Origin: Desulfoplanes formicivorans
Lineage (GTDB): Bacteria; Desulfobacterota; Desulfovibrionia; Desulfovibrionales; Desulfomicrobiaceae
Reading direction: 5' to 3'
Assembly (NCBI RefSeq): GCF_001748225.1
Contig: NZ_BDFE01000017.1
Location: 186,001 to 250,000 of the forward strand
Length of the DNA: 64,000 nt
Shown: piece after piece, positions 1 to 64,000 of the stretch
Layout: each line of letters opens with the position of its first letter
How positions within the stretch are numbered: position 1 is the stretch's first letter
Program-made: the position numbers and the translations under genes
The notes under the pieces: model-generated
The model's database searches: none
What the model saw: only the letters and a program-made list of their open reading frames with translations
Told to the model about the DNA's origin: nothing

Positions 1-389
1 AGCATGGCCATGAGGGTCAACAATTCAAAATAGGAAAATTCCAGCTCCGGACAGGCGGCGTACACATCATTGGCCAGATCCAGCCACGCCTCACGGGAAA
101 GCATCTCCCCGCCAATGCGGATGCGTTCCCGGGGAGTCACAAAATGGGGCGAGGTAAACACACCCGTGGTATATCCATGGGCAGAGGCAATGGCGTGCAG
201 AAACGCAGCCGTGGACCCCTTGCCATTGGTGCCCACGATATGGACCAGAGTCAGGCAGGGGTTGCCAAGGTTCAAACGCGCCACGCCCTCATGCACTCGC
301 TCCAAACCGGGTTTCATGCGGAAAAGTCCCAGGGAATCAAGATGGGCGTTGAAGGATTCCCACGTGGGAAAAAAAGGAGAATGTGACAT
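1..389 (-). CDS. folC: Folylpolyglutamate/dihydrofolate synthase, N-terminal part
   Basis: The first about 129 codons of a Mur-ligase-like ATP-dependent enzyme; the rest lies beyond the left edge. FolC adds glutamate to (dihydro)folate in the cytoplasm. The reading frame has the FolC-type P-loop GTNGKGST at about residues 53-60, followed by the TSPH motif (in FTSPHF) that lies near the folate/ATP pocket. The ATG at 387-389 is the first in-frame start before the conserved N-terminus. The identification is firm from the P-loop context, but whether the protein is mono- or bifunctional cannot be told from this fragment. Confidence 0.9.
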   Translation of the reverse strand, partial: MSHSPFFPTWESFNAHLDSLGLFRMKPGLERVHEGVARLNLGNPCLTLVHIVGTNGKGSTAAFLHAIASAHGYTTGVFTSPHFVTPRERIRIGGEMLSREAWLDLANDVYAACPELEFSYFELLTLMAM

Positions 390-721
390 GTGTACAATGC
401 CGCCCCTGTTACCGGCCCAGGCAAACCAGAGCCGGGATGGCTGCCCATAAGGACAAAGTGACCCCGTAAACCACGGGATGAAAAAAAGCACGCCCCTGCC
501 CGCCCCTATCCCGCACCACGGGACCATGGGTCCGGACAGACATGCTCAACGGGTTGCATTTGTTGGCCAAGTCCTGTTCTTTGTCAATTGGGAACCCGAA
601 TCCTTTTCTGACCCCTTGAACAGGTTGACATTTTCCTCGATCTTCCCTATTCGCCTCTAGCTGTTCGCAGGGAATCCTTGTCCATCACAATTCCCACAAC
701 CATGCGATATAGCATCCATTG
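390..721. other. Intergenic stretch, no gene seen
   Basis: About 330 bases between folC (minus) and the tRNA gene (plus). Open frames here lack family motifs and convincing ribosome-binding sites. The stretch must hold the folC promoter and the tRNA promoter. Confidence 0.5.
625..653 (+). promoter_or_regulatory. Candidate promoter of the tRNA-Arg gene
   Basis: A perfect -35 TTGACA at 625-630 is followed, after 17 bases, by a weak -10 TATTCG at 648-653. Transcription would start about 60 bases before the mature tRNA 5' end. The -35 and spacing are good; the -10 matches only in part. Confidence 0.4.
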
Positions 722-798
722 GCGCCCGTAGCTCAGCTGGATAGAGCAACGGCCTTCTAAGCCGTTGGCCGCACGTTCGAATCGTGCCGGGCGCGCCA
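722..798 (+). tRNA. tRNA-Arg (anticodon TCT)
   Basis: A complete 77-base cloverleaf. The acceptor stem is GCGCCCG paired with CGGGCGC, the D arm contains AGCTGGATA, the anticodon loop is CTTCTAA with anticodon TCT, and the T loop is TTCGAAT. A genomic CCA is encoded at 796-798. It reads AGA codons (and AGG by wobble). tRNA-Arg genes are frequent integration sites, and an AT-rich island with defence genes starts just downstream, but no repeated tRNA 3' end or integrase was seen. Confidence 0.96.
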
Positions 799-807
799 AT
801 AAAAACT

Positions 808-845
808 AAGGGGTTACGCTTATCAAGCGTAACCCCTTTTTCTTT
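808..845 (+). terminator. Rho-independent terminator after tRNA-Arg
   Basis: A 14-bp perfect stem (AAGGGGTTACGCTT at 808-821, complement at 825-838) with an ATC loop runs into a T-rich tract. It sits 10 bases after the tRNA CCA end. Confidence 0.9.
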
Positions 846-1344
846 GCATTATCTGCACGCCTCACCTGCCACGTCAGTCCCGACCACCCTTGCTCCAAAT
901 CTCCAAAAATCGGAAACCCCTCTTGCGTCATACAACGTCGTCATGTTAGATGAGAAGCTGTTAACACCCTAGGATCATGGAGATAGCGGCAGCGCTGTCC
1001 CCGTCCGGGATCAACGACGAATAGAATGACCAAATCCAGACAATATCGATATAAAATAACTTTTCTCGACCATCTTTCCCGTCATACGCTTCAAACTTTC
1101 TCGATCCAACTCATCGTGAAGGTATTTAGGAATCAATCAAAATAATACCGAAGTCACCTGCAGTAAAAAGACCTCCACCCCTCTGGACTGAAAACATGAA
1201 GCAGTAATTTTTCAAAAATATCTGATTTCGTCAGATACTCTAATCAATAAGCTAATAACGCTGAAAATCCCTGATAATATGATCAAACTGGAATTATCAG
1301 GAACCATATAATAAGGCACACATCAAAAAAAGGTAGAAGACACT
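846..1344. other. Intergenic stretch at the island boundary
   Basis: About 500 bases in which base composition drops from the surrounding roughly balanced level to strongly AT-rich. No gene is recognised. The last 80 bases hold the candidate control region of the nuclease gene. Confidence 0.5.
1271..1312 (+). promoter_or_regulatory. Palindrome and -10 element upstream of the nuclease gene
   Basis: A perfect 8-bp inverted repeat, CTGATAAT at 1271-1278 and ATTATCAG at 1293-1300, lies just before a consensus -10 TATAAT at 1307-1312. No good -35 is present at normal spacing. The layout fits an operator overlapping the upstream part of a weak, regulated promoter. Confidence 0.4.
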
Positions 1345-2376
1345 GTGAAGACAGTATTTCGTATATATGAAAATAAGAATGCAAAATTTGAATCATCCAT
1401 ATTTGATATGATTAATGGGAACAAAGAAACAAAGCAAACAAAAGGATTAGCTTATATTTTAAAAGAATATCCCGATATAATAAAAGATATTTTATCAATA
1501 GAAACAGTAAAGGATTACACAAAAAATAAAAAAATACAACCAAATTGGAATAACACTAACAAAATAGAGGTTATAGCAGAAAAAATAACCACGTCAAGAA
1601 AACGATTAGACATACTAATTAAAATAGATAAGGACAAAAAACCTTTTCTTGCGATAATTATTGAAGCAAAAAGTATAAAATCTAACATAAAACCGATTGA
1701 TGCATCAATTCAACTACAAAAATATTTGCATGCAGATGAGCTTCCAGAATTAGAAAAATACAAAAAAATACCTATCGTGTTAACAAATTACAAAACCATT
1801 CTCACAAACGAAATAATAACAATTAGATGGGCAGAAATTATAAATATAATTTCTAAACGAAATAAAGATAACAATGACTTACTGTGGCAATATTATAATT
1901 TTATAACTGGAGTGAATAAGGACATGAATTTTTATGAAAAAGAGGTGCTCTCTATCCCTGCAGGAAAAACGATCGATTTGGTTCAGAAATATTTGATCTA
2001 TGAATGCCCTGACAGAAAAGAATATAGATATAAAAAAACAATATTCGTTACATTTAGAGCTAATGGTGGTGGTACAATGGAAAAACTATACAAAATAAAA
2101 GATGTTATAGTTTTTAATCCTACACTCAAATCTGACATCGATAGAGCAAACGAATATATAAATGACAAAAAAATAAATGAAAGACTTAACAAATTCATAT
2201 CAGAATCAAATTATAAAGATTCAGAAGAAAAAAAATTTTATATACTAGCAGATGATGAAGTTATCGAACTAAAAAATAAACCAAGACCAGCAAGAAATAA
2301 TGTTAAATTTACATACTATAGATTAGCTGATATCCTTACACAAAAAATAGTAAAACCTGCATCCATGTTTAATTAA
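1345..2376 (+). CDS. AT-rich PD-(D/E)XK-type nuclease
   Basis: A 343-residue lysine- and isoleucine-rich protein. The core of a PD-(D/E)XK nuclease fold is visible: a conserved Glu in NKIEVIAEK (about residue 74), Asp in RLDILI (about 89), then the E-x-K triplet in IIIEAKS (about 107-109). A later WAEI segment resembles the helix that follows the core in related restriction-like nucleases. Translation starts at a GTG with only a weak purine tract before it. The very low GC and AT-rich codon use differ sharply from the neighbours and suggest recent transfer. No methyltransferase or partner gene is adjacent, so a role in defence is inferred from fold and location beside an EVE/McrBC-like locus. 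Confidence 0.6.
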   Translation: MKTVFRIYENKNAKFESSIFDMINGNKETKQTKGLAYILKEYPDIIKDILSIETVKDYTKNKKIQPNWNNTNKIEVIAEKITTSRKRLDILIKIDKDKKPFLAIIIEAKSIKSNIKPIDASIQLQKYLHADELPELEKYKKIPIVLTNYKTILTNEIITIRWAEIINIISKRNKDNNDLLWQYYNFITGVNKDMNFYEKEVLSIPAGKTIDLVQKYLIYECPDRKEYRYKKTIFVTFRANGGGTMEKLYKIKDVIVFNPTLKSDIDRANEYINDKKINERLNKFISESNYKDSEEKKFYILADDEVIELKNKPRPARNNVKFTYYRLADILTQKIVKPASMFN

Positions 2377-2688
2377 GATGGTATAAAGCATATCATGAAT
2401 ATATAACGATCATAGTTACTTCAAATGTTTTTTCAATATAATAGAATTACGAGCAATATTTTGAATTGTTATGATGTGAAAAATCAATCTAGTCGACCAT
2501 GAAGAACAAACAATATGATGAAATTAATTTTTCTTTATGTTCGACTAGCATAACATTGGCTACTCCTGAATGAACTGTTATCTCCAAAAAATATGTCACC
2601 TCAATATGATGCATCTTTCCAAGACCGCAACATCATCTGTTCTTGAACCATTATCCGCAACCATCCCAAATCCTCACGAGGAATCCAT
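2377..2688. other. AT-rich spacer between nuclease and EVE gene
   Basis: About 310 bases without a credible gene. It contains the long inverted repeat listed next. Composition returns to the host level near 2560, which marks the right edge of the AT-rich insert. Confidence 0.5.
2489..2548. repeat. Long imperfect inverted repeat
   Basis: The left arm 2489-2506 and right arm 2531-2548 pair over 18 positions with one mismatch and one G-T pair (outer part CTAGTCGA / TCGACTAG). The loop is 24 bases of AT-rich sequence. There is no T tract after it, so it is not a typical terminator. It could be a structured RNA, an operator, or a remnant terminal repeat. Confidence 0.6.
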
Positions 2689-3777
2689 ATGAACAACACC
2701 ACCCCCCAAGCGTACTGGTTTGTCGGAGCAACATGGGCTGGCGATGACCAGTCTGAACGATTCATTACCGATGGAATTTGGGAAAACGGGTACGACACCA
2801 AGTACACCGATCATGTAAAATCCATGCAGGTTGGTGAACGAATAGCCATCAAAGCCAGCTATACTCGAAAAAACGGCCTTCCTTTCGAGAATAACGACCG
2901 GGCTGTTTCTGTCATGGGGATCAAGGCAATCGGAGAAATTACTGCTAATCCCGGGAACGGCCATGCTGTTCATGTAACCTGGAACCGGGTTGATCCTGTA
3001 CGCGAATGGTATTTTTACACGTACATGGCAGCCCTTTGGAAAGTTGTCCCTGGGTCATCGTGGTATGCCGATGCACTGATCGCCTTTACCTTTGAGGGGC
3101 AGGAGCAGGATTACGATCGGTTCAGGAATGAACCTTTTTGGAAGGACAGATACGGGGACACTGGCAATGATCCTGATCCTCGATCAAAACCCGAAATTTC
3201 CTTATGGCCAATCAACAAACAATCCAAGGGATTACCCGCATCAAATGGTTATCAGGAAGGGTACAGAGAAGCTGTGAATTTTTGCCAGGCAGGGGTTGAC
3301 CGGGATGAGTTTGTGGAAAACCTGCGCAATGGTGATTATTTCAACAAGTACACTCCCCTGTCCTGCCGGTCCATTTTCAGCAACTTAAAACGGTTAGGAT
3401 TGATTGAACATCAGGACAACGGCCTGTGGTATCCCAGTGCAGCAGGGGATGCCTTTTTGGAAGAAGAAGCCCCTGACAGTCTGACCCAAAGAATCATCGA
3501 GTCTGCTTTTGGATTTGCGCACATACTGCGCTACACACACGAGCACCCCAATATCGAACGAAACGCTCTGTTTGAAAAACTCAAAAATTTATATCCTCAA
3601 TGGACGACCAATTATGCGCCAAGCGCTGTTCTGGCTTGGTCAAAAGGTCTTGGGCTGATCAATGACAATGAGGGGGAAATTATCCCTGACCCCCTATGGA
3701 GCATATTGGCATTCCGGCCTTCCAGAAGAATTGCCCGAACCTCCCCGCCCTTCGATACCCGTCAAAACAGAAGATAA
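2689..3777 (+). CDS. EVE-domain protein, N-terminal half of a split EVE-McrB gene
   Basis: A 362-residue frame. Residues about 8-150 resemble the EVE-like domain found fused to McrB-type ATPases (YWFVGATWAG, FITDGIWENGY, EWYFYTYM and FTFEGQEQD are seen); in that family it is thought to read modified bases. Residues about 190-340 look like winged-helix segments. The frame runs 116 bases past the start of the AAA+ frame and ends in a low-quality tail. Dropping one C from the CCCCC run near 3690-3694 would join the two frames into one protein of about 704 residues, the arrangement expected for the family. A sequencing error, an inactivating mutation or programmed slippage could each explain this. 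Confidence 0.7.
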   Translation: MNNTTPQAYWFVGATWAGDDQSERFITDGIWENGYDTKYTDHVKSMQVGERIAIKASYTRKNGLPFENNDRAVSVMGIKAIGEITANPGNGHAVHVTWNRVDPVREWYFYTYMAALWKVVPGSSWYADALIAFTFEGQEQDYDRFRNEPFWKDRYGDTGNDPDPRSKPEISLWPINKQSKGLPASNGYQEGYREAVNFCQAGVDRDEFVENLRNGDYFNKYTPLSCRSIFSNLKRLGLIEHQDNGLWYPSAAGDAFLEEEAPDSLTQRIIESAFGFAHILRYTHEHPNIERNALFEKLKNLYPQWTTNYAPSAVLAWSKGLGLINDNEGEIIPDPLWSILAFRPSRRIARTSPPFDTRQNRR

Positions 3778-4804
3778 GGACGAAGCGTCATCATTAATCA
3801 ACCCGTGGCCAACATTGCAACAGATCAAGGACACCTTTGTCAGTGATCCCGAAGCTGCCCAGTACATCTTTTCCGACACACAAATTCAATCTCTCCACCA
3901 TGCATGGCATTGTCTGGACACCAAACGCTTTGTGATTCTTTCCGGATTGTCCGGAACAGGGAAGACGGCATTGCTGCGGCATTATGCCCGGCTCTACTGC
4001 AAACTTGTCGGGGTTGATCCGGAAAAGCATTCGGCTGTTGTTGCTGTTTCTCCGGACTGGCGGGACCCGTCCGGGTTACTGGGCTATCTCAATGCCCTTC
4101 ATGCTGACCCGACATTCCAGGCAGAACCGGGCTTGCGGATTGTTCTTGGTGCAGCCCGCAATCCCGAACTCCCCTATTTTCTCATTCTGGACGAAATGAA
4201 CATGGCCCGGGTGGAGCGATATTTTGCCCCCTTTCTTTCAGCCATGGAAATCAAAGGCCCCATCGTGCTCCATAGTAATGAAGATAACGTCAATGATGTA
4301 CCGCCGTCCATTACGTGGCCCAGAAACCTTTTTATCGGCGGTACGGTGAACATGGACGAGACCACCCATCCCTTCAGCGACAAGGTTCTGGACCGGGCAT
4401 TCACCTTTGAATTCTGGGATGTTGATCTACAGGGATATTTCGAACGTCAGCCTGCGGAACATCGTAATACCGCAGTAGAAAAGCTTCTTATCCAGCTTCA
4501 AGAGCAACTCAAACCTATCCGTCGTCACTTTGGATATCGGGTAGCCGGTGAAATTCTGGCTTTTGTTCGAGATTGTACGGATGGAGGATCAGTCACTACC
4601 GATGCTGGCAATCGTCTTCTGGACCAGGCCATATTTTCCAAAATTCTGCCGCGTCTTCGTGGTGAGGAAAGTCCCGCGCTCATTACCGCCCTCAAGGGGA
4701 TTGGGGACATCTGTCGGGATCACTCCTTTGATCAATGCGTTCAAAAAATCGAATCCATGCGCCAGCAGCTTGTGGCAACGGGTATTACCAGGTTTTGGTC
4801 ATGA
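3662..4804 (+). CDS. McrB-like AAA+ GTPase/ATPase, C-terminal half of split gene
   Basis: A 380-residue frame carrying the motor domain. The Walker A GLSGTGKT is at about residues 95-102, Walker B LILDEMN at 174-180, and the sensor region GGTVNMDETTH near 225. These match McrB-type AAA+ motors that power DNA translocation for an McrC nuclease. The ATG at 3662 lies inside the EVE gene without a clear ribosome-binding site; conserved sequence starts only after the CCCCC run, so the frame probably continues from the EVE protein by a one-base shift. Its stop overlaps the ATG of the McrC-like gene (ATGA at 4801-4804), showing translational coupling. Confidence 0.78.
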   Translation: MTMRGKLSLTPYGAYWHSGLPEELPEPPRPSIPVKTEDKDEASSLINPWPTLQQIKDTFVSDPEAAQYIFSDTQIQSLHHAWHCLDTKRFVILSGLSGTGKTALLRHYARLYCKLVGVDPEKHSAVVAVSPDWRDPSGLLGYLNALHADPTFQAEPGLRIVLGAARNPELPYFLILDEMNMARVERYFAPFLSAMEIKGPIVLHSNEDNVNDVPPSITWPRNLFIGGTVNMDETTHPFSDKVLDRAFTFEFWDVDLQGYFERQPAEHRNTAVEKLLIQLQEQLKPIRRHFGYRVAGEILAFVRDCTDGGSVTTDAGNRLLDQAIFSKILPRLRGEESPALITALKGIGDICRDHSFDQCVQKIESMRQQLVATGITRFWS

Positions 4805-6357
4805 CACCATGTGCCGTATATCATGAGGGGGAAAAAATCGGCCCTCTCAATGGAATCCTGTGCCTTGAGGAAAACCGTTCCTATGAAGTCGTTGTCAAGG
4901 AACCGGCAACTACACGAGCCTGGCTAGATCAACTGCCTCTTGAAGCATGCGCTCCAGGATGCTTTTCCCTGAACACGGGTTTTTGGGTGGGAAAAAGCGT
5001 CCTGCATCTTGAGACTCCAACATCCCGTACGTCTATTCCCATACGGGTCAGACCAGCGCCAAACAAACTGGATCCCAAAGCCTGGCAAATCATGCTAAGC
5101 GACCTTGAGATCTGGCTGAACGGAGTGAGTGTGGGACTCGAAGGCGGGGTAAATGGCAGGATAACAACCGAGACGGGACCCACGCCGCAATTTTTGGCCA
5201 CAGCACTGCTCCCGCTTGTGAACCCTCTGGTCATAAGCCTGGCAACCATCTGCCAAACGCCCAGAACCAAGGATGCGGGATATTGGCAGGACGTTGCGTT
5301 GCGAAACATGCACAAGGCAGACAGAGAATCCCTTGCCTGGGTCACGCGACATCCGGAAACCGGTGCCTGGCTTCTCCCTTGGGTACGGGTCGATCTGATC
5401 GGTGATGAGCCCCATTTCCCCCAGCGGTGTATCACTCAAACCGTTGACCATCCTGCCAACCGGTATGTGGTCTGGCTGGCACGAAAAGCCGAACACACCC
5501 TGAAATCGACAGGCATCGCTCTCCGCTCCATGGCAAAAAGCCCCCCGGTGGACGACACCAGCCGGTGGTGCCTCAATCGAAGCAGGAGTCTTCTTGATGG
5601 GGCCGAAATCATCGGAAACATCATCAAACGCTCCCCACTGCGACATGTTCGCCCCCATCCCCCGAGCGAGGCCGCTTTGCTTGTTGTTCTTGACGATCCC
5701 GCTTACGCCGCCTTTCACTCCACAAGCAGGCTTTTCATCTCCCCTGCATTCAGCCTTGACCAGGGACAGCCTTGTGGAGCTCCTGTCCGCCCCAGCTATG
5801 AGATCTATGAAATATGGTGCTACCTGACGCTGGTCCACGCCTCCCAAAAGAAATGGCCCCATTGGAAATGGCAGAGCAAGGGGTTTGGACACATCCTGAA
5901 CATGACCAGTTCCGGTACAGGAGCCACAACCACGGGTACCGCGCCCAACGGTTCCAGAATCGATCTCGCATTCAACCCCATCTTCCCCGGTTACTTTGCC
6001 CGCAACAACGCATCCCGCTACTCACTATCAACAGAACGCCGTCCCGACATCACCATCGCATGGCAACCAGTACACGGCGATGCCTGGTGGGCATGTCTCG
6101 ATGCCAAATACCGCGTGGGCCGTACCAACCTGGGAGACGCGTTCTCCTCTGTGCATATCTATCGCGATGCCCTCATCTGGAAAAAATTTGGAGGTCCGCC
6201 AAGATACTCATTCCTTCTTGCTCCCAAGGCTTCCCATGACTGTGGGGACTGGTTTTCAGAAACTTTCAGGGAAAAAACAAACAGGGGAATATGGGAATTT
6301 TCGCCCACAGGGGAAGGGGGACGGAATTTTATAGAATGGCTGGAGATGAGGATGTGA
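4801..6357 (+). CDS. McrC-like DUF2357 nuclease subunit
   Basis: A 518-residue protein starting at the ATG that overlaps the upstream TGA (4801-4804). An upstream in-frame ATG at 4735 is less likely because coupling explains 4801. The C-terminal part carries a PD-(D/E)XK nuclease core: Asp in RPDITIAW, then D-x-K in CLDAKYR, followed by a conserved helix in DAFSSVHIYRDAL. The larger N-terminal part is of the DUF2357 kind found with McrB-like motors. With the EVE/AAA+ gene it would form a type IV restriction complex cutting DNA with modified bases; the target modification cannot be told from sequence. Confidence 0.75.
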   Translation: MTPCAVYHEGEKIGPLNGILCLEENRSYEVVVKEPATTRAWLDQLPLEACAPGCFSLNTGFWVGKSVLHLETPTSRTSIPIRVRPAPNKLDPKAWQIMLSDLEIWLNGVSVGLEGGVNGRITTETGPTPQFLATALLPLVNPLVISLATICQTPRTKDAGYWQDVALRNMHKADRESLAWVTRHPETGAWLLPWVRVDLIGDEPHFPQRCITQTVDHPANRYVVWLARKAEHTLKSTGIALRSMAKSPPVDDTSRWCLNRSRSLLDGAEIIGNIIKRSPLRHVRPHPPSEAALLVVLDDPAYAAFHSTSRLFISPAFSLDQGQPCGAPVRPSYEIYEIWCYLTLVHASQKKWPHWKWQSKGFGHILNMTSSGTGATTTGTAPNGSRIDLAFNPIFPGYFARNNASRYSLSTERRPDITIAWQPVHGDAWWACLDAKYRVGRTNLGDAFSSVHIYRDALIWKKFGGPPRYSFLLAPKASHDCGDWFSETFREKTNRGIWEFSPTGEGGRNFIEWLEMRM

Positions 6358-6983
6358 TCCCGCAATCCACACAAATGGCATAACCCCAAGCCGAACACGT
6401 GGACTTTGATCCATGACGAGAGCCCCCTGTGTTAGGGAAGAGGTCGCGAGACGAGGTCTGCCGGTACATTTTAGACGGTATGGCAGCTGGTAAGGGGTCC
6501 AGGGGATTCAAATCAGCCCCTGTATTTGTCCTGTTCTACGAGGACGAGAAGACCAGTGAGTTCGGACCCGGTCACCTCAAGGGCAATGATGCCAGGTGGG
6601 AATTTTCACCAATACCGCCCTGGCGTGTGCGTTCATGACATGCAGCTGGCAGCCACGAGCCCGGGACTGAGGACCATGCGGGTGTCAGCATTCCGCAATC
6701 TTGAAGTACAGCAATGCGCCCGCAGACTTCTGAACACCCCAGCCATTTCAGACTGTTGGAAATGATGGCTCTGGGGCATTCCGCCATCACGCCCGGCAGG
6801 AACAAGTTGAGATGTGTGGACAATGTCATTCTTTCCAACCGGGCGAAGAATACCGTACGGACCAGGAACTTGTGAGGTGGTTCTGAGGTCAATGAGCAGG
6901 GACGCCGGAGTGATACCGGCAAAAGATACCATCAAAATAAATTTAACTATTTTGTAAAATTTTTAAATTTTGATCCAATACGC
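6358..6983. other. Gene-free stretch at the right edge of the island
   Basis: About 625 bases. Several short open frames exist on both strands but none has a recognisable motif or good ribosome-binding site. It may hold decayed island sequence. No integrase, transposase or tRNA-end repeat was seen. Confidence 0.5.
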
Positions 6984-7019
6984 AAGCCAATAAATAACAA
7001 TTATGTTATTTATTGGCTT
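6984..7019. terminator. Hairpin downstream of the XRE-cupin gene
   Basis: A 15-bp perfect stem (AAGCCAATAAATAAC at 6984-6998, complement at 7005-7019) with a 6-base loop. It lies 9 bases beyond the end of the minus-strand regulator gene. The T tract is weak on both strands, so termination is likely but not certain. Confidence 0.6.
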
Positions 7020-7028
7020 TCGGATTTT

Positions 7029-7595
7029 TCAAAAACTTGGCGGGGTATTCACCCAAATAACCCTGGTCACGCTTTTTCCTGGATTCCTGTAGCTATGTTT
7101 CCGTTCCGAACGAAACAAAAAAGAGTCTCCCGGGCCCAGATGATAGGTGTTTCCTTCCAAAAACAGCTCCAATTGGCCTTCGAGAACATATCCCAAGTCT
7201 TCCCCTTCGTGCTGATATTCCCCGTCTGTGTGTCCCCCCGGCTGGATGATATGAATATTGGCCTGGAGCAGCCTGTCTGGTGCATGGGGGGCCAGGGCCT
7301 CGAGTACAATATCCTTGCCCGAACGCAGGGTGGACACATTCATCATGGGGCGTGAACCGGCACGCGCGATACAATCTTCTTCCTCACTCTGATAGAAAAG
7401 CGCGCTGGCACTCACATCCAAGGCCCGGGCAATGCGATGCAGACTCTTCAACGAAGGGTTGGCTTTGCCATGCTCGATCTTGGAAAGCATGCTTTCCGAA
7501 CACCCCACAGCCTCGGCCAAATCCGCCAAACGCATCCCCTTCATGGTTCTTCGATGACGTATCCGTACCCCTAAGGAATTCTCACTCTCGCTCAC
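7029..7595 (-). CDS. XRE-family transcriptional regulator with cupin sensor domain
   Basis: A 188-residue one-component regulator. An N-terminal HTH (about residues 9-64, with GCSESMLSKIEHG as recognition helix region) precedes a C-terminal cupin barrel (about 115-185, with HEGEDLGYVLEGQLEL and LGPGDSFLF). PuuR-like members of this architecture control amine and amide catabolism. I chose the GTG at 7593-7595 because AAGGAGG lies 8 bases before it; an in-frame start 21 codons upstream has no such site. The gene is divergent from the ABC importer operon, so it is probably its regulator. The ligand is unknown. Confidence 0.85.
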   Translation of the reverse strand: MSESENSLGVRIRHRRTMKGMRLADLAEAVGCSESMLSKIEHGKANPSLKSLHRIARALDVSASALFYQSEEEDCIARAGSRPMMNVSTLRSGKDIVLEALAPHAPDRLLQANIHIIQPGGHTDGEYQHEGEDLGYVLEGQLELFLEGNTYHLGPGDSFLFRSERKHSYRNPGKSVTRVIWVNTPPSF

Positions 7596-8032
7596 GCCAC
7601 AGTCCTCCTTGCCTGCCGTACATCCACTTGAAAAAAATTCAAGCATTTTCACAATCATGCATCATGCATGCTCACCTATCAGAATACACGCATAGTTCGC
7701 GGGTTACAAGCGTACACAATTCCACGTATCCTATTTTCCCTCGGGATGAAAAGGGGATACTTTTTTGTAAAAACATAAAATTACATGGAAAAACAAATGG
7801 CTTTGCACTGCCGCAGGCTATCCTTAAAGCAACATCAGAAAACATGCAAAAGAAAAATGCCTTTTTCCCCATCACAGGGATCATGGTTTTTGCAAATTTG
7901 TCACAAAAAACCTGCTCATACCCTTGCAATATACTATAACACATTAAATTTAAGAGATTTTTTATCTTTGGCATACCTATGGCTTGTAGCAATTCAAGTT
8001 ACTTGAATAAAAATCCAGAAACTGGAGTAGAC
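7596..8032. other. Divergent control region between regulator and importer operon
   Basis: About 440 bases holding the promoters of the XRE-cupin gene and the ABC importer. AT-rich between 7720 and 7980. Near 7655-7672 an ATGCATGATGCAT-like repeat overlaps the 5' side of the regulator gene and could be an autoregulatory site. No clear sigma-70 or sigma-54 promoter was identified. Confidence 0.45.
7992..8008. promoter_or_regulatory. Palindrome upstream of the importer operon, candidate operator
   Basis: A perfect inverted repeat ATTCAAG-TTA-CTTGAAT, 24 bases before the chosen start of the first ABC gene. Its position fits repression of the operon by the divergent XRE-cupin protein, but this is an inference. 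Confidence 0.4.
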
Positions 8033-8773
8033 GTGCTGCAAACCCAACTACTTTGCAAATCCTTCGGCGCCTTGTTGGCCACCAACGAAGTCACCCTGAA
8101 CGTGCGTCAAGGGACCATACACTCAATAATAGGCCCCAACGGCGCGGGAAAAACCACCCTCTTCAACCTTCTGGCCGGCGTTTTCCCGCCCACATCAGGC
8201 AAGGTCCTGTTTAAAAAGGAAGATATCTCCATGCGTACGGTCCACGAGCGCTGTCTTCTGGGCATTGGCCGCTCTTTTCAGGTCACCAGTATCTTCCCCG
8301 AGCTCAGTGTGGCCGAGAATGTTCGCCTGGCCTGTCAGACCAAATCGGGGCTGGGTCGCTCCCTGTTCCGGACTGCGGCTTCCAATTCCGAGATCAACGA
8401 CCGAGCCGATGCCATCCTGGACTTCATGGGCATTCTTGCCCTGCGCGACGAGCCTGCAGGCACCATCCCCTATGGCAGTCAGCGGTCCCTGGACGTGGCC
8501 ATTGCCATTGGTACCGAACCTGAACTCCTCCTTTTGGACGAGCCCACCAGCGGCATGAGCCCGGACGACACCCTGCGCATGATCGATCTCATTGATCGCC
8601 TGGCAGAACGGTTCACCATCGTGCTCATCGAGCACCACATGAACGTGGTCATGTCCATCTCGGACACCATCAGCGTTCTGCAGGGAGGAAAGATCATTGC
8701 CAAGGGCACGCCCGACGAGATCCAAAACAACGACATCGTGAAAAAAGCCTATCTCGGAGAGTCCACATGGTAG
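8033..8773 (+). CDS. ABC transporter ATP-binding protein, LivG type
   Basis: ATPase of a branched-chain amino acid / amide / urea-type importer. Walker A GPNGAGKTT, a degenerate signature IPYGSQRSLD and Walker B LLLLDEPTSGM are all visible, so the protein should hydrolyse ATP. The GTG at 8033 has GGAG 5 bases upstream and begins right before the conserved strand; an ATG at 7979 lacks a ribosome-binding site. The gene overlaps the next one by 7 bases, and five importer genes follow in order. Substrate unknown; neighbours suggest a nitrogen compound such as an amide, ureide or hydantoin. Confidence 0.88.
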   Translation: MLQTQLLCKSFGALLATNEVTLNVRQGTIHSIIGPNGAGKTTLFNLLAGVFPPTSGKVLFKKEDISMRTVHERCLLGIGRSFQVTSIFPELSVAENVRLACQTKSGLGRSLFRTAASNSEINDRADAILDFMGILALRDEPAGTIPYGSQRSLDVAIAIGTEPELLLLDEPTSGMSPDDTLRMIDLIDRLAERFTIVLIEHHMNVVMSISDTISVLQGGKIIAKGTPDEIQNNDIVKKAYLGESTW

Positions 8774-9477
8774 CCACAAATTCCACCATGATCAGCGTGA
8801 AGAATATCCATTCCTACTACGGCAAAAGCCACATTATCCAGGGCTTGTCCTTTGACGTGGCCCCGGGCGAATGCTTCACCTTTCTCGGACGAAACGGAGC
8901 CGGAAAGACCACCACCCTTCGCAGCATCATGGGTCTGGTCACCCCCAAGCAGGGCAGTATCACCTTTGGGGACACGGACATAACAAGGATGAAGCCCTAC
9001 CAGATCGCCCGCCTGGGCATCGGCTATGTCCCTGAAGAACGCCAGATTTTTTCGGCACTGTCCGTGGAAGAGAACATGCTCATTGCCGGCAGGGACGATG
9101 CCGCATGGTCCCTGGAACGGATTTATGAACTCTTTCCCCGACTGGCAGAACGTCGCAACAACATGGGCAATGAGTTGAGCGGCGGGGAACAGCAGATGCT
9201 GGCCATTGCCCGGGCCCTGCGTCTCGATCCCCAGCTGCTGATTCTGGACGAGCCAACCGAAGGCCTGGCTCCCCTCATCATCGACATGCTCCTGAACACC
9301 ATCCAGCTCATTAAAAAGGAGCATGTAACCATCATTCTAGTGGAACAGAACGTCAACGCAACTCTGGTGGTCACGGACCAGTACTGTATTTTGCAGCAGG
9401 GCGTTTCCGTCTTCAAGGGAAGCTGCAACGAATTTTGCCATCGCCCGGAACTCAAGGAACAGTATCTCGGCGTGTAG
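8767..9477 (+). CDS. ABC transporter ATP-binding protein, LivF type
   Basis: Second ATPase of the same importer, 236 residues. Walker A GRNGAGKTTT (about residue 41), signature LSGGEQQML (about 138) and Walker B LLILDEPTEGL (about 157) are intact. The ATG lies inside the end of the LivG-type gene, so translation is coupled. The two ATPases normally form a heterodimer under the LivH/LivM-type permeases encoded downstream. Confidence 0.9.
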   Translation: MVATNSTMISVKNIHSYYGKSHIIQGLSFDVAPGECFTFLGRNGAGKTTTLRSIMGLVTPKQGSITFGDTDITRMKPYQIARLGIGYVPEERQIFSALSVEENMLIAGRDDAAWSLERIYELFPRLAERRNNMGNELSGGEQQMLAIARALRLDPQLLILDEPTEGLAPLIIDMLLNTIQLIKKEHVTIILVEQNVNATLVVTDQYCILQQGVSVFKGSCNEFCHRPELKEQYLGV

Positions 9478-9557
9478 CTTCTTCATCAATCATTTTCCGT
9501 GCAATGTGATATCGTTTCATCCACCCTTTTCCGCCAACCCACACAAGGAGAGCCCCC

Positions 9558-10778
9558 ATGTCCACGAAATTCAACCGCAGGAACTTTCTGAAATCAACTG
9601 CCGCCGCTGCAGCCGGTCTCACCCTGGGCCGTCTCGGCATGCCCGCCAAGGCCCATGCTTCCGGCGCATCTGTCAAACTCTTCCTGGGATGCACCATGTC
9701 CGGAGCCTATGCATCCACGGGATTGTACACTTCGCGCGGCATGCAACTGGCCATTGAAAACTTCGGGGGCACGGTGCTGGGACGTCCCATCGAACTCATC
9801 GAACGAGACACCCCCAATCCTGCCGAAGGCGTGCGCAAAGCTCAGGAAGCCCATGAACGCCTTGGTTGCAACATCATCACCATCTCTCCCAGCAGCTCCA
9901 CCATTCTGGCCGTTTCGGAATACACCAAAAAAAACGGCATGCTCCTCTTTGGTCATGGCGGAAGCGACAAGATCACGGGATCGGCCTGCAACCCTTCCAC
10001 CTTCCGCTGGCAGGTACCCACCTGGGGCGCCATCCGGGAAGTCGTCCCCCGCGTCATTTCCGAATACAAGGCCAAGACCTTCTACACCATCACTCCCAAA
10101 TATGTTTTTGGTGAAGATCTCCTCAGAAATACCAAGGAAGTACTTGCAGACAAGGGCTTGAAGCTTCTGGGCAATTCCTTTCACAGCCTGGGTGAATCCG
10201 ATTTCAGTTCCCATATCACCAAGGCCATGGCCGCAGGCGCCGATTGTGTCCTTTTCCTGAATTTCGGGGGGGACACGGTCAACGCCCTCAAACAGGCACA
10301 CAACTTCGGCCTGAAACAGGTTTCCAAAATCGCCTGTGCCTGGGGTTCGGGCATCACTCAGATGAAGGCCATCGGCCCGGAGATCCTGGAAGGGGTCATC
10401 TGGGGGTTGCAGTATTTCTACAAAATCGACTCTCCCGAGAACAAGCGACTGGTGAAAACCTTCCAGGCCAAATACGGAGAGGTACCGCCGTACGTCACGG
10501 CCTCAACCTATGCCACCACCATGACCCTGCTCGAAGCCATAGACAGGGCAGGCAGTGACAAGCCGGCCAAGATCATCGCGGCCATTGAAGACTACACATA
10601 TGCAGGTATCACCGGCGAAGAAGTGTACCGTTCCTGCGATCACCAGTGCATCAAGCCCTACTACTCGGTGCGCTGCAAGGCTCCTTCGGCCATGAAGACT
10701 CCCGAGGATTTCGGCGATATCATCGGCAGCTCCGCCAACTTCCAAGCCTGCGGACTCAACGGCTGCATCATGGATTAA
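9558..10778 (+). CDS. ABC transporter substrate-binding protein, amide/urea type, with Tat-like signal
   Basis: A 406-residue periplasmic binding protein of the type I (Leu/Ile/Val, amide, urea) class. The N-terminus has a twin-arginine motif RRNFLK and then a hydrophobic stretch ending in AKA, so export by the Tat route is likely. The ligand-binding start (FLGCTMSGAYASTG) and GGDTVNALKQA region are typical. The ribosome-binding site AAGGAG lies 7 bases before the ATG. A terminator-like hairpin follows immediately, which would raise its expression over the permeases. A cysteine-rich C-terminus (SCDHQC, CGLNGC) is unusual. Confidence 0.88.
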   Translation: MSTKFNRRNFLKSTAAAAAGLTLGRLGMPAKAHASGASVKLFLGCTMSGAYASTGLYTSRGMQLAIENFGGTVLGRPIELIERDTPNPAEGVRKAQEAHERLGCNIITISPSSSTILAVSEYTKKNGMLLFGHGGSDKITGSACNPSTFRWQVPTWGAIREVVPRVISEYKAKTFYTITPKYVFGEDLLRNTKEVLADKGLKLLGNSFHSLGESDFSSHITKAMAAGADCVLFLNFGGDTVNALKQAHNFGLKQVSKIACAWGSGITQMKAIGPEILEGVIWGLQYFYKIDSPENKRLVKTFQAKYGEVPPYVTASTYATTMTLLEAIDRAGSDKPAKIIAAIEDYTYAGITGEEVYRSCDHQCIKPYYSVRCKAPSAMKTPEDFGDIIGSSANFQACGLNGCIMD

Positions 10779-10788
10779 CCCGCAAAGG

Positions 10789-10828
10789 AAAATCCGGCAT
10801 CGCCGCATGGTGTGGTGCCGGATTTTTC
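10789..10828 (+). terminator. Intra-operon terminator after the binding-protein gene
   Basis: AAAATCCGGCA at 10789-10799 pairs with TGCCGGATTTT at 10816-10826, followed by more T. It probably terminates part of the transcripts so that the binding protein is made in excess. Confidence 0.8.
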
Positions 10829-10844
10829 GCACAGGACTTTCATA

Positions 10845-11708
10845 ATGACCAACCTCATCGTACTGCAAATATTCAACGGCCTGGTGCTGGGCATGATCTA
10901 CGTCATGCTGGCCATGGGCCTGACCATTGTCTGGGGCATGATGGACATCATCAATTTTGCCCACGGTCTTTTCTTCGCCCTGGGCGCCTACTTTGCCTAT
11001 TCCTATGTTCAGGTTACCGGAGATTTCTGGAGTGCGTTGCTCGTGGTTCCCCTGATGACCGCCGGGGTCGGCATGATTCTGGAGCGGACCCTCCTGCGCC
11101 GTCTTTACGGCCAGAACATCCTCTACCAGATCCTCATGACCTTCGGTCTGGCTCTCATCGGCCGGGAAGTGCTCATCCTCATCTACGGACCCGTGGGCAA
11201 GAGTTTTTCCATGCCCGAAGCCCTGGTGGGGGTGGTAAAAATAGGTACCCTGTTCTTTCCCGTCTACCGGGTATTCATCTTCTTTCTGGTCCTTGTGCTC
11301 ACTGTGGGCATGTGGCTTTTCATTGAAAAGACACGCTACGGGTCCATTATCCGGGCCGGCACGGAAAATTCGGATATGGTCAGCTGCCTGGGTATCAATG
11401 TCTCCCTGGTGTTCACCCTGATATTCGGTCTGGCCCAGGCTCTGGCAGGACTCGGCGGCGTTCTGGCGGCTCCCATGCGCGGGGTGGAGCCCTTCATGGG
11501 TGATCTCATCCTCGGCATATGCTTTGCCGTTGTGGTCATAGGCGGCATGGGAAGTTTTATCGGCGCAGTCCTCGGCGGCCTTATTGTGGGCCTCTCCCAG
11601 AGTCTCATCACCCTGGTTTTGCCGAGCGCATCCGTCATCATCGTCTTCGTGATCATGGCCTTCATCCTGCTGATGAGACCACGAGGACTTATGGGAATAA
11701 GGGATTAA
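10845..11708 (+). CDS. ABC transporter permease, LivH type
   Basis: A 287-residue inner-membrane permease. About eight hydrophobic segments are visible, and the N-terminal motif NGLVLGMIYVMLAMGLTIVWG with INFAHG is diagnostic for LivH/UrtB-type subunits. The ATG at 10845 is chosen over one at 10812, which lies inside the terminator hairpin. It ends 2 bases before the LivM-type gene. Confidence 0.9.
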   Translation: MTNLIVLQIFNGLVLGMIYVMLAMGLTIVWGMMDIINFAHGLFFALGAYFAYSYVQVTGDFWSALLVVPLMTAGVGMILERTLLRRLYGQNILYQILMTFGLALIGREVLILIYGPVGKSFSMPEALVGVVKIGTLFFPVYRVFIFFLVLVLTVGMWLFIEKTRYGSIIRAGTENSDMVSCLGINVSLVFTLIFGLAQALAGLGGVLAAPMRGVEPFMGDLILGICFAVVVIGGMGSFIGAVLGGLIVGLSQSLITLVLPSASVIIVFVIMAFILLMRPRGLMGIRD

Positions 11709-11710
11709 TC

Positions 11711-12805
11711 ATGACAACCTTCACCACAAACAAACCACCAAAAAACCTCTTCTCCTTCATCCGTCCGGACAACGCCATGTTTCCGGGACTCCTTTTGACC
11801 CTGGCCCTGTTGCCCCTGATCCTGCCCTATTATGCCCTGGGCACGGAAATCGTCCTCTTTGCCCTGGCAGCCGTGGCCTTTGACCTTTGCCTTGGCTACA
11901 CGGGGGTGATGATATTCTGCCAGGCCTCGTTTTTCGGCACCGGGGTCTATGTGACCTCCCTGACCCTCATCCATCTTACCCAGAACATTTTTGCGGCTGT
12001 TTTCTGCGGGGTTGCCGCAGCCGCCCTCCTTTCCCTGCTCTTCGGATGGCTGGCCTCCACACGCTCGGGAAGCTATTCCGTGCTCCTTACCCTGGCCTTT
12101 AACGAACTCATCTATTTTATCGCGTACCAATGGAGCGATCTGACCGGAGGCGATGACGGGCTCACAGGGGTTCCCCGGCCCAATCTTGAAATTCCCGGCA
12201 TCTTCAGCATCGACCTCCAATCGTCTCTTTCCTTTTATCTCTTTGCTGCCACCGTCTTTCTCATCTCGTTCATGATCATACGCCGCATCACCCTTTCCCC
12301 CTTTGGTGCCGTCCTCAAAGGCATCCGGGAAAACGAGGTCCGGGCCCAAGCCATTGGGTACAATGTCCGGCTGTACAAAATTGCCGTATTCGTTCTCGGC
12401 GGCATGTTCATGGGACTGGCCGGCAGCCTCTACTGCATGCACATCAACTTTGCCCACCTCCACAGCGTGCATTTTGAAACCTCGGGCAACATCGTCATGA
12501 TGGTCCTTATCGGCGGAATGGGAACCCTGGTAGGTCCGGTTATCGGCGCAGGTCTCATTACCATGGCGTCGGAATTTGCCAGCACCCTGTGGGACCGCTG
12601 GCTCATCATCCAGGGCGTGGTCTTCATCCTTTTTGTCCTTTTTGCCCGGGGCGGTATCTGGGGAATCCTGGAGTCGGTCAGGGAAGGTTTCCGAAAACGA
12701 GCAGCCAGAAAAATCCGGAGTGCGGCCTGCGAAAAACCAGCAGAAAAAGGTCCGGAAAACATATCTTTCCTGCCCGGGATCACGGTTTCCAACGCAAACG
12801 ACTGA
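11711..12805 (+). CDS. ABC transporter permease, LivM type
   Basis: A 364-residue permease, partner of the LivH-type subunit. Hydrophobic segments alternate with the conserved GYTGVMIFCQASFFG region and the GGMGTLVGPVIGA loop that contacts the ATPase. The C-terminal 40 residues are polar and basic, longer than in many relatives. The ATG is two bases after the upstream stop, so the two permeases are co-translated. Confidence 0.9.
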   Translation: MTTFTTNKPPKNLFSFIRPDNAMFPGLLLTLALLPLILPYYALGTEIVLFALAAVAFDLCLGYTGVMIFCQASFFGTGVYVTSLTLIHLTQNIFAAVFCGVAAAALLSLLFGWLASTRSGSYSVLLTLAFNELIYFIAYQWSDLTGGDDGLTGVPRPNLEIPGIFSIDLQSSLSFYLFAATVFLISFMIIRRITLSPFGAVLKGIRENEVRAQAIGYNVRLYKIAVFVLGGMFMGLAGSLYCMHINFAHLHSVHFETSGNIVMMVLIGGMGTLVGPVIGAGLITMASEFASTLWDRWLIIQGVVFILFVLFARGGIWGILESVREGFRKRAARKIRSAACEKPAEKGPENISFLPGITVSNAND

Positions 12806-12866
12806 CCTGATTGTACCTGCACGGGTCATTTGGCATGACAATACAACTGAAGAAGAGTGAAAAACA

Positions 12867-14459
12867 ATGAAAAGGACGTTGTACGAAAATGGTACGGTGG
12901 TGACCATGGACCAGAGGCTCTGGCAGGCCGATGCCCTGGTCACCGAGGGAAGCCGGATTCTCGGAGTGGGCGGACATGAGGCCATGACCGCCCTTGCCGG
13001 TCCCGACTGCAACAGGGTGGACATGCAGGGAGGTGCTCTTTTCCCCGGATTCAACGAGACCCACAACCATCTTTCCATGTATGCTGTCTGCCGGAAAAAC
13101 GCCTACCTGGGGGCATGCGAGACCATTGCCCAGGTGGTGGATACCCTCAGGAAGCATGCGGCCAGCTCCGAGGACCCCATCATCGTCGGGTACTGCTATG
13201 ACGACACCCTGCTCCAAGACGGTCGCCAGATCTCACGCCACGACCTTGATGAGGTGTCCCGAGACCGTCCGGTTGTCATCATCCACATCTCGGTTCACCT
13301 CGCGTTTTTGAACACCAGGGCCCTGGAGCATATGGGCATCGGACCGGACACGCCCGATCCCGAAGGCGGGATCATCCACAAGGATGCTGATGGCAAGCCA
13401 ACAGGACGTCTCGACGAAACCGCCTGGTTCGCCATTTCCGACCGGCTTGGCTCCCCTGATCCCGAAACCTATGTGGACCTGCTGGATGGGGCCGTCAGGG
13501 AATTCAACGCCCAGGGCATCACCGGGGTGCACGACGGAGGGCTCGGTCTGGAAGGCATGCCCGATGTGGTCCTTTCCGCTTACCGCCGCCTTGAAGCCGA
13601 GGGGCGTCTGGGTATGCGGGTCTTTCTTTCCGCTTTGCCCGAAATTTTCGACCGGATGCAGCCCGAGCCCTATACGGAAATGGGAGATACCCGCGTTCTG
13701 CTGGGCGGGGTGAAGCTGTTTGTGGACGGCGCCATCCAGACCGAGACGGCCGCTCTTCTGGCCCCCTACGCCGACAGACAGGACTGGAAGGGCAAACTCA
13801 TCGTGGACCCGGAGGAATTCGAGGAACAGGTGGCCAGGTATCACCGTGCCGGACACCACATGTCCATTCACGGCAACGGAGATGCGGCCATTGAAGCCAT
13901 CATCACCGCCATGGAAAAGGCCGGAGTCGTCGGGTCTGATGCATCCCCGCGCCACATGCTCATTCACTGCCAGATGGCCCACAGGGACCAGTTGCTCAGG
14001 ATTCGCAAGGCGGGCCTGATACCCAGCTTTTTCTGCAAGCATATTCACAACTGGGGCGATCGCCACCAGAAGATCTTTCTCGGCCCCGAGCGATCGGCAC
14101 GTATTGATCCAGCGGGCGAGGCCGAAGCCATGGGGCTGCCCTTCACCCTTCATGTGGACACCCCGGTGCTGCCCGCTCAGGTCATTGATTCCATTCACAC
14201 CGCCGTAAACCGCGTCACCCGTGACGGCAAAGTCCTGGGCCCGGACCTGGGGGTCACCCCCTACGGCGCAGTGGCTGCCTACACCAGCATGGCCGCCCTG
14301 TGCAGTCGATCCGAAAACCACCGGGGCACCCTGACCCCAGGTAAACTGGCGGACATGGTCCTGTTGGACCGTGACATGACCACCGTGTCACCGGAAACCA
14401 TCTCTGCAACCAGAGTTCTACAAACCATTGTCGGCGGTGAAACCGTGTACTCGGCCTAG
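12867..14459 (+). CDS. Amidohydrolase, YtcJ-like (amidohydrolase 3 family)
   Basis: A 530-residue metal-dependent hydrolase. Metal ligands are suggested by ETHNHL near residue 70, and later His positions in SIHGNGDAA and LIHCQMAH; a carboxylated Lys candidate lies in GGVKLFVDGA. Members of this family split C-N bonds of N-substituted amides, formamides or cyclic ureides. The first motif is H-N-H, typical of YtcJ-like enzymes and different from D-hydantoinase. It lies 61 bases after the permease gene, so its substrate is probably what the importer brings in. No signal peptide, hence cytoplasmic. Confidence 0.82.
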   Translation: MKRTLYENGTVVTMDQRLWQADALVTEGSRILGVGGHEAMTALAGPDCNRVDMQGGALFPGFNETHNHLSMYAVCRKNAYLGACETIAQVVDTLRKHAASSEDPIIVGYCYDDTLLQDGRQISRHDLDEVSRDRPVVIIHISVHLAFLNTRALEHMGIGPDTPDPEGGIIHKDADGKPTGRLDETAWFAISDRLGSPDPETYVDLLDGAVREFNAQGITGVHDGGLGLEGMPDVVLSAYRRLEAEGRLGMRVFLSALPEIFDRMQPEPYTEMGDTRVLLGGVKLFVDGAIQTETAALLAPYADRQDWKGKLIVDPEEFEEQVARYHRAGHHMSIHGNGDAAIEAIITAMEKAGVVGSDASPRHMLIHCQMAHRDQLLRIRKAGLIPSFFCKHIHNWGDRHQKIFLGPERSARIDPAGEAEAMGLPFTLHVDTPVLPAQVIDSIHTAVNRVTRDGKVLGPDLGVTPYGAVAAYTSMAALCSRSENHRGTLTPGKLADMVLLDRDMTTVSPETISATRVLQTIVGGETVYSA

Positions 14460-14490
14460 TTCCCCTTCCTGAACTTACGGAAGGGGGAAC
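14459..14490 (+). terminator. Terminator-like hairpin after the amidohydrolase
   Basis: GTTCCCCTTCC at 14459-14469 pairs with GGAAGGGGGAAC at 14479-14490, with one bulged G. A short T-rich stretch follows. It likely separates the importer/amidohydrolase unit from the aminotransferase gene or attenuates read-through. Confidence 0.55.
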
Positions 14491-14637
14491 CTGTTTGTCT
14501 GACAGGAATGTTTGAAGAGACGTTCTCTTTGGAAATACACAGCCATCAAGCAAAAAACCTTTGTAACGCCAGGGCCGCATTTGCCCCATGAACCTCAAAT
14601 CATATAAATTCAGAACCTCAACAACAGGAAAACAACG

Positions 14638-15972
14638 ATGAAGCGACTGACAGATCCCCAAGAGATAATGGAGAAATCCAAAAAATATAATCTGCATTCA
14701 TGGTCCGCCCAGAAGAAACTCTCACCCAAGGTCATAACAAGGGCAGAAGGAATCTATTTCTGGGATGGCGATGGCAAACGATATTACGACATGTCCTCGC
14801 AGCTGGTGAACATGAATATCGGACATGGCAACAAGAAGGTCATTGCTGCCATTCAGGAGCAGGCGGAGAAGCTTCCTTTTATTTCACCTGCCTGTGCCAT
14901 TGACGTCAGATCACAGGTTGCCGAGATGATCATTGATGTTGCTCCGGACAATATGGGCAAGGTGTTTTTCACCCTGGCAGGAGCCGAGGCCAATGAAAAC
15001 GCCATCAAGATCGCCAAGATGGTCACGGGACGTCACAAAATCTTTTCACGTTATCGTTCCTATCATGGTGCAACATACGGAGCAGCCAACCTGACCGGAG
15101 AACCGCGCCGCTATACCTGTGAACCGGGTATTCCCGGGTTCATCAAATTTTTCGATCCATATATTTATCAGGCACCCATACGCTTTGAAAATGAAGAAGC
15201 GGCAACCGCCTACTACCTTGCCCGTCTCAGGGAACAGATTCTCTATGAAGGCCGTGACCAGATCGCCGCCATTGTCCTTGAATCCGTAACCGGAAGCAAC
15301 GGTGGCATCATCCCTCCCAAGGGTTATATGCAGGGGGTACGCGATCTTTGCACCGAATTCGGCATCATGATGGTCTGTGATGAGGTCATGGCCGGATGGG
15401 GACGCACAGGAGAATGGTTTGCCATAGACAATTATCACGTCCAACCCGACATGATCACCTTTGCCAAGGGCATTACCTGCGGCTATGTGCCCCTGGGCGG
15501 AGTCATTGTCAGCCGGGAAATCGCGGATCATTTTGATGAAAACGTTCTCTATTGCGGATTGACCTATTCGGGACATCCCATGGGATGTGCGGCCGGTATT
15601 GCCACCCTGGGGGTGTACAAGGAGCTGAATCTCATCGCCCGGGCCAAAGAGCGCGGGGTGCTTCTGGGTAACATCCTGGAAGATTTGCGGGAAAAGCACC
15701 CCTGTGTCGGTGAGGTGCGGTATATCGGACTGTTCTCGGCCATCGAGCTGGTAAAGGATCGTGCCACCCATGAACCCATTGTGCCCTACGGAAGCGATCC
15801 CCATAAAATCATGCCCAGAATTCTGGGCATGCTCATGGCCAGGGGATTCAGTACCTACACCCATGAAAATTGTATCATGATCGCCCCGCCGCTCATCATC
15901 ACCGAAAAAGAATTGAAAGACGCCATGGCCATCATGGATGAGGTGTTGACTGAAGTCGATGCCATGATTTAG
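14638..15972 (+). CDS. Class III pyridoxal-phosphate aminotransferase
   Basis: A 444-residue fold-type I aminotransferase. Seen are the PLP phosphate-binding region GAEANENAIK (about 119), SYHGATYGA (about 143), the Asp in VCDEVMAGWGRTG and the Schiff-base Lys in FAKGITCGYVPLGG. Class III enzymes move the amino group of omega-amino acids, taurine or diamines onto pyruvate or 2-oxoglutarate and release an aldehyde. The next gene encodes an alcohol dehydrogenase able to reduce such an aldehyde. The pair resembles taurine or beta-alanine pathways, but no isethionate lyase is present, so the substrate stays open. Confidence 0.88.
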   Translation: MKRLTDPQEIMEKSKKYNLHSWSAQKKLSPKVITRAEGIYFWDGDGKRYYDMSSQLVNMNIGHGNKKVIAAIQEQAEKLPFISPACAIDVRSQVAEMIIDVAPDNMGKVFFTLAGAEANENAIKIAKMVTGRHKIFSRYRSYHGATYGAANLTGEPRRYTCEPGIPGFIKFFDPYIYQAPIRFENEEAATAYYLARLREQILYEGRDQIAAIVLESVTGSNGGIIPPKGYMQGVRDLCTEFGIMMVCDEVMAGWGRTGEWFAIDNYHVQPDMITFAKGITCGYVPLGGVIVSREIADHFDENVLYCGLTYSGHPMGCAAGIATLGVYKELNLIARAKERGVLLGNILEDLREKHPCVGEVRYIGLFSAIELVKDRATHEPIVPYGSDPHKIMPRILGMLMARGFSTYTHENCIMIAPPLIITEKELKDAMAIMDEVLTEVDAMI

Positions 15973-16043
15973 CTGCTTGCTGTAATACACTTCCCAAGTA
16001 TGCGTGAAAAAACATCTTTAACCACATGATCACCAATGGTGCG

Positions 16044-16070
16044 GGGGCGATTCATGAATCGCCCCTTTTT
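16044..16070 (+). terminator. Rho-independent terminator after the aminotransferase
   Basis: The 22-base perfect palindrome at 16044-16065 (GGGGCGATTC... with its complement) is followed by TTTTT. It is 70 bases after the aminotransferase stop. Confidence 0.85.
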
Positions 16071-16129
16071 GCAGCCACCAGGATGAGCTACAAAAACATC
16101 CATTGGCATCATGACGAGATGAGGAAAAA

Positions 16130-17257
16130 ATGAGTTATACATACAGTATGCCGACCAAGGTTTTCTCCGGAAAAGGATGCATTGTGGCCCATAGTGCAGC
16201 CATCAGAGCCCATGGCTCAAAAGCAATGCTCGTCACGGGACGCAGCTCGGCCAAGAAAAACGGTTCCCAGGCCGATGTGATCAAGGCCCTGGAAAAGGAA
16301 GGAATGGACTATGTGGTGTTCGACAAGGTCATGAGCAATCCGACCATTGCCTGCAGTTATGAAGGGGCTGCTTTTGCCAGGAAAAACAAGGTTGACTGCA
16401 TCATTGCCATAGGCGGCGGCTCACCCATGGACGCGGCAAAAGCCATGGCTTTGCTTGCGGCACAGGATATTGAAGAAAAGGACCTGTTTACCGGAAACTA
16501 TCCCGGAGACGTCCTGCCCATTATAGCAGTGCCCACCACGGCAGGTACCGGATCGGAAGTCACTCAGTATTCCATATTGACCAATGATGCCGCCGCAACA
16601 AAAACCAGCATTGCAACACCGAAAATTTTTCCCAAAGTGGCCTATATCGACCCTCGATATATGGCCGGTCTACCGGCAACAACAACCATCAATACAGCCA
16701 TGGATGCCCTGTCTCATGCCGTGGAGGGCATGTTAAGCGTGCGTGCGTCCGTTATATCCAACGCCCTGGCCAAGGAAAGCATCAGGCTCTTTGCTCAATG
16801 TGCCCCGGAGCTGGCCGAAGCTCCTGCTCCGCAATGGACAAAATTTTCTGAAGCAACAAGAGAGCAACTGGCCCAATGCGCCCTTCTTGCCGGGATGGTC
16901 ATCGCCCAGACCGGAACAACAGCGGTCCATGCCATGGGCTATTCGTTGACCTACTTCAAGGATATTGATCATGGCCGTGCAAACGGTCTGCTCCTTGCCG
17001 AATATTTGAAGTTTGTTCAACAGGACGACCCACAGCTGGTCAACGACATTCTGGCCCCCATGCAGGTAAAAGATGTGGATGCATTCCAAACCTTTCTGGA
17101 CAGACTGCTCGGCTCAAAAGAAACAATCACCAGGGAAGAGATCTTAAGTTTCAGCCAAAAGGCAATGCACACGAAGAACATTGCCAACAGCAGGGTCGAA
17201 CCGACGCAAGAGGATATCAAAGCCATGTATCTGGCCTCATTGCAGGTGAATGCGTGA
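16130..17257 (+). CDS. Iron-type (group III) alcohol dehydrogenase
   Basis: A 375-residue NAD(P)H-dependent dehydrogenase. The nucleotide-binding GGGSPMDAAKAM (about residue 98), PTTAGTGSEVT (about 141), and metal ligands in DALSHAVEG, HAMGY and DHGRANG are all present. These enzymes reduce aldehydes such as semialdehydes or sulfoacetaldehyde. The position after a class III aminotransferase suggests it removes the aldehyde product while regenerating NAD(P). The ribosome-binding site GATGAGG is weak. A downstream gene starts 20 bases after its stop. Confidence 0.88.
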   Translation: MSYTYSMPTKVFSGKGCIVAHSAAIRAHGSKAMLVTGRSSAKKNGSQADVIKALEKEGMDYVVFDKVMSNPTIACSYEGAAFARKNKVDCIIAIGGGSPMDAAKAMALLAAQDIEEKDLFTGNYPGDVLPIIAVPTTAGTGSEVTQYSILTNDAAATKTSIATPKIFPKVAYIDPRYMAGLPATTTINTAMDALSHAVEGMLSVRASVISNALAKESIRLFAQCAPELAEAPAPQWTKFSEATREQLAQCALLAGMVIAQTGTTAVHAMGYSLTYFKDIDHGRANGLLLAEYLKFVQQDDPQLVNDILAPMQVKDVDAFQTFLDRLLGSKETITREEILSFSQKAMHTKNIANSRVEPTQEDIKAMYLASLQVNA

Positions 17258-17277
17258 TCAAAGAGAGGAGCGTTTAC

Positions 17278-18549
17278 ATGTACACATGCAGTCTCGAGAG
17301 AATGACTGAAAAAATCAAAAGCTTCAGCCGGTTTGGCGATACCGGGCATGGCGGTATCACCCGGTACGCCCTCTCTCCTGAAGATATCCGGGCAAGAAAC
17401 GAATTTATCAGGCGGATGAAGGCCATTGGGGCCATCATTGAAATCGACGATGTGGCCAATGTCTATGCAACGCTTCCGGGAACCGATCCTTCGGCCAAGC
17501 GTATCGTCATGGGCTCCCACGTGGATTCCGTGAAAAACGGCGGCAATTACGACGGGATACTCGGGGTTCTGGCGGCCATGGAAGTACTGGAAACCGTGGT
17601 CGAGCAGAACATCGACCACGTACATCCCCTCACCGCCATGATATGGACCAATGAGGAAGGTTCTCTCTATCCTCCCGCCATGATGGCCTCGGGCATTGTT
17701 TGTTACGATTTTCTGCCTGAAGATGTGAGAAGGAACTTTCGATATGATGACATGATGGCCTCCAATAACGTTCTCAACAGGGAGGACACCTTTGGAAAGG
17801 CCCTTGATGCTTCGGGATTCAAAGGAGACAGGGCCAACCGTCTCTCTCCGGATGCATACTCGTGCATGTTCGAACTGCATATCGAGCAGGGCCCGATTTT
17901 GGAAGATGCGGGAAACCATGTGGGAGTGGTGGATTGCGTCCTTGGAATGTTCAACTGCCGTCTGCGATTCTATGGCCAGACAGTCCATGCAGGAACCTTT
18001 CCCATGCCCAAGAGGCAGGATGCCCTTTTTGCCGCATCCCAGGCACTTTGTTCTCTGCATGAAAAAATCGATGCCCTGGGATACGAGGATCTGGTGTATA
18101 CAACCGGTGAAATCGCATGCCATCCCAACGTTCATACCTGTGTTCCAGACGAAGTGGATTTTTCCATAGATGTTCGGCATGAGCGTGCTGACGTGCTTGA
18201 AAAGGTCCTTGGCATTGTTGCAGACTGTGCGGATAAAACATGGGCAGGGTGTACCTGCAGGGTCGAAACAATGTGGAACCGTAATACTGTTTACTGGGAC
18301 AAAACCCTGGTGAGGTATCTCAAGGAAGCTGCAGAAGAGACAGGTGTCAAACATCAGATCCTCCATTCCGGAGCAGGTCATGATGCCCAGTTTGTTTCCT
18401 ACATGCTGCCCACAGCCATGGTCTTTGTTCAGTCCAAAGACGGCCTGTCCCATTGCGAACGGGAATACTCGTCCCCGCAACATTGTACCTCGGGTGCAAC
18501 GGTTCTGCTCAATGCGGTCCTCAAGGCTGATGCCAAACGTAACATGTGA
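17278..18549 (+). CDS. Hydantoinase/carbamoylase-family amidase (M20 metal-dependent)
   Basis: A 423-residue M20-type dinuclear metal amidohydrolase of the N-carbamoyl-L-amino acid hydrolase / allantoate amidohydrolase / beta-ureidopropionase kind. Metal ligands are visible in GSHVDS, GNYDGILG, NEEGSLY, ELHIEQGP and LSHCERE. It removes carbamoyl or similar groups, freeing an amino acid or amine plus CO2 and ammonia. I chose the ATG at 17278, which has GAGGAG 8 bases upstream; a GTG at 17254 overlaps the previous stop. Functionally it would act between the amidohydrolase and the aminotransferase. Confidence 0.87.
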   Translation: MYTCSLERMTEKIKSFSRFGDTGHGGITRYALSPEDIRARNEFIRRMKAIGAIIEIDDVANVYATLPGTDPSAKRIVMGSHVDSVKNGGNYDGILGVLAAMEVLETVVEQNIDHVHPLTAMIWTNEEGSLYPPAMMASGIVCYDFLPEDVRRNFRYDDMMASNNVLNREDTFGKALDASGFKGDRANRLSPDAYSCMFELHIEQGPILEDAGNHVGVVDCVLGMFNCRLRFYGQTVHAGTFPMPKRQDALFAASQALCSLHEKIDALGYEDLVYTTGEIACHPNVHTCVPDEVDFSIDVRHERADVLEKVLGIVADCADKTWAGCTCRVETMWNRNTVYWDKTLVRYLKEAAEETGVKHQILHSGAGHDAQFVSYMLPTAMVFVQSKDGLSHCEREYSSPQHCTSGATVLLNAVLKADAKRNM

Positions 18550-18671
18550 CGGCAGGTTTCGATCATGGGGTCATCAACTCCGCCAAGAAGAAACTCAGAA
18601 ACGTGGACAAGGTCATGCACTCCAGTCAAATGGACAATTGTCCGTGAACCATAACCTCCACCCCTTGTGCT

Positions 18672-18699
18672 GATTCCCCATAAGCAAGGGAATCTTTTT
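18672..18699 (+). terminator. Rho-independent terminator after the amidase
   Basis: GATTCCC at 18672-18678 pairs with GGGAATC at 18688-18694 and TTTTT follows. Confidence 0.75.
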
Positions 18700-18701
18700 C
18701 A

Positions 18702-18746
18702 CCGGTATACAGGTTGATTCGTGTCGCTATTCAACCTGTATACCGG
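18702..18746. promoter_or_regulatory. Large palindrome upstream of the E1 genes, candidate operator
   Basis: A 16-bp perfect inverted repeat (CCGGTATACAGGTTGA at 18702-18717, complement at 18731-18746) with a 13-base spacer. No T tract follows, so it is not a simple terminator. The half sites carry GTATAC, a core seen in operators of GntR-type regulators; that link is only suggestive. It lies 275 bases before the E1 alpha start, in a 470-base gap with no other recognisable gene. Confidence 0.5.
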
Positions 18747-19020
18747 AAGTATCATACATATCCCATACTTCTTCTGCATATCCCTTCTCTGAAAACAAGC
18801 GACATGGGCACGACCATCCGGGCCCGCAAACCTCCTTTCCAATCCATTTTCTGAACAGGCAACAACGGGTTGACCCAAGGAAAACATCCCCTTCTGCCAC
18901 TTCCGGGTACAACCTTTGCGTGACTCCAGCGTATGCCCATGTTATCGTTACCCTGTACAACAGGATCCATTGGGTACTCTTCATTCATCCCGAAAACGAT
19001 TTTCCCATGGAGGTTTGCAT

Positions 19021-20011
19021 GGCAAAGGAGACAAAGAACGCATTACGACGATCCATACTGGAAAAAATGTTGCTCACCCGGGCCTTTGAAGACCGCATTG
19101 CACACCTGGCAGCCCAAAAGGACCGACTGCCCGGCATGCAGATCCTGGCCACGGGTCAGGAGGCGGCCGTGGCTGCAGTGCTTGCTCTTGGTCCCGAAGA
19201 CGTCATCGTAACCAATCATCGAAGCCACGCCCATCTGCTGGCCCGCGGAGCCACCCCCCAGTCCCTGCTGGCAGAGATCATGGGCAAGGAAACCGGAGTG
19301 AACCACGGCAAGTCCGGTACTCTGCATATGGCGGTTCCCCATCTGAATGTCCTCATGACCTCCACAGTGGTGGGTGCCGGGCCGCTTCTGGCCATGGGTG
19401 CGGCCTTTGCCCAGCAGTACAAGGAAGAGGATGCCGTGACCATGGTTTTTTTCGGCGATGGTGCAGCAGCCGAAGGCTCGGTGCATGAAGCCATGAACAT
19501 GGCCGGAGTCTGGCACCTTCCCCTGCTCTTTGTCTGCGAAAACAACTGCTGGGCAGGGGCCCAGAGTTTGAAGGATCATTGCTCCGTGAGCAACATTGTC
19601 ACACGTGCAGCAGGATACGGCATGCCCGGAAAGCTGGTAAACGGCAACGATCCCGATGAAATACTGGACACGTCCCTGGAAATGATCGCCCGTTGTCGCC
19701 AGGGGCAGGGGCCTGCCCTCATGGAACTGGCCACCTACCGCATGCGCGGCCATGGGGAGTACGATCACCAAGAGTATGTTGATCCCGAAGAAATCGCCTT
19801 CTGGGCCCAGCGTGACCCCATCAAGCTGTTTCGCACCCGTCTGGAACAGGATGGGGTGGTTGATGCTGCCCAGGCAGAGGTCATGTACCGGGATGCAGAA
19901 GCAAGCATTGATGCTGCCCTGGAATTTGCCGATGCAAGTCCCTATCCCGCGCCCCAGGCCGCTTTTGATCACCTCTGGGCCCGTGCCGAAGAAGAGACAG
20001 GGAGGATATAG
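19021..20011 (+). CDS. Thiamine-diphosphate-dependent dehydrogenase E1, alpha subunit
   Basis: A 330-residue E1 alpha subunit of the pyruvate / acetoin / branched-chain 2-oxoacid dehydrogenase class. The thiamine diphosphate and Mg site GDGAAAEGSVHEAMNMA is present, ending in CENN as usual, and the phosphorylation-loop equivalent YRMRGHGEYD is seen. The ATG at 19021 follows a GGAGG. The beta subunit starts 2 bases after the stop. No E2 or E3 gene follows, so it either borrows an E2 from elsewhere or works alone as a decarboxylase/acyloin synthase. Confidence 0.87.
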
Positions 20012-20013
20012 CC

Positions 20014-20988
20014 ATGCAGAATCTCCACACTGGTGTTGCCATTCAGAACGGGCTGCGTCTGGCCATGGAAATGGACGATCGTGTTTTTCTGGCCGGAGAA
20101 GGAATCGGGGTCTCCATTCATGCCAATCCCCTCATGCCCACCCACGGTCTGTTGGAAACCTTTGGTCCCAAACGTGTCCGGGACACCCCGGTCAGCGAGG
20201 CGGCCATTGCAGGCCTGGCCGTGGGCGCCTCGGCCATGGGACTGCTCCCTGTGGTGGAAATCATGTTTTTTCCCTTCATCACCCTGGCCTCGGATATGCT
20301 GGTGAACCATGCTGCCAAATTGCGCTACTTAAGCGGTGGCAAAACCGCCTTTCCCCTCACTGTACGCGTCAAGGCCGGAGTCATGAGCGCCGGATGCCAG
20401 CATTCGCACAATCTGGAAACGTGGCTGGCCCATATCCCGGGACTCAAGGTAACCTTTGCGTCCACACCGGCTGATGCCAAAGGTTTGCTGCTTTCTGCCA
20501 TCTTTGACCCTGATCCGGTCATTGTGGTGGAAGAGATGGGGCTCTACTGGACCAAGGGTCCGGTGCCTCCAGGCGATGTGCGTGTGCCCCTTGGCAAGGC
20601 AGCCATCCGTCGCCCAGGAAACGACGTAACCGTTGTTGGCTACGGCGGTCTGATGTTTGCTGCCCTGGAAGCTGCAGAAAAACTGGAAGCTGAAGGCGTG
20701 TCCGTGGAGGTGATCGACCTGCGTACCCTGGTTCCCCTGGACCGTGAAACCATTCTGGAATCCATTGCCCGTACCGGACGACTGGTGATAGTGCATGAGG
20801 CCACCAAGTTCTGCGGTTTTGGCGCAGAACTGGCGGCACTGGCCGCGGAAGAGGGATTCAGCTCCCTCAGTGCCCCAGTGCGCCGCGTGGCCGGACCCGA
20901 CATCCCTGTGCCGTTCTCGCCTCCCCAGGAACAATTCTACATGCCCAATGCCCAGAAAATCGCCGAGGCTGTACGATCCATCATGTAG
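20014..20988 (+). CDS. Thiamine-diphosphate-dependent dehydrogenase E1, beta subunit
   Basis: A 324-residue E1 beta subunit that completes the alpha2-beta2 active site. The conserved DTPVSEAAIAGLAVGAS segment and the C-terminal transketolase-like domain (VIDLRTLVPLDRETI) are intact. It pairs with the alpha subunit 2 bases upstream. The usual E2 dihydrolipoyl acyltransferase and E3 are absent; a strong hairpin ends the unit. A short HSHNLE segment after CQH matches where family members bind substrate, but specificity cannot be assigned. Confidence 0.87.
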   Translation: MQNLHTGVAIQNGLRLAMEMDDRVFLAGEGIGVSIHANPLMPTHGLLETFGPKRVRDTPVSEAAIAGLAVGASAMGLLPVVEIMFFPFITLASDMLVNHAAKLRYLSGGKTAFPLTVRVKAGVMSAGCQHSHNLETWLAHIPGLKVTFASTPADAKGLLLSAIFDPDPVIVVEEMGLYWTKGPVPPGDVRVPLGKAAIRRPGNDVTVVGYGGLMFAALEAAEKLEAEGVSVEVIDLRTLVPLDRETILESIARTGRLVIVHEATKFCGFGAELAALAAEEGFSSLSAPVRRVAGPDIPVPFSPPQEQFYMPNAQKIAEAVRSIM

Positions 20989-21022
20989 GCATGGGTTTGC
21001 CCGCATCTTGTATTGCACCCCA

Positions 21023-21073
21023 AAACCTGATTTCCCCCCGATCTCATACAGAGAACGGGGGGAAATCAGGTTT
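21023..21073. terminator. Strong hairpin between convergent genes
   Basis: An 18-bp perfect stem (21023-21040 with 21056-21073) and 15-base loop, 35 bases after the E1 beta stop. T tract on the plus strand is limited to the stem end; the A-rich 5' arm gives a T-rich end on the minus strand as well. Confidence 0.75.
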
Positions 21074-21312
21074 GTAGATCCACAAAATCCTGCTGAAACT
21101 CATTGAAAGAAAGGATTCTTCCTCGGTTTGAGTGCAATGGACCCATCGTGGCGAATTTGGAAAGCCCATTGCCCGAACAATGAGCCATGGCTGCCGGGCA
21201 AACAGCTGTTTTGGCCTTGCCCTTGTGCTGCCCGGGAAAGTGACGGGCCCAGGCTTTGATATGCGTCCATCAAAGCACGGCCCTTACCACTCTTGTGCAA
21301 TATCCCCGGCTT

Positions 21313-22593
21313 TTACTCACCCAACATAATGCGGATGATCTCCTTGTCGGTTTCACGCATGCCGTCCCGGCCCAACCGGCCGATGTTGGCAATGGTGTTC
21401 TCCACCCCCTTTGTCACAATGCCCTCTCCACCATAAAACTGTTGGCCATGCTGGTACATGTAATAACCAAGGATGCCGGCTTCCACTGCAGCAGCAATCT
21501 TGCCGGCACACGAAGGCTTGGCGCCGTCGCAGATGATGCCTGACACAATGGCCAGGGCATTCACCACGGTGTGGGCGATCTCTTCATAGCCCCCGCCGTG
21601 GAGCCAGGCGATGCCAGCCCCGGCACCCACACCAGCGCTTATGGCGCCACAATAGGCGGAAAGGCGGCCGATACCTGTTTTTTGATGGATGGTGATGAGA
21701 TTGGAGACCACAAGGGCCCGGAAGAGGGTCTCCTGATCAGCACCCAGCTCCCTAGCATATTCAATGACCGGAACCGAAGCGGTGATGCCCTGATTGCCCG
21801 ATCCCGAGACAATGACCACGGGAAGTTCACATCCGCTCATGCGGGCATCAGACCCGGCCGCGGCCATGGCCTTGGCCCGTATCTTGATGTCATCCCCCCA
21901 CGTCTTCACAAGGACAGAACCCACATTGGCCCCCCAATCCCCGTTAATGCCCTCCTGGGCAATGCGGTAGTTGTATTCCACCTGGCGCTGGATCAGGTCG
22001 TTGACATGGGCAAGGTCCACGGAGGTTGCAAAATCCAGGATATCCTCAACATTCAAAAGGGACCGATCCGTAAGGGATGAAGTTTCCACATCATCACAGT
22101 TCCCATCTGAAAAAAGGACCTCGCCATTGCGGGTGATGCGGATGATGTTGGTATGAAAATGAGCAATGCGCACCGCCGCTTCAAGGGATCCGGCATACAC
22201 CGTAACAATGATGTCAAAAAGGAACCCGCTTTGGGTATTTTTCACCTGCACTGGGGTGTTTTTCAAAAAATCCCCAATGCGAGCCCGTCCTGCATCATCC
22301 ACGCATGAGAGAACTTCAAGAACCTTGTTTGCATCCCCGGCCACGATGCCTGCTGCAGCCGCAGCCTCAATGCCTTTCAGATACCCGGTATTGGGGACCA
22401 CCACACTTTTGACATTCTTGATGATGTTATCACTGGCCTCAATGACCACCCTGTCGGGCGTTTGTCCGAGAACATCCCGTGCCTTGGCAGCGGCATAGGC
22501 AATGGCAATGGGCTCGGTACAGCCCATGGCCGGGACGAGTTCCTCCTGCAAAATGGCCACATAGGCCTTGTATCTCTTGTCGGTTGTTTCCAT
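21313..22593 (-). CDS. L-cysteine desulfidase family protein (CyuA/UPF0597)
   Basis: A 426-residue enzyme of the iron-sulfur L-cysteine desulfidase / serine dehydratase-alpha-like family, which splits cysteine into pyruvate, sulfide and ammonia. Conserved Cys residues expected to hold a [4Fe-4S] cluster are in MGCTEP (about 24), SAYCGAISAG and ICDGAKPSC near the C-terminus. I chose the ATG at 22591-22593, which has AAGGA 7 bases upstream and is right before conserved sequence; the open frame extends further up but through the neighbouring gene. Sulfide production from cysteine fits an anaerobe. Confidence 0.88.
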   Translation of the reverse strand: METTDKRYKAYVAILQEELVPAMGCTEPIAIAYAAAKARDVLGQTPDRVVIEASDNIIKNVKSVVVPNTGYLKGIEAAAAAGIVAGDANKVLEVLSCVDDAGRARIGDFLKNTPVQVKNTQSGFLFDIIVTVYAGSLEAAVRIAHFHTNIIRITRNGEVLFSDGNCDDVETSSLTDRSLLNVEDILDFATSVDLAHVNDLIQRQVEYNYRIAQEGINGDWGANVGSVLVKTWGDDIKIRAKAMAAAGSDARMSGCELPVVIVSGSGNQGITASVPVIEYARELGADQETLFRALVVSNLITIHQKTGIGRLSAYCGAISAGVGAGAGIAWLHGGGYEEIAHTVVNALAIVSGIICDGAKPSCAGKIAAAVEAGILGYYMYQHGQQFYGGEGIVTKGVENTIANIGRLGRDGMRETDKEIIRIMLGE

Positions 22594-22702
22594 GATGTGT
22601 CCTTGCATCTGTCTGTCGGGCCATTTGAGAAGGCTGTTGTTGTGACCGAATTGCCGGACAAGGTACCCATTGACAGCGACCTCAAAAAGCCTTGTAACAT
22701 GG

Positions 22703-23008
22703 TTACGGATTTTCCACGTCTGCCTCTTCCCATATCTGAACGGTCGAGGTGGCGCGCAAAGCTGCGGTTTTTTCCCGCATGGCCTGGATATGCGGTGTGT
22801 TGGCATGCTTTTCCAAAGCGTCCATGCTCGCCCATGTTTCATAAAAAAGAAAGGCGGGCGTTGCGCCCTGGCTGCTCCGGTGGAGGTTGTACCGGATGCA
22901 TCCCGGTTCCTGGCGCACAAGGTCCACGACGGCACGCAGTTCTTTTTCCAGTGTCTCTTCCTGGCCAGGTTTGGGCGTTATAAAGGCGGTAACATACACA
23001 TGAGACAT
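22703..23008 (-). CDS. Antibiotic biosynthesis monooxygenase (ABM) family, quinol-monooxygenase-like
   Basis: A 101-residue dimeric ferredoxin-like alpha/beta barrel protein. FITPKPGQEETLEKELR, EPGCIRYNLHRS and FLFYETWASMDALEKHANT follow the ABM family pattern. Start at 23006-23008 has AAGGAG 8 bases upstream. Family members oxidise quinols or act as small-molecule isomerases; in an anaerobe the substrate is unclear. It precedes the desulfidase gene by 109 bases on the same strand and may be co-transcribed. Confidence 0.85.
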   Translation of the reverse strand: MSHVYVTAFITPKPGQEETLEKELRAVVDLVRQEPGCIRYNLHRSSQGATPAFLFYETWASMDALEKHANTPHIQAMREKTAALRATSTVQIWEEADVENP

Positions 23009-23537
23009 GCTGAAACTCCTTGAAGGTGCGTTTTTCATACACGGGTTGGGGATGGTGGATTGGTCCGGATTTAAAATCCCTGTCACTACCTGTTTCCATT
23101 TCAGCCTGTTTCCAGGCCATGTTGATCATTCTGGCAATGGCCTTTTGCCCGGACCCCATTGAACGAAACTGCAATCAAGCAAATGGTTCATTTGAAGAAG
23201 CAGTAAACAAAAGGGAGGCCGAGTACCTGAAGAAGCAACACACATCATGGGGATGAAGCGTGGCGCAAATAGGCTTCAGGGCACACCGGCAAACCACATG
23301 CAGGGCGTGATCATCCGGAAAAATGGAGTCACCCCTTGTACCAGTTGATCTCTGGCTGTAATCCCGGGCAGCAGGATAATGGCCAGCACCGCTTTAACCA
23401 GCCACACAATGAAGTCAACTGTCCGCTGGGGTCGCCATGGGGGAATGAACAAAATCCCCTTGCCGGGTCTGTGCCCGGATGAAAGGGAAAAACGGGTTAT
23501 ATGCCTTGAGCGCGTATCTGATAACACAGGAGTGACA
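23009..23537. other. Gene-free stretch with a possible decayed membrane-protein fragment
   Basis: About 530 bases. On the minus strand, a frame ending at 23276 encodes a hydrophobic segment (TVDFIVWLVKAVLAII) that looks like one transmembrane helix, but it lacks a ribosome-binding site and recognisable family, so it may be a remnant. Nothing else is supported. Confidence 0.4.
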
Positions 23538-24479
23538 ATGAAAACAATCACATTGACAAGTGGTGATGCTATCCCTCCAATGGGTCTTGGAACCTGGAAA
23601 TCTGCACCGGGCCAGGTAGCTGCAGCAGTCATACATGCGGTCAATCTGGGCTACCGCCATATTGATTGCGCCCATATTTACGGAAACGAAGTTGAGATCG
23701 GCAAAGCCCTGGCCCGGGTGGACGTGCCGCGCAAGGATCTCTGGATCACCTCCAAACTCTGGAACAACGCCCATGCTCCCCAAGACGTACTCCCGGCCCT
23801 GGAAAAGACACTGGAAGATTTACACCTTGAATACCTTGATCTCTACCTGATTCACTGGCCCGTTCATTTCAGGCCCGGTGTTGTCTCTCCTTCCAGCGGA
23901 GGGGATTTTCTGCCATGGGATGCTATCCCCATCCTGGAAACCTGGGCTGCTCTGGAAGCCTGTGTGCACAAGGGACTGGTACGCAATATCGGTGTGAGCA
24001 ATTTCTCGACAACCAAGCTGCAGACCCTTCTCAACGGCGCATCCATTGCCCCGGCCATGAATCAGATCGAGATGCACCCCTACCTTCAGCAACGCAAGAT
24101 GAAGGCCTTTTGCCATCAGCACGGCATTGCCCTGACGGCCTACGCCCCCCTGGGTTCCGGCGATCGTCCTGCAGCCTTGAAACATGACAATGAGCCCAGC
24201 CTGCTTCAGCATCCTGTTATTCTTTCCGTGGGGAAAAAGCATCATGCCAGCGCCGCGCAGGTGCTCATCAGCTGGGCTTTGCATCGCGATACCGTCGTGA
24301 TTCCCAAGTCGGTCAATCCCGGACGTTTGAAGGAGAACCTTGAGGCCACCCATCTGGTTCTGGATGCTGAAGACATACAGGCCATTGACGATCTGGATGC
24401 GGGCTACAGGTATGTGGATGGGAAATTCTGGACCGTAAAGGGCTCTCCGTACACGGTCGAAAATCTATGGGATATGTAG
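23538..24479 (+). CDS. Aldo/keto reductase
   Basis: A 313-residue TIM-barrel NADPH-dependent reductase. The catalytic tetrad can be placed: Asp in HIDCAHIYGNE, Tyr in the same motif, Lys in ITSKLWN and His in LIHWPVH. The cofactor signature VIPKSVNPGRLKEN is near residue 255. The C-terminus (SPYTVENLWD) is typical of the aldose-reductase subgroup. The ATG has CAGGAG 6 bases upstream. Physiological substrate unknown. Confidence 0.9.
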   Translation: MKTITLTSGDAIPPMGLGTWKSAPGQVAAAVIHAVNLGYRHIDCAHIYGNEVEIGKALARVDVPRKDLWITSKLWNNAHAPQDVLPALEKTLEDLHLEYLDLYLIHWPVHFRPGVVSPSSGGDFLPWDAIPILETWAALEACVHKGLVRNIGVSNFSTTKLQTLLNGASIAPAMNQIEMHPYLQQRKMKAFCHQHGIALTAYAPLGSGDRPAALKHDNEPSLLQHPVILSVGKKHHASAAQVLISWALHRDTVVIPKSVNPGRLKENLEATHLVLDAEDIQAIDDLDAGYRYVDGKFWTVKGSPYTVENLWDM

Positions 24480-24514
24480 GAAACCCAAATCATTGCAGCC
24501 AGTACGGCACAAAT

Positions 24515-24555
24515 AACGGCCGTCCCTTTCCAACTCACGCAAAGGGGCGGCCGTT
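24515..24555. terminator. Hairpin after the aldo/keto reductase
   Basis: A 15-bp stem with one G-T pair (AACGGCCG outer part) and a 10-base loop, 35 bases after the stop. No T tract, so function as terminator is moderate in confidence. Confidence 0.55.
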
Positions 24556-24743
24556 GCCGTATATGCCATCCGTGTTCAAAACAGTTCTTTTCAAGCCCGG
24601 CCGTCTTGGCTGGCAACCAGGCACTGGGTTCATCACGCTGCCATTTTTCTCTTGCGCCTGGGCCTGCATCTGGTTTGAAAGATCTGCCCACGGGATTTTC
24701 TCCCTCGTCATCTTTTGATTCTGCCAGGGAGATTACCCAAACC

Positions 24744-25855
24744 TCAAAAAGAAGATGATACATTCTGAATGTCTTGAACACGTTGTATATCCAGGGGGAT
24801 GCTTCGATTCCCGGGTTTGCTGAAATCAATTTTATTGAGATGAATACTCCGTATCCTTCGATTAAAGGCCGTGTGGTAATAGGTGATCAGATTCTTGGTG
24901 TCATGACATGATGTCCACACGGTATCTGCCGGCAAGGGGTCATTGTTTGCCTGGTTTGAACCTTCTCCCTGTTTGGTGCCCACATTGAAACTGTCCATTA
25001 TCCGGAAAAATTCCTGCATGGTGTCCGTCCCGCCCGAGGTGGATCGGGCATTCTGGGCAAAAACAACAGCACGGACAAATCTTGACGGGGAGGTAAAATC
25101 ACCGGGAACACCCAATAAGCCGGAACCGCCTGACAGGGGAGAAATCTCAACGTCTCCCCACTTTTTGTTCTTGAATGGCACCCCGGACAGATATCCATAA
25201 TTGCGAAGATTGGTCAGATGCCAGTCAAAGGTTGGATTATTGGTGATCACGCCTACGGGATTATGAAAAAATGTTGTCTGGCCATCTTTGAATTCCATAA
25301 CCAGGACATTCCCATCAGGATCGGTGACCATGATATGAAGGGGGACAGCCATTTTCAGGGCAGGATCTTCCACAGCCACAACCCGGATTTTCCCCATGGC
25401 CTTTTGCACCTCTTCCACAGTGGAACATTGAGAAAGAATAAAAGACAGGACATCAGTGGGTGACATGCTTTGATCGGCAAGGGAGGGAAGATACGCAGCA
25501 TACTCGGCAAACCCGTGATGGTAAAAGAAACCTGCGGCCAACCCCTTTTCATTCATCCCATCGGCAACCACCCGGTCCAAAAGTTCAAACCCCAAAAATC
25601 CGTACCGAGCACTCCAGCGCTTGCCATTGATACCCTCCGGGGTGTGCCCCTGAAACTGCGTTTTCCGGGGAACAACCACTGCTTTGGTCTGCAGATCAAA
25701 GGCCCCCCATTCCATTGTGCGTCCATACACCACAGTTCCATCTTTTCCCGTAAGCGTAAGGCCCGTACAGGCAACCCCCTAGCTTCTGTCAACAAGACGG
25801 ATGCAATCAAACATAGAAATGCAATGATCCCCATTTTGTTTTCAACACTACCCAT
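24744..25855 (-). pseudogene. Choloylglycine hydrolase / penicillin acylase family protein, frameshifted at the signal peptide
   Basis: An Ntn-hydrolase (bile-salt-hydrolase / penicillin V acylase family). The start at 25855 has GGAGG 8 bases upstream and encodes a signal peptide (MGIIAFLCLIASVLLTEARG). The mature enzyme should begin at a catalytic Cys (CTGLTLTGKDGT, Cys codon 25767-25769), but that lies in another frame. Adding one G to the GGGGG run (25775-25779) would join them as a 370-residue precursor. The rest, including VYGRTMEWG and the ASN-type loop VITNNPTFDWHL, is intact. Either a homopolymer sequencing error, a recent mutation or phase switching; without repair the N-terminal nucleophile cannot be exposed. 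Confidence 0.75.
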
Positions 25856-26228
25856 GGATCGTTCCTCCGTGTCCTTCAGTGGAATCAATAAAATTCAATA
25901 ATATTATTGAGATATGGGTACATATGGTTTTGGTAATTGTCAAAAATGTTGTGGTCTTTCTTGTCGATTCTGCAACGATTTTTTCAGATGATTGTTTATT
26001 GTCTTTGGGACTGAGTTTCACCTAGTCCACAACCGACCGCTATCCATAACAATCGGCCCTGGCAGGGTGCATCCTGCCAGGGCCGATTGGGGTATGCTGA
26101 AAAAAAATCACGATATGCTGCCAACGACCAGAAACATGCAAACGGTACTGGCAAGCATGGAGCATTCATGGTATGCAATGCACTTCTTTCATTCCCTCTC
26201 TTTCATCAAAAAAACCGCAGGAGGTCCC
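25856..26228. other. Divergent intergenic region with a large hairpin
   Basis: About 370 bases between the acylase gene (minus) and thiol peroxidase (plus). It should hold both promoters; none is clear. The hairpin is listed next. Confidence 0.45.
26051..26088. repeat. 16-bp perfect inverted repeat
   Basis: AATCGGCCCTGGCAGG at 26051-26066 pairs with its complement at 26073-26088 around a 6-base loop. It has no T tract on either side and lies upstream of tpx, so it may be an RNA leader structure, a protein site or a REP-like element. Confidence 0.7.
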
Positions 26229-26744
26229 ATGCAAACACGAGCCAATGTCATAACCTTTCACAACCAGCCCCTGACCCTGGTGGGCAAGGAACTCAAACCA
26301 GGAGACAAGGCCCCGGATTTCACCCTTCTGGACAATGACCTACATCCCGTGTCCCTCAAAGACTTTTCCGGACAGGTCCTCATCATTTCCGCGGTTCCTT
26401 CCCTGGACACACCGGTTTGCGACATGGAAACCCGCAAGTTCAATGAGGAGGCTGCTCATCTGGGTGATGACGTGCGCATCCTCACCGTGAGCATGGATCT
26501 TCCCTTTGCCCAGAAACGCTGGTGCGGCAATGCCGGGGTGGAACGCGTCCAGACCCTGTCCGATCACAAGGATGCTTCCTTTGGCACGGCCTATGGCGTT
26601 TTGATCCAGGAACTGCGCCTTTTGGCCCGGTGCGTGTTCGTCATCGACAAAAAAGGGAACATCACCGGCATTCATCTGGTCAAGGAAGTGACCAATGAAC
26701 CCGACTACGAGGCGGTTTTGCAGATGGCCAAGGATGCTCTCTAG
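26229..26744 (+). CDS. tpx: Thiol peroxidase (atypical 2-Cys peroxiredoxin)
   Basis: A 171-residue peroxiredoxin. The peroxidatic Cys64 sits in PSLDTPVCDMETRKF and the resolving Cys99 in RWCGNAG, the spacing typical of Tpx. It reduces hydrogen and alkyl peroxides using thioredoxin in the cytoplasm. The ATG has AGGAGG 6 bases upstream; upstream in-frame codons run through the intergenic hairpin and are not used. Single-gene unit with its own terminator shared with gap. Confidence 0.93.
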   Translation: MQTRANVITFHNQPLTLVGKELKPGDKAPDFTLLDNDLHPVSLKDFSGQVLIISAVPSLDTPVCDMETRKFNEEAAHLGDDVRILTVSMDLPFAQKRWCGNAGVERVQTLSDHKDASFGTAYGVLIQELRLLARCVFVIDKKGNITGIHLVKEVTNEPDYEAVLQMAKDAL

Positions 26745-26791
26745 GCCCGGTTCCCGGAATCAATGCCGTCTAGGGGCTTCACCAAGAACAT

Positions 26792-26836
26792 AAAACAGGG
26801 CGGTCAGGTCCTGCTCCTTTCCTGCCGCCCTGTTTT
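26792..26836. terminator. Bidirectional terminator between tpx and gap
   Basis: AAAACAGGGCGG at 26792-26803 pairs with CCGCCCTGTTTT at 26825-26836, with an extra inner CAGG/CCTG pairing. T-rich ends on both strands suit convergent genes. Confidence 0.85.
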
Positions 26837-26842
26837 CACCTT

Positions 26843-27862
26843 CTACATTCCCTTTTGGGCCATGAAGTGGGCCAGATCAGCCACACGGCAGGAATAGCCC
26901 CATTCGTTATCATACCAGATAAGGGTCTTGAGCAGATTGCCGGACTGGACCGTGGTGAAATCCTGTTCAACAATACCCGAACGGGGATCTCCCTTGTAGT
27001 CCGAGGATACCAGGGGTTCGTCGGTATACCCGAGAATCCCCTTGAGTGATCCGGCAGCAGCCTCGTGCAGAACCTTGCGCACTTCCTGGGTCGTGGTTTC
27101 CTTTTGAAGCACGGCCACCAGATCGATGAGGGATACTGTAGGCGTTGGCACACGAACCGAAAACCCGTCAAACCGGCCCTCAAGTTCGGGGATGACCAGG
27201 GCCACGGCCTTGGCCGCCCCGGTGGTTGTGGGGATCATGTTGCATGCGGCCGCTCGGGCTCGGCGCAGATCCTTGTGGGGCAAATCAAGAATGCGCTGGT
27301 CATTGGTGTAGGAATGGATGGTGGTCATCACGGCCTTGAGAATCCCGAACTGCTCGTGAAGCACCTTGACCACCGGGGCCAGGCCATTGGTTGTACACGA
27401 TGCATTGGAAACAATGTGATGTTTTTGAGGATTGTACATTTCCTCGTTAACGCCCATGACCAGTGTCAGATCCTCTCCCTTGGCCGGAGCGGAAATGATC
27501 ACCTTTTTGGCGCCGGCATCCAGATGCGCCCGGGCCTTTTCCCCGGTCCTGAAGATGCCCGTGGATTCGATGACAATATCAACGCCCAGTTCCTTCCAGG
27601 GCAGGTCGGCAGGATCACGCTGGGCCAAATTAACGATCCGCCACTGTCCGTCAATGACAATGGTGTCCCCTTCCACGTTCACCTTGGCGGGGAAACGACC
27701 ATAGCTGGTATCATGCTGCAAAAGATGGGCATTGGTCCTGATATCGAAGAGGTCGTTGACCGCAACGATCTCCATGTCGTCCCGGTATTGTTCCCAAATG
27801 GTTTTGACCACCTGTCTGCCGATGCGCCCAAAACCGTTGATTCCTATTTTTATGGTATTCAT
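26843..27862 (-). CDS. gap: Glyceraldehyde-3-phosphate dehydrogenase, type I
   Basis: A 339-residue glycolytic/gluconeogenic enzyme that oxidises and phosphorylates glyceraldehyde 3-phosphate with NAD. The Rossmann motif [11 protein letters not shown] is at the N-terminus; the catalytic Cys lies in [12 protein letters not shown] and its His partner in TTIHSYTND. The Asp in VNDLFD suggests NAD preference. Start at 27860-27862, eight codons after an alternative in-frame start; GGAG lies about 9 bases upstream. Confidence 0.95.
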
Positions 27863-27971
27863 GATGACTGGCTCCCTGATGTGCATTTCCGTTCACCGGA
27901 TATGATATATTGATGACCTCAGATCCGATGTGATGCGGTAGCAAAAGATATAATTGACTGTCAGGTCTGTA

Positions 27972-28538
27972 TTAGTCCTCAAAGACCTGGTACTGATAGG
28001 CCTTGACCAGTTCGACATGCTTGCGAAGCTGTTCGTGCATGCGCGCATTTTGAATGGCCAAAGCGCTCAAATGAGCAATGGCCATGGCAAAATCCTGTTC
28101 TTCCTGCGTGAAGACACGCTTGTGGGCATCGTAGACGCGCAGCACACCGATGGTTCTGTCATCCCCGGTGGTCAGGGGAAGGATGAGGATGGAACCAAGT
28201 CCCTCTTCCCGAGCCTTGCCCGGATACTGAAATCGGGGGTCTGACCCCGGATCTTCAATGGTCACGGCATGGCCCGTCAAAACTTCCTGATCCACCTTGC
28301 TGCTGCCGACCAGAACCGGCCCCTTGCGCAAATAGCACTGACTCAAACCGAAACAGGCCTTGGGCAAAAGCACATCGCCCTTGTTGCCCAGCAGCCGGAT
28401 GGTGCACCCTTTGGCCTCCATGGCCAGGGTTGTTTCCTTGACAATGTGCTCAAGAACCTCATCGGGATCCAGACTCGAGTTGATCACCCGAGCCACCTTG
28501 TAAAACGTTCCAAAATAGGTCTTGTCTTTCTCGCTCAT
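27972..28538 (-). CDS. GAF-domain protein
   Basis: A 188-residue protein made almost wholly of one GAF domain (about residues 15-165), with motifs GCTIRLLG, GSILILPLTTGD and IGVLRVYDAHKRVFTQEE. No kinase, cyclase or HTH output domain is attached, so it is a stand-alone sensor or an fRMsr-like module; the Cys residues (GCTI, ACFG, QCYL) could serve redox sensing. It lies upstream of gap on the same strand, 109 bases away. Ligand unknown. Confidence 0.8.
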   Translation of the reverse strand: MSEKDKTYFGTFYKVARVINSSLDPDEVLEHIVKETTLAMEAKGCTIRLLGNKGDVLLPKACFGLSQCYLRKGPVLVGSSKVDQEVLTGHAVTIEDPGSDPRFQYPGKAREEGLGSILILPLTTGDDRTIGVLRVYDAHKRVFTQEEQDFAMAIAHLSALAIQNARMHEQLRKHVELVKAYQYQVFED

Positions 28539-28696
28539 GGTAATGACTCCATGGTTATAGACAGATCAGTATGGGGATTCCCCTCAGGCACGAGGCAGAA
28601 CCCCTGAACACGACGCCTCACAGCCCGGGACACGGAGATACGGGGATGACATGCAGTGCCCCCAGATCACAGGGGCAGACTGACAGCCCAACCAGC

Positions 28697-29065
28697 TCAT
28701 ATCTCCTCGAAAAATTCCTGCTTTTTCTTGGCTCCGACCTCTTCAAGACGATTGAGGGTCTTTTGGAGGCAGGCAAACACATTATCACGATTGTCGCCGG
28801 CAACAACAAGGAGCATTACCGGATCGCCAATACCAAGCACCTTGCCAGCATTGAACCAGAGTTTGATGTCAACTATCCCGGGTTCAGCCAGACCTTCTTC
28901 AATAACGGCTTTACATTTGACATCATCCACATCAACGCGAAAGCCGGTCACCTGGCGGCCGTTTCTGGAAAGCCGCCGTACATATCCCGAATGGGACAAA
29001 ACCATGCCCACGTCTTCAAAACGGGGGTGCTGCTTGATTTCTTCGATCAAAGCTGTCAGATCCAT
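28697..29065 (-). CDS. Divergent MoaE-like molybdopterin synthase large-subunit homologue
   Basis: A 122-residue protein with the MoaE fold pattern: VGMVLSHSGYVRR at the N-terminus, GKVLGIGDPVMLLVVAG in the centre and a basic C-terminus (AKKKQEFFEE) where MoaE carries catalytic lysines. In molybdopterin synthase MoaE binds the precursor and receives sulfur from MoaD. The usual PIWKKE motif is altered, so function may have diverged. ATG at 29063-29065 has GAGGAG 6 bases upstream. No other moa gene is nearby. Confidence 0.6.
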   Translation of the reverse strand: MDLTALIEEIKQHPRFEDVGMVLSHSGYVRRLSRNGRQVTGFRVDVDDVKCKAVIEEGLAEPGIVDIKLWFNAGKVLGIGDPVMLLVVAGDNRDNVFACLQKTLNRLEEVGAKKKQEFFEEI

Positions 29066-29284
29066 GGTCAACTCCTCATGCTTGGTGCGTTCACAATATG
29101 ACAAAGATTCCCGCCACCGCGCTTCTGTCGGCCAGCCGTCCCGGATTTTTGTCACGCTGTCCGGGACCACAACGGGAAATGCAATCATAGATGGCTCTTT
29201 GCCCCATGACAACTCTCTTTTTGCCGGTTGCAAGGCGGGGCATTTTCAAAACCCATGCAAAAAGCCCATCTGCCCACTTTCTTC

Positions 29285-29312
29285 TTGACAAAACAGGGTA
29301 GGGAAAAATAGT
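29285..29312 (+). promoter_or_regulatory. Candidate promoter of the PxxKW gene
   Basis: A perfect -35 TTGACA at 29285-29290 and a 4-of-6 -10 (AATAGT, 29307-29312) with 16-base spacing. It lies in the 370-base divergent gap 29066-29433, in which no other gene is seen; the ATG is 121 bases downstream. Confidence 0.45.
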
Positions 29313-29433
29313 TTGCTCGATTTCGGTTGCAGCACACAAGCAATGTTCGCCTTGGGGACATGTAACAAAGACTGGCCGCACCCCGAGGCCCAACGTGCGG
29401 CATATATTTTTCAAGGATCAGGAGGAATATCCC

Positions 29434-29709
29434 ATGGCAAGCAATTATTTCGAAGGCGCTGTCAAAACGGAAGAAGGACTGCAGTTCAAAGGCTTTACCC
29501 TGCAAACCATTGCCGACAAGTGCAATGGATGTGATCGGATTGCCGAGTTCGAAGGCGAAAAATACTGCATGAGTTACCCGGAACCGGCCAGAAAATGGGC
29601 TCACGGAGCCTGCAACTTTGCCACGCACGTCAAGGCCAGCGTGGACAAGGCCGGCAAGGTCAAGATCAACCCGCTGAAGGCTTCCAAAAGGGCAGCCCGC
29701 AACAGATAA
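29434..29709 (+). CDS. PxxKW-family cysteine-rich small protein
   Basis: A 91-residue protein with four cysteines in CNGCDRI, KYCMS and GACNF, plus the PEPARKW signature that names the family. The four Cys could bind zinc or a small iron-sulfur centre. It is known to me mainly from sulfate-reducing bacteria, with no established role. AGGAGG lies before the ATG and a strong terminator follows, so it is a highly defined monocistronic unit. An in-frame start 13 codons upstream is unlikely. Confidence 0.8.
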   Translation: MASNYFEGAVKTEEGLQFKGFTLQTIADKCNGCDRIAEFEGEKYCMSYPEPARKWAHGACNFATHVKASVDKAGKVKINPLKASKRAARNR

Positions 29710-29729
29710 GGGCACTCAGGTCGCAATCA

Positions 29730-29759
29730 AATCCGGCAGGGTGTCCCTGCCGGATTTTT
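29730..29759 (+). terminator. Rho-independent terminator after the PxxKW gene
   Basis: AATCCGGCAGGG at 29730-29741, TGT loop, complement at 29745-29756, then TTT. Confidence 0.88.
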
Positions 29760-29814
29760 CTTGGGCAATGCATTGTGCCCTTTGTGCATGTTTTTTATCA
29801 AGCGAGGTCAGACC

Positions 29815-31035
29815 ATGCTCCAATCCGTTATCGATCATCTGTCCCTTGCTGCCGAGGACGTGGTTTCCCTGCAACGCGATCTTGTGGCCCTTCCTGCTCT
29901 CGGGCCCATCAACGGAGGCCAGGGGGAAAAGGACAAGGCAGACTATCTTTTGGGTTATCTCACGCGCATCGGGCTTACGGACGTCCAGGAAATCAAGGTG
30001 CCGGACAATCGGGTTCCCTGCGGATACCGGCCCAACATTGTGGCCAGGATCCCCGGCCAGGATACTTCCAGGACCCTGTGGATCATGAGCCACATGGACG
30101 TGGTTCCTGCCGGAGACGAATCCCTTTGGAACACCCCGCCTTTTGAGCTGCACCGGGATGGCGATCTCATTTTTGGACGGGGTGTCGAAGACAATCATCA
30201 GGGTCTGGTATCTTCCCTCCTGCTGGCCAAGGCACTTCTGGAAACCAACACCACCCCGGCCATCAATCTGGGGCTGGCCTTTGTGGCTGACGAAGAAACA
30301 GGCAGCGGTTACGGACTGGGAGCCCTGGTCGAGGACCATGGTCATCTCTTTGGCCCTGAAGACCTTTTTCTCATTCCGGATGGGGGAGCCCCCCAATCGG
30401 ACCTCATTGAAATTGCGGAAAAAAGCCAGCTTTGGGTCAAGGCCACCGTGACCGGGAAACAATGCCATGCCTCAAGACCCCACCACGGCATAAACAGTTT
30501 GCGCGGGGTTGCCGCCCTGATTCTGGAGCTGGATCAGCTTCATGAGCTGTTTCCGGACAATGACCCCTTGTTTTCCCCTCCCATTTCCACCTTCACCCCG
30601 ACCAAAAAAGAGGCCAATGTGGACAATATCAACACCATGCCCGGACGGGACGTGGTGTATATTGATTCACGCATCCTGCCGGGAATTGCCATTGACGACG
30701 TGCTTGCGGCCATGCAGCGCATCGGGGATCAGGTGGCTGACCAGTATGCCGTGTCGGTTGCATTCCAGGTGGTGCAGCGCGAAGACGCGGCTCCGATCAC
30801 GCATCCCGAAAGCGATATTGTCACCAGGCTCAAAAAGGCCATCAAGCAGATCTACCAGGTGGAAGCCAAACCCCAGGGGATCGGCGGAGGAACCGTGGCC
30901 GCGTTTTTACGCCGCAAGGGCTATGACGCTGTTGTCTGGAGCACCCTCATGAATTTTGCCCATCAGCCCAACGAACAGGCCTCCATTTCCCATACTCTCA
31001 AGGACGCACAGGTCATGGCCTGTCTTCTTGCCTAG
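29815..31035 (+). CDS. M20-family metallopeptidase (ArgE/DapE/Pep-like)
   Basis: A 406-residue dinuclear zinc aminoacylase/peptidase. Ligands are placed in [10 protein letters not shown] (His), [10 protein letters not shown] (Asp), ADEETGSG (Glu pair) and [11 protein letters not shown] near the C-terminus. The dimerisation domain lies between about residues 200 and 310. The ATG is a few codons inside a longer open frame and follows AGGTCAG. It precedes mnmG by 4 bases, so the two are probably co-transcribed. Substrate not identifiable. Confidence 0.85.
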
Positions 31036-31039
31036 AACC

Positions 31040-32917
31040 ATGAAACCCTTGCCGCCAGAGACCTTTGACCTCATTGTGGTGGGCGCCGGCCATGCCGGAT
31101 GCGAAGCGGCCATGGCTGCCTCACGTCTTGGTCTTGTCACCCTCCTGCTGACCAACAACATCGACCGCATCGGCCATCTCTCGTGCAATCCGGCCATTGG
31201 CGGGTTGGCCAAGGGTCATATGGTCAGGGAGCTGGACGCCATGGGCTCCATGATGGGTATGTGGGCGGATCAGGCCGGCATCCAATTCAGGATTCTCAAT
31301 ACCCGCAAGGGCCCTGCCGTACGCGCCACCCGTGCCCAAATGGACCGGGAAACCTATATGCAGGTGGTCAAACGGGATGTCTTTAGCTCCCCTCACCTGT
31401 ATGTCCGCCAGGCCATGGTCGAGAAAATCCTGGTACGCGACAACACGGTGCACGGCGTCAAGACGCGCATAGGCGAAACCCTTTTGGCCCGGCGGGTCCT
31501 GTTGACAACCGGCACATTCATGCAGGGGCTCATTCACATCGGCCTGTCCCATTATCCCGGGGGTCGCTTTGGTGATCCCGCCAGTCAGGGACTTTCGGCC
31601 TCTCTTCATGAAGCCGGCCTTGAACTGGGACGTCTCAAGACCGGAACGGTTCCCCGACTCCTCAAGGAGAGCGTTGACACGTCCTCCCTGGAAGCCCAGT
31701 ACGGCGATGACCCGCCGCCCCGGTTCAGTTTCCACTCCAAGGGCCCCCGCCTTCCCCAGCTGCCCTGCCATGTTACCTACACCAACGAGCAGACCCATGA
31801 GGTCATCCGCCAGGGATTTGACCGTTCTCCCCTTTTTCAGGGAGTGATCAAGGGCACGGGTGCGCGTTATTGCCCGTCCATTGAGGACAAGGTGGCCCGC
31901 TTTCCGGAAAAGGAACGCCATCAGATTTTCATTGAACCCGAAGGCGTGGACAACCCCGAGGTCTATCCCAACGGCATTCCCACAAGCCTGCCGCTGGATA
32001 TCCAGAAAAAGATGCTCGCCACCATTCCTGGACTCGAACAGGCCATCATTGTCCGCCCGGGATATGCCATTGAATACGATTTCATCCCTCCAACCCAGCT
32101 CAAGCCGACCTTTGAAACCAAAAAGGTCCGGGGTCTCTATCTTGCCGGTCAGATAAACGGAACCTCCGGATACGAAGAGGCAGCAGCCCAGGGGTTGTGG
32201 GCAGCCATCAATGCGTTTTGCTCCCTTCGCAACCGTCCCCCGTTTCTCCTCTCCAGGGATCAGGCCTACATGGCCGTGCTGGCCGATGATCTGGTGACCA
32301 AGGGGACCAGAGAACCCTACCGCATGTTCACATCCCGCGCCGAACACCGTTTGCTTTTGCGCGAAGACAATGCCGACCTGCGTCTCACCCCCGTGGGAAG
32401 AGAACTGGGCCTTGTTTCGGACGAACACTGGAATCTCTTTTGCCGGAAGAAAAAGGCCATTGCAGCCATCATGCACGGCCTTGCCACCATCCGCATCAGG
32501 CCGGATGCTGCAACCAGCGACACCCTGCGGGCCATTGGCGCTGCCGTGCCCAAGAAAACCGTGTTCCTCAAGGACATTCTCCGGCAACCGGCCCTTTCCC
32601 TCACAAGCCTTGAGCCCTTTTGGCCGGAACTGGCCGCATTTCCCAAGGATGCCCTGGATGAAGCCGAAATCCAATGCAAATACCAGGGGTATCTGGCCCG
32701 ACAAAAGGAACTGGTGGAGCGGACCGGACGCATGGAAGCAACCCTCATTCCCGAAGGCATGGAATACAGCAATATTCCCGGCCTCTCCCGGGAAGTGGTG
32801 GAAAAGCTCACGGCCATTGCCCCGCGGACCCTGGGCCAGGCAGGACGCATCTCAGGGGTCACACCGGCCGCCATCTCCTGCCTGGAGATTCATCTCAAGA
32901 AGCTCGGGGCCCTGTGA
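31040..32917 (+). CDS. mnmG: tRNA uridine-5-carboxymethylaminomethyl modification enzyme MnmG (GidA)
   Basis: A 625-residue FAD protein that, with MnmE, modifies wobble uridine 34 of several tRNAs. The FAD-binding [16 protein letters not shown] is at residue about 12, [19 protein letters not shown] about 46, and the [18 protein letters not shown] motif about 370. Length is normal. It lies 4 bases after the M20 peptidase gene. No mnmE is in the window. Confidence 0.95.
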
Positions 32918-33061
32918 GACAGGGTATGTGCCCGACCATCCCCTTCTGACCCTGCACCCGCTCATGGTGCAGCCGACCTGTGTCCCCTGGCTCTGCTCAG
33001 ACGGATCCGCCGGGTCCGGACAGGGCGACCGGCGCGGAACATGCCGGGAGGGATCGCAAGG

Positions 33062-33089
33062 TTGACAGCGCCCTCCCTTGAAGTATGGT
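33062..33089 (+). promoter_or_regulatory. Promoter of the Mla-like operon
   Basis: Consensus -35 TTGACA (33062-33067), 16-base spacer and -10 TATGGT (33084-33089). A start near 33096 would exclude the upstream in-frame ATG at 33078 and supports the ATG at 33132. Confidence 0.55.
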
Positions 33090-33131
33090 ACCTTGCATCC
33101 TTTGCCGTGTATCCTTGGACCATCCATCACA

Positions 33132-33911
33132 ATGCCCACATCCTTTGTCGCCCGACTTGGAAGCCGATTCATTGAGAGCACGCGCATGTGGCTGGTTATC
33201 GCCACCATCATGCGGCAAAGCATGCGTTCGCTCTTTCGGTTCGCCTTGTTCAACCATGCCATTTTCCGAGTCATTGTCAGACAGCTCTATTTCACGGCTT
33301 TCCAGGCCATTCCCATTGTCTGTCTGGCCGCCCTGCTCATAGGTTCCGTCCTGGTTGACAACCTGCTCAACCTGCTGACCAACCTCAATGCCTACGACCA
33401 GATCGGCAGTTACCTCATCTCCTCCATCACCCACGAACTTGCCCCGCTCATCTGCACCATTATCCTGCTGCTCCGATCAGGCTCTGCCGTGCTTTCCGAA
33501 ATGGCGCTGATGAAGATCAACCGGGAAATGGACACCCTTTCCATGCTCGGCATCCCCATTGAAAGCTATCTGTATCTTCCGCGGATTCTGGCATTTGCCA
33601 TTGGAGGTCCCTGCCTGACGGTAATCTTTTCCATGGTGGCCCTGCTGGGGGGGTATTTCACTCTGGGCTATTTTCACGACATCACCTTTGACAATTACAT
33701 CAAGCAGATTCTGGATGCCATCCATCTTGCAAACATCATCCCCCTTGTCCTGAAACCGTTTTTCATGGGGCTGGTCGTTGTGCTCATTGCCATTGAAAAA
33801 GGCATTACCGTTCGCCATGCATTCACTGAAGTGCCCATCAAACTCATACGGGGTATGATGCACACGGCAGGTTGCATCATCATCATTGAAATCGCGTTCA
33901 ACCTCGTTTAA
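33132..33911 (+). CDS. MlaE-family ABC permease
   Basis: A 259-residue inner-membrane permease. Five or six hydrophobic segments are visible, with the MlaE-type hallmarks VRQLYFTAFQAIPIVCLAALLIG and ELAPLICTIILLLRSGSAVLSEM, and the coupling segment MKINREMDTLSMLGI. The protein helps move phospholipids between the inner and outer membranes. It is the first gene of an operon with an ATPase-like protein, an MCE protein and a lipoprotein. Start chosen because the promoter lies downstream of the alternative ATG. Confidence 0.85.
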   Translation: MPTSFVARLGSRFIESTRMWLVIATIMRQSMRSLFRFALFNHAIFRVIVRQLYFTAFQAIPIVCLAALLIGSVLVDNLLNLLTNLNAYDQIGSYLISSITHELAPLICTIILLLRSGSAVLSEMALMKINREMDTLSMLGIPIESYLYLPRILAFAIGGPCLTVIFSMVALLGGYFTLGYFHDITFDNYIKQILDAIHLANIIPLVLKPFFMGLVVVLIAIEKGITVRHAFTEVPIKLIRGMMHTAGCIIIIEIAFNLV

Positions 33912-33922
33912 CATGTCTTCAT

Positions 33923-34435
33923 ATGGCCATTCACAACTACCATTCCCTTCTGCTTGACAGGCACCCGCGGCTTCTGGTCGTGGGGCACAATGAAGACCAG
34001 ATCAGTGAACTGGTGTCCATGTTCGTCCAATCCCAGTCCCATATAGGCATCATTGGGGACGAGTTCCCGTTTCTTGCCAACCTGAGCATCCTGGAAAATA
34101 TCGTTCTTGGAGCCATGTACCGACAAAACATTCCTCTGGAAAAGGCCAGTAAGCCCCTTGAGGAACCTATTCGGGCCCTGGGACTGGAACGATGGATGGA
34201 ACAACGCAAGGAAAAACTTGATCAGCAGACAATGGGCCTGTGCCAGCTTTTGCGCTGCATTGCCTGTGGCAACAGCGTCGTTGTGCTGCCTTCTCCCATG
34301 GTGGCCATGGCCGACACCATCATACAGGCGACCGCCCTTCTTTCCCCTGCACCAGTCGTGTGGATTGCCTGCAGTGTCAACAATGCCTCGGCATATGACA
34401 ATCTCGGACTTCCAACCTTTCACCTTGAGAGCTAG
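33923..34435 (+). CDS. Degenerate ABC-ATPase-like protein in the MlaF position
   Basis: A 170-residue protein occupying the slot where MlaF-type ATPases are encoded. Its layout follows an ABC ATPase (RLLVVGHNEDQ for the P-loop strand, DEFPFLANLSILENIVLG for the Q-loop region, LDQQTMGLCQLLRCIACG for the signature helix, VVVLPSP for Walker B), but the key residues are missing: no GKS/T, no LSGGQ and no DE. It should therefore not hydrolyse ATP in the usual way. At 170 residues it is also shorter than the normal 240-270. Codon use matches its neighbours and the frame is intact, so it seems maintained, not decayed. The assignment rests on position and weak pattern similarity. Confidence 0.6.
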   Translation: MAIHNYHSLLLDRHPRLLVVGHNEDQISELVSMFVQSQSHIGIIGDEFPFLANLSILENIVLGAMYRQNIPLEKASKPLEEPIRALGLERWMEQRKEKLDQQTMGLCQLLRCIACGNSVVVLPSPMVAMADTIIQATALLSPAPVVWIACSVNNASAYDNLGLPTFHLES

Positions 34436-34438
34436 CCC

Positions 34439-35419
34439 ATGTCCCAGGAGTTCAAGACCATGGAATTTCGGGTAGGCCTCTTCCTGCTCGTGGTCATTGT
34501 AACCATGGTCGGCGTTATCATCTATGTGGGTATCAAAAAGGATCTGTTTGCGGATCGCGTCACCTATTACGTGGTCAGCAAGACCGGAGAGAACATCGAA
34601 CGCGGCATTCCGGTCCGCCTGTCCGGGTTCAGGATAGGCAACGTTGAACAGGTCCATCTGGACAATATCGGCTACATCAAGGTCGAATTGGAAATTCTGG
34701 CCAAATATCAGAAATGGTTTCGCAAGGATTCCAAAATCATCCTTGATCAGGAAGGAATCATTGGCAATTCCTATTTCAAGCTCATTCCGGGAAGCGACGG
34801 CAGTCCTCTGCTGCCAGAGGGATCAACCATCACCTTGTCCAAGGTTGCGGGTCTGAGCGAGCTTATTCAAGAAGCGGAACCCGTCATCCAGAATCTCAAG
34901 GAAATCGTGGCCAATATCCGGACCATCACCGACAATGTCATTGACAAGAACGGCCATGTCCAATCCGTGCTGGCCAATGCCGAAGAGATCACCCGGCTCA
35001 TCCTCCAGAATCGCGGTCTTCTCTATTATCTCACCCAGGATCCCCGACCTGTTCAATCCATGGATGCCATTCTCGCCAAAACCGAACACGCCGTTGGAAA
35101 CATTGACCTGCTTGTGCAAAACACAACCCATCGCGTGGACGATCTCCAACCCATCCAGGACGAACTGATCCTGACCCTTCAAGAAGGCCAGAAGTTCATC
35201 AAGGGGCTCGAATCCCTGCGCAAGGAGCTTGCCCCCACCCTGGCCAATGTTCAGGCCATAAGCGCGGACGTCAAAAATGCCACAACCAATCTCGTTGAAT
35301 TACGCCGCCAGAGCGAGTACACCATGCGGCTGGGTACGGAACTTTTGCAACGGCTCAAGGAAACCTGGCCCTTTGCCCGCAAAATACTTCAGGAAGAACC
35401 AGCCTATCCGGCACCCTGA
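34439..35419 (+). CDS. MCE-domain lipid transport protein (MlaD family)
   Basis: A 326-residue protein with one N-terminal membrane helix (GLFLLVVIVTMVGVIIYVG, about residues 13-31), then an MCE domain (about 40-118; YYVVSKTGENIERGIPVRLSG split across the core, and EGIIGNSYFKLIPGS), and a long helical C-terminus that would project into the periplasm. MlaD-type proteins form hexameric rings that carry phospholipids. Starts 3 bases after the ATPase-like gene. Confidence 0.88.
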   Translation: MSQEFKTMEFRVGLFLLVVIVTMVGVIIYVGIKKDLFADRVTYYVVSKTGENIERGIPVRLSGFRIGNVEQVHLDNIGYIKVELEILAKYQKWFRKDSKIILDQEGIIGNSYFKLIPGSDGSPLLPEGSTITLSKVAGLSELIQEAEPVIQNLKEIVANIRTITDNVIDKNGHVQSVLANAEEITRLILQNRGLLYYLTQDPRPVQSMDAILAKTEHAVGNIDLLVQNTTHRVDDLQPIQDELILTLQEGQKFIKGLESLRKELAPTLANVQAISADVKNATTNLVELRRQSEYTMRLGTELLQRLKETWPFARKILQEEPAYPAP

Positions 35420-35444
35420 TTTCTGACCCCTGATGGGAGCACGC

Positions 35445-36191
35445 ATGAACACGGATGCACACCGTTGCACACCTGCCATAAACCTTGCCGTATGCATTGT
35501 CCTTGTTGCCGTTCTTCTGCAGGGATGCAGCCTGGGAAGCGGTCCCAAAAGCCTCTATCCCCCACCAGCGGCCCTCTCCCAAACGGCCTCCCTTCGACAG
35601 GATTTCATCCAGGAATTCCTCCAGGGCAGATGGACCACGGCCCGTTCCCTGTTCATCCAGACATGTGACAACCTCCTGCGGCAGGACGATTTTTGCGCCG
35701 TGGCCCGAATGTATGTTCTGGCCTATAAACTTCATGCCTATCTCGGGGTTACCTATCCCCATCTTCTTGACAAAGCCGTTGATTTCTCCCAGCAGGGGTT
35801 GGACTGCACCCTGAAGACCCATGATCGCGATGCCCTCCTTGTGGGCCCCAGGGACAGGACCATGCAGGATCTGCTGGACAGATCCGACTGGCCAACCATT
35901 TACTCCTACCTGAAAAAGCTGGGGGACCCCCTCTTTGTTTCGGTGTACGCCCGCAAGGCAGCAGGCAAGGCAGCCAGCTCGCCAGACAAGGACTCAGCCT
36001 GGGCCAACACGTTTCTCAAGCTGGCCCATGATGTTGACAGCCGGCAGGGGTGGGTACTTTTCCTGATCCAGGATTGGAAAGGGCAGAGGTCTCTTGAAAA
36101 GGATCCTGTCAGACAGCGTTTCATGGACCAGCGTATCAACTCGCTTCTTGACCTTGTCAGCCCATGCACCCAACCCCTCATCGGACCCTAA
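35445..36191 (+). CDS. Lipoprotein of the Mla-like operon, function unknown
   Basis: A 248-residue protein with a signal peptide and lipobox LLQGCS (Cys about 28), so it is anchored in a membrane by lipid. The mature part is mostly helical with no motif that I recognise. I chose the ATG at 35445, with GGAG 7 bases upstream, over one at 35433. Its place after mlaD suggests an accessory role in lipid trafficking, as with the auxiliary lipoproteins of other MCE systems. Confidence 0.7.
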   Translation: MNTDAHRCTPAINLAVCIVLVAVLLQGCSLGSGPKSLYPPPAALSQTASLRQDFIQEFLQGRWTTARSLFIQTCDNLLRQDDFCAVARMYVLAYKLHAYLGVTYPHLLDKAVDFSQQGLDCTLKTHDRDALLVGPRDRTMQDLLDRSDWPTIYSYLKKLGDPLFVSVYARKAAGKAASSPDKDSAWANTFLKLAHDVDSRQGWVLFLIQDWKGQRSLEKDPVRQRFMDQRINSLLDLVSPCTQPLIGP

Positions 36192-36194
36192 CCC

Positions 36195-37271
36195 ATGCTC
36201 ATTCGCATCGAGTCATCCATCTTCACGGACCAGTTCCGAGACGGTTTTGCCTCCACAGGCATGAATCCGGAATTGATGCATATTCTTGTCTGGATTCTGG
36301 GAACTGCCGGAATCATCGTACTTCTAGGCCTCTTGGTACAGATCATCCGCATGCGCCTTCACCCCAGAAAGGCCGTGGACCAACTGGATGATCCCCAGCA
36401 AATCGTTGAGCTCTTCGGAAAATGCCTGACCGAACGCAGCCGTTTCGAAATCTCCTTCAAGGAAAATATCATCAAAACCAAGGGGATTTACTGTTCACTC
36501 ATTTCTGTGGACAAAGATGAAATCCTTCTTGAACTTCCCGATTATGTCACGCCGCGAAACGCCTGGATCAATCACCAGCTGGAAGGCTATTTTTCCGTTG
36601 CCTCCCGCGCCCAGAACAAAATCTATTACACGTTTGAATCCCATGTGAATGCCATTGATCTCGAGCAGGAAGGACATGCCTATCTGCACGTTTCCCTGCC
36701 CGCATCTGTCAGACTCGGACAGCGCAGAATGCATTTCCGGCTGGTACCGGACACCTCAACCATCCTTGAGGTCAAACTATGGTTTGCCCAGCACCAGAAC
36801 AGGACCCATGACCATGCAGGACCGGAAACCTGGGGCCCTCCCATGGCCCACCACCATCTGTTGCCTCACGACGACCAAGGGCCCTCCCTGACCGTCAGGG
36901 ACATCTCTGCAGGAGGATGCAGGATTTCCATCAAGAACAATCAGATGATCAATGCCTACTTGGACACCAACCGATCACCCGACGTGTTTCTGTTCTTCCG
37001 ACTGCGCAACCAGGAATCCGACCATCTCGAAATTCATCTTCTGGGTACAATCAGAGTCATTGTCTGCGATCCCATGAGCTCGACACGATCACTGGGTATT
37101 GAGTTCACCATGAACGGAGAGGTTCCGAGCCAAACCGGACAATACATCACCTGGACCCCCCTATCGCGTGAAGAGGGCCATCCAGAAATCGGCAACTGGG
37201 TGTTCAGGCAGCATCTGGCCCTGTTCCGACAGCAGGAAAAAGCCAAAGAAGAGGCTGCAATGGAGGCATGA
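36195..37271 (+). CDS. Membrane-anchored PilZ-domain protein, YcgR-like
   Basis: A 358-residue protein with one transmembrane helix near residues 28-50 (ILVWILGTAGIIVLLGLLV). A YcgR-type N-terminal beta domain is followed by a PilZ domain: the RxxxR-type RRMHFRLVPD (about 177) and DISAGGCRIS (about 236) are the cyclic-di-GMP-binding motifs. It begins 3 bases after the lipoprotein gene, so it may be part of the lipid-transport operon and link it to c-di-GMP. An insertion rich in His (MAHHHLLPHDD) lies between the two motifs. Confidence 0.8.
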   Translation: MLIRIESSIFTDQFRDGFASTGMNPELMHILVWILGTAGIIVLLGLLVQIIRMRLHPRKAVDQLDDPQQIVELFGKCLTERSRFEISFKENIIKTKGIYCSLISVDKDEILLELPDYVTPRNAWINHQLEGYFSVASRAQNKIYYTFESHVNAIDLEQEGHAYLHVSLPASVRLGQRRMHFRLVPDTSTILEVKLWFAQHQNRTHDHAGPETWGPPMAHHHLLPHDDQGPSLTVRDISAGGCRISIKNNQMINAYLDTNRSPDVFLFFRLRNQESDHLEIHLLGTIRVIVCDPMSSTRSLGIEFTMNGEVPSQTGQYITWTPLSREEGHPEIGNWVFRQHLALFRQQEKAKEEAAMEA

Positions 37272-37401
37272 CCCCCGAACTGGAAGGGATTCGCGCCTAT
37301 TGCGCATGCAAATCTTTCACGATATGTTTGATCACACCACGTTGTTATCATCTTGCAACAAGTACAACATCATGAAAACCAACATCAACCAGGGAGAAGG
37401 G

Positions 37402-38244
37402 ATGGAAGACGGCTCGGAACATGGCCACTTCTGGAACAAACTGCACAAATTGTTCGGCTATCGCCAGGATACCCCCATAGAAGAGGTCATCATGGAGGCG
37501 AGCGAGGACGGGGAGATTGAAAATGACGAAGTATCCATGCTTCTCAACGTGTTGCGCCTGGACACCAAGCAGGTCAAAGAAATCATGGTCCCGCGGACCG
37601 AAATGATTTGTGCCGAGGAAAACGAATCCCTCAAGGAGATTGCCGGTCTGATCATTGATAGCGGCCACTCCCGCATCCCTGTTTACCGCCAAAGCAAAGA
37701 CAATATCATCGGCCTGATCCACGCCAAGGATCTGCTCCCCTTTTTTGTCAATCCCGACAACCACAAGGTTGATCCGGCATCCATCATCCGTCCCCCTCTG
37801 TTCATCCCGGACACCAAAAATGTTCGAGACATCCTTCTGGAATTTCAAGCAAAAAAAATTCACTTGGCCATAGCTCTGGATGAATACGGCGGGACCTCGG
37901 GACTGGTTACTCTTGAAGATGTTCTTGAGGAAATCGTCGGGGAAATCGAAGATGAATACGACACCCCCAAACCCGAGGAAATTCAGTTCATTGACGACCG
38001 AAGAACCCTTATCTCCGGACGGACCTCCCTTGATACGGTTAGGGAGGCGTGTTCCATTGATCTGCAATCGGATCAGGTGGAAACCATTGGCGGCTTGTTA
38101 TGCGAACATGCAGGCAAGGTTCCCCAAAAAGGCGATCATCTGACCATTGCGGGCCATGATTTTGAAATCAAGGAAGCGGACAACAAGCATATTCTCTGGG
38201 TTGTGGTTACCCCGAGCGCACAAACGATTTCCCGTACCCCATGA
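37402..38244 (+). CDS. CorC/HlyC-like CBS-domain protein
   Basis: A 280-residue cytosolic protein with two CBS domains (about residues 55-175, with IMVPRTEMIC and DEYGGTSGLVTLEDVLEEIVGEI) and a C-terminal CorC_HlyC domain (TLISGRTSLDTV ... LTIAGHDFEI). Related proteins regulate Mg/Co efflux or are encoded with lnt and ybeY. I chose the ATG at 37402 behind GGAGAAGG; another ATG at 37372 gives 10 more residues. The DUF21 membrane domain is absent, as in CorC. lnt follows 49 bases later. Confidence 0.85.
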   Translation: MEDGSEHGHFWNKLHKLFGYRQDTPIEEVIMEASEDGEIENDEVSMLLNVLRLDTKQVKEIMVPRTEMICAEENESLKEIAGLIIDSGHSRIPVYRQSKDNIIGLIHAKDLLPFFVNPDNHKVDPASIIRPPLFIPDTKNVRDILLEFQAKKIHLAIALDEYGGTSGLVTLEDVLEEIVGEIEDEYDTPKPEEIQFIDDRRTLISGRTSLDTVREACSIDLQSDQVETIGGLLCEHAGKVPQKGDHLTIAGHDFEIKEADNKHILWVVVTPSAQTISRTP

Positions 38245-38293
38245 TCTCTGCCTTTTCTGAAGAATTTTCCTTGCCGTCCGGAATGGTCAAACC

Positions 38294-39838
38294 ATGAGTG
38301 CGGCCATCAAGAATCTGTATGGCATGCCCTTCTGGGCCTTTGTGGGCCTGACCACTCTGGGAACCTGGTTCGGATTTGCCAATCCCTTGATCCACATCCC
38401 GCCCCTGGTTCTGACCTTTCCCGCAGGGCTTGCTGCCATCGCTCTGGTGGCCCGATCCCCCAGGCAGGCGTTTGTCAGCGGTTGGATACTGGGTACGGCC
38501 GTGGCTACGCTCTGCCTGTACTGGATTGTCATCCCCGTTCATCGATACGGCCACCTTCCCCTGCTTCTGGCCCTGCCCTGTCCCGTTCTCATTGGCAGCG
38601 TTCTGGGCCTGTACGCCTCCCTGTACACCCTTCTGATCCATGGCACGCGCCACAGGCTGCCCTGGCCGCTTCATGTCTTTTTTGCCGGTTGCTTATGGGC
38701 TCTTCTGGATTGGGTACAGGAATGGGCGTTGACCGGCTTTCCCTGGCTGACCCTTCCCGGAGCCTTCAGTGTCTGGCCCTGGGCCGTTGATGCTGTCAGA
38801 TTTGTGGGAACTCATGGCCTTGCCGGCATCCTGGCGGCTCTGGCCATGTTCGCGGTGTATTTTGGCCAAACTCCAAGGGCTTTCATGGGCGTGGCTGTGA
38901 TCATCCTTGGCCTTGGTCTCCCCCTGCTGGATCCGCCCGCTCATCCGACAGGTCCAAACCTTCGCGCCATCATCGTCCAGGGCGGCATTGACCAGGATCA
39001 CAAATGGGACCCGACCTTCCAGAATGCCACGGTCAACGTCTACACCCGCCTGAGCCGCAACGCCTCTGCCCTGCATGGCACCCAGCTCATTGTCTGGCCG
39101 GAGACAGCCATGCCCTTCTACTTTCAGGACGACAACCACCTGCAGCGCCAGGTGCGCGACCTTGCCCGCCAGACCAATGCGACCCTCGTGCTGGGTGCAC
39201 CCGGCTACACCACAACCCTTGAGAATGCCCAGGGGTATGTTCTTTTCAACCGGGCCTTTCTGGTCACACCTGAAGGCAGAATCAGCTCCTGGTATGACAA
39301 AAGGCATCTTGTTCCCTTTGGCGAGTACATTCCCCTGTCGTCATGGTTCCCGTTCATCCGCAAACTGGTTGTGGGGGCCATGGACTTCTCACCGGGGTAT
39401 TCTTCCGCCCCCCTGGTCCAAGGCGACCTGTCCTTGGGGATGCTCATCTGTTACGAGGCCATTTTTTCGAACCTGGCCCAGGAAAGTGTTGCCCATGGGG
39501 CCAACATTTTGGTGAATATTAGCAATGATACCTGGTTTGGCGCCTCGTCGGCACCCTGGCAGCATCTCTACCTGAGTGTCCTTCGGGCCATCGAGCAGAA
39601 CCGATTTCTCATCAGGTGTACAAACACCGGGATTTCCGCATTCATTGACAATCGCGGCCATATCTTCGATACTTCCGAACTCTTTAAAAAGCAGACCCTG
39701 GTTCAGGATACGCTTAAACCCATTGAAGCGACGACATTTTATCATGATTGGTATGCATATATCCATGCCGGCTATGCCCTGTTCCCCATGCTTGTGGGAT
39801 TGTGGGCATGGACCCGTAAACCGGTTGCAAGGGCCTGA
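38294..39838 (+). CDS. lnt: Apolipoprotein N-acyltransferase
   Basis: A 514-residue inner-membrane enzyme that adds the third acyl chain to lipoproteins. The N-terminal half has about six membrane helices; the C-terminal half is a nitrilase-like domain with the catalytic triad Glu in WPETAMPF, Lys in YDKRHLVPFGEY and Cys in LICYEAIF. A final helix follows. Location after a CorC-like gene matches many Gram-negative genomes. Confidence 0.93.
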   Translation: MSAAIKNLYGMPFWAFVGLTTLGTWFGFANPLIHIPPLVLTFPAGLAAIALVARSPRQAFVSGWILGTAVATLCLYWIVIPVHRYGHLPLLLALPCPVLIGSVLGLYASLYTLLIHGTRHRLPWPLHVFFAGCLWALLDWVQEWALTGFPWLTLPGAFSVWPWAVDAVRFVGTHGLAGILAALAMFAVYFGQTPRAFMGVAVIILGLGLPLLDPPAHPTGPNLRAIIVQGGIDQDHKWDPTFQNATVNVYTRLSRNASALHGTQLIVWPETAMPFYFQDDNHLQRQVRDLARQTNATLVLGAPGYTTTLENAQGYVLFNRAFLVTPEGRISSWYDKRHLVPFGEYIPLSSWFPFIRKLVVGAMDFSPGYSSAPLVQGDLSLGMLICYEAIFSNLAQESVAHGANILVNISNDTWFGASSAPWQHLYLSVLRAIEQNRFLIRCTNTGISAFIDNRGHIFDTSELFKKQTLVQDTLKPIEATTFYHDWYAYIHAGYALFPMLVGLWAWTRKPVARA

Positions 39839-39928
39839 TGACTGCTACCTGTCGGGCTGTCTTGTCGGGCTTCCCCTTTATTCATCGCATCCTGACACCC
39901 CAACCACCTAACCGAAAAACTATTCATC

Positions 39929-41045
39929 ATGCTCCAATATGCCGATTTGAAAACCCGTTCACTGGCCCTTTTCGACTCCTTCACGTCCATATGGAGGCGT
40001 CTTTGACCTGAAAAGCAAGCAGGAACGCCTTCAGGAAATTGAATCCCAGTTGTCCCGGCCGGGTGCATGGGACAATCCCGAAGCCCTCACGCCCATTCTT
40101 CAGGAAAAAACCCAGCTCGAGGAAGAAATCACCAAATGGACTCAGCTCGAGCAAACCAAGACCAATGTGCAGGAATGGCTTGAGCTTGCCGAAGATGACC
40201 CCGGCGAGGAAACCCTTGAAGTGCTCCAAGGAGAGATCAATCAGCTTGAAAGCCGGTTGCGTCTGGCCGAAATGGAAACACTGCTCTCCGGGCCCCATGA
40301 TACGGCCGCAGCCATTGTCGACATCCATCCCGGCGCAGGGGGCACCGACTCCCAGGACTGGGCGGAAATGCTGCTGCGCATGTACAGGCGGTGGGCCGAA
40401 TCCAAGGGGTTCAAGGTCGAATTTCTCAACTACATTCCCGGAGATGAAGCCGGTATCAAAAGCGTCACCCTGCAGATCACCGGCCCCCACGCCTATGGCC
40501 TGCTCAAGGGGGAAAAGGGCACCCACCGGTTGATCCGTATTTCTCCGTTCGACACCTCGGGACGCCGGCATACCTCCTTTGCCTCCCTGGACGTCTGCCC
40601 TCAAATCGGCCAGGACATAGACATTGACATCAAGGACGATGACCTGCGCATCGACATTTTCCGTTCGAGCGGTCCCGGGGGTCAGCACGTAAACAAGACG
40701 AGTTCGGCCGTCCGGATCACCCATTTGCCCACAAACATTGTGGTTCAGTGCCAAAGCGAACGCTCCCAGCTCAAGAACAAGGAAACCTGCATGAAAATTC
40801 TGCGGGCCAGGCTGTACGAGCGGGAACTGGAAAAACTGGAACGTGCTAAACAGGCCGAGTACGCCTCCAAGACAGCCATTGCCTGGGGAAGTCAGATACG
40901 CACCTACACGTTGCATCCTTATCGGTTGGTCAAGGATCACCGGACCAATCTCGAAATCAGCAATGTGGATGCTGTTCTCGACGGAGAAATCGACGGCCTG
41001 ATCCAGTCGTATCTGCTTTTTTTACATGAACAATCCCACCCCTGA
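39929..41045 (+). CDS. prfB: Peptide chain release factor 2 with programmed +1 frameshift
   Basis: RF2 ends translation at UGA and UAA. The first 25 codons start at 39929 and meet an in-frame TGA at 40004-40006 within CTTTGAC; reading continues after a +1 shift (codons 39929-40003, then 40005-41045), giving about 371 residues. The shift is autoregulatory: low RF2 slows reading of UGA and favours the shift. Seen are the SPF specificity motif (RISPFDTSG) and the catalytic GGQ (SSGPGGQHVNKTS). The gene overlaps the next by 20 bases. Confidence 0.95.
39993..40007 (+). promoter_or_regulatory. RF2 programmed frameshift site
   Basis: An internal Shine-Dalgarno-like GGAGG at 39993-39997, three bases, then CTTTGAC at 40001-40007. 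This is the same arrangement as in the Escherichia coli prfB site. Confidence 0.93.
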
Positions 41046-41892
41046 AACCTTGATGAACCAGAGTCTCGACAAGATTTTCAACGACCTTGAAACCCTCAGT
41101 CAGAGAATCAAGGCATGCGACTCATCCCGTGTCGCCCACTGCACTTCCGAAGAGATTCTGGCCCTCGTCCGGATCATCCGAGGCATGACGCCCGAACAAT
41201 GGCAGCAGCTTGGCGGGGAAGAACGTTTTCCCGAATGGTTTGCCGTTCCCATGGGCCATGACAACAGTTCCTCCCTGCAACACATTCAGGATCAACTGGA
41301 TCGCCTGGCTTTCCAAAAAAACCACGATCCGTTGACGCAACTCCCCAACCGCCACGTCTTCGATGTCACCTTGCAACGAGAACTGGAACGGGCGTATCGG
41401 TTCAAGCATCCCGTCAGTCTGTGCATTATCGATCTCGACGATTTCAAAAAAATCAACGATACCTACGGCCATCCCTGCGGTGATCATGTTCTCAGGAAGG
41501 TGGCGGACATATTGACCCGTGTCCTCAGGCAAACGGACATCCCCAGCCGCATTGGCGGAGAAGAATTTGCCATTATCCTTCCAGGAACGGGCCTGGTGCG
41601 ATCCCAGCGCCTTCTTTCCCGTCTTCAGGTTGATTTTCGCGCACTGCGCATCCCATGCTCCGATGACGAGGCTCCTGTTCGCATCACCTGTTCCATGGGA
41701 CTGGCGACCAGCAGGGGCAGGGAACGAATTCTGCCCGACAAGCTGTATGCTGCAGCGGATCAGGCTCTCTACAAGGCCAAGAAACAGGGCAAGGATACTA
41801 TTGAAACCGCACCTCTCATGGATCTTGCTCCGGTGCGGCAGGACACCCTTGTTCTCCAGGAAGAAAAACACTTCCTGTTTGCCAAAAAATAA
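41026..41892 (+). CDS. Diguanylate cyclase (GGDEF domain)
   Basis: A 288-residue soluble protein. An N-terminal helical region of about 85 residues precedes a GGDEF domain (about 100-260) with the active motif GGEEF and an upstream RQTD inhibitory site spaced five residues before it, so it should make c-di-GMP and be feedback-inhibited. The ATG overlaps the prfB end by 20 bases. Two PilZ effectors are encoded elsewhere in the window. The signal sensed by the N-terminal part is not evident. Confidence 0.88.
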   Translation: MNNPTPETLMNQSLDKIFNDLETLSQRIKACDSSRVAHCTSEEILALVRIIRGMTPEQWQQLGGEERFPEWFAVPMGHDNSSSLQHIQDQLDRLAFQKNHDPLTQLPNRHVFDVTLQRELERAYRFKHPVSLCIIDLDDFKKINDTYGHPCGDHVLRKVADILTRVLRQTDIPSRIGGEEFAIILPGTGLVRSQRLLSRLQVDFRALRIPCSDDEAPVRITCSMGLATSRGRERILPDKLYAAADQALYKAKKQGKDTIETAPLMDLAPVRQDTLVLQEEKHFLFAKK

Positions 41893-41910
41893 CCCCCATT
41901 GGATTAAATC

Positions 41911-42750
41911 ATGACTGCAACCAATTCCACCATGAGCATAGCCATTGTCAGCGGCAAGGGCGGTGTCGGCAAGACCAACATCTCCCTCAATCTCGGCTAC
42001 GCTCTTTCCCAGCTTGGTCATCCCACCCTGATCATGGATGCTGACCTCGGTTTGGCCAATCTGGATGTTTTGCTCGGCATTTCTCCTGAATACAACATCC
42101 AGGATGTCATTACCAAAGATGTTGCCCCCCGCGATGTTGTTGTTGCCATCAACCAGCAGGGGCTTGACCTCCTGCCCGCGGCTTCGGGCATTGCAGATCT
42201 TGTGGATCTGGATGAAGACGTCCAGTCCCTCCTTTTGACCCGTCTGAAACCTCTTTTTCACGCCTACGACTATCTGCTCCTGGACCTAGGTGCAGGCATC
42301 AACCCTACAGTGCTTTCCTTTGCCGCCATGGCCCAGGAAAGACTCGTTGTGCTTACGCCCGAGCCGACTTCTCTGACGGACAGCTACGCCCTGATCAAGA
42401 TCCTGACGACCGAGCATGGAGTCAAAAATTTTCAAGTCATCGTGAATATGACTGATTCGACCCAAGAGGCTCGCCAAACTTTTGATCGTCTTTTTGCTGC
42501 CTGTCATCATTTCCTGGGGATCAAGATCCAGTATCTGGGCCTGGTGCGCCACGACAAGGCCGTAACCGAATCGGTTCGCAAACAGGAACCCCTTGTCAAA
42601 TGGGCGCACCGCAGTCCGGCAGCCCTCAATATCAAGACCATTGCTGAGTCGCTCCACAAACAGCGATCCCTGCTTGCCCACCTCATTGCCAAATCCTCTG
42701 TCCTTCGCGTTCCCTACGGAGCTCATGCCCGTTCATATTCTCAAAAATAA
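41911..42750 (+). CDS. MinD/FlhG-like P-loop ATPase
   Basis: A 279-residue deviant-Walker ATPase: SGKGGVGKTNISLNL at the N-terminus, MDADLGLANLDVLLG and LLLDLGAGINPTVL follow the MinD/FlhG pattern. Such proteins set the placement or number of flagella or division sites by cycling on the membrane. The C-terminus lacks a clear amphipathic MinD-type tail, which favours FlhG/YlxH-like. It starts 18 bases after the cyclase gene. No flagellar genes are in the window. Confidence 0.82.
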   Translation: MTATNSTMSIAIVSGKGGVGKTNISLNLGYALSQLGHPTLIMDADLGLANLDVLLGISPEYNIQDVITKDVAPRDVVVAINQQGLDLLPAASGIADLVDLDEDVQSLLLTRLKPLFHAYDYLLLDLGAGINPTVLSFAAMAQERLVVLTPEPTSLTDSYALIKILTTEHGVKNFQVIVNMTDSTQEARQTFDRLFAACHHFLGIKIQYLGLVRHDKAVTESVRKQEPLVKWAHRSPAALNIKTIAESLHKQRSLLAHLIAKSSVLRVPYGAHARSYSQK

Positions 42751-42822
42751 CCGGGATATCCGTATCCGCCCCCCTGTACTTGCCCTTAGCATGCACAGGT
42801 TGTCCTTTTTTGCAAAAAAAAC

Positions 42823-42858
42823 TTGACCTTGACTTTAATTATCAACAATATTTAAACT
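42823..42858 (+). promoter_or_regulatory. Candidate promoter of the HU gene
   Basis: Tandem TTGACC (42823) and TTGACT (42829) elements lie in an AT-rich stretch; TTGACT with TAAACT at 42853-42858 has 18-base spacing. The HU ATG is 60 bases downstream. Confidence 0.4.
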
Positions 42859-42918
42859 ATTAAACTTAGTTGAAGCATTCTTTGCCACCCTCAACCTTCC
42901 CATACAGAGGACGCTGTC

Positions 42919-43194
42919 ATGAACAAAAGTGAACTGATTAAAACAGTGGCAGAAGAAAACGATATCTCCATGGATGAGGCCGTTACGGTTGTGAACACCT
43001 TTTTTGATTGCATCCGGGAAGAACTTTTGCAGGGAAACCGGGTTGAAATCCGCGGATTCGGCAGTTTCAAAATTAAGGAATATGAAGGATACAAGGGCCG
43101 CAATCCCAAGTCTGGAGAACAGGTAGAGGTCAAACCCAAAAAACTTCCCTTTTTCCGTCCAGGCAAGGAACTCAAGGAATTTCTGAACAAGTAG
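42919..43194 (+). CDS. HU/IHF-family DNA-binding protein
   Basis: A 91-residue dimeric nucleoid protein. The family signature GFGSFKIKEYEGYKGRNPKSG and the arm residues GRNPKSGEQVEVKPKKLPFFRPGK, split here around its Pro, are intact. It bends and compacts DNA. AGAGGA lies before the ATG. Its own AT-rich promoter region separates it from the MinD-like gene. HU and IHF beta cannot be firmly told apart here. Confidence 0.93.
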   Translation: MNKSELIKTVAEENDISMDEAVTVVNTFFDCIREELLQGNRVEIRGFGSFKIKEYEGYKGRNPKSGEQVEVKPKKLPFFRPGKELKEFLNK

Positions 43195-43209
43195 CCTCGG
43201 CCCCCTCTT

Positions 43210-44121
43210 ATGCGTGCATTACGAATTCCTGTCTGGCTTTTTCTGCTGGTTCTGACCTTCTTTCAGCCCAAGGCATGGGCAGAACCAGCCCTGACCATTC
43301 TTTACACTGCCAATTCCTGGGGCCACTACCGGCCCATCAAAGCCTGACAGGGAAAAGCCATTGGGGGCATGGCCCGGCGGGCCACCATCTTCTCCAAATA
43401 CGATCAAGCTGACACCCTACGCATTGCAGGGCCGTATGAGTTGGCACAACGGGATCCCGTACACCCCTGGGATCCCCAACGTCTCAAACTCTTGATTAGA
43501 GGTTATCAACGTCTCGATTATCACCTCGGTGTTCTCGGGCCATCGGAAACAAGGGCCATGTCCATGCTTTCGGACGTACAACCCGATACATGGTTCCAGA
43601 TGGATTCTCATCCCCGGGTCCATTCCCTGCCCACGCGCAGGGGGCTGGTCCTGGCCGTGATTTTTCCTGCTCTCGACACGACTAAGGAGCCTTTACCCCC
43701 ATCCATGAGCAGGGAACTCGTCACCACGCTGACCAGCCTCAGAAAGAATCATCCCAAGGCCCTGATTGTGGGCATCAGTTCCTGGGGCAGACAGCATGAA
43801 CGCCGATTTGTCGATCAGCATGAGGGACTGTGTGACATTCTTCTGGGAAGTGGTCCCGGTTCCGGCCTGACATCGACTCTTTCGACCCATGCCAGGACCC
43901 TTTGGACCCGGGCCTTTACCAAGGGAAGGACCGTGAACAAAATGACCATCAAGGAGTTTCCCTCACCGAACAGCTCATTTCACTGGCAGACCGGGCGGAA
44001 CATTGCCGTCAAGCTTGTGGTCCTTGACGACAAGATCCAGAACAACCCCGCCATGGAGGCCATCCTGGCACCGCTCGACACACCGGCAGCACACGGCAAA
44101 ACCTCATCGTGCGGCCAATGA
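43210..44121 (+). CDS. UshA-like protein with in-frame TGA, probable selenoprotein
   Basis: Read through one TGA (43345-43347, codon 46), this is a 303-residue periplasmic protein. It has a signal peptide (PVWLFLLVLTFFQPKAWA) and the metallophosphatase-like start ILYTANSWGHY; after the TGA come QGKAIGGMARRATIF and VVIGI-like strands including GISSWGRQHERRF. Both sides of the TGA belong to one protein family in the same frame, as known for UshA-like (seleno)proteins of delta-proteobacteria. A hairpin just downstream could act as SECIS. If the codon is not decoded as Sec, the gene is a nonsense pseudogene. It starts 15 bases after the HU gene. Confidence 0.75.
43345..43384 (+). promoter_or_regulatory. 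UGA codon with SECIS-like hairpin
   Basis: The TGA at 43345-43347 is followed by TGGCCC (43370-43375), a GGC loop and GGGCCA (43379-43384). A competing shorter stem is GCCAT (43357-43361) with ATGGC (43369-43373). Distance to the loop and a G at its start fit bacterial SECIS elements, but the match is by eye. Confidence 0.5.
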
Positions 44122-44328
44122 GCCCACGTGCCCTTCATGTTGCAATCCTTTTCTGATACCTTGTCCGCGCACAGGCATCGCTCTTGCCTTCCCATCGGTT
44201 ACCAGGTCCCCCGCTTGTTGACGCGCATGCTCAAATGCGCGGGGAGTTCAACCCATGGCAGCTTCGGCTGATGCGTTTGTTCACGGACCAATCATCACCT
44301 CAACCTTTTCCACGCAAAGGAATTCAGT

Positions 44329-45183
44329 ATGCGCACATCACCGGAAAAGGCCATTGCCTTTTATAAAATGCAGGGCAGTGGCAATGACTTCATACTTGTT
44401 GATAACCGCTATCTCGGCCTGCCCACCGAGGTCATGCCCCATTGGGCCAAAGCCTTGTGTGCCCGTGCTTTTGGCATTGGTGCCGATGGCCTCATTTTCA
44501 TCGACAAGGCCCCGTCAGGTGAACAGGTCGATTACAGGTGGCATTTCTACAATGCTGATGGTTCCAGGGCTGAAATGTGCGGCAACGGATCACGATGTGT
44601 GGCCCGGCTGGCCTTTGAACTGGGCATTGCCGGCCCAAACCAGGTATTCATGACAGATGCTGGCCCCATACAGGCACACATCATTGAACAAACCGGACAC
44701 ATCAAGGTACAGCTTACCCGACCCCAAGATCTCAAGCTCAATATCTCCCTTGCCATGGATACCGGGGAAGCCATGCAGGTCCATTTCGTCAACACCGGAG
44801 TGCCCCACACGGTGGTGCTTACCGACCATGTCAAGGCCATCAACGTGCTTGATCTCGGGAACACCATCAGGTTCCATGACCATTTCGCCCCCAACGGAAC
44901 CAACGTGAATTTTGTTCAGATAGAGGACCTGGACCATATACTCTTGCGCACCTATGAGCGGGGGGTTGAAAATGAAACCTATGCCTGCGGTACCGGGGCC
45001 TGCGCGGCTGTCTATGTGGCCCATGCCCTGAGAAAATGTTCCGAGCATGTATCCGTAACCACCTCTGGCGGAGAAAAACTTGTTGTCCACCTTGAAAATG
45101 ACGACATCTTCCTTCAGGGTGACGCCGTCATCGTGTATACGGGAAGCATGAATCCGGAAACGTTCGGCCTCACGGTCGGCTGA
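44329..45183 (+). CDS. dapF: Diaminopimelate epimerase
   Basis: A 284-residue enzyme that converts LL- to meso-diaminopimelate for lysine and peptidoglycan. The two catalytic cysteines lie in EMCGNGSRC and YACGTGACA, the pattern of an active PLP-independent epimerase; the N-terminal KMQGSGNDFI is typical. dapA follows 42 bases later. The gap before the gene (44122-44328) shows no other gene. Confidence 0.95.
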   Translation: MRTSPEKAIAFYKMQGSGNDFILVDNRYLGLPTEVMPHWAKALCARAFGIGADGLIFIDKAPSGEQVDYRWHFYNADGSRAEMCGNGSRCVARLAFELGIAGPNQVFMTDAGPIQAHIIEQTGHIKVQLTRPQDLKLNISLAMDTGEAMQVHFVNTGVPHTVVLTDHVKAINVLDLGNTIRFHDHFAPNGTNVNFVQIEDLDHILLRTYERGVENETYACGTGACAAVYVAHALRKCSEHVSVTTSGGEKLVVHLENDDIFLQGDAVIVYTGSMNPETFGLTVG

Positions 45184-45225
45184 ATCATGTCTCCATCCTT
45201 CAATCAGCCTTAACAGGAGGAATCC

Positions 45226-46104
45226 ATGGAATTCAAAGGCGCATTGACCGCCCTTGTGACCCCCTTCAAGAATGAAGGTATTGATGAAGACGCCTACCGG
45301 GCCTTCATCGAATGGCAGATCGAATCGGGCATTGATGGCGTGGTTCCCTGCGGAACCACCGGCGAATCCGCCACATTGAGCCACGACGAGCATAAAGAGG
45401 TCATTCGCATCTGTATTGATCAGGTCAAAAAACGGGTCCCCGTTCTGGCGGGCTCCGGTTCCAACAACACCCGGGAAGCCATCGAGTTGACCAGATTTGC
45501 CAAGTCGGCCGGAGCCGACGGGGCGCTGATGATCACCCCCTACTACAATAAACCCACCCAGAACGGGATGATCGCCCACTTCAAGGCCATTGCCAGCGAG
45601 GTTTCCCTGCCCATGGTCGTGTACAACGTTCCGGGAAGAACCGGGACCAATCTCCTGCCTTCGACCCTGGGTCGCATGGCCCGGGAAATTCCCACGGTCA
45701 TCGGGGTCAAGGAAGCCACCGGGGACATGAAACAGGCCGCCAGAATCGTTGAGGAGTGCGGAGAAGACTTTACCCTGCTCTCGGGCGATGATTTTACCAT
45801 ACTTCCCTTTCTGGCCCTTGGGGGCAAAGGGGTCATCTCGGTCATCTCCAATATCGAACCCGCCAAGACTCATGCCATGTGTGCGGCATGTCAGGCCAAC
45901 GACTGGAAGACCGCCAGGGCCCTCTTTTATGAACTGGCCCCCCTCAACAGGGCCATGTTTCTTGAATCAAACCCCATTCCGGTCAAGACATCCGTTGCCC
46001 TCATGGGCAAAATGGAGCCAACCCTGCGTTTGCCCATGACGCCTCTTTCTGTCGAACACCTGGCAACCCTCAAAACCGTTCTCAAAGAACACCAGCTCAT
46101 CTAG
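45226..46104 (+). CDS. dapA: 4-hydroxy-tetrahydrodipicolinate synthase
   Basis: A 292-residue TIM-barrel enzyme that condenses pyruvate with aspartate semialdehyde at the start of the diaminopimelate/lysine branch. The Schiff-base Lys is in VIGVKEATGD (about 162), the catalytic Tyr in VVYNVPGRTG (about 134) and the GTTGES loop near residue 44. The ATG follows AGGAGG. It forms an operon with dapF and ends at a strong bidirectional terminator. Confidence 0.95.
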   Translation: MEFKGALTALVTPFKNEGIDEDAYRAFIEWQIESGIDGVVPCGTTGESATLSHDEHKEVIRICIDQVKKRVPVLAGSGSNNTREAIELTRFAKSAGADGALMITPYYNKPTQNGMIAHFKAIASEVSLPMVVYNVPGRTGTNLLPSTLGRMAREIPTVIGVKEATGDMKQAARIVEECGEDFTLLSGDDFTILPFLALGGKGVISVISNIEPAKTHAMCAACQANDWKTARALFYELAPLNRAMFLESNPIPVKTSVALMGKMEPTLRLPMTPLSVEHLATLKTVLKEHQLI

Positions 46105-46143
46105 ATCCGTTCCGGCCCCTTTTTGCCGGATGACGCAGCATAT

Positions 46144-46176
46144 AAAAAAGGACGTTCAAACTGAACGTCCTTTTTT
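46144..46176. terminator. Bidirectional terminator after dapA
   Basis: AAAAAAGGACGTTCA at 46144-46158, AAC loop and its exact complement at 46162-46176. The A/T ends serve both dapA and the convergent gene. Confidence 0.92.
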
Positions 46177-46202
46177 CATGTCCGGGCCCACCATGTTAGG
46201 CT

Positions 46203-49200
46203 TTACCTGGTCAACAGGGTCGAGACAAAACCGAACCTGGAATTTCTCCACTTAAGACTCTGCTCGATGTTGCGGTTGAGACGGCTCAGGGCTTCGAGAT
46301 ATTCTCCCGACCGGTCCAGATAAAAGGCCAGGGGCTTTGAAAAATGTCTGCCCACCAGCCCGTCGAGAAAGATCTGGCTGATTTCCCGCTTGCGCAGGAG
46401 AATTTTCTGCGATCCCACAAAAATCCGCCGCTCATCCGGCGACATGTTCAGCATGAGCCGTTTGAGCATGCTGCGCGCCCGCGGCTTGTACATCCAGAAA
46501 TGCAGGAAATCCAGGGCATGGACACACAGCAGGGTTTCAAGCTCCTTGCCCTGGGTTGAAATGAGGCACAAAAATTCCTTGGGTGTTTTGAGAACCTCCA
46601 GGAGATCCACTTCCGGGCACTGGAGTTCCAGACAGGAAAAGGTCTCGTAAAGCTGATTGAGCTTTTCCTTGTAGTCGAGAAAGCGCATGCGCATGTTGTT
46701 GCCGCGATCGGCCAACCCTTCAATGACGCCGGCCACACAATCCGAGGCCGCCTTGGAAATGACCGCGGCCCAGCGCTGCAGGATCATGTTCACTCCCTGG
46801 ACATCCCCCATGGTCAGGATGCCGCCGATAATCGCATTAAAGGCCACGGCCAGGGGAATGGACAGAATGGATCTGAAAAAATTGCCAAACGCAGCACTCT
46901 TGGGCAACCCCCGAAACAGGTTGTGACTCGTGATGTACAATCCGTTGGCCAAGGCCATGATGGTGTAGAGCATGATCGGATTGGTCGTGGTATTGATCCC
47001 CAAGGTCTTGTCGAGCAGCAGGTACTTGACCAGATAATCCAGCAGGGGAACGGAAAATCCCGTGAAAAACAATGAATCCGTGATCCGGTCCCAGCTTACG
47101 TAACTGTTCCAGCGCAACAGGGGGGAGCGCTTGAATCCCCCGCCGCCCAGAACCGACTGGAGAATGTTGCGCAATCCGGTGATGCCAAACCAGATGAAGG
47201 CCCCGCAGTAAGCCAGAAGCCACCAATCCTTGGTCAGGGCAAAGGTCAAAAACGCCGGAATGAACCCGATGAGCACCTTGAGCACGTTCTTGAGCCCGCT
47301 GTTCAGATACTTGAACGGGATGCGCCGATCAGGCTTGTGAGCTGGTTTTTCAAGTACAAGCCCGTTGTCACATTCCTTCTGAATGCCTCCCAGGGTGGTG
47401 ATATTCCCCTGAAGACCGGGATGCAGGGCATAGTCCCTGATCACCCAGTCCTTGATGGTTGTGTAGCCCAGCCAGCCTCCTCCGGGGAGCAAACGCATCA
47501 TCCTGTAGAAGGCATTGGCAAAATGCATGAAGCTGGTCTTGGGGATATAGGTGATGCGTTTGTACACGGTTGCGGTGACCGGAATCCGTTCCCGGTCACG
47601 GCCATCCTTGCCCCGTGCCAGCGCCGGCACCGTATCCTCGATAACCAGCCCCATGCCGTGGAGATGGCGGGAACGCCCCGTGGAATCGCTGCCTATTCTC
47701 GATTTAAGGGCCAGATCGCGATAATAGGACTGGAGGGTTTCAATATCAAAAAGGATCTCCACCAGCTTCACCTTTCTTGCATCCTGGGGATCACCCGGCC
47801 GACCAACCCTGTTGTCATCAAATTTTTCAATAATGGAATGAACAATGCGTTTGAGCTCCACCACATTTCCATGATTGAGGGCCAGCTGCAATTCATTGAT
47901 GGTGCAAAGATCGGGCGAGGTCTTTCCTTCGGTAACATCCTTGAGGTTGCATATTTCAAGGTGGGTAATCATGCCCTTGCAATCATAGAGGAGCTCAAGA
48001 ACATCCTCGACAAACAGGTTGGTCAGCTTCAACGTTGCCTTGTAGCCTGAATGCAGGTGGGCAAGCATGGTCAGCAGTTCTTGGGCGGAAAGCCGCAACA
48101 GCGGAGGCAGGTCATCATCTTCCCGATACACAAGGGGATCACGCACTTCGGGATTATTGCGGGGCGCAAGCCAGCGGGCAATGATCGATTCCGAATCAAT
48201 GCAGTTCATCTCGGTGACAAGGGCGGATATCCTTTCCCGCTCGTCCTGATCGGCCTCCTTGTAAACTTCGCGAAGCTCTTCCACACGCTGGTGCATGAGG
48301 GGCATGAGCAGCGTGTAGATGTACTTGGCCAGATGATACAGGGAAACCTGACCAACGCCCACGAACTCGAGAAACCCCTTGATATCCAGAGTGGGACAAT
48401 CGATCCCGTAAAGCTGTGAAATGGTCTGGCGGTGCCTGGCATTGAACACGTCCAGGGTTTCAAAGGTATAGCGCTGCTGATACTCGAAAACGCGCTGCTG
48501 TTCCTTGAAAAATTCCCTGACCGGCATTTTGGAAAAAAAATTGATGAAGTCCTGCTGATCGGTAAATCCGCGCGGTGCCCAGACAATCTGAATGTACTTG
48601 CCCCTGAACAGGGCCGGCAGTTCAATGCCTATGCGCACCTTGATGTCCATGATGGAGGCCGCTTCAAGCAGCTCGGTGACCACATCGGGCTTAACATAAT
48701 TGTAGTAGACCACCGTGAGATTCCTGATCCCCTTGATCCAGGCATCCATGATCAGGTGGGTAGGCGACTTGCGTCCCTTGGTATTGAAATCATGAACATG
48801 GTGATCAAAGGCCAGCTGGTTCCACTCTTCGGGCATTTCCAGAAGATGATATTTGGCCAGTTCGTTCTTGATGATCCTGGGCTTGCCCGATGCCGCGGCC
48901 CGAAAATCCCTGGCCAGCATGAGCCGTCGCTCATCATCACCCTCTGCCCGGACAAGTTCCTTCATGATCTGCAAAAGGACCCTGGCCGTATTCTTGCGCA
49001 GTGTACTGTGAGCCCGCGACAGGGCCTCGGCATGCAAGGTACGCAAGGCATCAAGCCGCTGTCCGGCCTGCCCTTTTTGGAGCGATCCAAGAAGATGGAT
49101 GGCTGCATAGGCAATACGCAGCCCGCTGGAAGCCGCCATTTCCTTGATGCCGTGAGGATGGAGATGTGCGCCCAGCAGGGTCCGCACTTCCTGCAAGGAA

Positions 49201-49280
49201 GGATCGCGCTCAAGCACATCCCGCACAATGGCCAGCAGTTCATAATCCCTGTTGTCGAAAAAAAAGCGAGAACGTTTCAC
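46203..49280 (-). CDS. Large membrane protein with PHP-like HxH motif, function unknown
   Basis: A protein of about 1025 residues. Near residue 160 it has FDHHVHDFNTKG, a His-rich metal-site pattern like those of PHP or amidohydrolase-type phosphoesterases, followed by a barrel-like alternation up to about 240. Residues about 660-860 contain four or five hydrophobic segments (KVLIGFIPAFLTFAL, MLYTIMALANGLYI, FNAIIGGILTMG). The C-terminal 160 residues are helical. The GTG at 49278-49280 is chosen because the preceding in-frame codon is a TTG. I do not recognise the family beyond noting it as a conserved-type single-copy gene in monocistronic setting with its own terminator. Confidence 0.75.
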   Translation of the reverse strand: MKRSRFFFDNRDYELLAIVRDVLERDPSLQEVRTLLGAHLHPHGIKEMAASSGLRIAYAAIHLLGSLQKGQAGQRLDALRTLHAEALSRAHSTLRKNTARVLLQIMKELVRAEGDDERRLMLARDFRAAASGKPRIIKNELAKYHLLEMPEEWNQLAFDHHVHDFNTKGRKSPTHLIMDAWIKGIRNLTVVYYNYVKPDVVTELLEAASIMDIKVRIGIELPALFRGKYIQIVWAPRGFTDQQDFINFFSKMPVREFFKEQQRVFEYQQRYTFETLDVFNARHRQTISQLYGIDCPTLDIKGFLEFVGVGQVSLYHLAKYIYTLLMPLMHQRVEELREVYKEADQDERERISALVTEMNCIDSESIIARWLAPRNNPEVRDPLVYREDDDLPPLLRLSAQELLTMLAHLHSGYKATLKLTNLFVEDVLELLYDCKGMITHLEICNLKDVTEGKTSPDLCTINELQLALNHGNVVELKRIVHSIIEKFDDNRVGRPGDPQDARKVKLVEILFDIETLQSYYRDLALKSRIGSDSTGRSRHLHGMGLVIEDTVPALARGKDGRDRERIPVTATVYKRITYIPKTSFMHFANAFYRMMRLLPGGGWLGYTTIKDWVIRDYALHPGLQGNITTLGGIQKECDNGLVLEKPAHKPDRRIPFKYLNSGLKNVLKVLIGFIPAFLTFALTKDWWLLAYCGAFIWFGITGLRNILQSVLGGGGFKRSPLLRWNSYVSWDRITDSLFFTGFSVPLLDYLVKYLLLDKTLGINTTTNPIMLYTIMALANGLYITSHNLFRGLPKSAAFGNFFRSILSIPLAVAFNAIIGGILTMGDVQGVNMILQRWAAVISKAASDCVAGVIEGLADRGNNMRMRFLDYKEKLNQLYETFSCLELQCPEVDLLEVLKTPKEFLCLISTQGKELETLLCVHALDFLHFWMYKPRARSMLKRLMLNMSPDERRIFVGSQKILLRKREISQIFLDGLVGRHFSKPLAFYLDRSGEYLEALSRLNRNIEQSLKWRNSRFGFVSTLLTR

Positions 49281-49421
49281 CAAATCACCACCCCAAGGCT
49301 GTCATACATGTTCGATATCTCATGGCAGAAAAAAATGTGAACGATCTGATAAGCGCCAGGTCATCCGGTTGGACCGATACAACACATGCCGTCATCCCGG
49401 GTTCTTCCCTGCTTTCAGATT

Positions 49422-49964
49422 TCAGCTCCCCGGGGCAAGAAGAACAACCTTGTCCTGACCGTCCACCTCCCGAACCCGAACATCCACCTGTTCGTCCAGT
49501 CCGGTCTGAATCTTCTTGCCTACAAAATCGGCCTGAATGGGCAATTCCCGGTTTCCCCGGTCAACAAGCACAAGCAGCCGGACGCTTCGCGGCCGACCGA
49601 AATCCAGGATGGCCTCCAGGGCGGCCCGAATGGTTCTGCCGGTAAACAGAACATCGTCCACAAGAAGGATATTTCGATCCTTGATGCTCACGGGAAGATG
49701 GGTACTGTTGATGGAGGGCACACCGCTTCTCGAGGTCCAGTCATCCCTGTAAAGGTTGATATCCAGTTTGCCCATGGTAAAGGGCGTGCCGGTTTTGGCC
49801 ACCATGATGCCGCGCAGCCGATCGGCCAGCTCCACACCCCGCCGCTGAATGCCCACAAGAACCAGATCATTGCCATCTCCCATGCGCTCGAGCACTTCAC
49901 AGGCAAGCCGTTCGATGGTTCTTTGCATTTCCTGTTCCGTAACTATCTGTTTTTCAATTGCCAT
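49422..49964 (-). CDS. pyrR: Bifunctional pyr regulator / uracil phosphoribosyltransferase PyrR
   Basis: A 180-residue phosphoribosyltransferase. The PRPP-binding motif VLLVDDVLFTGRTIRAAL (about 95-112) and GIQRRGVELADRL match PyrR, as does KLDINLYRDD. In Gram-positives PyrR also attenuates pyr mRNA; in this lineage the RNA role is uncertain. ATG at 49962-49964 has GGAGG 4 bases upstream. No other pyr gene is adjacent. Confidence 0.9.
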   Translation of the reverse strand: MAIEKQIVTEQEMQRTIERLACEVLERMGDGNDLVLVGIQRRGVELADRLRGIMVAKTGTPFTMGKLDINLYRDDWTSRSGVPSINSTHLPVSIKDRNILLVDDVLFTGRTIRAALEAILDFGRPRSVRLLVLVDRGNRELPIQADFVGKKIQTGLDEQVDVRVREVDGQDKVVLLAPGS

Positions 49965-50285
49965 TTTTCCTCCGATTCCCTGATACGGCCAAGATATTGT
50001 GAAATCAAGCACATAATGGTGACAAAACCCGTTTCCTGGGTCACGTGGTCCTCTCCACCACAGCAGAACGACCCGATGCCTTGCTGCTTACACCGACCTA
50101 TCAAGGCAACAAACATGACATTTTGTCAAGAAAACGAACAATCTCGCCACCTGGAGAGCTGCGTGCGGGGTTGACGCGGGATGTTCCCGGTGCCAAGAAA
50201 CCAACCACCTTATACTGCGCCCTCTTTTATTATGCCTACACGTAAAGGAGTGGTGTTCACGTTGCCTTTGACCAAGGAGTATCTC
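49965..50285. other. Divergent intergenic region
   Basis: About 320 bases between pyrR (minus) and a small gene (plus), presumably with both promoters. A short palindrome TGACATTTTGTCA is present near 50115. No further gene or clear promoter is seen. Confidence 0.4.
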
Positions 50286-50579
50286 ATGACCCATACAGCC
50301 CCCCCCCGGCTCAACAGCGCCATGGCCGCCTTCATGAATCAGGAAGCAGATGTGCCTTTTGCTACCAATATCAGTTTGGCCCTGACCGTTGCGGAAAAAC
50401 TCCAAACACTCGGTTATACTTTCAAGCTCAAGGATCTTTGTCCCAAAGACATTGAACACGACAACTGGGCTGCCATTTTCACCGATGAACAGGGGACCCT
50501 CGTCCGCCAAGAACATGAAAATGCCGCTACGGCGATTTGCCGCGCGGCATTTGCGATTTTGTCAACTCCCAGACAATGA
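50286..50579 (+). CDS. Small protein of unknown function
   Basis: A 97-residue protein, soluble, with a central stretch ISLALTVAEKLQTLGYTFKLKDL and a C-terminal helix. No family recognised. AAGGAG lies 7 bases before the ATG, which supports a real gene over longer in-frame starts. A hairpin follows the stop within 30 bases. Confidence 0.6.
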   Translation: MTHTAPPRLNSAMAAFMNQEADVPFATNISLALTVAEKLQTLGYTFKLKDLCPKDIEHDNWAAIFTDEQGTLVRQEHENAATAICRAAFAILSTPRQ

Positions 50580-50604
50580 CCCGGTCAGCTCAACCCGGCT
50601 CACC

Positions 50605-50633
50605 ATCTCCTGCAACTTCGGGTTGCAGGAGAT
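50605..50633. terminator. Hairpin between convergent small genes
   Basis: ATCTCCTGCAAC at 50605-50616, TTCGG loop, exact complement at 50622-50633. UUCG-like loop makes it stable; T tract is missing. It touches the end of the minus-strand gene that stops at 50633. Confidence 0.6.
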
Positions 50634-50929
50634 TATACGCTTATCATACTGGCATCACCCAGCAGACCAGCCACCCTTGCAGGATCAAGATGGCCATGGA
50701 TGCCCATCCCTGCACCTGAGCGTATCATGTCCAAAGTAGTGTTCATGTCGGCGCTGTCCCACTTGACTTGCGAAGCGTCCATATCCGCAAAGGTGTCTCC
50801 GGACGAACGCAGCTCAATGTGATCACTGGTCGGCTGCGCAGGGGTCTGCCTGGTTTCCGGATGTTGACGAGAGCTCAAAGTATGTGTTTCAGCACATGTG
50901 GAAGTGTGTATTCCCATAGTTTGCATCAT
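50633..50929 (-). CDS. Small protein of unknown function
   Basis: A 98-residue protein with a polar, disordered first half (rich in Thr, Ser, Pro, His) and a helical second half ending GIHGHLDPARVAGLL. AGGGAGG lies just before two tandem ATG codons, strong support for translation; the second ATG has the better spacing. Family and role unknown. Confidence 0.6.
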   Translation of the reverse strand: MMQTMGIHTSTCAETHTLSSRQHPETRQTPAQPTSDHIELRSSGDTFADMDASQVKWDSADMNTTLDMIRSGAGMGIHGHLDPARVAGLLGDASMISV

Positions 50930-50973
50930 GATGCCTCCCTTTTGGAGGAATGTATTTCAAGCCCTGTTCCAAT

Positions 50974-50987
50974 ATCATTTTAATGAT
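50974..50987. promoter_or_regulatory. AT-rich palindrome in divergent promoter region
   Basis: ATCATT-TT-AATGAT, a perfect 6-bp inverted repeat between the minus-strand small gene and the plus-strand NTPase gene. Possible operator; no regulator is assigned. Confidence 0.3.
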
Positions 50988-51082
50988 ACATATCAATATA
51001 TTGGTTAAAGTCACTCATCTCCAACCGGCAGGATTTTCCGTCTTTTGACACTGTTTCGGGCATAATCCGCCAAGAGATCGAC

Positions 51083-51604
51083 ATGCACATCATCCTCGGT
51101 TCCCACAATCCGGTCAAACTGCAGGCAGTCAAGGAAGTCATGAAGACCATTCCCGGTTTGGCCTCGGCCGAAATCCAGGCCGTCAAGGCAGATTCCGGAG
51201 TTCCCGATCAGCCACGCGGGTTTGAAGAAACCATCCTCGGGGCCCGCAATCGCGCCCGGGAAGCCTTTTGTCACGGCGACTGGGGCATTGGTCTTGAATC
51301 CGGGATCATTCCCGTGCCCCTGACCCGAACTGGCTTCATGAATCTGACGGCTTGCGTCATCTTTGATGGAACCACGGCCTATACCGGTCTTGGCCCTGCC
51401 TTTGAACTGCCCGAAAAGGTTGTCGAGCACGTAACCGTGCGCGGCCTTGAACTCGACCAGGCCGTGAACGCATCAGGCATGTCCGACCATCCGCGCATCG
51501 GGTATGATCAGGGGATCATCGGCATCATGACCCAGGGTCGGGTTACCCGCATGGAATATACCAAACCGGCCGTGCTCATGGCCCTGGCAGGCATGGACAT
51601 CTGA
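51083..51604 (+). CDS. Inosine/xanthosine triphosphatase, YjjX family
   Basis: A 173-residue house-cleaning phosphatase that removes deaminated purine triphosphates. The N-terminal ILGSHNPVKLQAV, the substrate loop SGVPDQPRGFEETILGA and the catalytic GIGLESGI segment with LTACVIFDG match the family. No obvious ribosome-binding site beyond AAGAGA. Followed by a clear terminator. Confidence 0.85.
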   Translation: MHIILGSHNPVKLQAVKEVMKTIPGLASAEIQAVKADSGVPDQPRGFEETILGARNRAREAFCHGDWGIGLESGIIPVPLTRTGFMNLTACVIFDGTTAYTGLGPAFELPEKVVEHVTVRGLELDQAVNASGMSDHPRIGYDQGIIGIMTQGRVTRMEYTKPAVLMALAGMDI

Positions 51605-51649
51605 ACCCGCTTCCCTTTTCTCCCCCGAAGCAACAACGCCAGAACGCAT

Positions 51650-51697
51650 TGAACCGCCAGGGCCTTTATCTGGGGCCTGGCGGTTCATCGATTTTTC
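51650..51697. terminator. Rho-independent terminator after the NTPase gene
   Basis: TGAACCGCCAGG at 51650-51661 pairs with its complement at 51676-51687; ATTTTT follows after three bases. It also sits downstream of the convergent minus-strand gene. Confidence 0.8.
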
Positions 51698-51734
51698 ATG
51701 AGGGCAGGGCTTGCCCGGAGCTTCGCCCAGAAAA

Positions 51735-52022
51735 TCAATACGGCCCGCTTTCCGTGCTCACTGGAAGGTCCTTTTCCTCGGTCATGATCCACAGGGCCAT
51801 CAGATGGCGCATATTGAGATCAGCCTGCTGAATGGCCCTTTTGTCGGCACCCTGGCTTGCCATGTGCTCAATGGCCAGCACGTAATCCCGGACCAGGGGA
51901 AACTCGGCGCACACTTCGCCGAGAAAATCCTCATACAGCTGGGGATCGCTCTCATAAAGGTGCTCCATACGTTTTAAAACATCGGAGAACGCATACAAAG
52001 ACAATTGATCAAGAGGTTTCAT
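51735..52022 (-). CDS. Small helical protein of unknown function
   Basis: A 95-residue acidic, all-helical protein with no membrane segment. AGGAG lies about 11 bases before the ATG at 52020-52022. No family recognised. It stands between terminators, on the same strand as the CBS-domain gene upstream. Confidence 0.6.
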   Translation of the reverse strand: MKPLDQLSLYAFSDVLKRMEHLYESDPQLYEDFLGEVCAEFPLVRDYVLAIEHMASQGADKRAIQQADLNMRHLMALWIMTEEKDLPVSTESGPY

Positions 52023-52068
52023 GGAGACGTCAACACTCCTTTCTCACTGATTGGAAGAGCTTGTGCCC

Positions 52069-52115
52069 AAACAGCCCGCCTGCCTGACCGCAATGTTCAG
52101 GCAGGCGGGCTGTTT
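52069..52115 (-). terminator. Strong hairpin after the CBS-domain gene
   Basis: A 19-bp perfect stem (52069-52087 with 52097-52115) and 9-base loop, ending in TTT on either strand. It lies 55 bases past the minus-strand CBS gene. Confidence 0.8.
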
Positions 52116-52169
52116 GCTGCCAGACAACGGCAACGTCGCCCCGCAGGGGTTCAAACCGGCCTGCTATGG

Positions 52170-52856
52170 CTAGGCAGGCATGGCCACGGCCCGGCCATCC
52201 TTGACATAATGGGTGAGGGTGAACTTTTTCTTCAACAGATCAGCCAAGGATTCAAGGGAATGTTCGCCCGTACTTTGGACCCTGATGGAAACCCTGCGAT
52301 AGCCCTTTTTCACATTTTTATAGGAAGTCAGAACACTTGTGAGTCGAATCTTTTCTCCGCGCAGGTAGCTCAACAGATCAATAGCCGCGCCAGGCGTATC
52401 CTCGATCTCAAAGATCAGCTGAATGCCGGCCATGATGGAACCACCCGACGTGGCGCACAGATATCTGAACACATCCACCTCGGTGATGATCCCCACGAGA
52501 GCGTTACCCTTGCCCACAACGGGCAACGCCCCGATCTTATTCTGTAACAGGATGGCTGCAACGGTTTCCACGGTCTCATCGGGTGCCGTGACCAGAGGGT
52601 CCACCGTCATGATGTCCTTGACCTTCAAGGTCAGCAGATTGTTTTCCTGATTGGGAACCACATCGCCGGGCAGATACTTGGATGGCATGGCATCTCGGAT
52701 ATCACGGTCCGAAACAATCCCCACGAGTGCACCTTCGTCGTCAATGACAGGAAACTGTCGTACATTGGACCTGCGCATGATGTCACTGGCGTCAAGGACC
52801 GTTGTCTCGCCACTGAGATTGATGCAGCCTTCGGTCATCCAATTCTTCACAAGCAT
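52170..52856 (-). CDS. Tandem CBS-domain protein with C-terminal ACT-like region
   Basis: A 228-residue cytosolic protein. Two CBS domains fill about residues 1-140 (VKNWMTEG, VRQFPVIDDEGALVGIVSDRDI; VKDIMTVDP, IGALPVVGKGNALVGIITEVDV). The last 80 residues (IQLIFEIEDTPGAAIDLLSYL) resemble an ACT domain as in AcuB-like proteins. CBS pairs usually bind adenine nucleotides. Start at 52854-52856 with GAGGAG upstream. Confidence 0.85.
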   Translation of the reverse strand: MLVKNWMTEGCINLSGETTVLDASDIMRRSNVRQFPVIDDEGALVGIVSDRDIRDAMPSKYLPGDVVPNQENNLLTLKVKDIMTVDPLVTAPDETVETVAAILLQNKIGALPVVGKGNALVGIITEVDVFRYLCATSGGSIMAGIQLIFEIEDTPGAAIDLLSYLRGEKIRLTSVLTSYKNVKKGYRRVSIRVQSTGEHSLESLADLLKKKFTLTHYVKDGRAVAMPA

Positions 52857-52952
52857 ATGAGATTCCTCCTCAAAAATTTGGTAAGCGTCACGAGTTTGAC
52901 CAACGATTGCCGGGACGTACAGCAAAAGCAATGTCCTGCTATGCCCGAAAAA

Positions 52953-54338
52953 TCAACCCCCAATTTGCTCCATTTGCCAGAGCTCCTTGGGAATGGGTGT
53001 GCCAAGAACGCGTGCTCCGCCCTGCTCCACCACCACATCATCCTCAATGCGTATCCCCGTGAATCCGTTCAGCCGTTCGATGGCATCATAGCGGATAAAA
53101 GAGGCACACCGGTTCTGACTGCGCCATGAGGCGATCAGTTCGGGAATGACATAGATGCCTGGTTCCACAGTGGCCACAAATCCCGGCTGAACCTTGCGGG
53201 CAAGACGGAGGGAACGCAATCCGAACTGGGTACTTCGCGCAATCGTTGCATCATACCCCACAAGATCCTCGCCCAGGCTTTCCATGTCATGGCAATCAAG
53301 CCCCAGCATGTGACCGATGCCATGTACGAAAAAAAGGGCATGAGCCCCTTCGCGCACGGCATCGTCCGTGTTCCCCTGCATCACCCCCATGTCCTTGAGT
53401 CCCTGGACAATGGCCCGGGCCGCCTCCATGTGGGCATGCACGAACATGCCCCCCGGACCAAGGGCATCAATGGCCCGTTTCTGGGCTTCCAGCACAATGG
53501 CATACAGGTCTTTTTGCAGCGGGGAAAACTCACCGCCAACAGGAAAGGTTCGGGTGATGTCCGAAGCATACCCGTTGGGGGACTCGGCACCCGAATCAAT
53601 GAGCAGCAGATCACCGGCAGCAAGGGTGCGATTGGCATTGTGATTGTGCAGGACATTCCCCCGGGTGGTCACAATGCTTGCAAAGGAGGTTCTGCTGCCC
53701 CGGGCAAGGACCTCCCCTTCAAGAGCCGCCTTGACCTCCTGCTCCGTCCGTCCGGGACAGGCATAGGCAAAGACCCGGGCATACATGGCCGAAGAAATGT
53801 CAAGGGCTGCTTCGATCTCGGCAATCTCCAGGTCGGACTTGACGCTGCGCTGGGCAATGACTGCCCGGGTCAGATCGCAGGAAGCCCGCTCATCCAGAGA
53901 TTCCAAGGGCAGATCCAACAAGTGCCCCAGCACAATCCTGGTATCCGGCCGGTAGGGTGGCAAAAAGTGAACCACGGCATGGTGCTGCATCAACGCGTTC
54001 AGGTGTCCCGGCAATACGGCAATATCCAGCCCCTCGTCCGCACCCGCCGCAAGGGCGAGGTCCTGGATGCTCGGTTGCGGCCCCGTCCAGATGAACGCCT
54101 CGGGATCGGGATTGGGCCCAAAAAGCAGATGCTTGCCGGACCCGGCATCCATGATCCCCACCAAACCCGGCACATTGTGCCCAAAATAGTAGAGAAAGGA
54201 GCTGTCCTGCCTGAACGGAACAACATGGTCGGGCGCATTCACCGCCACGGCCTCATGGCCCACAAACAAGAGGATGCCGGAGCCCATGGCCCGGCACAGG
54301 GTGTCACGTCGTTGTCGATAGATATGTGGCTCAAACAT
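52953..54338 (-). CDS. Xaa-Pro aminopeptidase (M24B)
   Basis: A 461-residue metallo-aminopeptidase with the AMP-N-type N-terminal domain and a pita-bread catalytic domain. The metal ligands are placed at IDSGAES (Asp), SDITRTFPV (Asp), FVHGIGHMLGLDCHD (His), TVEPGIYV (Glu) and IRIEDDV (Glu). It removes N-terminal residues preceding proline. Length is normal for the PepP type. Ribosome-binding site weak. dinB lies 47 bases downstream on the same strand. Confidence 0.9.
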   Translation of the reverse strand: MFEPHIYRQRRDTLCRAMGSGILLFVGHEAVAVNAPDHVVPFRQDSSFLYYFGHNVPGLVGIMDAGSGKHLLFGPNPDPEAFIWTGPQPSIQDLALAAGADEGLDIAVLPGHLNALMQHHAVVHFLPPYRPDTRIVLGHLLDLPLESLDERASCDLTRAVIAQRSVKSDLEIAEIEAALDISSAMYARVFAYACPGRTEQEVKAALEGEVLARGSRTSFASIVTTRGNVLHNHNANRTLAAGDLLLIDSGAESPNGYASDITRTFPVGGEFSPLQKDLYAIVLEAQKRAIDALGPGGMFVHAHMEAARAIVQGLKDMGVMQGNTDDAVREGAHALFFVHGIGHMLGLDCHDMESLGEDLVGYDATIARSTQFGLRSLRLARKVQPGFVATVEPGIYVIPELIASWRSQNRCASFIRYDAIERLNGFTGIRIEDDVVVEQGGARVLGTPIPKELWQMEQIGG

Positions 54339-54385
54339 GTGTATACTCGGTTAAAAGTGGCAACAGGGGTGCAGCCGTGATCCGG

Positions 54386-55546
54386 TCAATCCCTGGTACG
54401 CTCCTGAAAGGTGAGCAGGGATGCCGACTGGACCATGCTTTCTCCGAAACGTTTGGCAATGGCGTCCATGGCTTCGTCGAGCTTGTCGAGCTTGGCCTTG
54501 CGGGGATCCTGCAAAAACGGCAATCCCGGCGTGTTCTCTGCAAACTGGGATACCCCCACACCGATCAGGCGTACCTGTTTGCCCAGAGAACAACTTTCAA
54601 GCAGCAAGCTGGCTGTTTCAAAAATGATCCCGCTGGATCGGGTCGGAGCGGCAAGTGTTTTACTCCGGGTCATGGCGGTAAAATCCGCAAACTTGATCTT
54701 CAGGGTGATGGTGCGTCCCCTGACCCCCATACGGCGTAATTGACTCGCCACATCGCGGCTCTGGGTCAAAAGCCAGGAACGCAACAGGTGCGGATCCGAG
54801 GTGTCCTCGGCCAGGGTGTTTTCGGCACTGCAGGATTTTCTGGCCGTTTGGGTCACCACCCTGCCGGGATCCTTTCCCTGGGCCCTGGCATACAACACCG
54901 CCCCCTGCTTGCCCAATCGATCTTCCCAGAATTGTTTCGAAAAATCAAGAACTTGAGAGGCATAGACTATACCCAGTCGCTGGAGCAGTGGCAAGGTCTT
55001 GCGACCAACACCGGGAATTTTCGACACGGGCAGCTGGGCAAGAAAAGGGGCAACCTGTTCCGTCTCGATAATGGTGATTCCCCGGGGTTTGTGCCAGTCC
55101 GAGGCGATCTTGGCCAGAAATTTCACCGGGGCCACCCCGATGGAACAGGTCAGATTGCATGTTTCCCAAACGCGCTGCTGCATGAGCCGGGCAAGCCTTG
55201 CTGGAGGACCAAACAGCCTGCTGGTGCCCGTAATATCCAGATAGCACTCGTCAATGGAGGCTTTTTCGATGATGGGTGAAAACTCGTGCAGGAGCTTGAA
55301 GATGGTCCGGGAAATCTCTTTGTATCTGTGCATCCTCCCCGGGAGAAAGATCCCGTGGGGACAGAGCCTGCGAGCCTTATACAAGGGCATGGCCGAACGC
55401 ACGCCAAAGGCCCGCGCCTCATAGGAACAGGTGGAGGCAACAGCGCGGGATCCCGTGCCGATGATCACGGGCTTGCCCCGTAATTCCGGATTATCCGCCT
55501 GCTCCACCGAGGCAAAAAAGGCGTCCATATCAAGATGCAGGATCAT
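54386..55546 (-). CDS. dinB: DNA polymerase IV (Y-family)
   Basis: A 386-residue error-prone polymerase for lesion bypass. The catalytic acidic residues lie in HLDMDAFFASVEQ (start of protein) and KASIDECYLDITG; the HhH region is IPGVGRKTLPLLQ and the little-finger domain follows. The ATG at 55544-55546 directly precedes the first catalytic strand. The C-terminus lacks an obvious beta-clamp peptide, apart from QSASLLTF. No LexA box was identified upstream. Confidence 0.93.
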   Translation of the reverse strand: MILHLDMDAFFASVEQADNPELRGKPVIIGTGSRAVASTCSYEARAFGVRSAMPLYKARRLCPHGIFLPGRMHRYKEISRTIFKLLHEFSPIIEKASIDECYLDITGTSRLFGPPARLARLMQQRVWETCNLTCSIGVAPVKFLAKIASDWHKPRGITIIETEQVAPFLAQLPVSKIPGVGRKTLPLLQRLGIVYASQVLDFSKQFWEDRLGKQGAVLYARAQGKDPGRVVTQTARKSCSAENTLAEDTSDPHLLRSWLLTQSRDVASQLRRMGVRGRTITLKIKFADFTAMTRSKTLAAPTRSSGIIFETASLLLESCSLGKQVRLIGVGVSQFAENTPGLPFLQDPRKAKLDKLDEAMDAIAKRFGESMVQSASLLTFQERTRD

Positions 55547-55584
55547 GGCAACCTCATCAGGCTGTTCATCACGATTTCCGGATC

Positions 55585-55953
55585 TCAATATTGACCGGTT
55601 TTCAAAAGAACCATGGTGCAGGCCTCTTCACAGTGAATCCCCTCCTGCTGGAGCCTTGTCTTGAGGGGTTCGCATTCGGCACCCGGATTGAAAATGACCC
55701 GCCGGGGACGAAGGGCCACAAGGGCATCCTGCATGGATTCGCTGCGTTGGGGACTCACATACAGGGTCACCGTGTGGATGGGCTGATCAACCTCCTCGAT
55801 GCGCCGTTTACAGGGAATACCATCAATGTCGTCCAGGGTCGGATGGACTCCAAGAACCTCATGCCCATACTCCTTGAGCATATGCAGGGCCATGTTGGAA
55901 TAGCGTTCCGTTTTGGGACTTGCCCCAACTACCAGAGTTGTCTTGTTTGCCAT
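55585..55953 (-). CDS. CoA-binding protein (YccU-like Rossmann domain)
   Basis: A 122-residue single-domain Rossmann protein. TTLVVGASPKTERYSNMA and VTLYVSPQRSESMQDALV match the CoA-binding domain of succinyl-CoA synthetase-like proteins. Biochemical role unknown in the family. It lies 38 bases upstream of the dinB start on the same strand, so they may be co-transcribed. Confidence 0.85.
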   Translation of the reverse strand: MANKTTLVVGASPKTERYSNMALHMLKEYGHEVLGVHPTLDDIDGIPCKRRIEEVDQPIHTVTLYVSPQRSESMQDALVALRPRRVIFNPGAECEPLKTRLQQEGIHCEEACTMVLLKTGQY

Positions 55954-56323
55954 TGGTTCACCAGCCTGTTTGCAGGGATGGTTGATCCCGGGTGCCTGTT
56001 CTTTGTAGGCAACCAGCCGAAATCATAACGTGATCCGCCCCCTATGACACCAAATGACGGTTGGCCGGGGGAAAATTGCCATATTGGCTACACCTACGGA
56101 ATTGTCCTCACCAAGGCAAGTTCCAACGTCAACCCGTTGGACCGATCCCCGAGGCCTTAGGCCCTTCTCCAAAAGACTCCTTGCTGCATGAAAGGCTCGT
56201 CAAAACAATGGTATGGTCTTGTTCTCCTCACCACATTGGCGTATGCCTGCTGCCAAATGCATGCGTGCATTCCGGGCAAACATGCTTTTCTCGTCAATGC
56301 GGCACATCCTGCTGGGAGGAATG
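55954..56323. other. Intergenic stretch, no gene seen
   Basis: About 370 bases between the CoA-binding gene (minus) and a small gene (plus). No motif or regulatory element could be supported beyond the ribosome-binding site of the small gene. Confidence 0.4.
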
Positions 56324-56512
56324 ATGGAAGAATATCTGCTCAAACGCTTGGACTCGTATTTCAATTCAGGTTTTGGTAAAACCACGGGCATCGACCATGC
56401 CCTGGCCATCACCAAGATTTATGCAGGATCGGCATCAGCAGATCCTGATAAAATCCCGCAACTTTTCACGGAGCTGGTCAAGCTGTTCGAACCCAGAGAA
56501 GAAACAGCATAA
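56324..56512 (+). CDS. Small protein of unknown function upstream of dnaA
   Basis: A 62-residue soluble protein beginning MEEYLLKRLDSYFNSG. GGAGG lies immediately before two tandem ATG codons; the second, at 56324, has the better spacing. Helical, no motif recognised. Longer in-frame starts run through sequence of poor quality. Confidence 0.5.
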   Translation: MEEYLLKRLDSYFNSGFGKTTGIDHALAITKIYAGSASADPDKIPQLFTELVKLFEPREETA

Positions 56513-57027
56513 GCTATATCCCAAAGTGGGGCTGGGCTGAATCCTTGCGCTCCTTGAAATCAGGACTGAACCGAAATCCCGGCAAAGGTAAGGTTGTTCA
56601 CGACCTTGTACCAGGGATCATTGCGAGCGTGTTACGCGATACTCTCTCTGATACGCATTGCCTGCAGGAAACAACAACATGCTGCTGGATTATCAGAAAA
56701 TAATTCCGTCTGTAACTGAAAAGAATCTTGCAGCCTCCACTGATGACTTGGAAAATATTCTTGAAATTCGGATTAAACTAAAGAAAAATCAAAATAAGCA
56801 TGTGGAAAATTTTCCAACAACTTGTGGAAAAAAAATCGTCGGCATCCCGAAAACCCCACCACATAGGGGTTTACAGGGATATGTCATTTTTGCGCCAACT
56901 ATGCGGAGTATAAAAAAAGCACTTAAAATACGTGTGGTTAACTTGTATAAAAAAAAAGAAGCAAGTTCAGGAAGTACAGAAAAATTCCGTTTGCCTCGCA
57001 TATGCTTTGTCGATAATTACCCCAGCC
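56513..57027. promoter_or_regulatory. dnaA upstream region with DnaA-box-like sites
   Basis: About 515 bases with an AT-rich right half. Three near-matches to the DnaA box (consensus TTATNCACA) occur on the minus strand: TGTGGAAAA at 56801-56809 and 56823-56831, and TGTGGTTAA at 56933-56941, each with one mismatch. They could serve autoregulation of dnaA or form part of an origin. No gene is convincing here. Confidence 0.45.
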
Positions 57028-58392
57028 ATGATGAACAATTCATGGCCCGTCATACAAACAAATCTCAAGAACCGCCTCAACCCTGGCATATACCAGGTCT
57101 GGATCAAGCCTCTTGAGGGCGAGTGCGATTCCCGAACCCTTCGGCTGACCGCCCCGAATTCTTTTGTGGCGTCTTGGGTCAAGGACAGACTCCTTGATGC
57201 CATTGTCAAGGCTGCCGAAGAGGTTCTCGGATTTACGCCTTCCATTTCGGTCCATGGAGCAACCACCAAAAAACAATCCTCCAGCCCGGCGCCCCACACC
57301 TTGTCGGGTTCCTCAACTCAACCCCTTCAGGAAACGCACCTTGGCCTCCCCATTCTACCCAGAAAGCCGGTGCGTACAGATTTTTCCTGGAAATTTTCCT
57401 TCAACGACTTTGTAGTCGGCCAAAGCAATGAAATGGCCTTCATGGCTTCACACAATTTTGCCACCCAAACCTTTGCTTCGGACCAGTTGTTTCTCTGTTC
57501 CGGACCAGGCCTTGGCAAAACCCATCTCATTCAGGCCATTGGCAAGGCTGTTGCCAAGGCTTCCAACCGCGACCATATTCGGACCATTTACCTGACAGCC
57601 GAAGAATTTGCCAACCAGATGGTCCATGCCCTTAAATCCCGAACCATTGATCATTTCAAGGCACTTTACAGGGATCACACGGATATTCTTCTTTTGGAAG
57701 ATATCAATTTCCTGCAGGGTAAAGAAAAAATGCAGGATGAGCTGCTTGCCACAATCAAGTCTCTGCAATCACACGGAAAAAAAATTGTTTTAACATCTTC
57801 GTGTCTTCCTAAGGATCTTGATCGCATCAATCCGGAACTTTCCTCGAGATTTTGTCAGGGCTTCATCAGCACTATCACTCCTCCCGACTTTGAAACAAGA
57901 GCTCGTATCATCCGCTACAAGTCGAAAAAGTACCATGTTGTCATTCCCGATGACGTGGAAGAACTGCTTGCCTATAAACTCAGCAAGGACGTGCGACAAC
58001 TGGAAAGCTGCCTGCACAACCTCATTCTCAAGGCGCAACTTCTCAAGGAAAACATCTGCCAGGAAATGGCCTTGCAGATCCTGCAAAACTATGAATGTAG
58101 CATAACCGGGATGGATTTGCAGCAGATTGTTTCGTTTATTTGCAAAGCCTATGACATTTCAGCCCAGGAATTGGCATCAAGAAGCAGAAAGAAACGAAAT
58201 GTCCTGGCCAGGAATACGGCTTTTTTTCTCGCCAGAAAGTATACGGATCTTTCCCTTGAAAAAATCGGCAAACAGTTCAACAGACGCCATTCCACCGTCC
58301 TCAAGGGCATCAACTTTGTCAAACGCGAGATCTCCAAAAAAACCCACATTGGTTTACAGCTCGAGCAAACCATCAACAAAGTCGCCTGCTGA
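57028..58392 (+). CDS. dnaA: Chromosomal replication initiator DnaA (divergent)
   Basis: A 454-residue AAA+ initiator. Domain I is recognisable from NPGIYQVWIKPLEG; the AAA+ domain has Walker A GPGLGKTHLIQ (about 188), Walker B ILLLEDINFL and an Arg-finger region NPELSSRF. Domain IV has KIGKQFNRRHSTVLKGI, close to the DnaA signature but with RRHSTV where RDHSTV is usual. The neighbours are not dnaN or recF, so it may be the lineage's normal stand-alone dnaA or a second copy. Tandem ATGs at 57028 and 57031. Confidence 0.88.
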   Translation: MMNNSWPVIQTNLKNRLNPGIYQVWIKPLEGECDSRTLRLTAPNSFVASWVKDRLLDAIVKAAEEVLGFTPSISVHGATTKKQSSSPAPHTLSGSSTQPLQETHLGLPILPRKPVRTDFSWKFSFNDFVVGQSNEMAFMASHNFATQTFASDQLFLCSGPGLGKTHLIQAIGKAVAKASNRDHIRTIYLTAEEFANQMVHALKSRTIDHFKALYRDHTDILLLEDINFLQGKEKMQDELLATIKSLQSHGKKIVLTSSCLPKDLDRINPELSSRFCQGFISTITPPDFETRARIIRYKSKKYHVVIPDDVEELLAYKLSKDVRQLESCLHNLILKAQLLKENICQEMALQILQNYECSITGMDLQQIVSFICKAYDISAQELASRSRKKRNVLARNTAFFLARKYTDLSLEKIGKQFNRRHSTVLKGINFVKREISKKTHIGLQLEQTINKVAC

Positions 58393-58447
58393 TCTTGTCT
58401 CGCCCTTCCTTTTCCCTCTACCTGCACATTTCCTGATCAACCAAAAA

Positions 58448-58500
58448 CCCGCATCTTGATGTGGCTCATCACGTATGCGTGAGCCATACCAAGATGCGGG
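58448..58500. terminator. Long hairpin between convergent dnaA and PilZ gene
   Basis: CCCGCATCTTG at 58448-58458 pairs with 58490-58500; an inner TGGCTCA (58462-58468) pairs with TGAGCCA (58480-58486). No T tract, so termination is only likely. Confidence 0.55.
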
Positions 58501-58567
58501 GATCAATCAGGACTTGCCGCTGTCAGCAGAGACCGAATCAGGGGCAATGTGTTATTATACAGGCCGG

Positions 58568-59056
58568 TTACATAAGATGCCGTTGCACCGACTGGCAACT
58601 GGGAGAATCAGGCTGCAAAAATGTGGCACCAACAATCAGGGTATCGCCTGCTTCGGCCACATTCCTGACCTGACACCGAAGAGAAACAGGTTTAGGTTCA
58701 TCCGGCAAGGTGAACAGAATATCGAAATCCTTTTCTCCTTCCTCTTCCACAATGCGGTGAGCAACATCCTTGGGCATATTGATGCGTACGCCACCAAAAG
58801 AAATATTGGTGATGGTACCGCCTTCCACAACCTTGCCACTTCCATTGCCCGCCCGGATGATCACTGGCAGGGTATCCTTCTTGCGCGGGTAACCCCTGCG
58901 ATCCGAAGGCTTGGCAGTGGGAAATTCCGCCATCTTCTGGTACAAAATGACTTCGATCATGGCCGAGAGCGAACGCTTTTCTTCCTTGGCCTTGCGCTTG
59001 AGAGCCTCGCGCAATTTCCCGTTGGTACGAAATGAAATCATGACATCTTTGCCCAT
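58568..59056 (-). CDS. Ribbon-helix-helix / PilZ fusion protein
   Basis: A 162-residue protein. The first 45 residues (ISFRTNGKLREALKRKAKEE, then SLSAMIEVIL) look like a ribbon-helix-helix DNA-binding domain. A PilZ domain follows, with the RxxxR-like RRGYPRKKD (about 54) and NISFGGVRINMP (about 85). This pairing suggests a transcription factor answering to c-di-GMP. The ATG at 59054-59056 follows GGGGGAAG; a longer in-frame start lacks such a site. Confidence 0.75.
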   Translation of the reverse strand: MGKDVMISFRTNGKLREALKRKAKEEKRSLSAMIEVILYQKMAEFPTAKPSDRRGYPRKKDTLPVIIRAGNGSGKVVEGGTITNISFGGVRINMPKDVAHRIVEEEGEKDFDILFTLPDEPKPVSLRCQVRNVAEAGDTLIVGATFLQPDSPSCQSVQRHLM

Positions 59057-59948
59057 ACTTCCCCCGTGGTTGATCTTCTTGTCACCAAACAATCCGACAC
59101 AAAAGCCGATATCTGCCTGACACTTTTGTTTTGCAATGTATGACATTTCTTAACATACGCTCATCAAAAAGGACAGCCTTCTTAAAAAATCTTTTTCATG
59201 TAGGCCTACCCTGTAGGTTCACTTGCACAAATCCTACCTTTGGTTGTCCCCTGAACCAGACAGCCATCCCGCCATATCTTCTTTGGGAAGCATCCCTCTT
59301 GCAGATGATAACGTTCCCTTACCTCCAGTCATACAAAATCAATGCCGAATCACACACATTGCAACCACCATGATTTTTTTTGCCTGCAGCACAGGTTAAA
59401 GCATTTTTATTTATATCATTATCTTAAATAGTTACAAACTCATACCTGGCACATTACTCCCTGCCAATCAGCCGGAAACGCTGAACAAGGTATCCATAAA
59501 AAACAGTTTCACACGGCTTTCATCAGACATTTCCAAAGCCATCTGTCCCCAATTATCAGACTTTTGATGCTGGACAAACCAGATTGCCTGGTTTGCCCAG
59601 CTTGTCCTGCCCAGGATCAAAACCCTACCAAGATCCTCGCCAAACCCTACCACCTGTTTTCCGCAATCAATCAAACCATGGTCCCGGCCGATGCAAAAAA
59701 CAACACAAAATATCCCCGCGACCCCTGTGGATCCTTCTGCAGCCACCGGCGCGTTACGCCAAGGACCCTTCCCGTGGGAACGGGATGATCAGCACGGACA
59801 TGACGTTTCCGTAACTTCATTTTTAGGGTGTCTTTTCCTCAAAAACATGATAGGCAGGTACACAAGTTGCCTTCAACCAGCCAGACAAGACTGCCGCGTC
59901 ATGACTTGTTTTGCGTTTCATCGTGTACTTTTTGCTCAAGGACCCCGT
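59057..59948. other. Long intergenic region
   Basis: About 890 bases between divergent genes. It is AT-rich between 59370 and 59450. Open frames on both strands (for example 59468-59746 minus) have no motifs and poor starts, so none is called. It should carry the promoter of the binding-protein cluster. Confidence 0.45.
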
Positions 59949-60956
59949 ATGCACCCGTGGAGCACTCATCGTCCCTTTTGTGTGATCTTCCTTTTGTGCA
60001 TCCTGCTGGCAGCCGACCCATCTGAAGTGTTGGCGCAACAAACAGTAACCATCGTCATCATGCCCAAGATCGTGGGCATTCCCTACTATGTTTCCGTCAA
60101 GCGCGACGGAGTCGACAAGGCGGCTGCAGAACTTCCCGATGCCCGCGTCATCTGGATCGGTCCCTCCCAGCCCCTGGTGCAACGCCAGATCCGACTCATT
60201 GAAAAAATCCTGCCCCTGCGGCCCGATGTCATTGCCGTGGCCGCCAATGATGCCCAAAAAATACAACCCATACTCAAAAAAGCCGCCAGCCAGGGCTGCC
60301 ATATCATGAGCTGGGACGCTGATACGGGTTTTCGTGAGATCTTTGTCAATCTCGTGGACTACCAGAAATTCGGCCACAACCTGGTCAAAACCCTTGTCCA
60401 GCAAATGGGCCCGCGTGGACAAATCGCCATCGTGACCACGAGCTTTGCCGCCCCCAACCAGTCACGTTGGATCGAGGCCATCAGACAGACCATTGCCACG
60501 TCCTATCCGGATATATCCATAGCAACCATACGGCCGGCTGGTGAAAACACGGAAAACGCCATGCGCATCACCAAGGGCATCATACGCGACTTTCCCGCCA
60601 TCAAGGGAATAATCGCCCTTGGTGCACCCAATCTTCCGGGTGCGGCCCAGGCCCTGGCCTCCCTGCAACGCGAACAGGCCATTGCCCTGACCGGTAATTC
60701 CACGCCGAATATCATGAAGCCCTATGTCAAGAACGGCATTGTCAAACGCTTCTGGGCATGGGACGTTCCCAATCACGGGTACCTGAGCGTTTACACCGCG
60801 TACAATCTCGCCCGGGGCAGAATAGCGGCTGGCAAACCCTTTGCGGCCGGTAAACTGGGTACGTTTGTACCCCAAAAGGACTCCAGGGGACTGTTCATCA
60901 TTCCGGGCGATCCCATTTCCTTTGATGCAGAGAACATCAATGAAGCCTCATTTTAA
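59949..60956 (+). CDS. Periplasmic sugar/autoinducer-type binding protein
   Basis: A 335-residue type I periplasmic binding protein with a signal peptide (VIFLLCILLAADPSEVLA). The fold start TIVIMPKIVGIPYYVSVKRDG and segments VIAVAANDAQKIQPILKKA and HIMSWDADTG follow the RbsB/RhaS/LsrB class that binds sugars or autoinducer-2. AAGGA lies before the ATG. No permease or ATPase follows; two other binding proteins and a membrane sensor do. A role as ligand receptor for the sensor is inferred. Confidence 0.82.
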   Translation: MHPWSTHRPFCVIFLLCILLAADPSEVLAQQTVTIVIMPKIVGIPYYVSVKRDGVDKAAAELPDARVIWIGPSQPLVQRQIRLIEKILPLRPDVIAVAANDAQKIQPILKKAASQGCHIMSWDADTGFREIFVNLVDYQKFGHNLVKTLVQQMGPRGQIAIVTTSFAAPNQSRWIEAIRQTIATSYPDISIATIRPAGENTENAMRITKGIIRDFPAIKGIIALGAPNLPGAAQALASLQREQAIALTGNSTPNIMKPYVKNGIVKRFWAWDVPNHGYLSVYTAYNLARGRIAAGKPFAAGKLGTFVPQKDSRGLFIIPGDPISFDAENINEASF

Positions 60957-60986
60957 CACAACCATCATCCGGACACAGTGCCTGCC

Positions 60987-62003
60987 ATGACCAAAAGTTT
61001 TCTTCCATACCCGTTTATGATTCTGTTCCTTTGCGTGTCAGCGGTCCTGGTGGGCCCAGGGACAGCCATGCCGGCCAAGGCCTCCAAACCGCACATCCTG
61101 GTTGTCATGAGCCATGAACAAGACTGTCCCTGGGTCCAGGAATTGTCCGCAGGCATCCAAGAGGTCCTTGGTACAACCTGCGATCTTTCGTGGGAGTACA
61201 TGGACGCCACAACACACCCCCAGGCCTTGTCCCGCAAGGGCAAGCAGATTTTCGAAAAATTCAGGCACACCCCCCTTGCAGGCATCCTGGCAGCAGATGA
61301 CGCTGCCCAGGCCCATTTTGTCGTTCCCTTCATCAAGGACAAGAGCGCGCTTCCCACCATTTTCGTGGGCGTTGAAAAGTCCCCCCTGACCTATGGGTAT
61401 CCGGCCCAAAACGTCACCGGCATTCTCAAACGTCATCACCTTGCCCAAACCCTGTCCTTTGCCAGAATGCTCATCCCGAACGCGTATTCCGTGGCCTTCA
61501 TGCTCCGGGAAACCGAAGCCCAGCAGGGACTCGTACAGGAGATTCACGATCAAAGCCGGACCTTTCCCTTGCAACTGATCTCCATCAACCAGCCGGCGAC
61601 CCTTGAGGAAGCATTGACCATGGCTGCGGACCTGCGCGGCAAAACCGATCTTCTCTTTGTCGCGTCCCTGGACGGACTGGTTGATGAAAAAGGGACCCCC
61701 CTGCTGGCCAGGGACATCTTGTCACGCATAGACCTGGCCTTTGGTAAGCCCATCCTCGGGGCAACCGAGCGGCAGGTTCTCCAGGGAGCCCTTCTGGCAG
61801 TAACCCAGGATGGACATATTCAGGGCAAGATCGCCGCATCCATGCTGCGTGAGGCCCTTGATGGCACACCGATACAGGATATTCCCATCAGGACGGATAT
61901 TCCGGGAAAACGCATCTTAAACATCGCGGCCATGCGCGCCTTGGGGATCAACCCCAAGCCCGCCGTCCTGGTTGGAACGCGCCTGGTTCTGCCCAAGCCA
62001 TGA
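60987..62003 (+). CDS. ABC-type substrate-binding-like protein (paralogue A)
   Basis: A 338-residue periplasmic protein with signal peptide. The mature part has the ABC substrate-binding (PF04392-like) layout: HILVVMSHEQDCPWVQEL, ILAADDAAQAHFVVPF and PTIFVGVEKSPLTYGYP. It resembles the next gene along its length, so the two are probably duplicates. The ATG at 60987 is preferred over a GTG three codons upstream. Ligand unknown. Confidence 0.8.
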   Translation: MTKSFLPYPFMILFLCVSAVLVGPGTAMPAKASKPHILVVMSHEQDCPWVQELSAGIQEVLGTTCDLSWEYMDATTHPQALSRKGKQIFEKFRHTPLAGILAADDAAQAHFVVPFIKDKSALPTIFVGVEKSPLTYGYPAQNVTGILKRHHLAQTLSFARMLIPNAYSVAFMLRETEAQQGLVQEIHDQSRTFPLQLISINQPATLEEALTMAADLRGKTDLLFVASLDGLVDEKGTPLLARDILSRIDLAFGKPILGATERQVLQGALLAVTQDGHIQGKIAASMLREALDGTPIQDIPIRTDIPGKRILNIAAMRALGINPKPAVLVGTRLVLPKP

Positions 62004-62174
62004 GCATATCAACCGTTTGTTTGGGATGCGGCTGCACGCCAATCCCAGGCCGTAAACTTTGGCAGGCCCAGAAAGACAATCTGGCCATTTTTCATGCAAG
62101 GTAATCGCTAAAACCACAACCAGCCTGCAAAAACGCTTTGTACAGACACCTTTTTCCCGGTCACTGACCATACC

Positions 62175-63197
62175 ATGAAACAACTTTTGCTGACCACCTT
62201 ACTGCTTCTTGGCGTGCTTGCCATGCCCATCCATGGAGCACCCCGGGCCCTGGTGCCCGACGCATGCACTGTTCTGGTGGTTATGAGCTATCATGAGTCA
62301 TATTACGGGAGCATATCCCTGCGCAAAGCCATCAAGCAGCACCTTGGGGCCCAGTGCACTCCGGTCTTTTTCTACCTCGACTCCAAACGACATTTCCCCA
62401 AGACGTCCCAAAAGGCTCGGGAAGCCTATGACCTGTTCAGGTCTTTGCGTCCTTCGGGCGTCATTGCTGCCGACGACAACGCCCAAAGGTTCTTTGTGCT
62501 GCCCTACCTCAAGAACAAGGCGGAACTTCCGGTGATCTTTTGCGGGGTCAATGCCGATCCGGCAATATACGGCTATCCCACCAAGCATATCTCCGGAATC
62601 ATCGAACGCCCCCATATTGCGGAAACCATTGCCCTGAGCCGCAACCTCGATCCGAACATATCCGACATACTTTTCATAACCCCGAACAACACCACCGGCC
62701 ATGCCATGCGTGATCAGGCCACCAAGACCGCTCAAACCCTTGGCCTGTCCTCCCCGCGGTTCATGACCATTGCCAACTGGAAAGAAATGACCACGGTCAT
62801 GGATTCCCTTGTCAAAAAGATTGATGCTGTTTTTCTTCTGGGCATAGAGGGCGTGAAGGACGCCAACGGTTCCGTCATCCCCCTTGAAACCCTGATACAC
62901 CGTTTCACGGATCGCTACCCCGTTCCCGTCCTGAATGATACAAGCCTTGGCGTTGCCAGCGGTGCCTTGTGCACGGTGGAACAATCTGGCGAGGAACAGG
63001 GGCGCATGGCTTCATCCATGCTGTTGCGCGCGTTAAAAGGAACCCCCATTGCCTTCCTGCCCATTGCCAGAAATCTCGAGGGAAAACGCTATGTCAACGT
63101 GACCGCCATCAAGCAACTCGGATTGCATCCCCGTCCGGCAGCTCTCCGAGGGACCACACTGGTGAGAACCAGAACATTCCGGAATCATACACACTAA
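62175..63197 (+). CDS. ABC-type substrate-binding-like protein (paralogue B)
   Basis: A 340-residue periplasmic protein, signal peptide LLTTLLLLGVLAMPIHG. VLVVMSYHESYYGS, VIAADDNAQRFFVLPYL and PVIFCGVNADPAIYGYP match paralogue A at the same places, and the C-terminal VNVTAIKQLGLHPRPAALRGT matches its NIAAMRALGINPKPAVLVGT. It ends 19 bases before the sensor gene, so co-transcription is likely. Probable ligand-binding partner of the sensor. Confidence 0.8.
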   Translation: MKQLLLTTLLLLGVLAMPIHGAPRALVPDACTVLVVMSYHESYYGSISLRKAIKQHLGAQCTPVFFYLDSKRHFPKTSQKAREAYDLFRSLRPSGVIAADDNAQRFFVLPYLKNKAELPVIFCGVNADPAIYGYPTKHISGIIERPHIAETIALSRNLDPNISDILFITPNNTTGHAMRDQATKTAQTLGLSSPRFMTIANWKEMTTVMDSLVKKIDAVFLLGIEGVKDANGSVIPLETLIHRFTDRYPVPVLNDTSLGVASGALCTVEQSGEEQGRMASSMLLRALKGTPIAFLPIARNLEGKRYVNVTAIKQLGLHPRPAALRGTTLVRTRTFRNHTH

Positions 63198-63216
63198 TAC
63201 CGCTGGACGGTCCACC

Positions 63217-64000
63217 ATGACAGGCTCTCACAAAAAATCCCGCATCAAGATCAGCACACGACTCTCCCTTTTGAGTATAGGCCTTGGCATTGCCTGCCTG
63301 GCCATACTCATCGTTATCATGATCGCGGCTCACAGCATCAAGGAGCTGAGCTCCCAAATCACCAATGACCATCTCCAGGAAATTGCCGCCAACTCCCGGG
63401 TAGCCCGTGATCTGTCCAAGGTCTTTGCGGACATCAATCTGGTGGTGAACAATTTTTACGGCCAGGGCGACTACCTGCTGACCCGGGGGGATCGAATCCT
63501 GAAGCTGATCCAGGAATCGGCATCCCGCACCACCCTGCCGACCATCAAAAGCGATCTGCAGATCCTGCAAAAACACATGCGCAGCTTTCTTGATGCGTGC
63601 ACCACGGTCAATCAATCCATAGCGGAACGGGTACGCATCGAAAAGGACATGGACGCGACATTGTCCCGTCTTGAAGACACCATCTCCGAAACCATGATCG
63701 GCCAGTCCCTTGATGGAGAGGACACCTCCTTCATGGAGCAGCTTTCCCTCCTTGTGTTCGGATACCGGGAAAACCTTTTGCGCATTGAAAACATCGCCGC
63801 CCAGATCAGTTTTGACCATTTCTCCTCCATGGCCATGAGCTCATCGCATCCCCTGATCCAGGCCCTGGAACATTTCAAACGCCACCTGAGAACCCTGACC
63901 ACGTCCCAACAACATATCGCCATGTACGGACAACAATTATCACTCCAGAGCGATGCCTATGAACGCAATGTCCGTCATCTGCACAGCAGCATGCAGCGTC
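63217..64000 (+). CDS. Membrane sensor protein, N-terminal part (probable histidine kinase)
   Basis: At least 261 residues, running off the right edge. A basic N-terminus and one membrane helix (about residues 15-40) are followed by a long, helix-rich periplasmic region (about 45-261) with no stop. The layout is like the TorS/LuxQ-type sensors that respond to a periplasmic binding protein. The output domains lie outside the window, so kinase versus chemoreceptor or cyclase is open. Confidence 0.65.
   Translation, partial: MTGSHKKSRIKISTRLSLLSIGLGIACLAILIVIMIAAHSIKELSSQITNDHLQEIAANSRVARDLSKVFADINLVVNNFYGQGDYLLTRGDRILKLIQESASRTTLPTIKSDLQILQKHMRSFLDACTTVNQSIAERVRIEKDMDATLSRLEDTISETMIGQSLDGEDTSFMEQLSLLVFGYRENLLRIENIAAQISFDHFSSMAMSSSHPLIQALEHFKRHLRTLTTSQQHIAMYGQQLSLQSDAYERNVRHLHSSMQR

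Follow-up and report, generated by a model that had tools for sequence, protein, structure and literature searches.

Is the in-frame TGA near the start of a UshA-like gene of Desulfoplanes formicivorans read as selenocysteine (Sec), and, if so, which thiol would resolve Sec in a protein that lacks the cysteine usually found beside it? The gene lies in a 64,000-nucleotide stretch of the genome (here, the window), where an earlier note had described a frame broken by one TGA without a frame change, with a signal peptide before the TGA and family sequence after it. This description is borne out by the frame (Table 1), which occupies C17:229210-230118 in the whole genome and contains one internal TGA. 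The signal peptide was read from the sequence; the N-termini of homologues are comparable, and the protein is thus probably exported. We found no clear Shine-Dalgarno sequence in the 15 nucleotides ahead of the start codon (43195-43209). As this ATG is in the frame of the upstream HU gene and 15 nt past its stop, translation may be coupled to that of HU.

Table 1. Features of the UshA-like locus, in window positions.
Feature	Position	Strand	Remarks
HU-family DNA-binding protein	42919..43194	+	conserved upstream neighbour
UshA-like selenoprotein family 2 gene	43210..44121	+	303 residues; Sec = codon 46; final TGA 44119-44121
Signal peptide MRALRIPVWLFLLVLTFFQPKAWA	43210..43281	+	read from sequence; homologue N-termini comparable
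Sec-UGA, codon 46	43345..43347	+	PIKAU replaces the family's PCPxU
Bacterial SECIS hairpin	43370..43384	+	6 bp stem; GGC loop 43376-43378, 28 nt past UGA
Cys208 codon (EGLCDILLG)	43831..43833	+	sole other Cys between Sec and tail; alternative partner
C-terminal tail KTSSCGQ with Cys301	44098..44118	+	proposed relocated resolving cysteine
dapF	44329..45183	+	conserved downstream neighbour
dapA	45226..46104	+	conserved downstream neighbour

Of 348 genomes of the class that we searched, 186 encode the family, in most cases with a single internal TGA. Together with sequences from other genomes of the phylum, these gave 242 distinct related sequences, in which the column of codon 46 holds Sec in 214, Cys in 28 and another residue in none, as expected for the selenoprotein that the earlier note had proposed. 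In the window protein, U46 stands ahead of the GG[LM]ARR segment, as Sec or Cys does in family 2, and the homologue of the congener (46% identity over 298 residues) has its TGA at the same place. A nonsense mutation or sequencing error, leaving the gene dead or translated solely from ATG 43369, would agree with the standard open reading frame listing (table 11), which gives just a shortened frame, 43369-44121. However, the congener and 214 related sequences keep the TGA, with both flanks conserved, and both a SECIS and the Sec machinery are present; moreover, ATG 43369 encodes the M of GGMARR, a position that is Leu in most homologues, and is therefore not a start, so we consider this explanation highly improbable. 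Equally implausible is a reading of UGA as some other amino acid such as Trp, whether throughout the genome or via a suppressor, for which we found no support: the gene itself terminates at an ordinary TGA, homologues replace the UGA with Cys and never with Trp, and the genome encodes a tRNA-Sec with anticodon tca. In a few genomes (G281, G205, G050 and the second copy of G274), matches to the family are split across frames or contigs, and these copies may be decaying or misassembled.

The genome carries selA, selB, selC and selD, for which the earlier note had suggested looking. SelB scores 409.7 bits (cut-off 242) and the tRNA-Sec 82 bits, and selA and selB lie less than 6 kb upstream of the window start. 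The selD gene is itself Sec-encoding, with an internal TGA at offset 988 of L148 (C17, about 78987) and, 20 nt downstream of it, a long hairpin with a GGA loop, equivalent to the hairpin of the UshA-like gene. Within one genus (g35), the form of the protein follows the strength of the SelB match: SelB-strength matches (E<1e-90) occur in all four genomes that encode the Sec form (G179, G180, G181 and G189), whereas matches are weak in 7 of 8 genomes with the Cys form (E 8e-57 to 9e-27, except one 1.5e-55; Fisher P ~0.01, calculated by hand). Cys forms also occur in SelB-bearing genomes (G064-G066, loci L102-L104; G182, locus L084), so the change from Sec to Cys is not due solely to loss of the machinery.

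A hairpin beginning 22 nt past the TGA (TGGCCC-GGC-GGGCCA), noted earlier as a possible SECIS, is present and folds alone at -9.5 kcal/mol. The rules given for bacterial SECIS elements in PMC13188914 specify a loop of 3-9 nt with G in its first two positions, a stem of 4-16 bp, a spacing of 16-37 nt and a minimum free energy of at most -7.5 kcal/mol; with its 3 nt GGC loop, 6 bp stem, 28 nt spacing and -9.5 kcal/mol, the hairpin agrees with this model. It is more than a chance pairing: among all TGA trinucleotides of the window, just 1.2% have, at an allowed spacing downstream, a 6-bp hairpin that is as rich in GC and opens its loop with G, whereas 18% have any 6-bp hairpin of that kind. When compared with dinucleotide shuffles, the 53-nt stretch does not stand out in folding energy (z=0.28), so the structural evidence is that of comparative codon data.

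Conservation of the protein alone could yield such a hairpin, because it overlaps the codons of a conserved A-R-R-A. Two comparisons bear on this. At the two Arg codons of the hairpin, 97 of 147 Sec genes with the motif (66%) use CGG-CGG, against 5.8% expected from the Arg codons used later in these genes; among Cys genes, the count is 2 of 12. A hairpin of at least four pairs whose loop opens with G is found in 143/210 Sec genes versus 3/27 Cys genes (P=1e-8, although the P values of these comparisons do not come from independent draws, as the sequences are related). Compared with synonymous recoding, the excess of folding is moderate, with a mean z of -1.08 for Sec genes and -0.50 for Cys genes; the remaining parts of the Sec genes give -0.14 to -0.38. 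Where Sec and Cys paralogues lie in tandem, as they do in five genomes, the 6-bp stem is present in the Sec copies but missing from four of the five Cys copies. Adjoining paralogues of this kind in genus g54 (L097-L101), one CxxC and one CxxU, are a natural control for SECIS selection. On this comparative evidence, the hairpin is under codon-level selection, and this selection is specific to Sec genes. Collectively, the homologue column, the machinery (SelA, SelB, tRNA-Sec and SelD) and the SECIS hairpin, all of them checks that the earlier note had proposed, strongly support decoding of UGA codon 46 as Sec.

The selenoprotein itself is of a known kind. With its TGA read as Sec, the protein matches NF049981, the NCBIfam profile for "UshA-like (seleno)protein family 2", at 264 bits (E=1.3e-78; profile positions 1-261 of 262; curated cut-off 140 bits), but NF041198, the profile of the CxU family, at just 28.6 bits over 59 residues, far under the cut-off of 275. 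The 'UshA-like' of the earlier note holds in the sense of family 2 (NF049981, CxxU), which is distinct from the better-known CxU UshA-like family. Family 2 is already listed in PMC13188914, where its motif is given as CxxU and it is annotated in GenBank. In the literature searched, this was the one source that names NF049981 or 'UshA-like selenoprotein', and we found no biochemistry on family 2. The window gene shares with family 2 a match over 259 residues, the Sec column, the place of the SECIS and, in many genomes, the neighbours. It differs in having no CxxU cysteine and in its C-terminal Cys tail, neither of which is mentioned for this family in the passages of PMC13188914 consulted. As the CxxU motif is replaced by PIKAU in the window gene, and by PLRAU in the congener, we class the window gene as a variant and not as a typical member of family 2.

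The relation to the CxU family (NF041198 / COG0737; PMC2398784, PMC9312934) lies in the N-terminal region around Sec; unlike the window protein, the CxU relatives compared here are mostly much longer and carry extra C-terminal CxxCH motifs. The earlier description of the start of the protein as metallophosphatase-like is only weakly borne out. The one relevant relative of solved structure that we found is a weak match among the 5'-nucleotidase/UshA metallophosphatases (PDB 2z1a, E=0.32); it spans positions 1-41, with the GG[VL]ARR segment among them, but a Pfam search with the protein gave no hit, and the D-x-H motif that follows the first strand in calcineurin-like metallophosphatases is gone, the metal ligands of 2z1a (NDTH) being replaced by A-N-S-W. 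Scans of genome and viral contig collections returned no relatives; the alignment query, in which Sec was entered as Cys (TGY), was probably hampered.

The order HU, UshA-like selenoprotein, dapF, dapA spans 42919-46104 in the window and 3968-7046 of L150 in the congener, with lnt and prfB further upstream in both. It is partly kept across the taxonomic order, and an HU-like motif lies upstream in 96 of the 164 CxxU homologues with enough flank. This arrangement gives no clear hint of function.

Nearly all members of the family carry the motif P-C-P-x-U. In the window gene and the congener (G017), the partner Cys is absent, and the tails KTSSCGQ and KTSCGH instead place a Cys three residues from the C-terminus; the earlier note had missed both features. 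The same combination recurs in other partner-less Sec homologues: L091 (PEAGU, tail NNCR), L207 and L215 (SGU, tails SCGQR and FCGQKR), L209 (VHSU, tail GCGQSLRR), and L268, L269, L239 and L272 (PAGU, PVGU or PSGU, tails KGCQ, KGCK, KRCPEK and KRCLEK). What is new here is a family 2 gene without the CxxU partner and with a Cys at its C-terminal end, an exchange also seen repeatedly among related lineages. A literature search on partner loss and a C-terminal Cys in UshA-like selenoproteins found nothing, which does not prove the exchange unreported.

To compare tails, we defined short forms as those with fewer than 345 residues after Sec, and a tail Cys as one in the last 12 residues. Ten of 15 partner-less short forms have a tail Cys, versus 0/184 with a partner (CxxU 0/160, CxxC 0/21, CxU 0/3); the contrast is stable for tails of the last 5 to 12 residues and slightly weaker at 20-30. 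Longer CxU and CxC proteins were kept separate, as their C-terminal Cys often adjoins CxxCH motifs. Most long-form UshA-like selenoproteins (L211, L223, L227, L231, L253 and similar CxU homologues) have C-terminal CxxCH motifs and one more Cys close to the end, as though a cytochrome-like domain had been joined on. On a tree of homologues from which the motif and tail columns were left out, each of the five gains of a tail Cys falls in partner-less lineages, which hold 9.3% of the branch length (binomial P ~7e-6 in a naive branch-length test that ignores ancestral-state uncertainty), although two of the tail Cys, in f16 and f37, may be one event, as their tails align. An independent-pairs sign test on the short forms, which is conservative and, with its few pairs, underpowered, gave 3-4 informative pairs, all concordant and none discordant (p=0.125-0.25). 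The idea of a relocated cysteine arose from the first 3-5 cases; of the partner-less sequences added afterwards, 5/10 have a tail Cys, as against none of the partner-bearing short forms. Twenty further loci brought neither a new partner-less case nor a short form with both a partner and a tail Cys, and extending the genome search to a class of two genomes added nothing.

We favour, with a probability of about 0.6, a reading in which this is an exported family 2 selenoprotein whose partner Cys was lost in the genus and whose resolving thiol has moved to the C-terminal tail. The protein may be a metallophosphatase-like scaffold with a decayed metal site, acting as a redox enzyme in the periplasm. 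The selenolate of the protein would attack an oxidised substrate, possibly a disulfide, a peroxide or a sulfur compound, and would be resolved as a selenenylsulfide. In most members, the Cys three residues before Sec would do this; in the window genus, the thiol may come from the flexible C-terminal tail, as it does in MsrA-type enzymes and 2-Cys peroxiredoxins. An AlphaFold single-sequence model of the protein reached a pLDDT of 35, below usable quality, so the proposed pairing of U46 with C301 draws on covariation.

Sec might instead work as in 1-Cys enzymes, with the selenenic acid reduced by an external thiol or partner protein; the C-terminal Cys would then be incidental or serve dimerisation. 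A tail Cys is missing from five of the 15 partner-less homologues (L240, L278, L279, L281 and L282, four of them from one family and most with other Cys), and Sec enzymes of the 1-Cys type do exist, an example being Clostridium oremlandii MsrA, whose catalysis involves dimerisation (PMC4479559). The comparison is one of working principle: that enzyme also has an altered resolving-Cys arrangement, but it belongs to a protein family unrelated to UshA-like proteins (PMC4333827, PMC4479559). The confinement of short-form tail Cys to partner-less lineages does not readily arise by chance, and we regard the 1-Cys explanation as unlikely, though it is the most credible of the alternatives. More doubtful still is resolution by Cys208. 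This residue has a counterpart in the congener (Cys207; EGCDVLLG in L003), but some homologues with an intact CxxU (L011, L130, L136 and L109) also have a Cys nearby, and the UshA fold would place Cys208 at a strand start, with the active site at the far end, so the two are probably distant.

Relocation of the resolving thiol to the tail may extend beyond the window genus. Across the UshA-like superfamily, we consider it slightly better than an even bet that this thiol has repeatedly moved from CxxU or CxU to the C-terminal tail, converging on C-G-Q-like ends. If so, CxxU is not essential to the family that it defines. Selenoprotein searches that ask for a Cys close to Sec (CxxU, UxxC) would overlook active members. 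For the window itself, a further UGA gene, shortened in the usual open reading frame listing, is settled. As loss of the partner Cys covaries with gain of a tail Cys, direct redox pairing, and with it a redox function, is predicted for a widespread exported selenoprotein family without known activity. The repeated relocation, if true, would amount to a natural, replicated experiment on the rewiring of a Sec active site.
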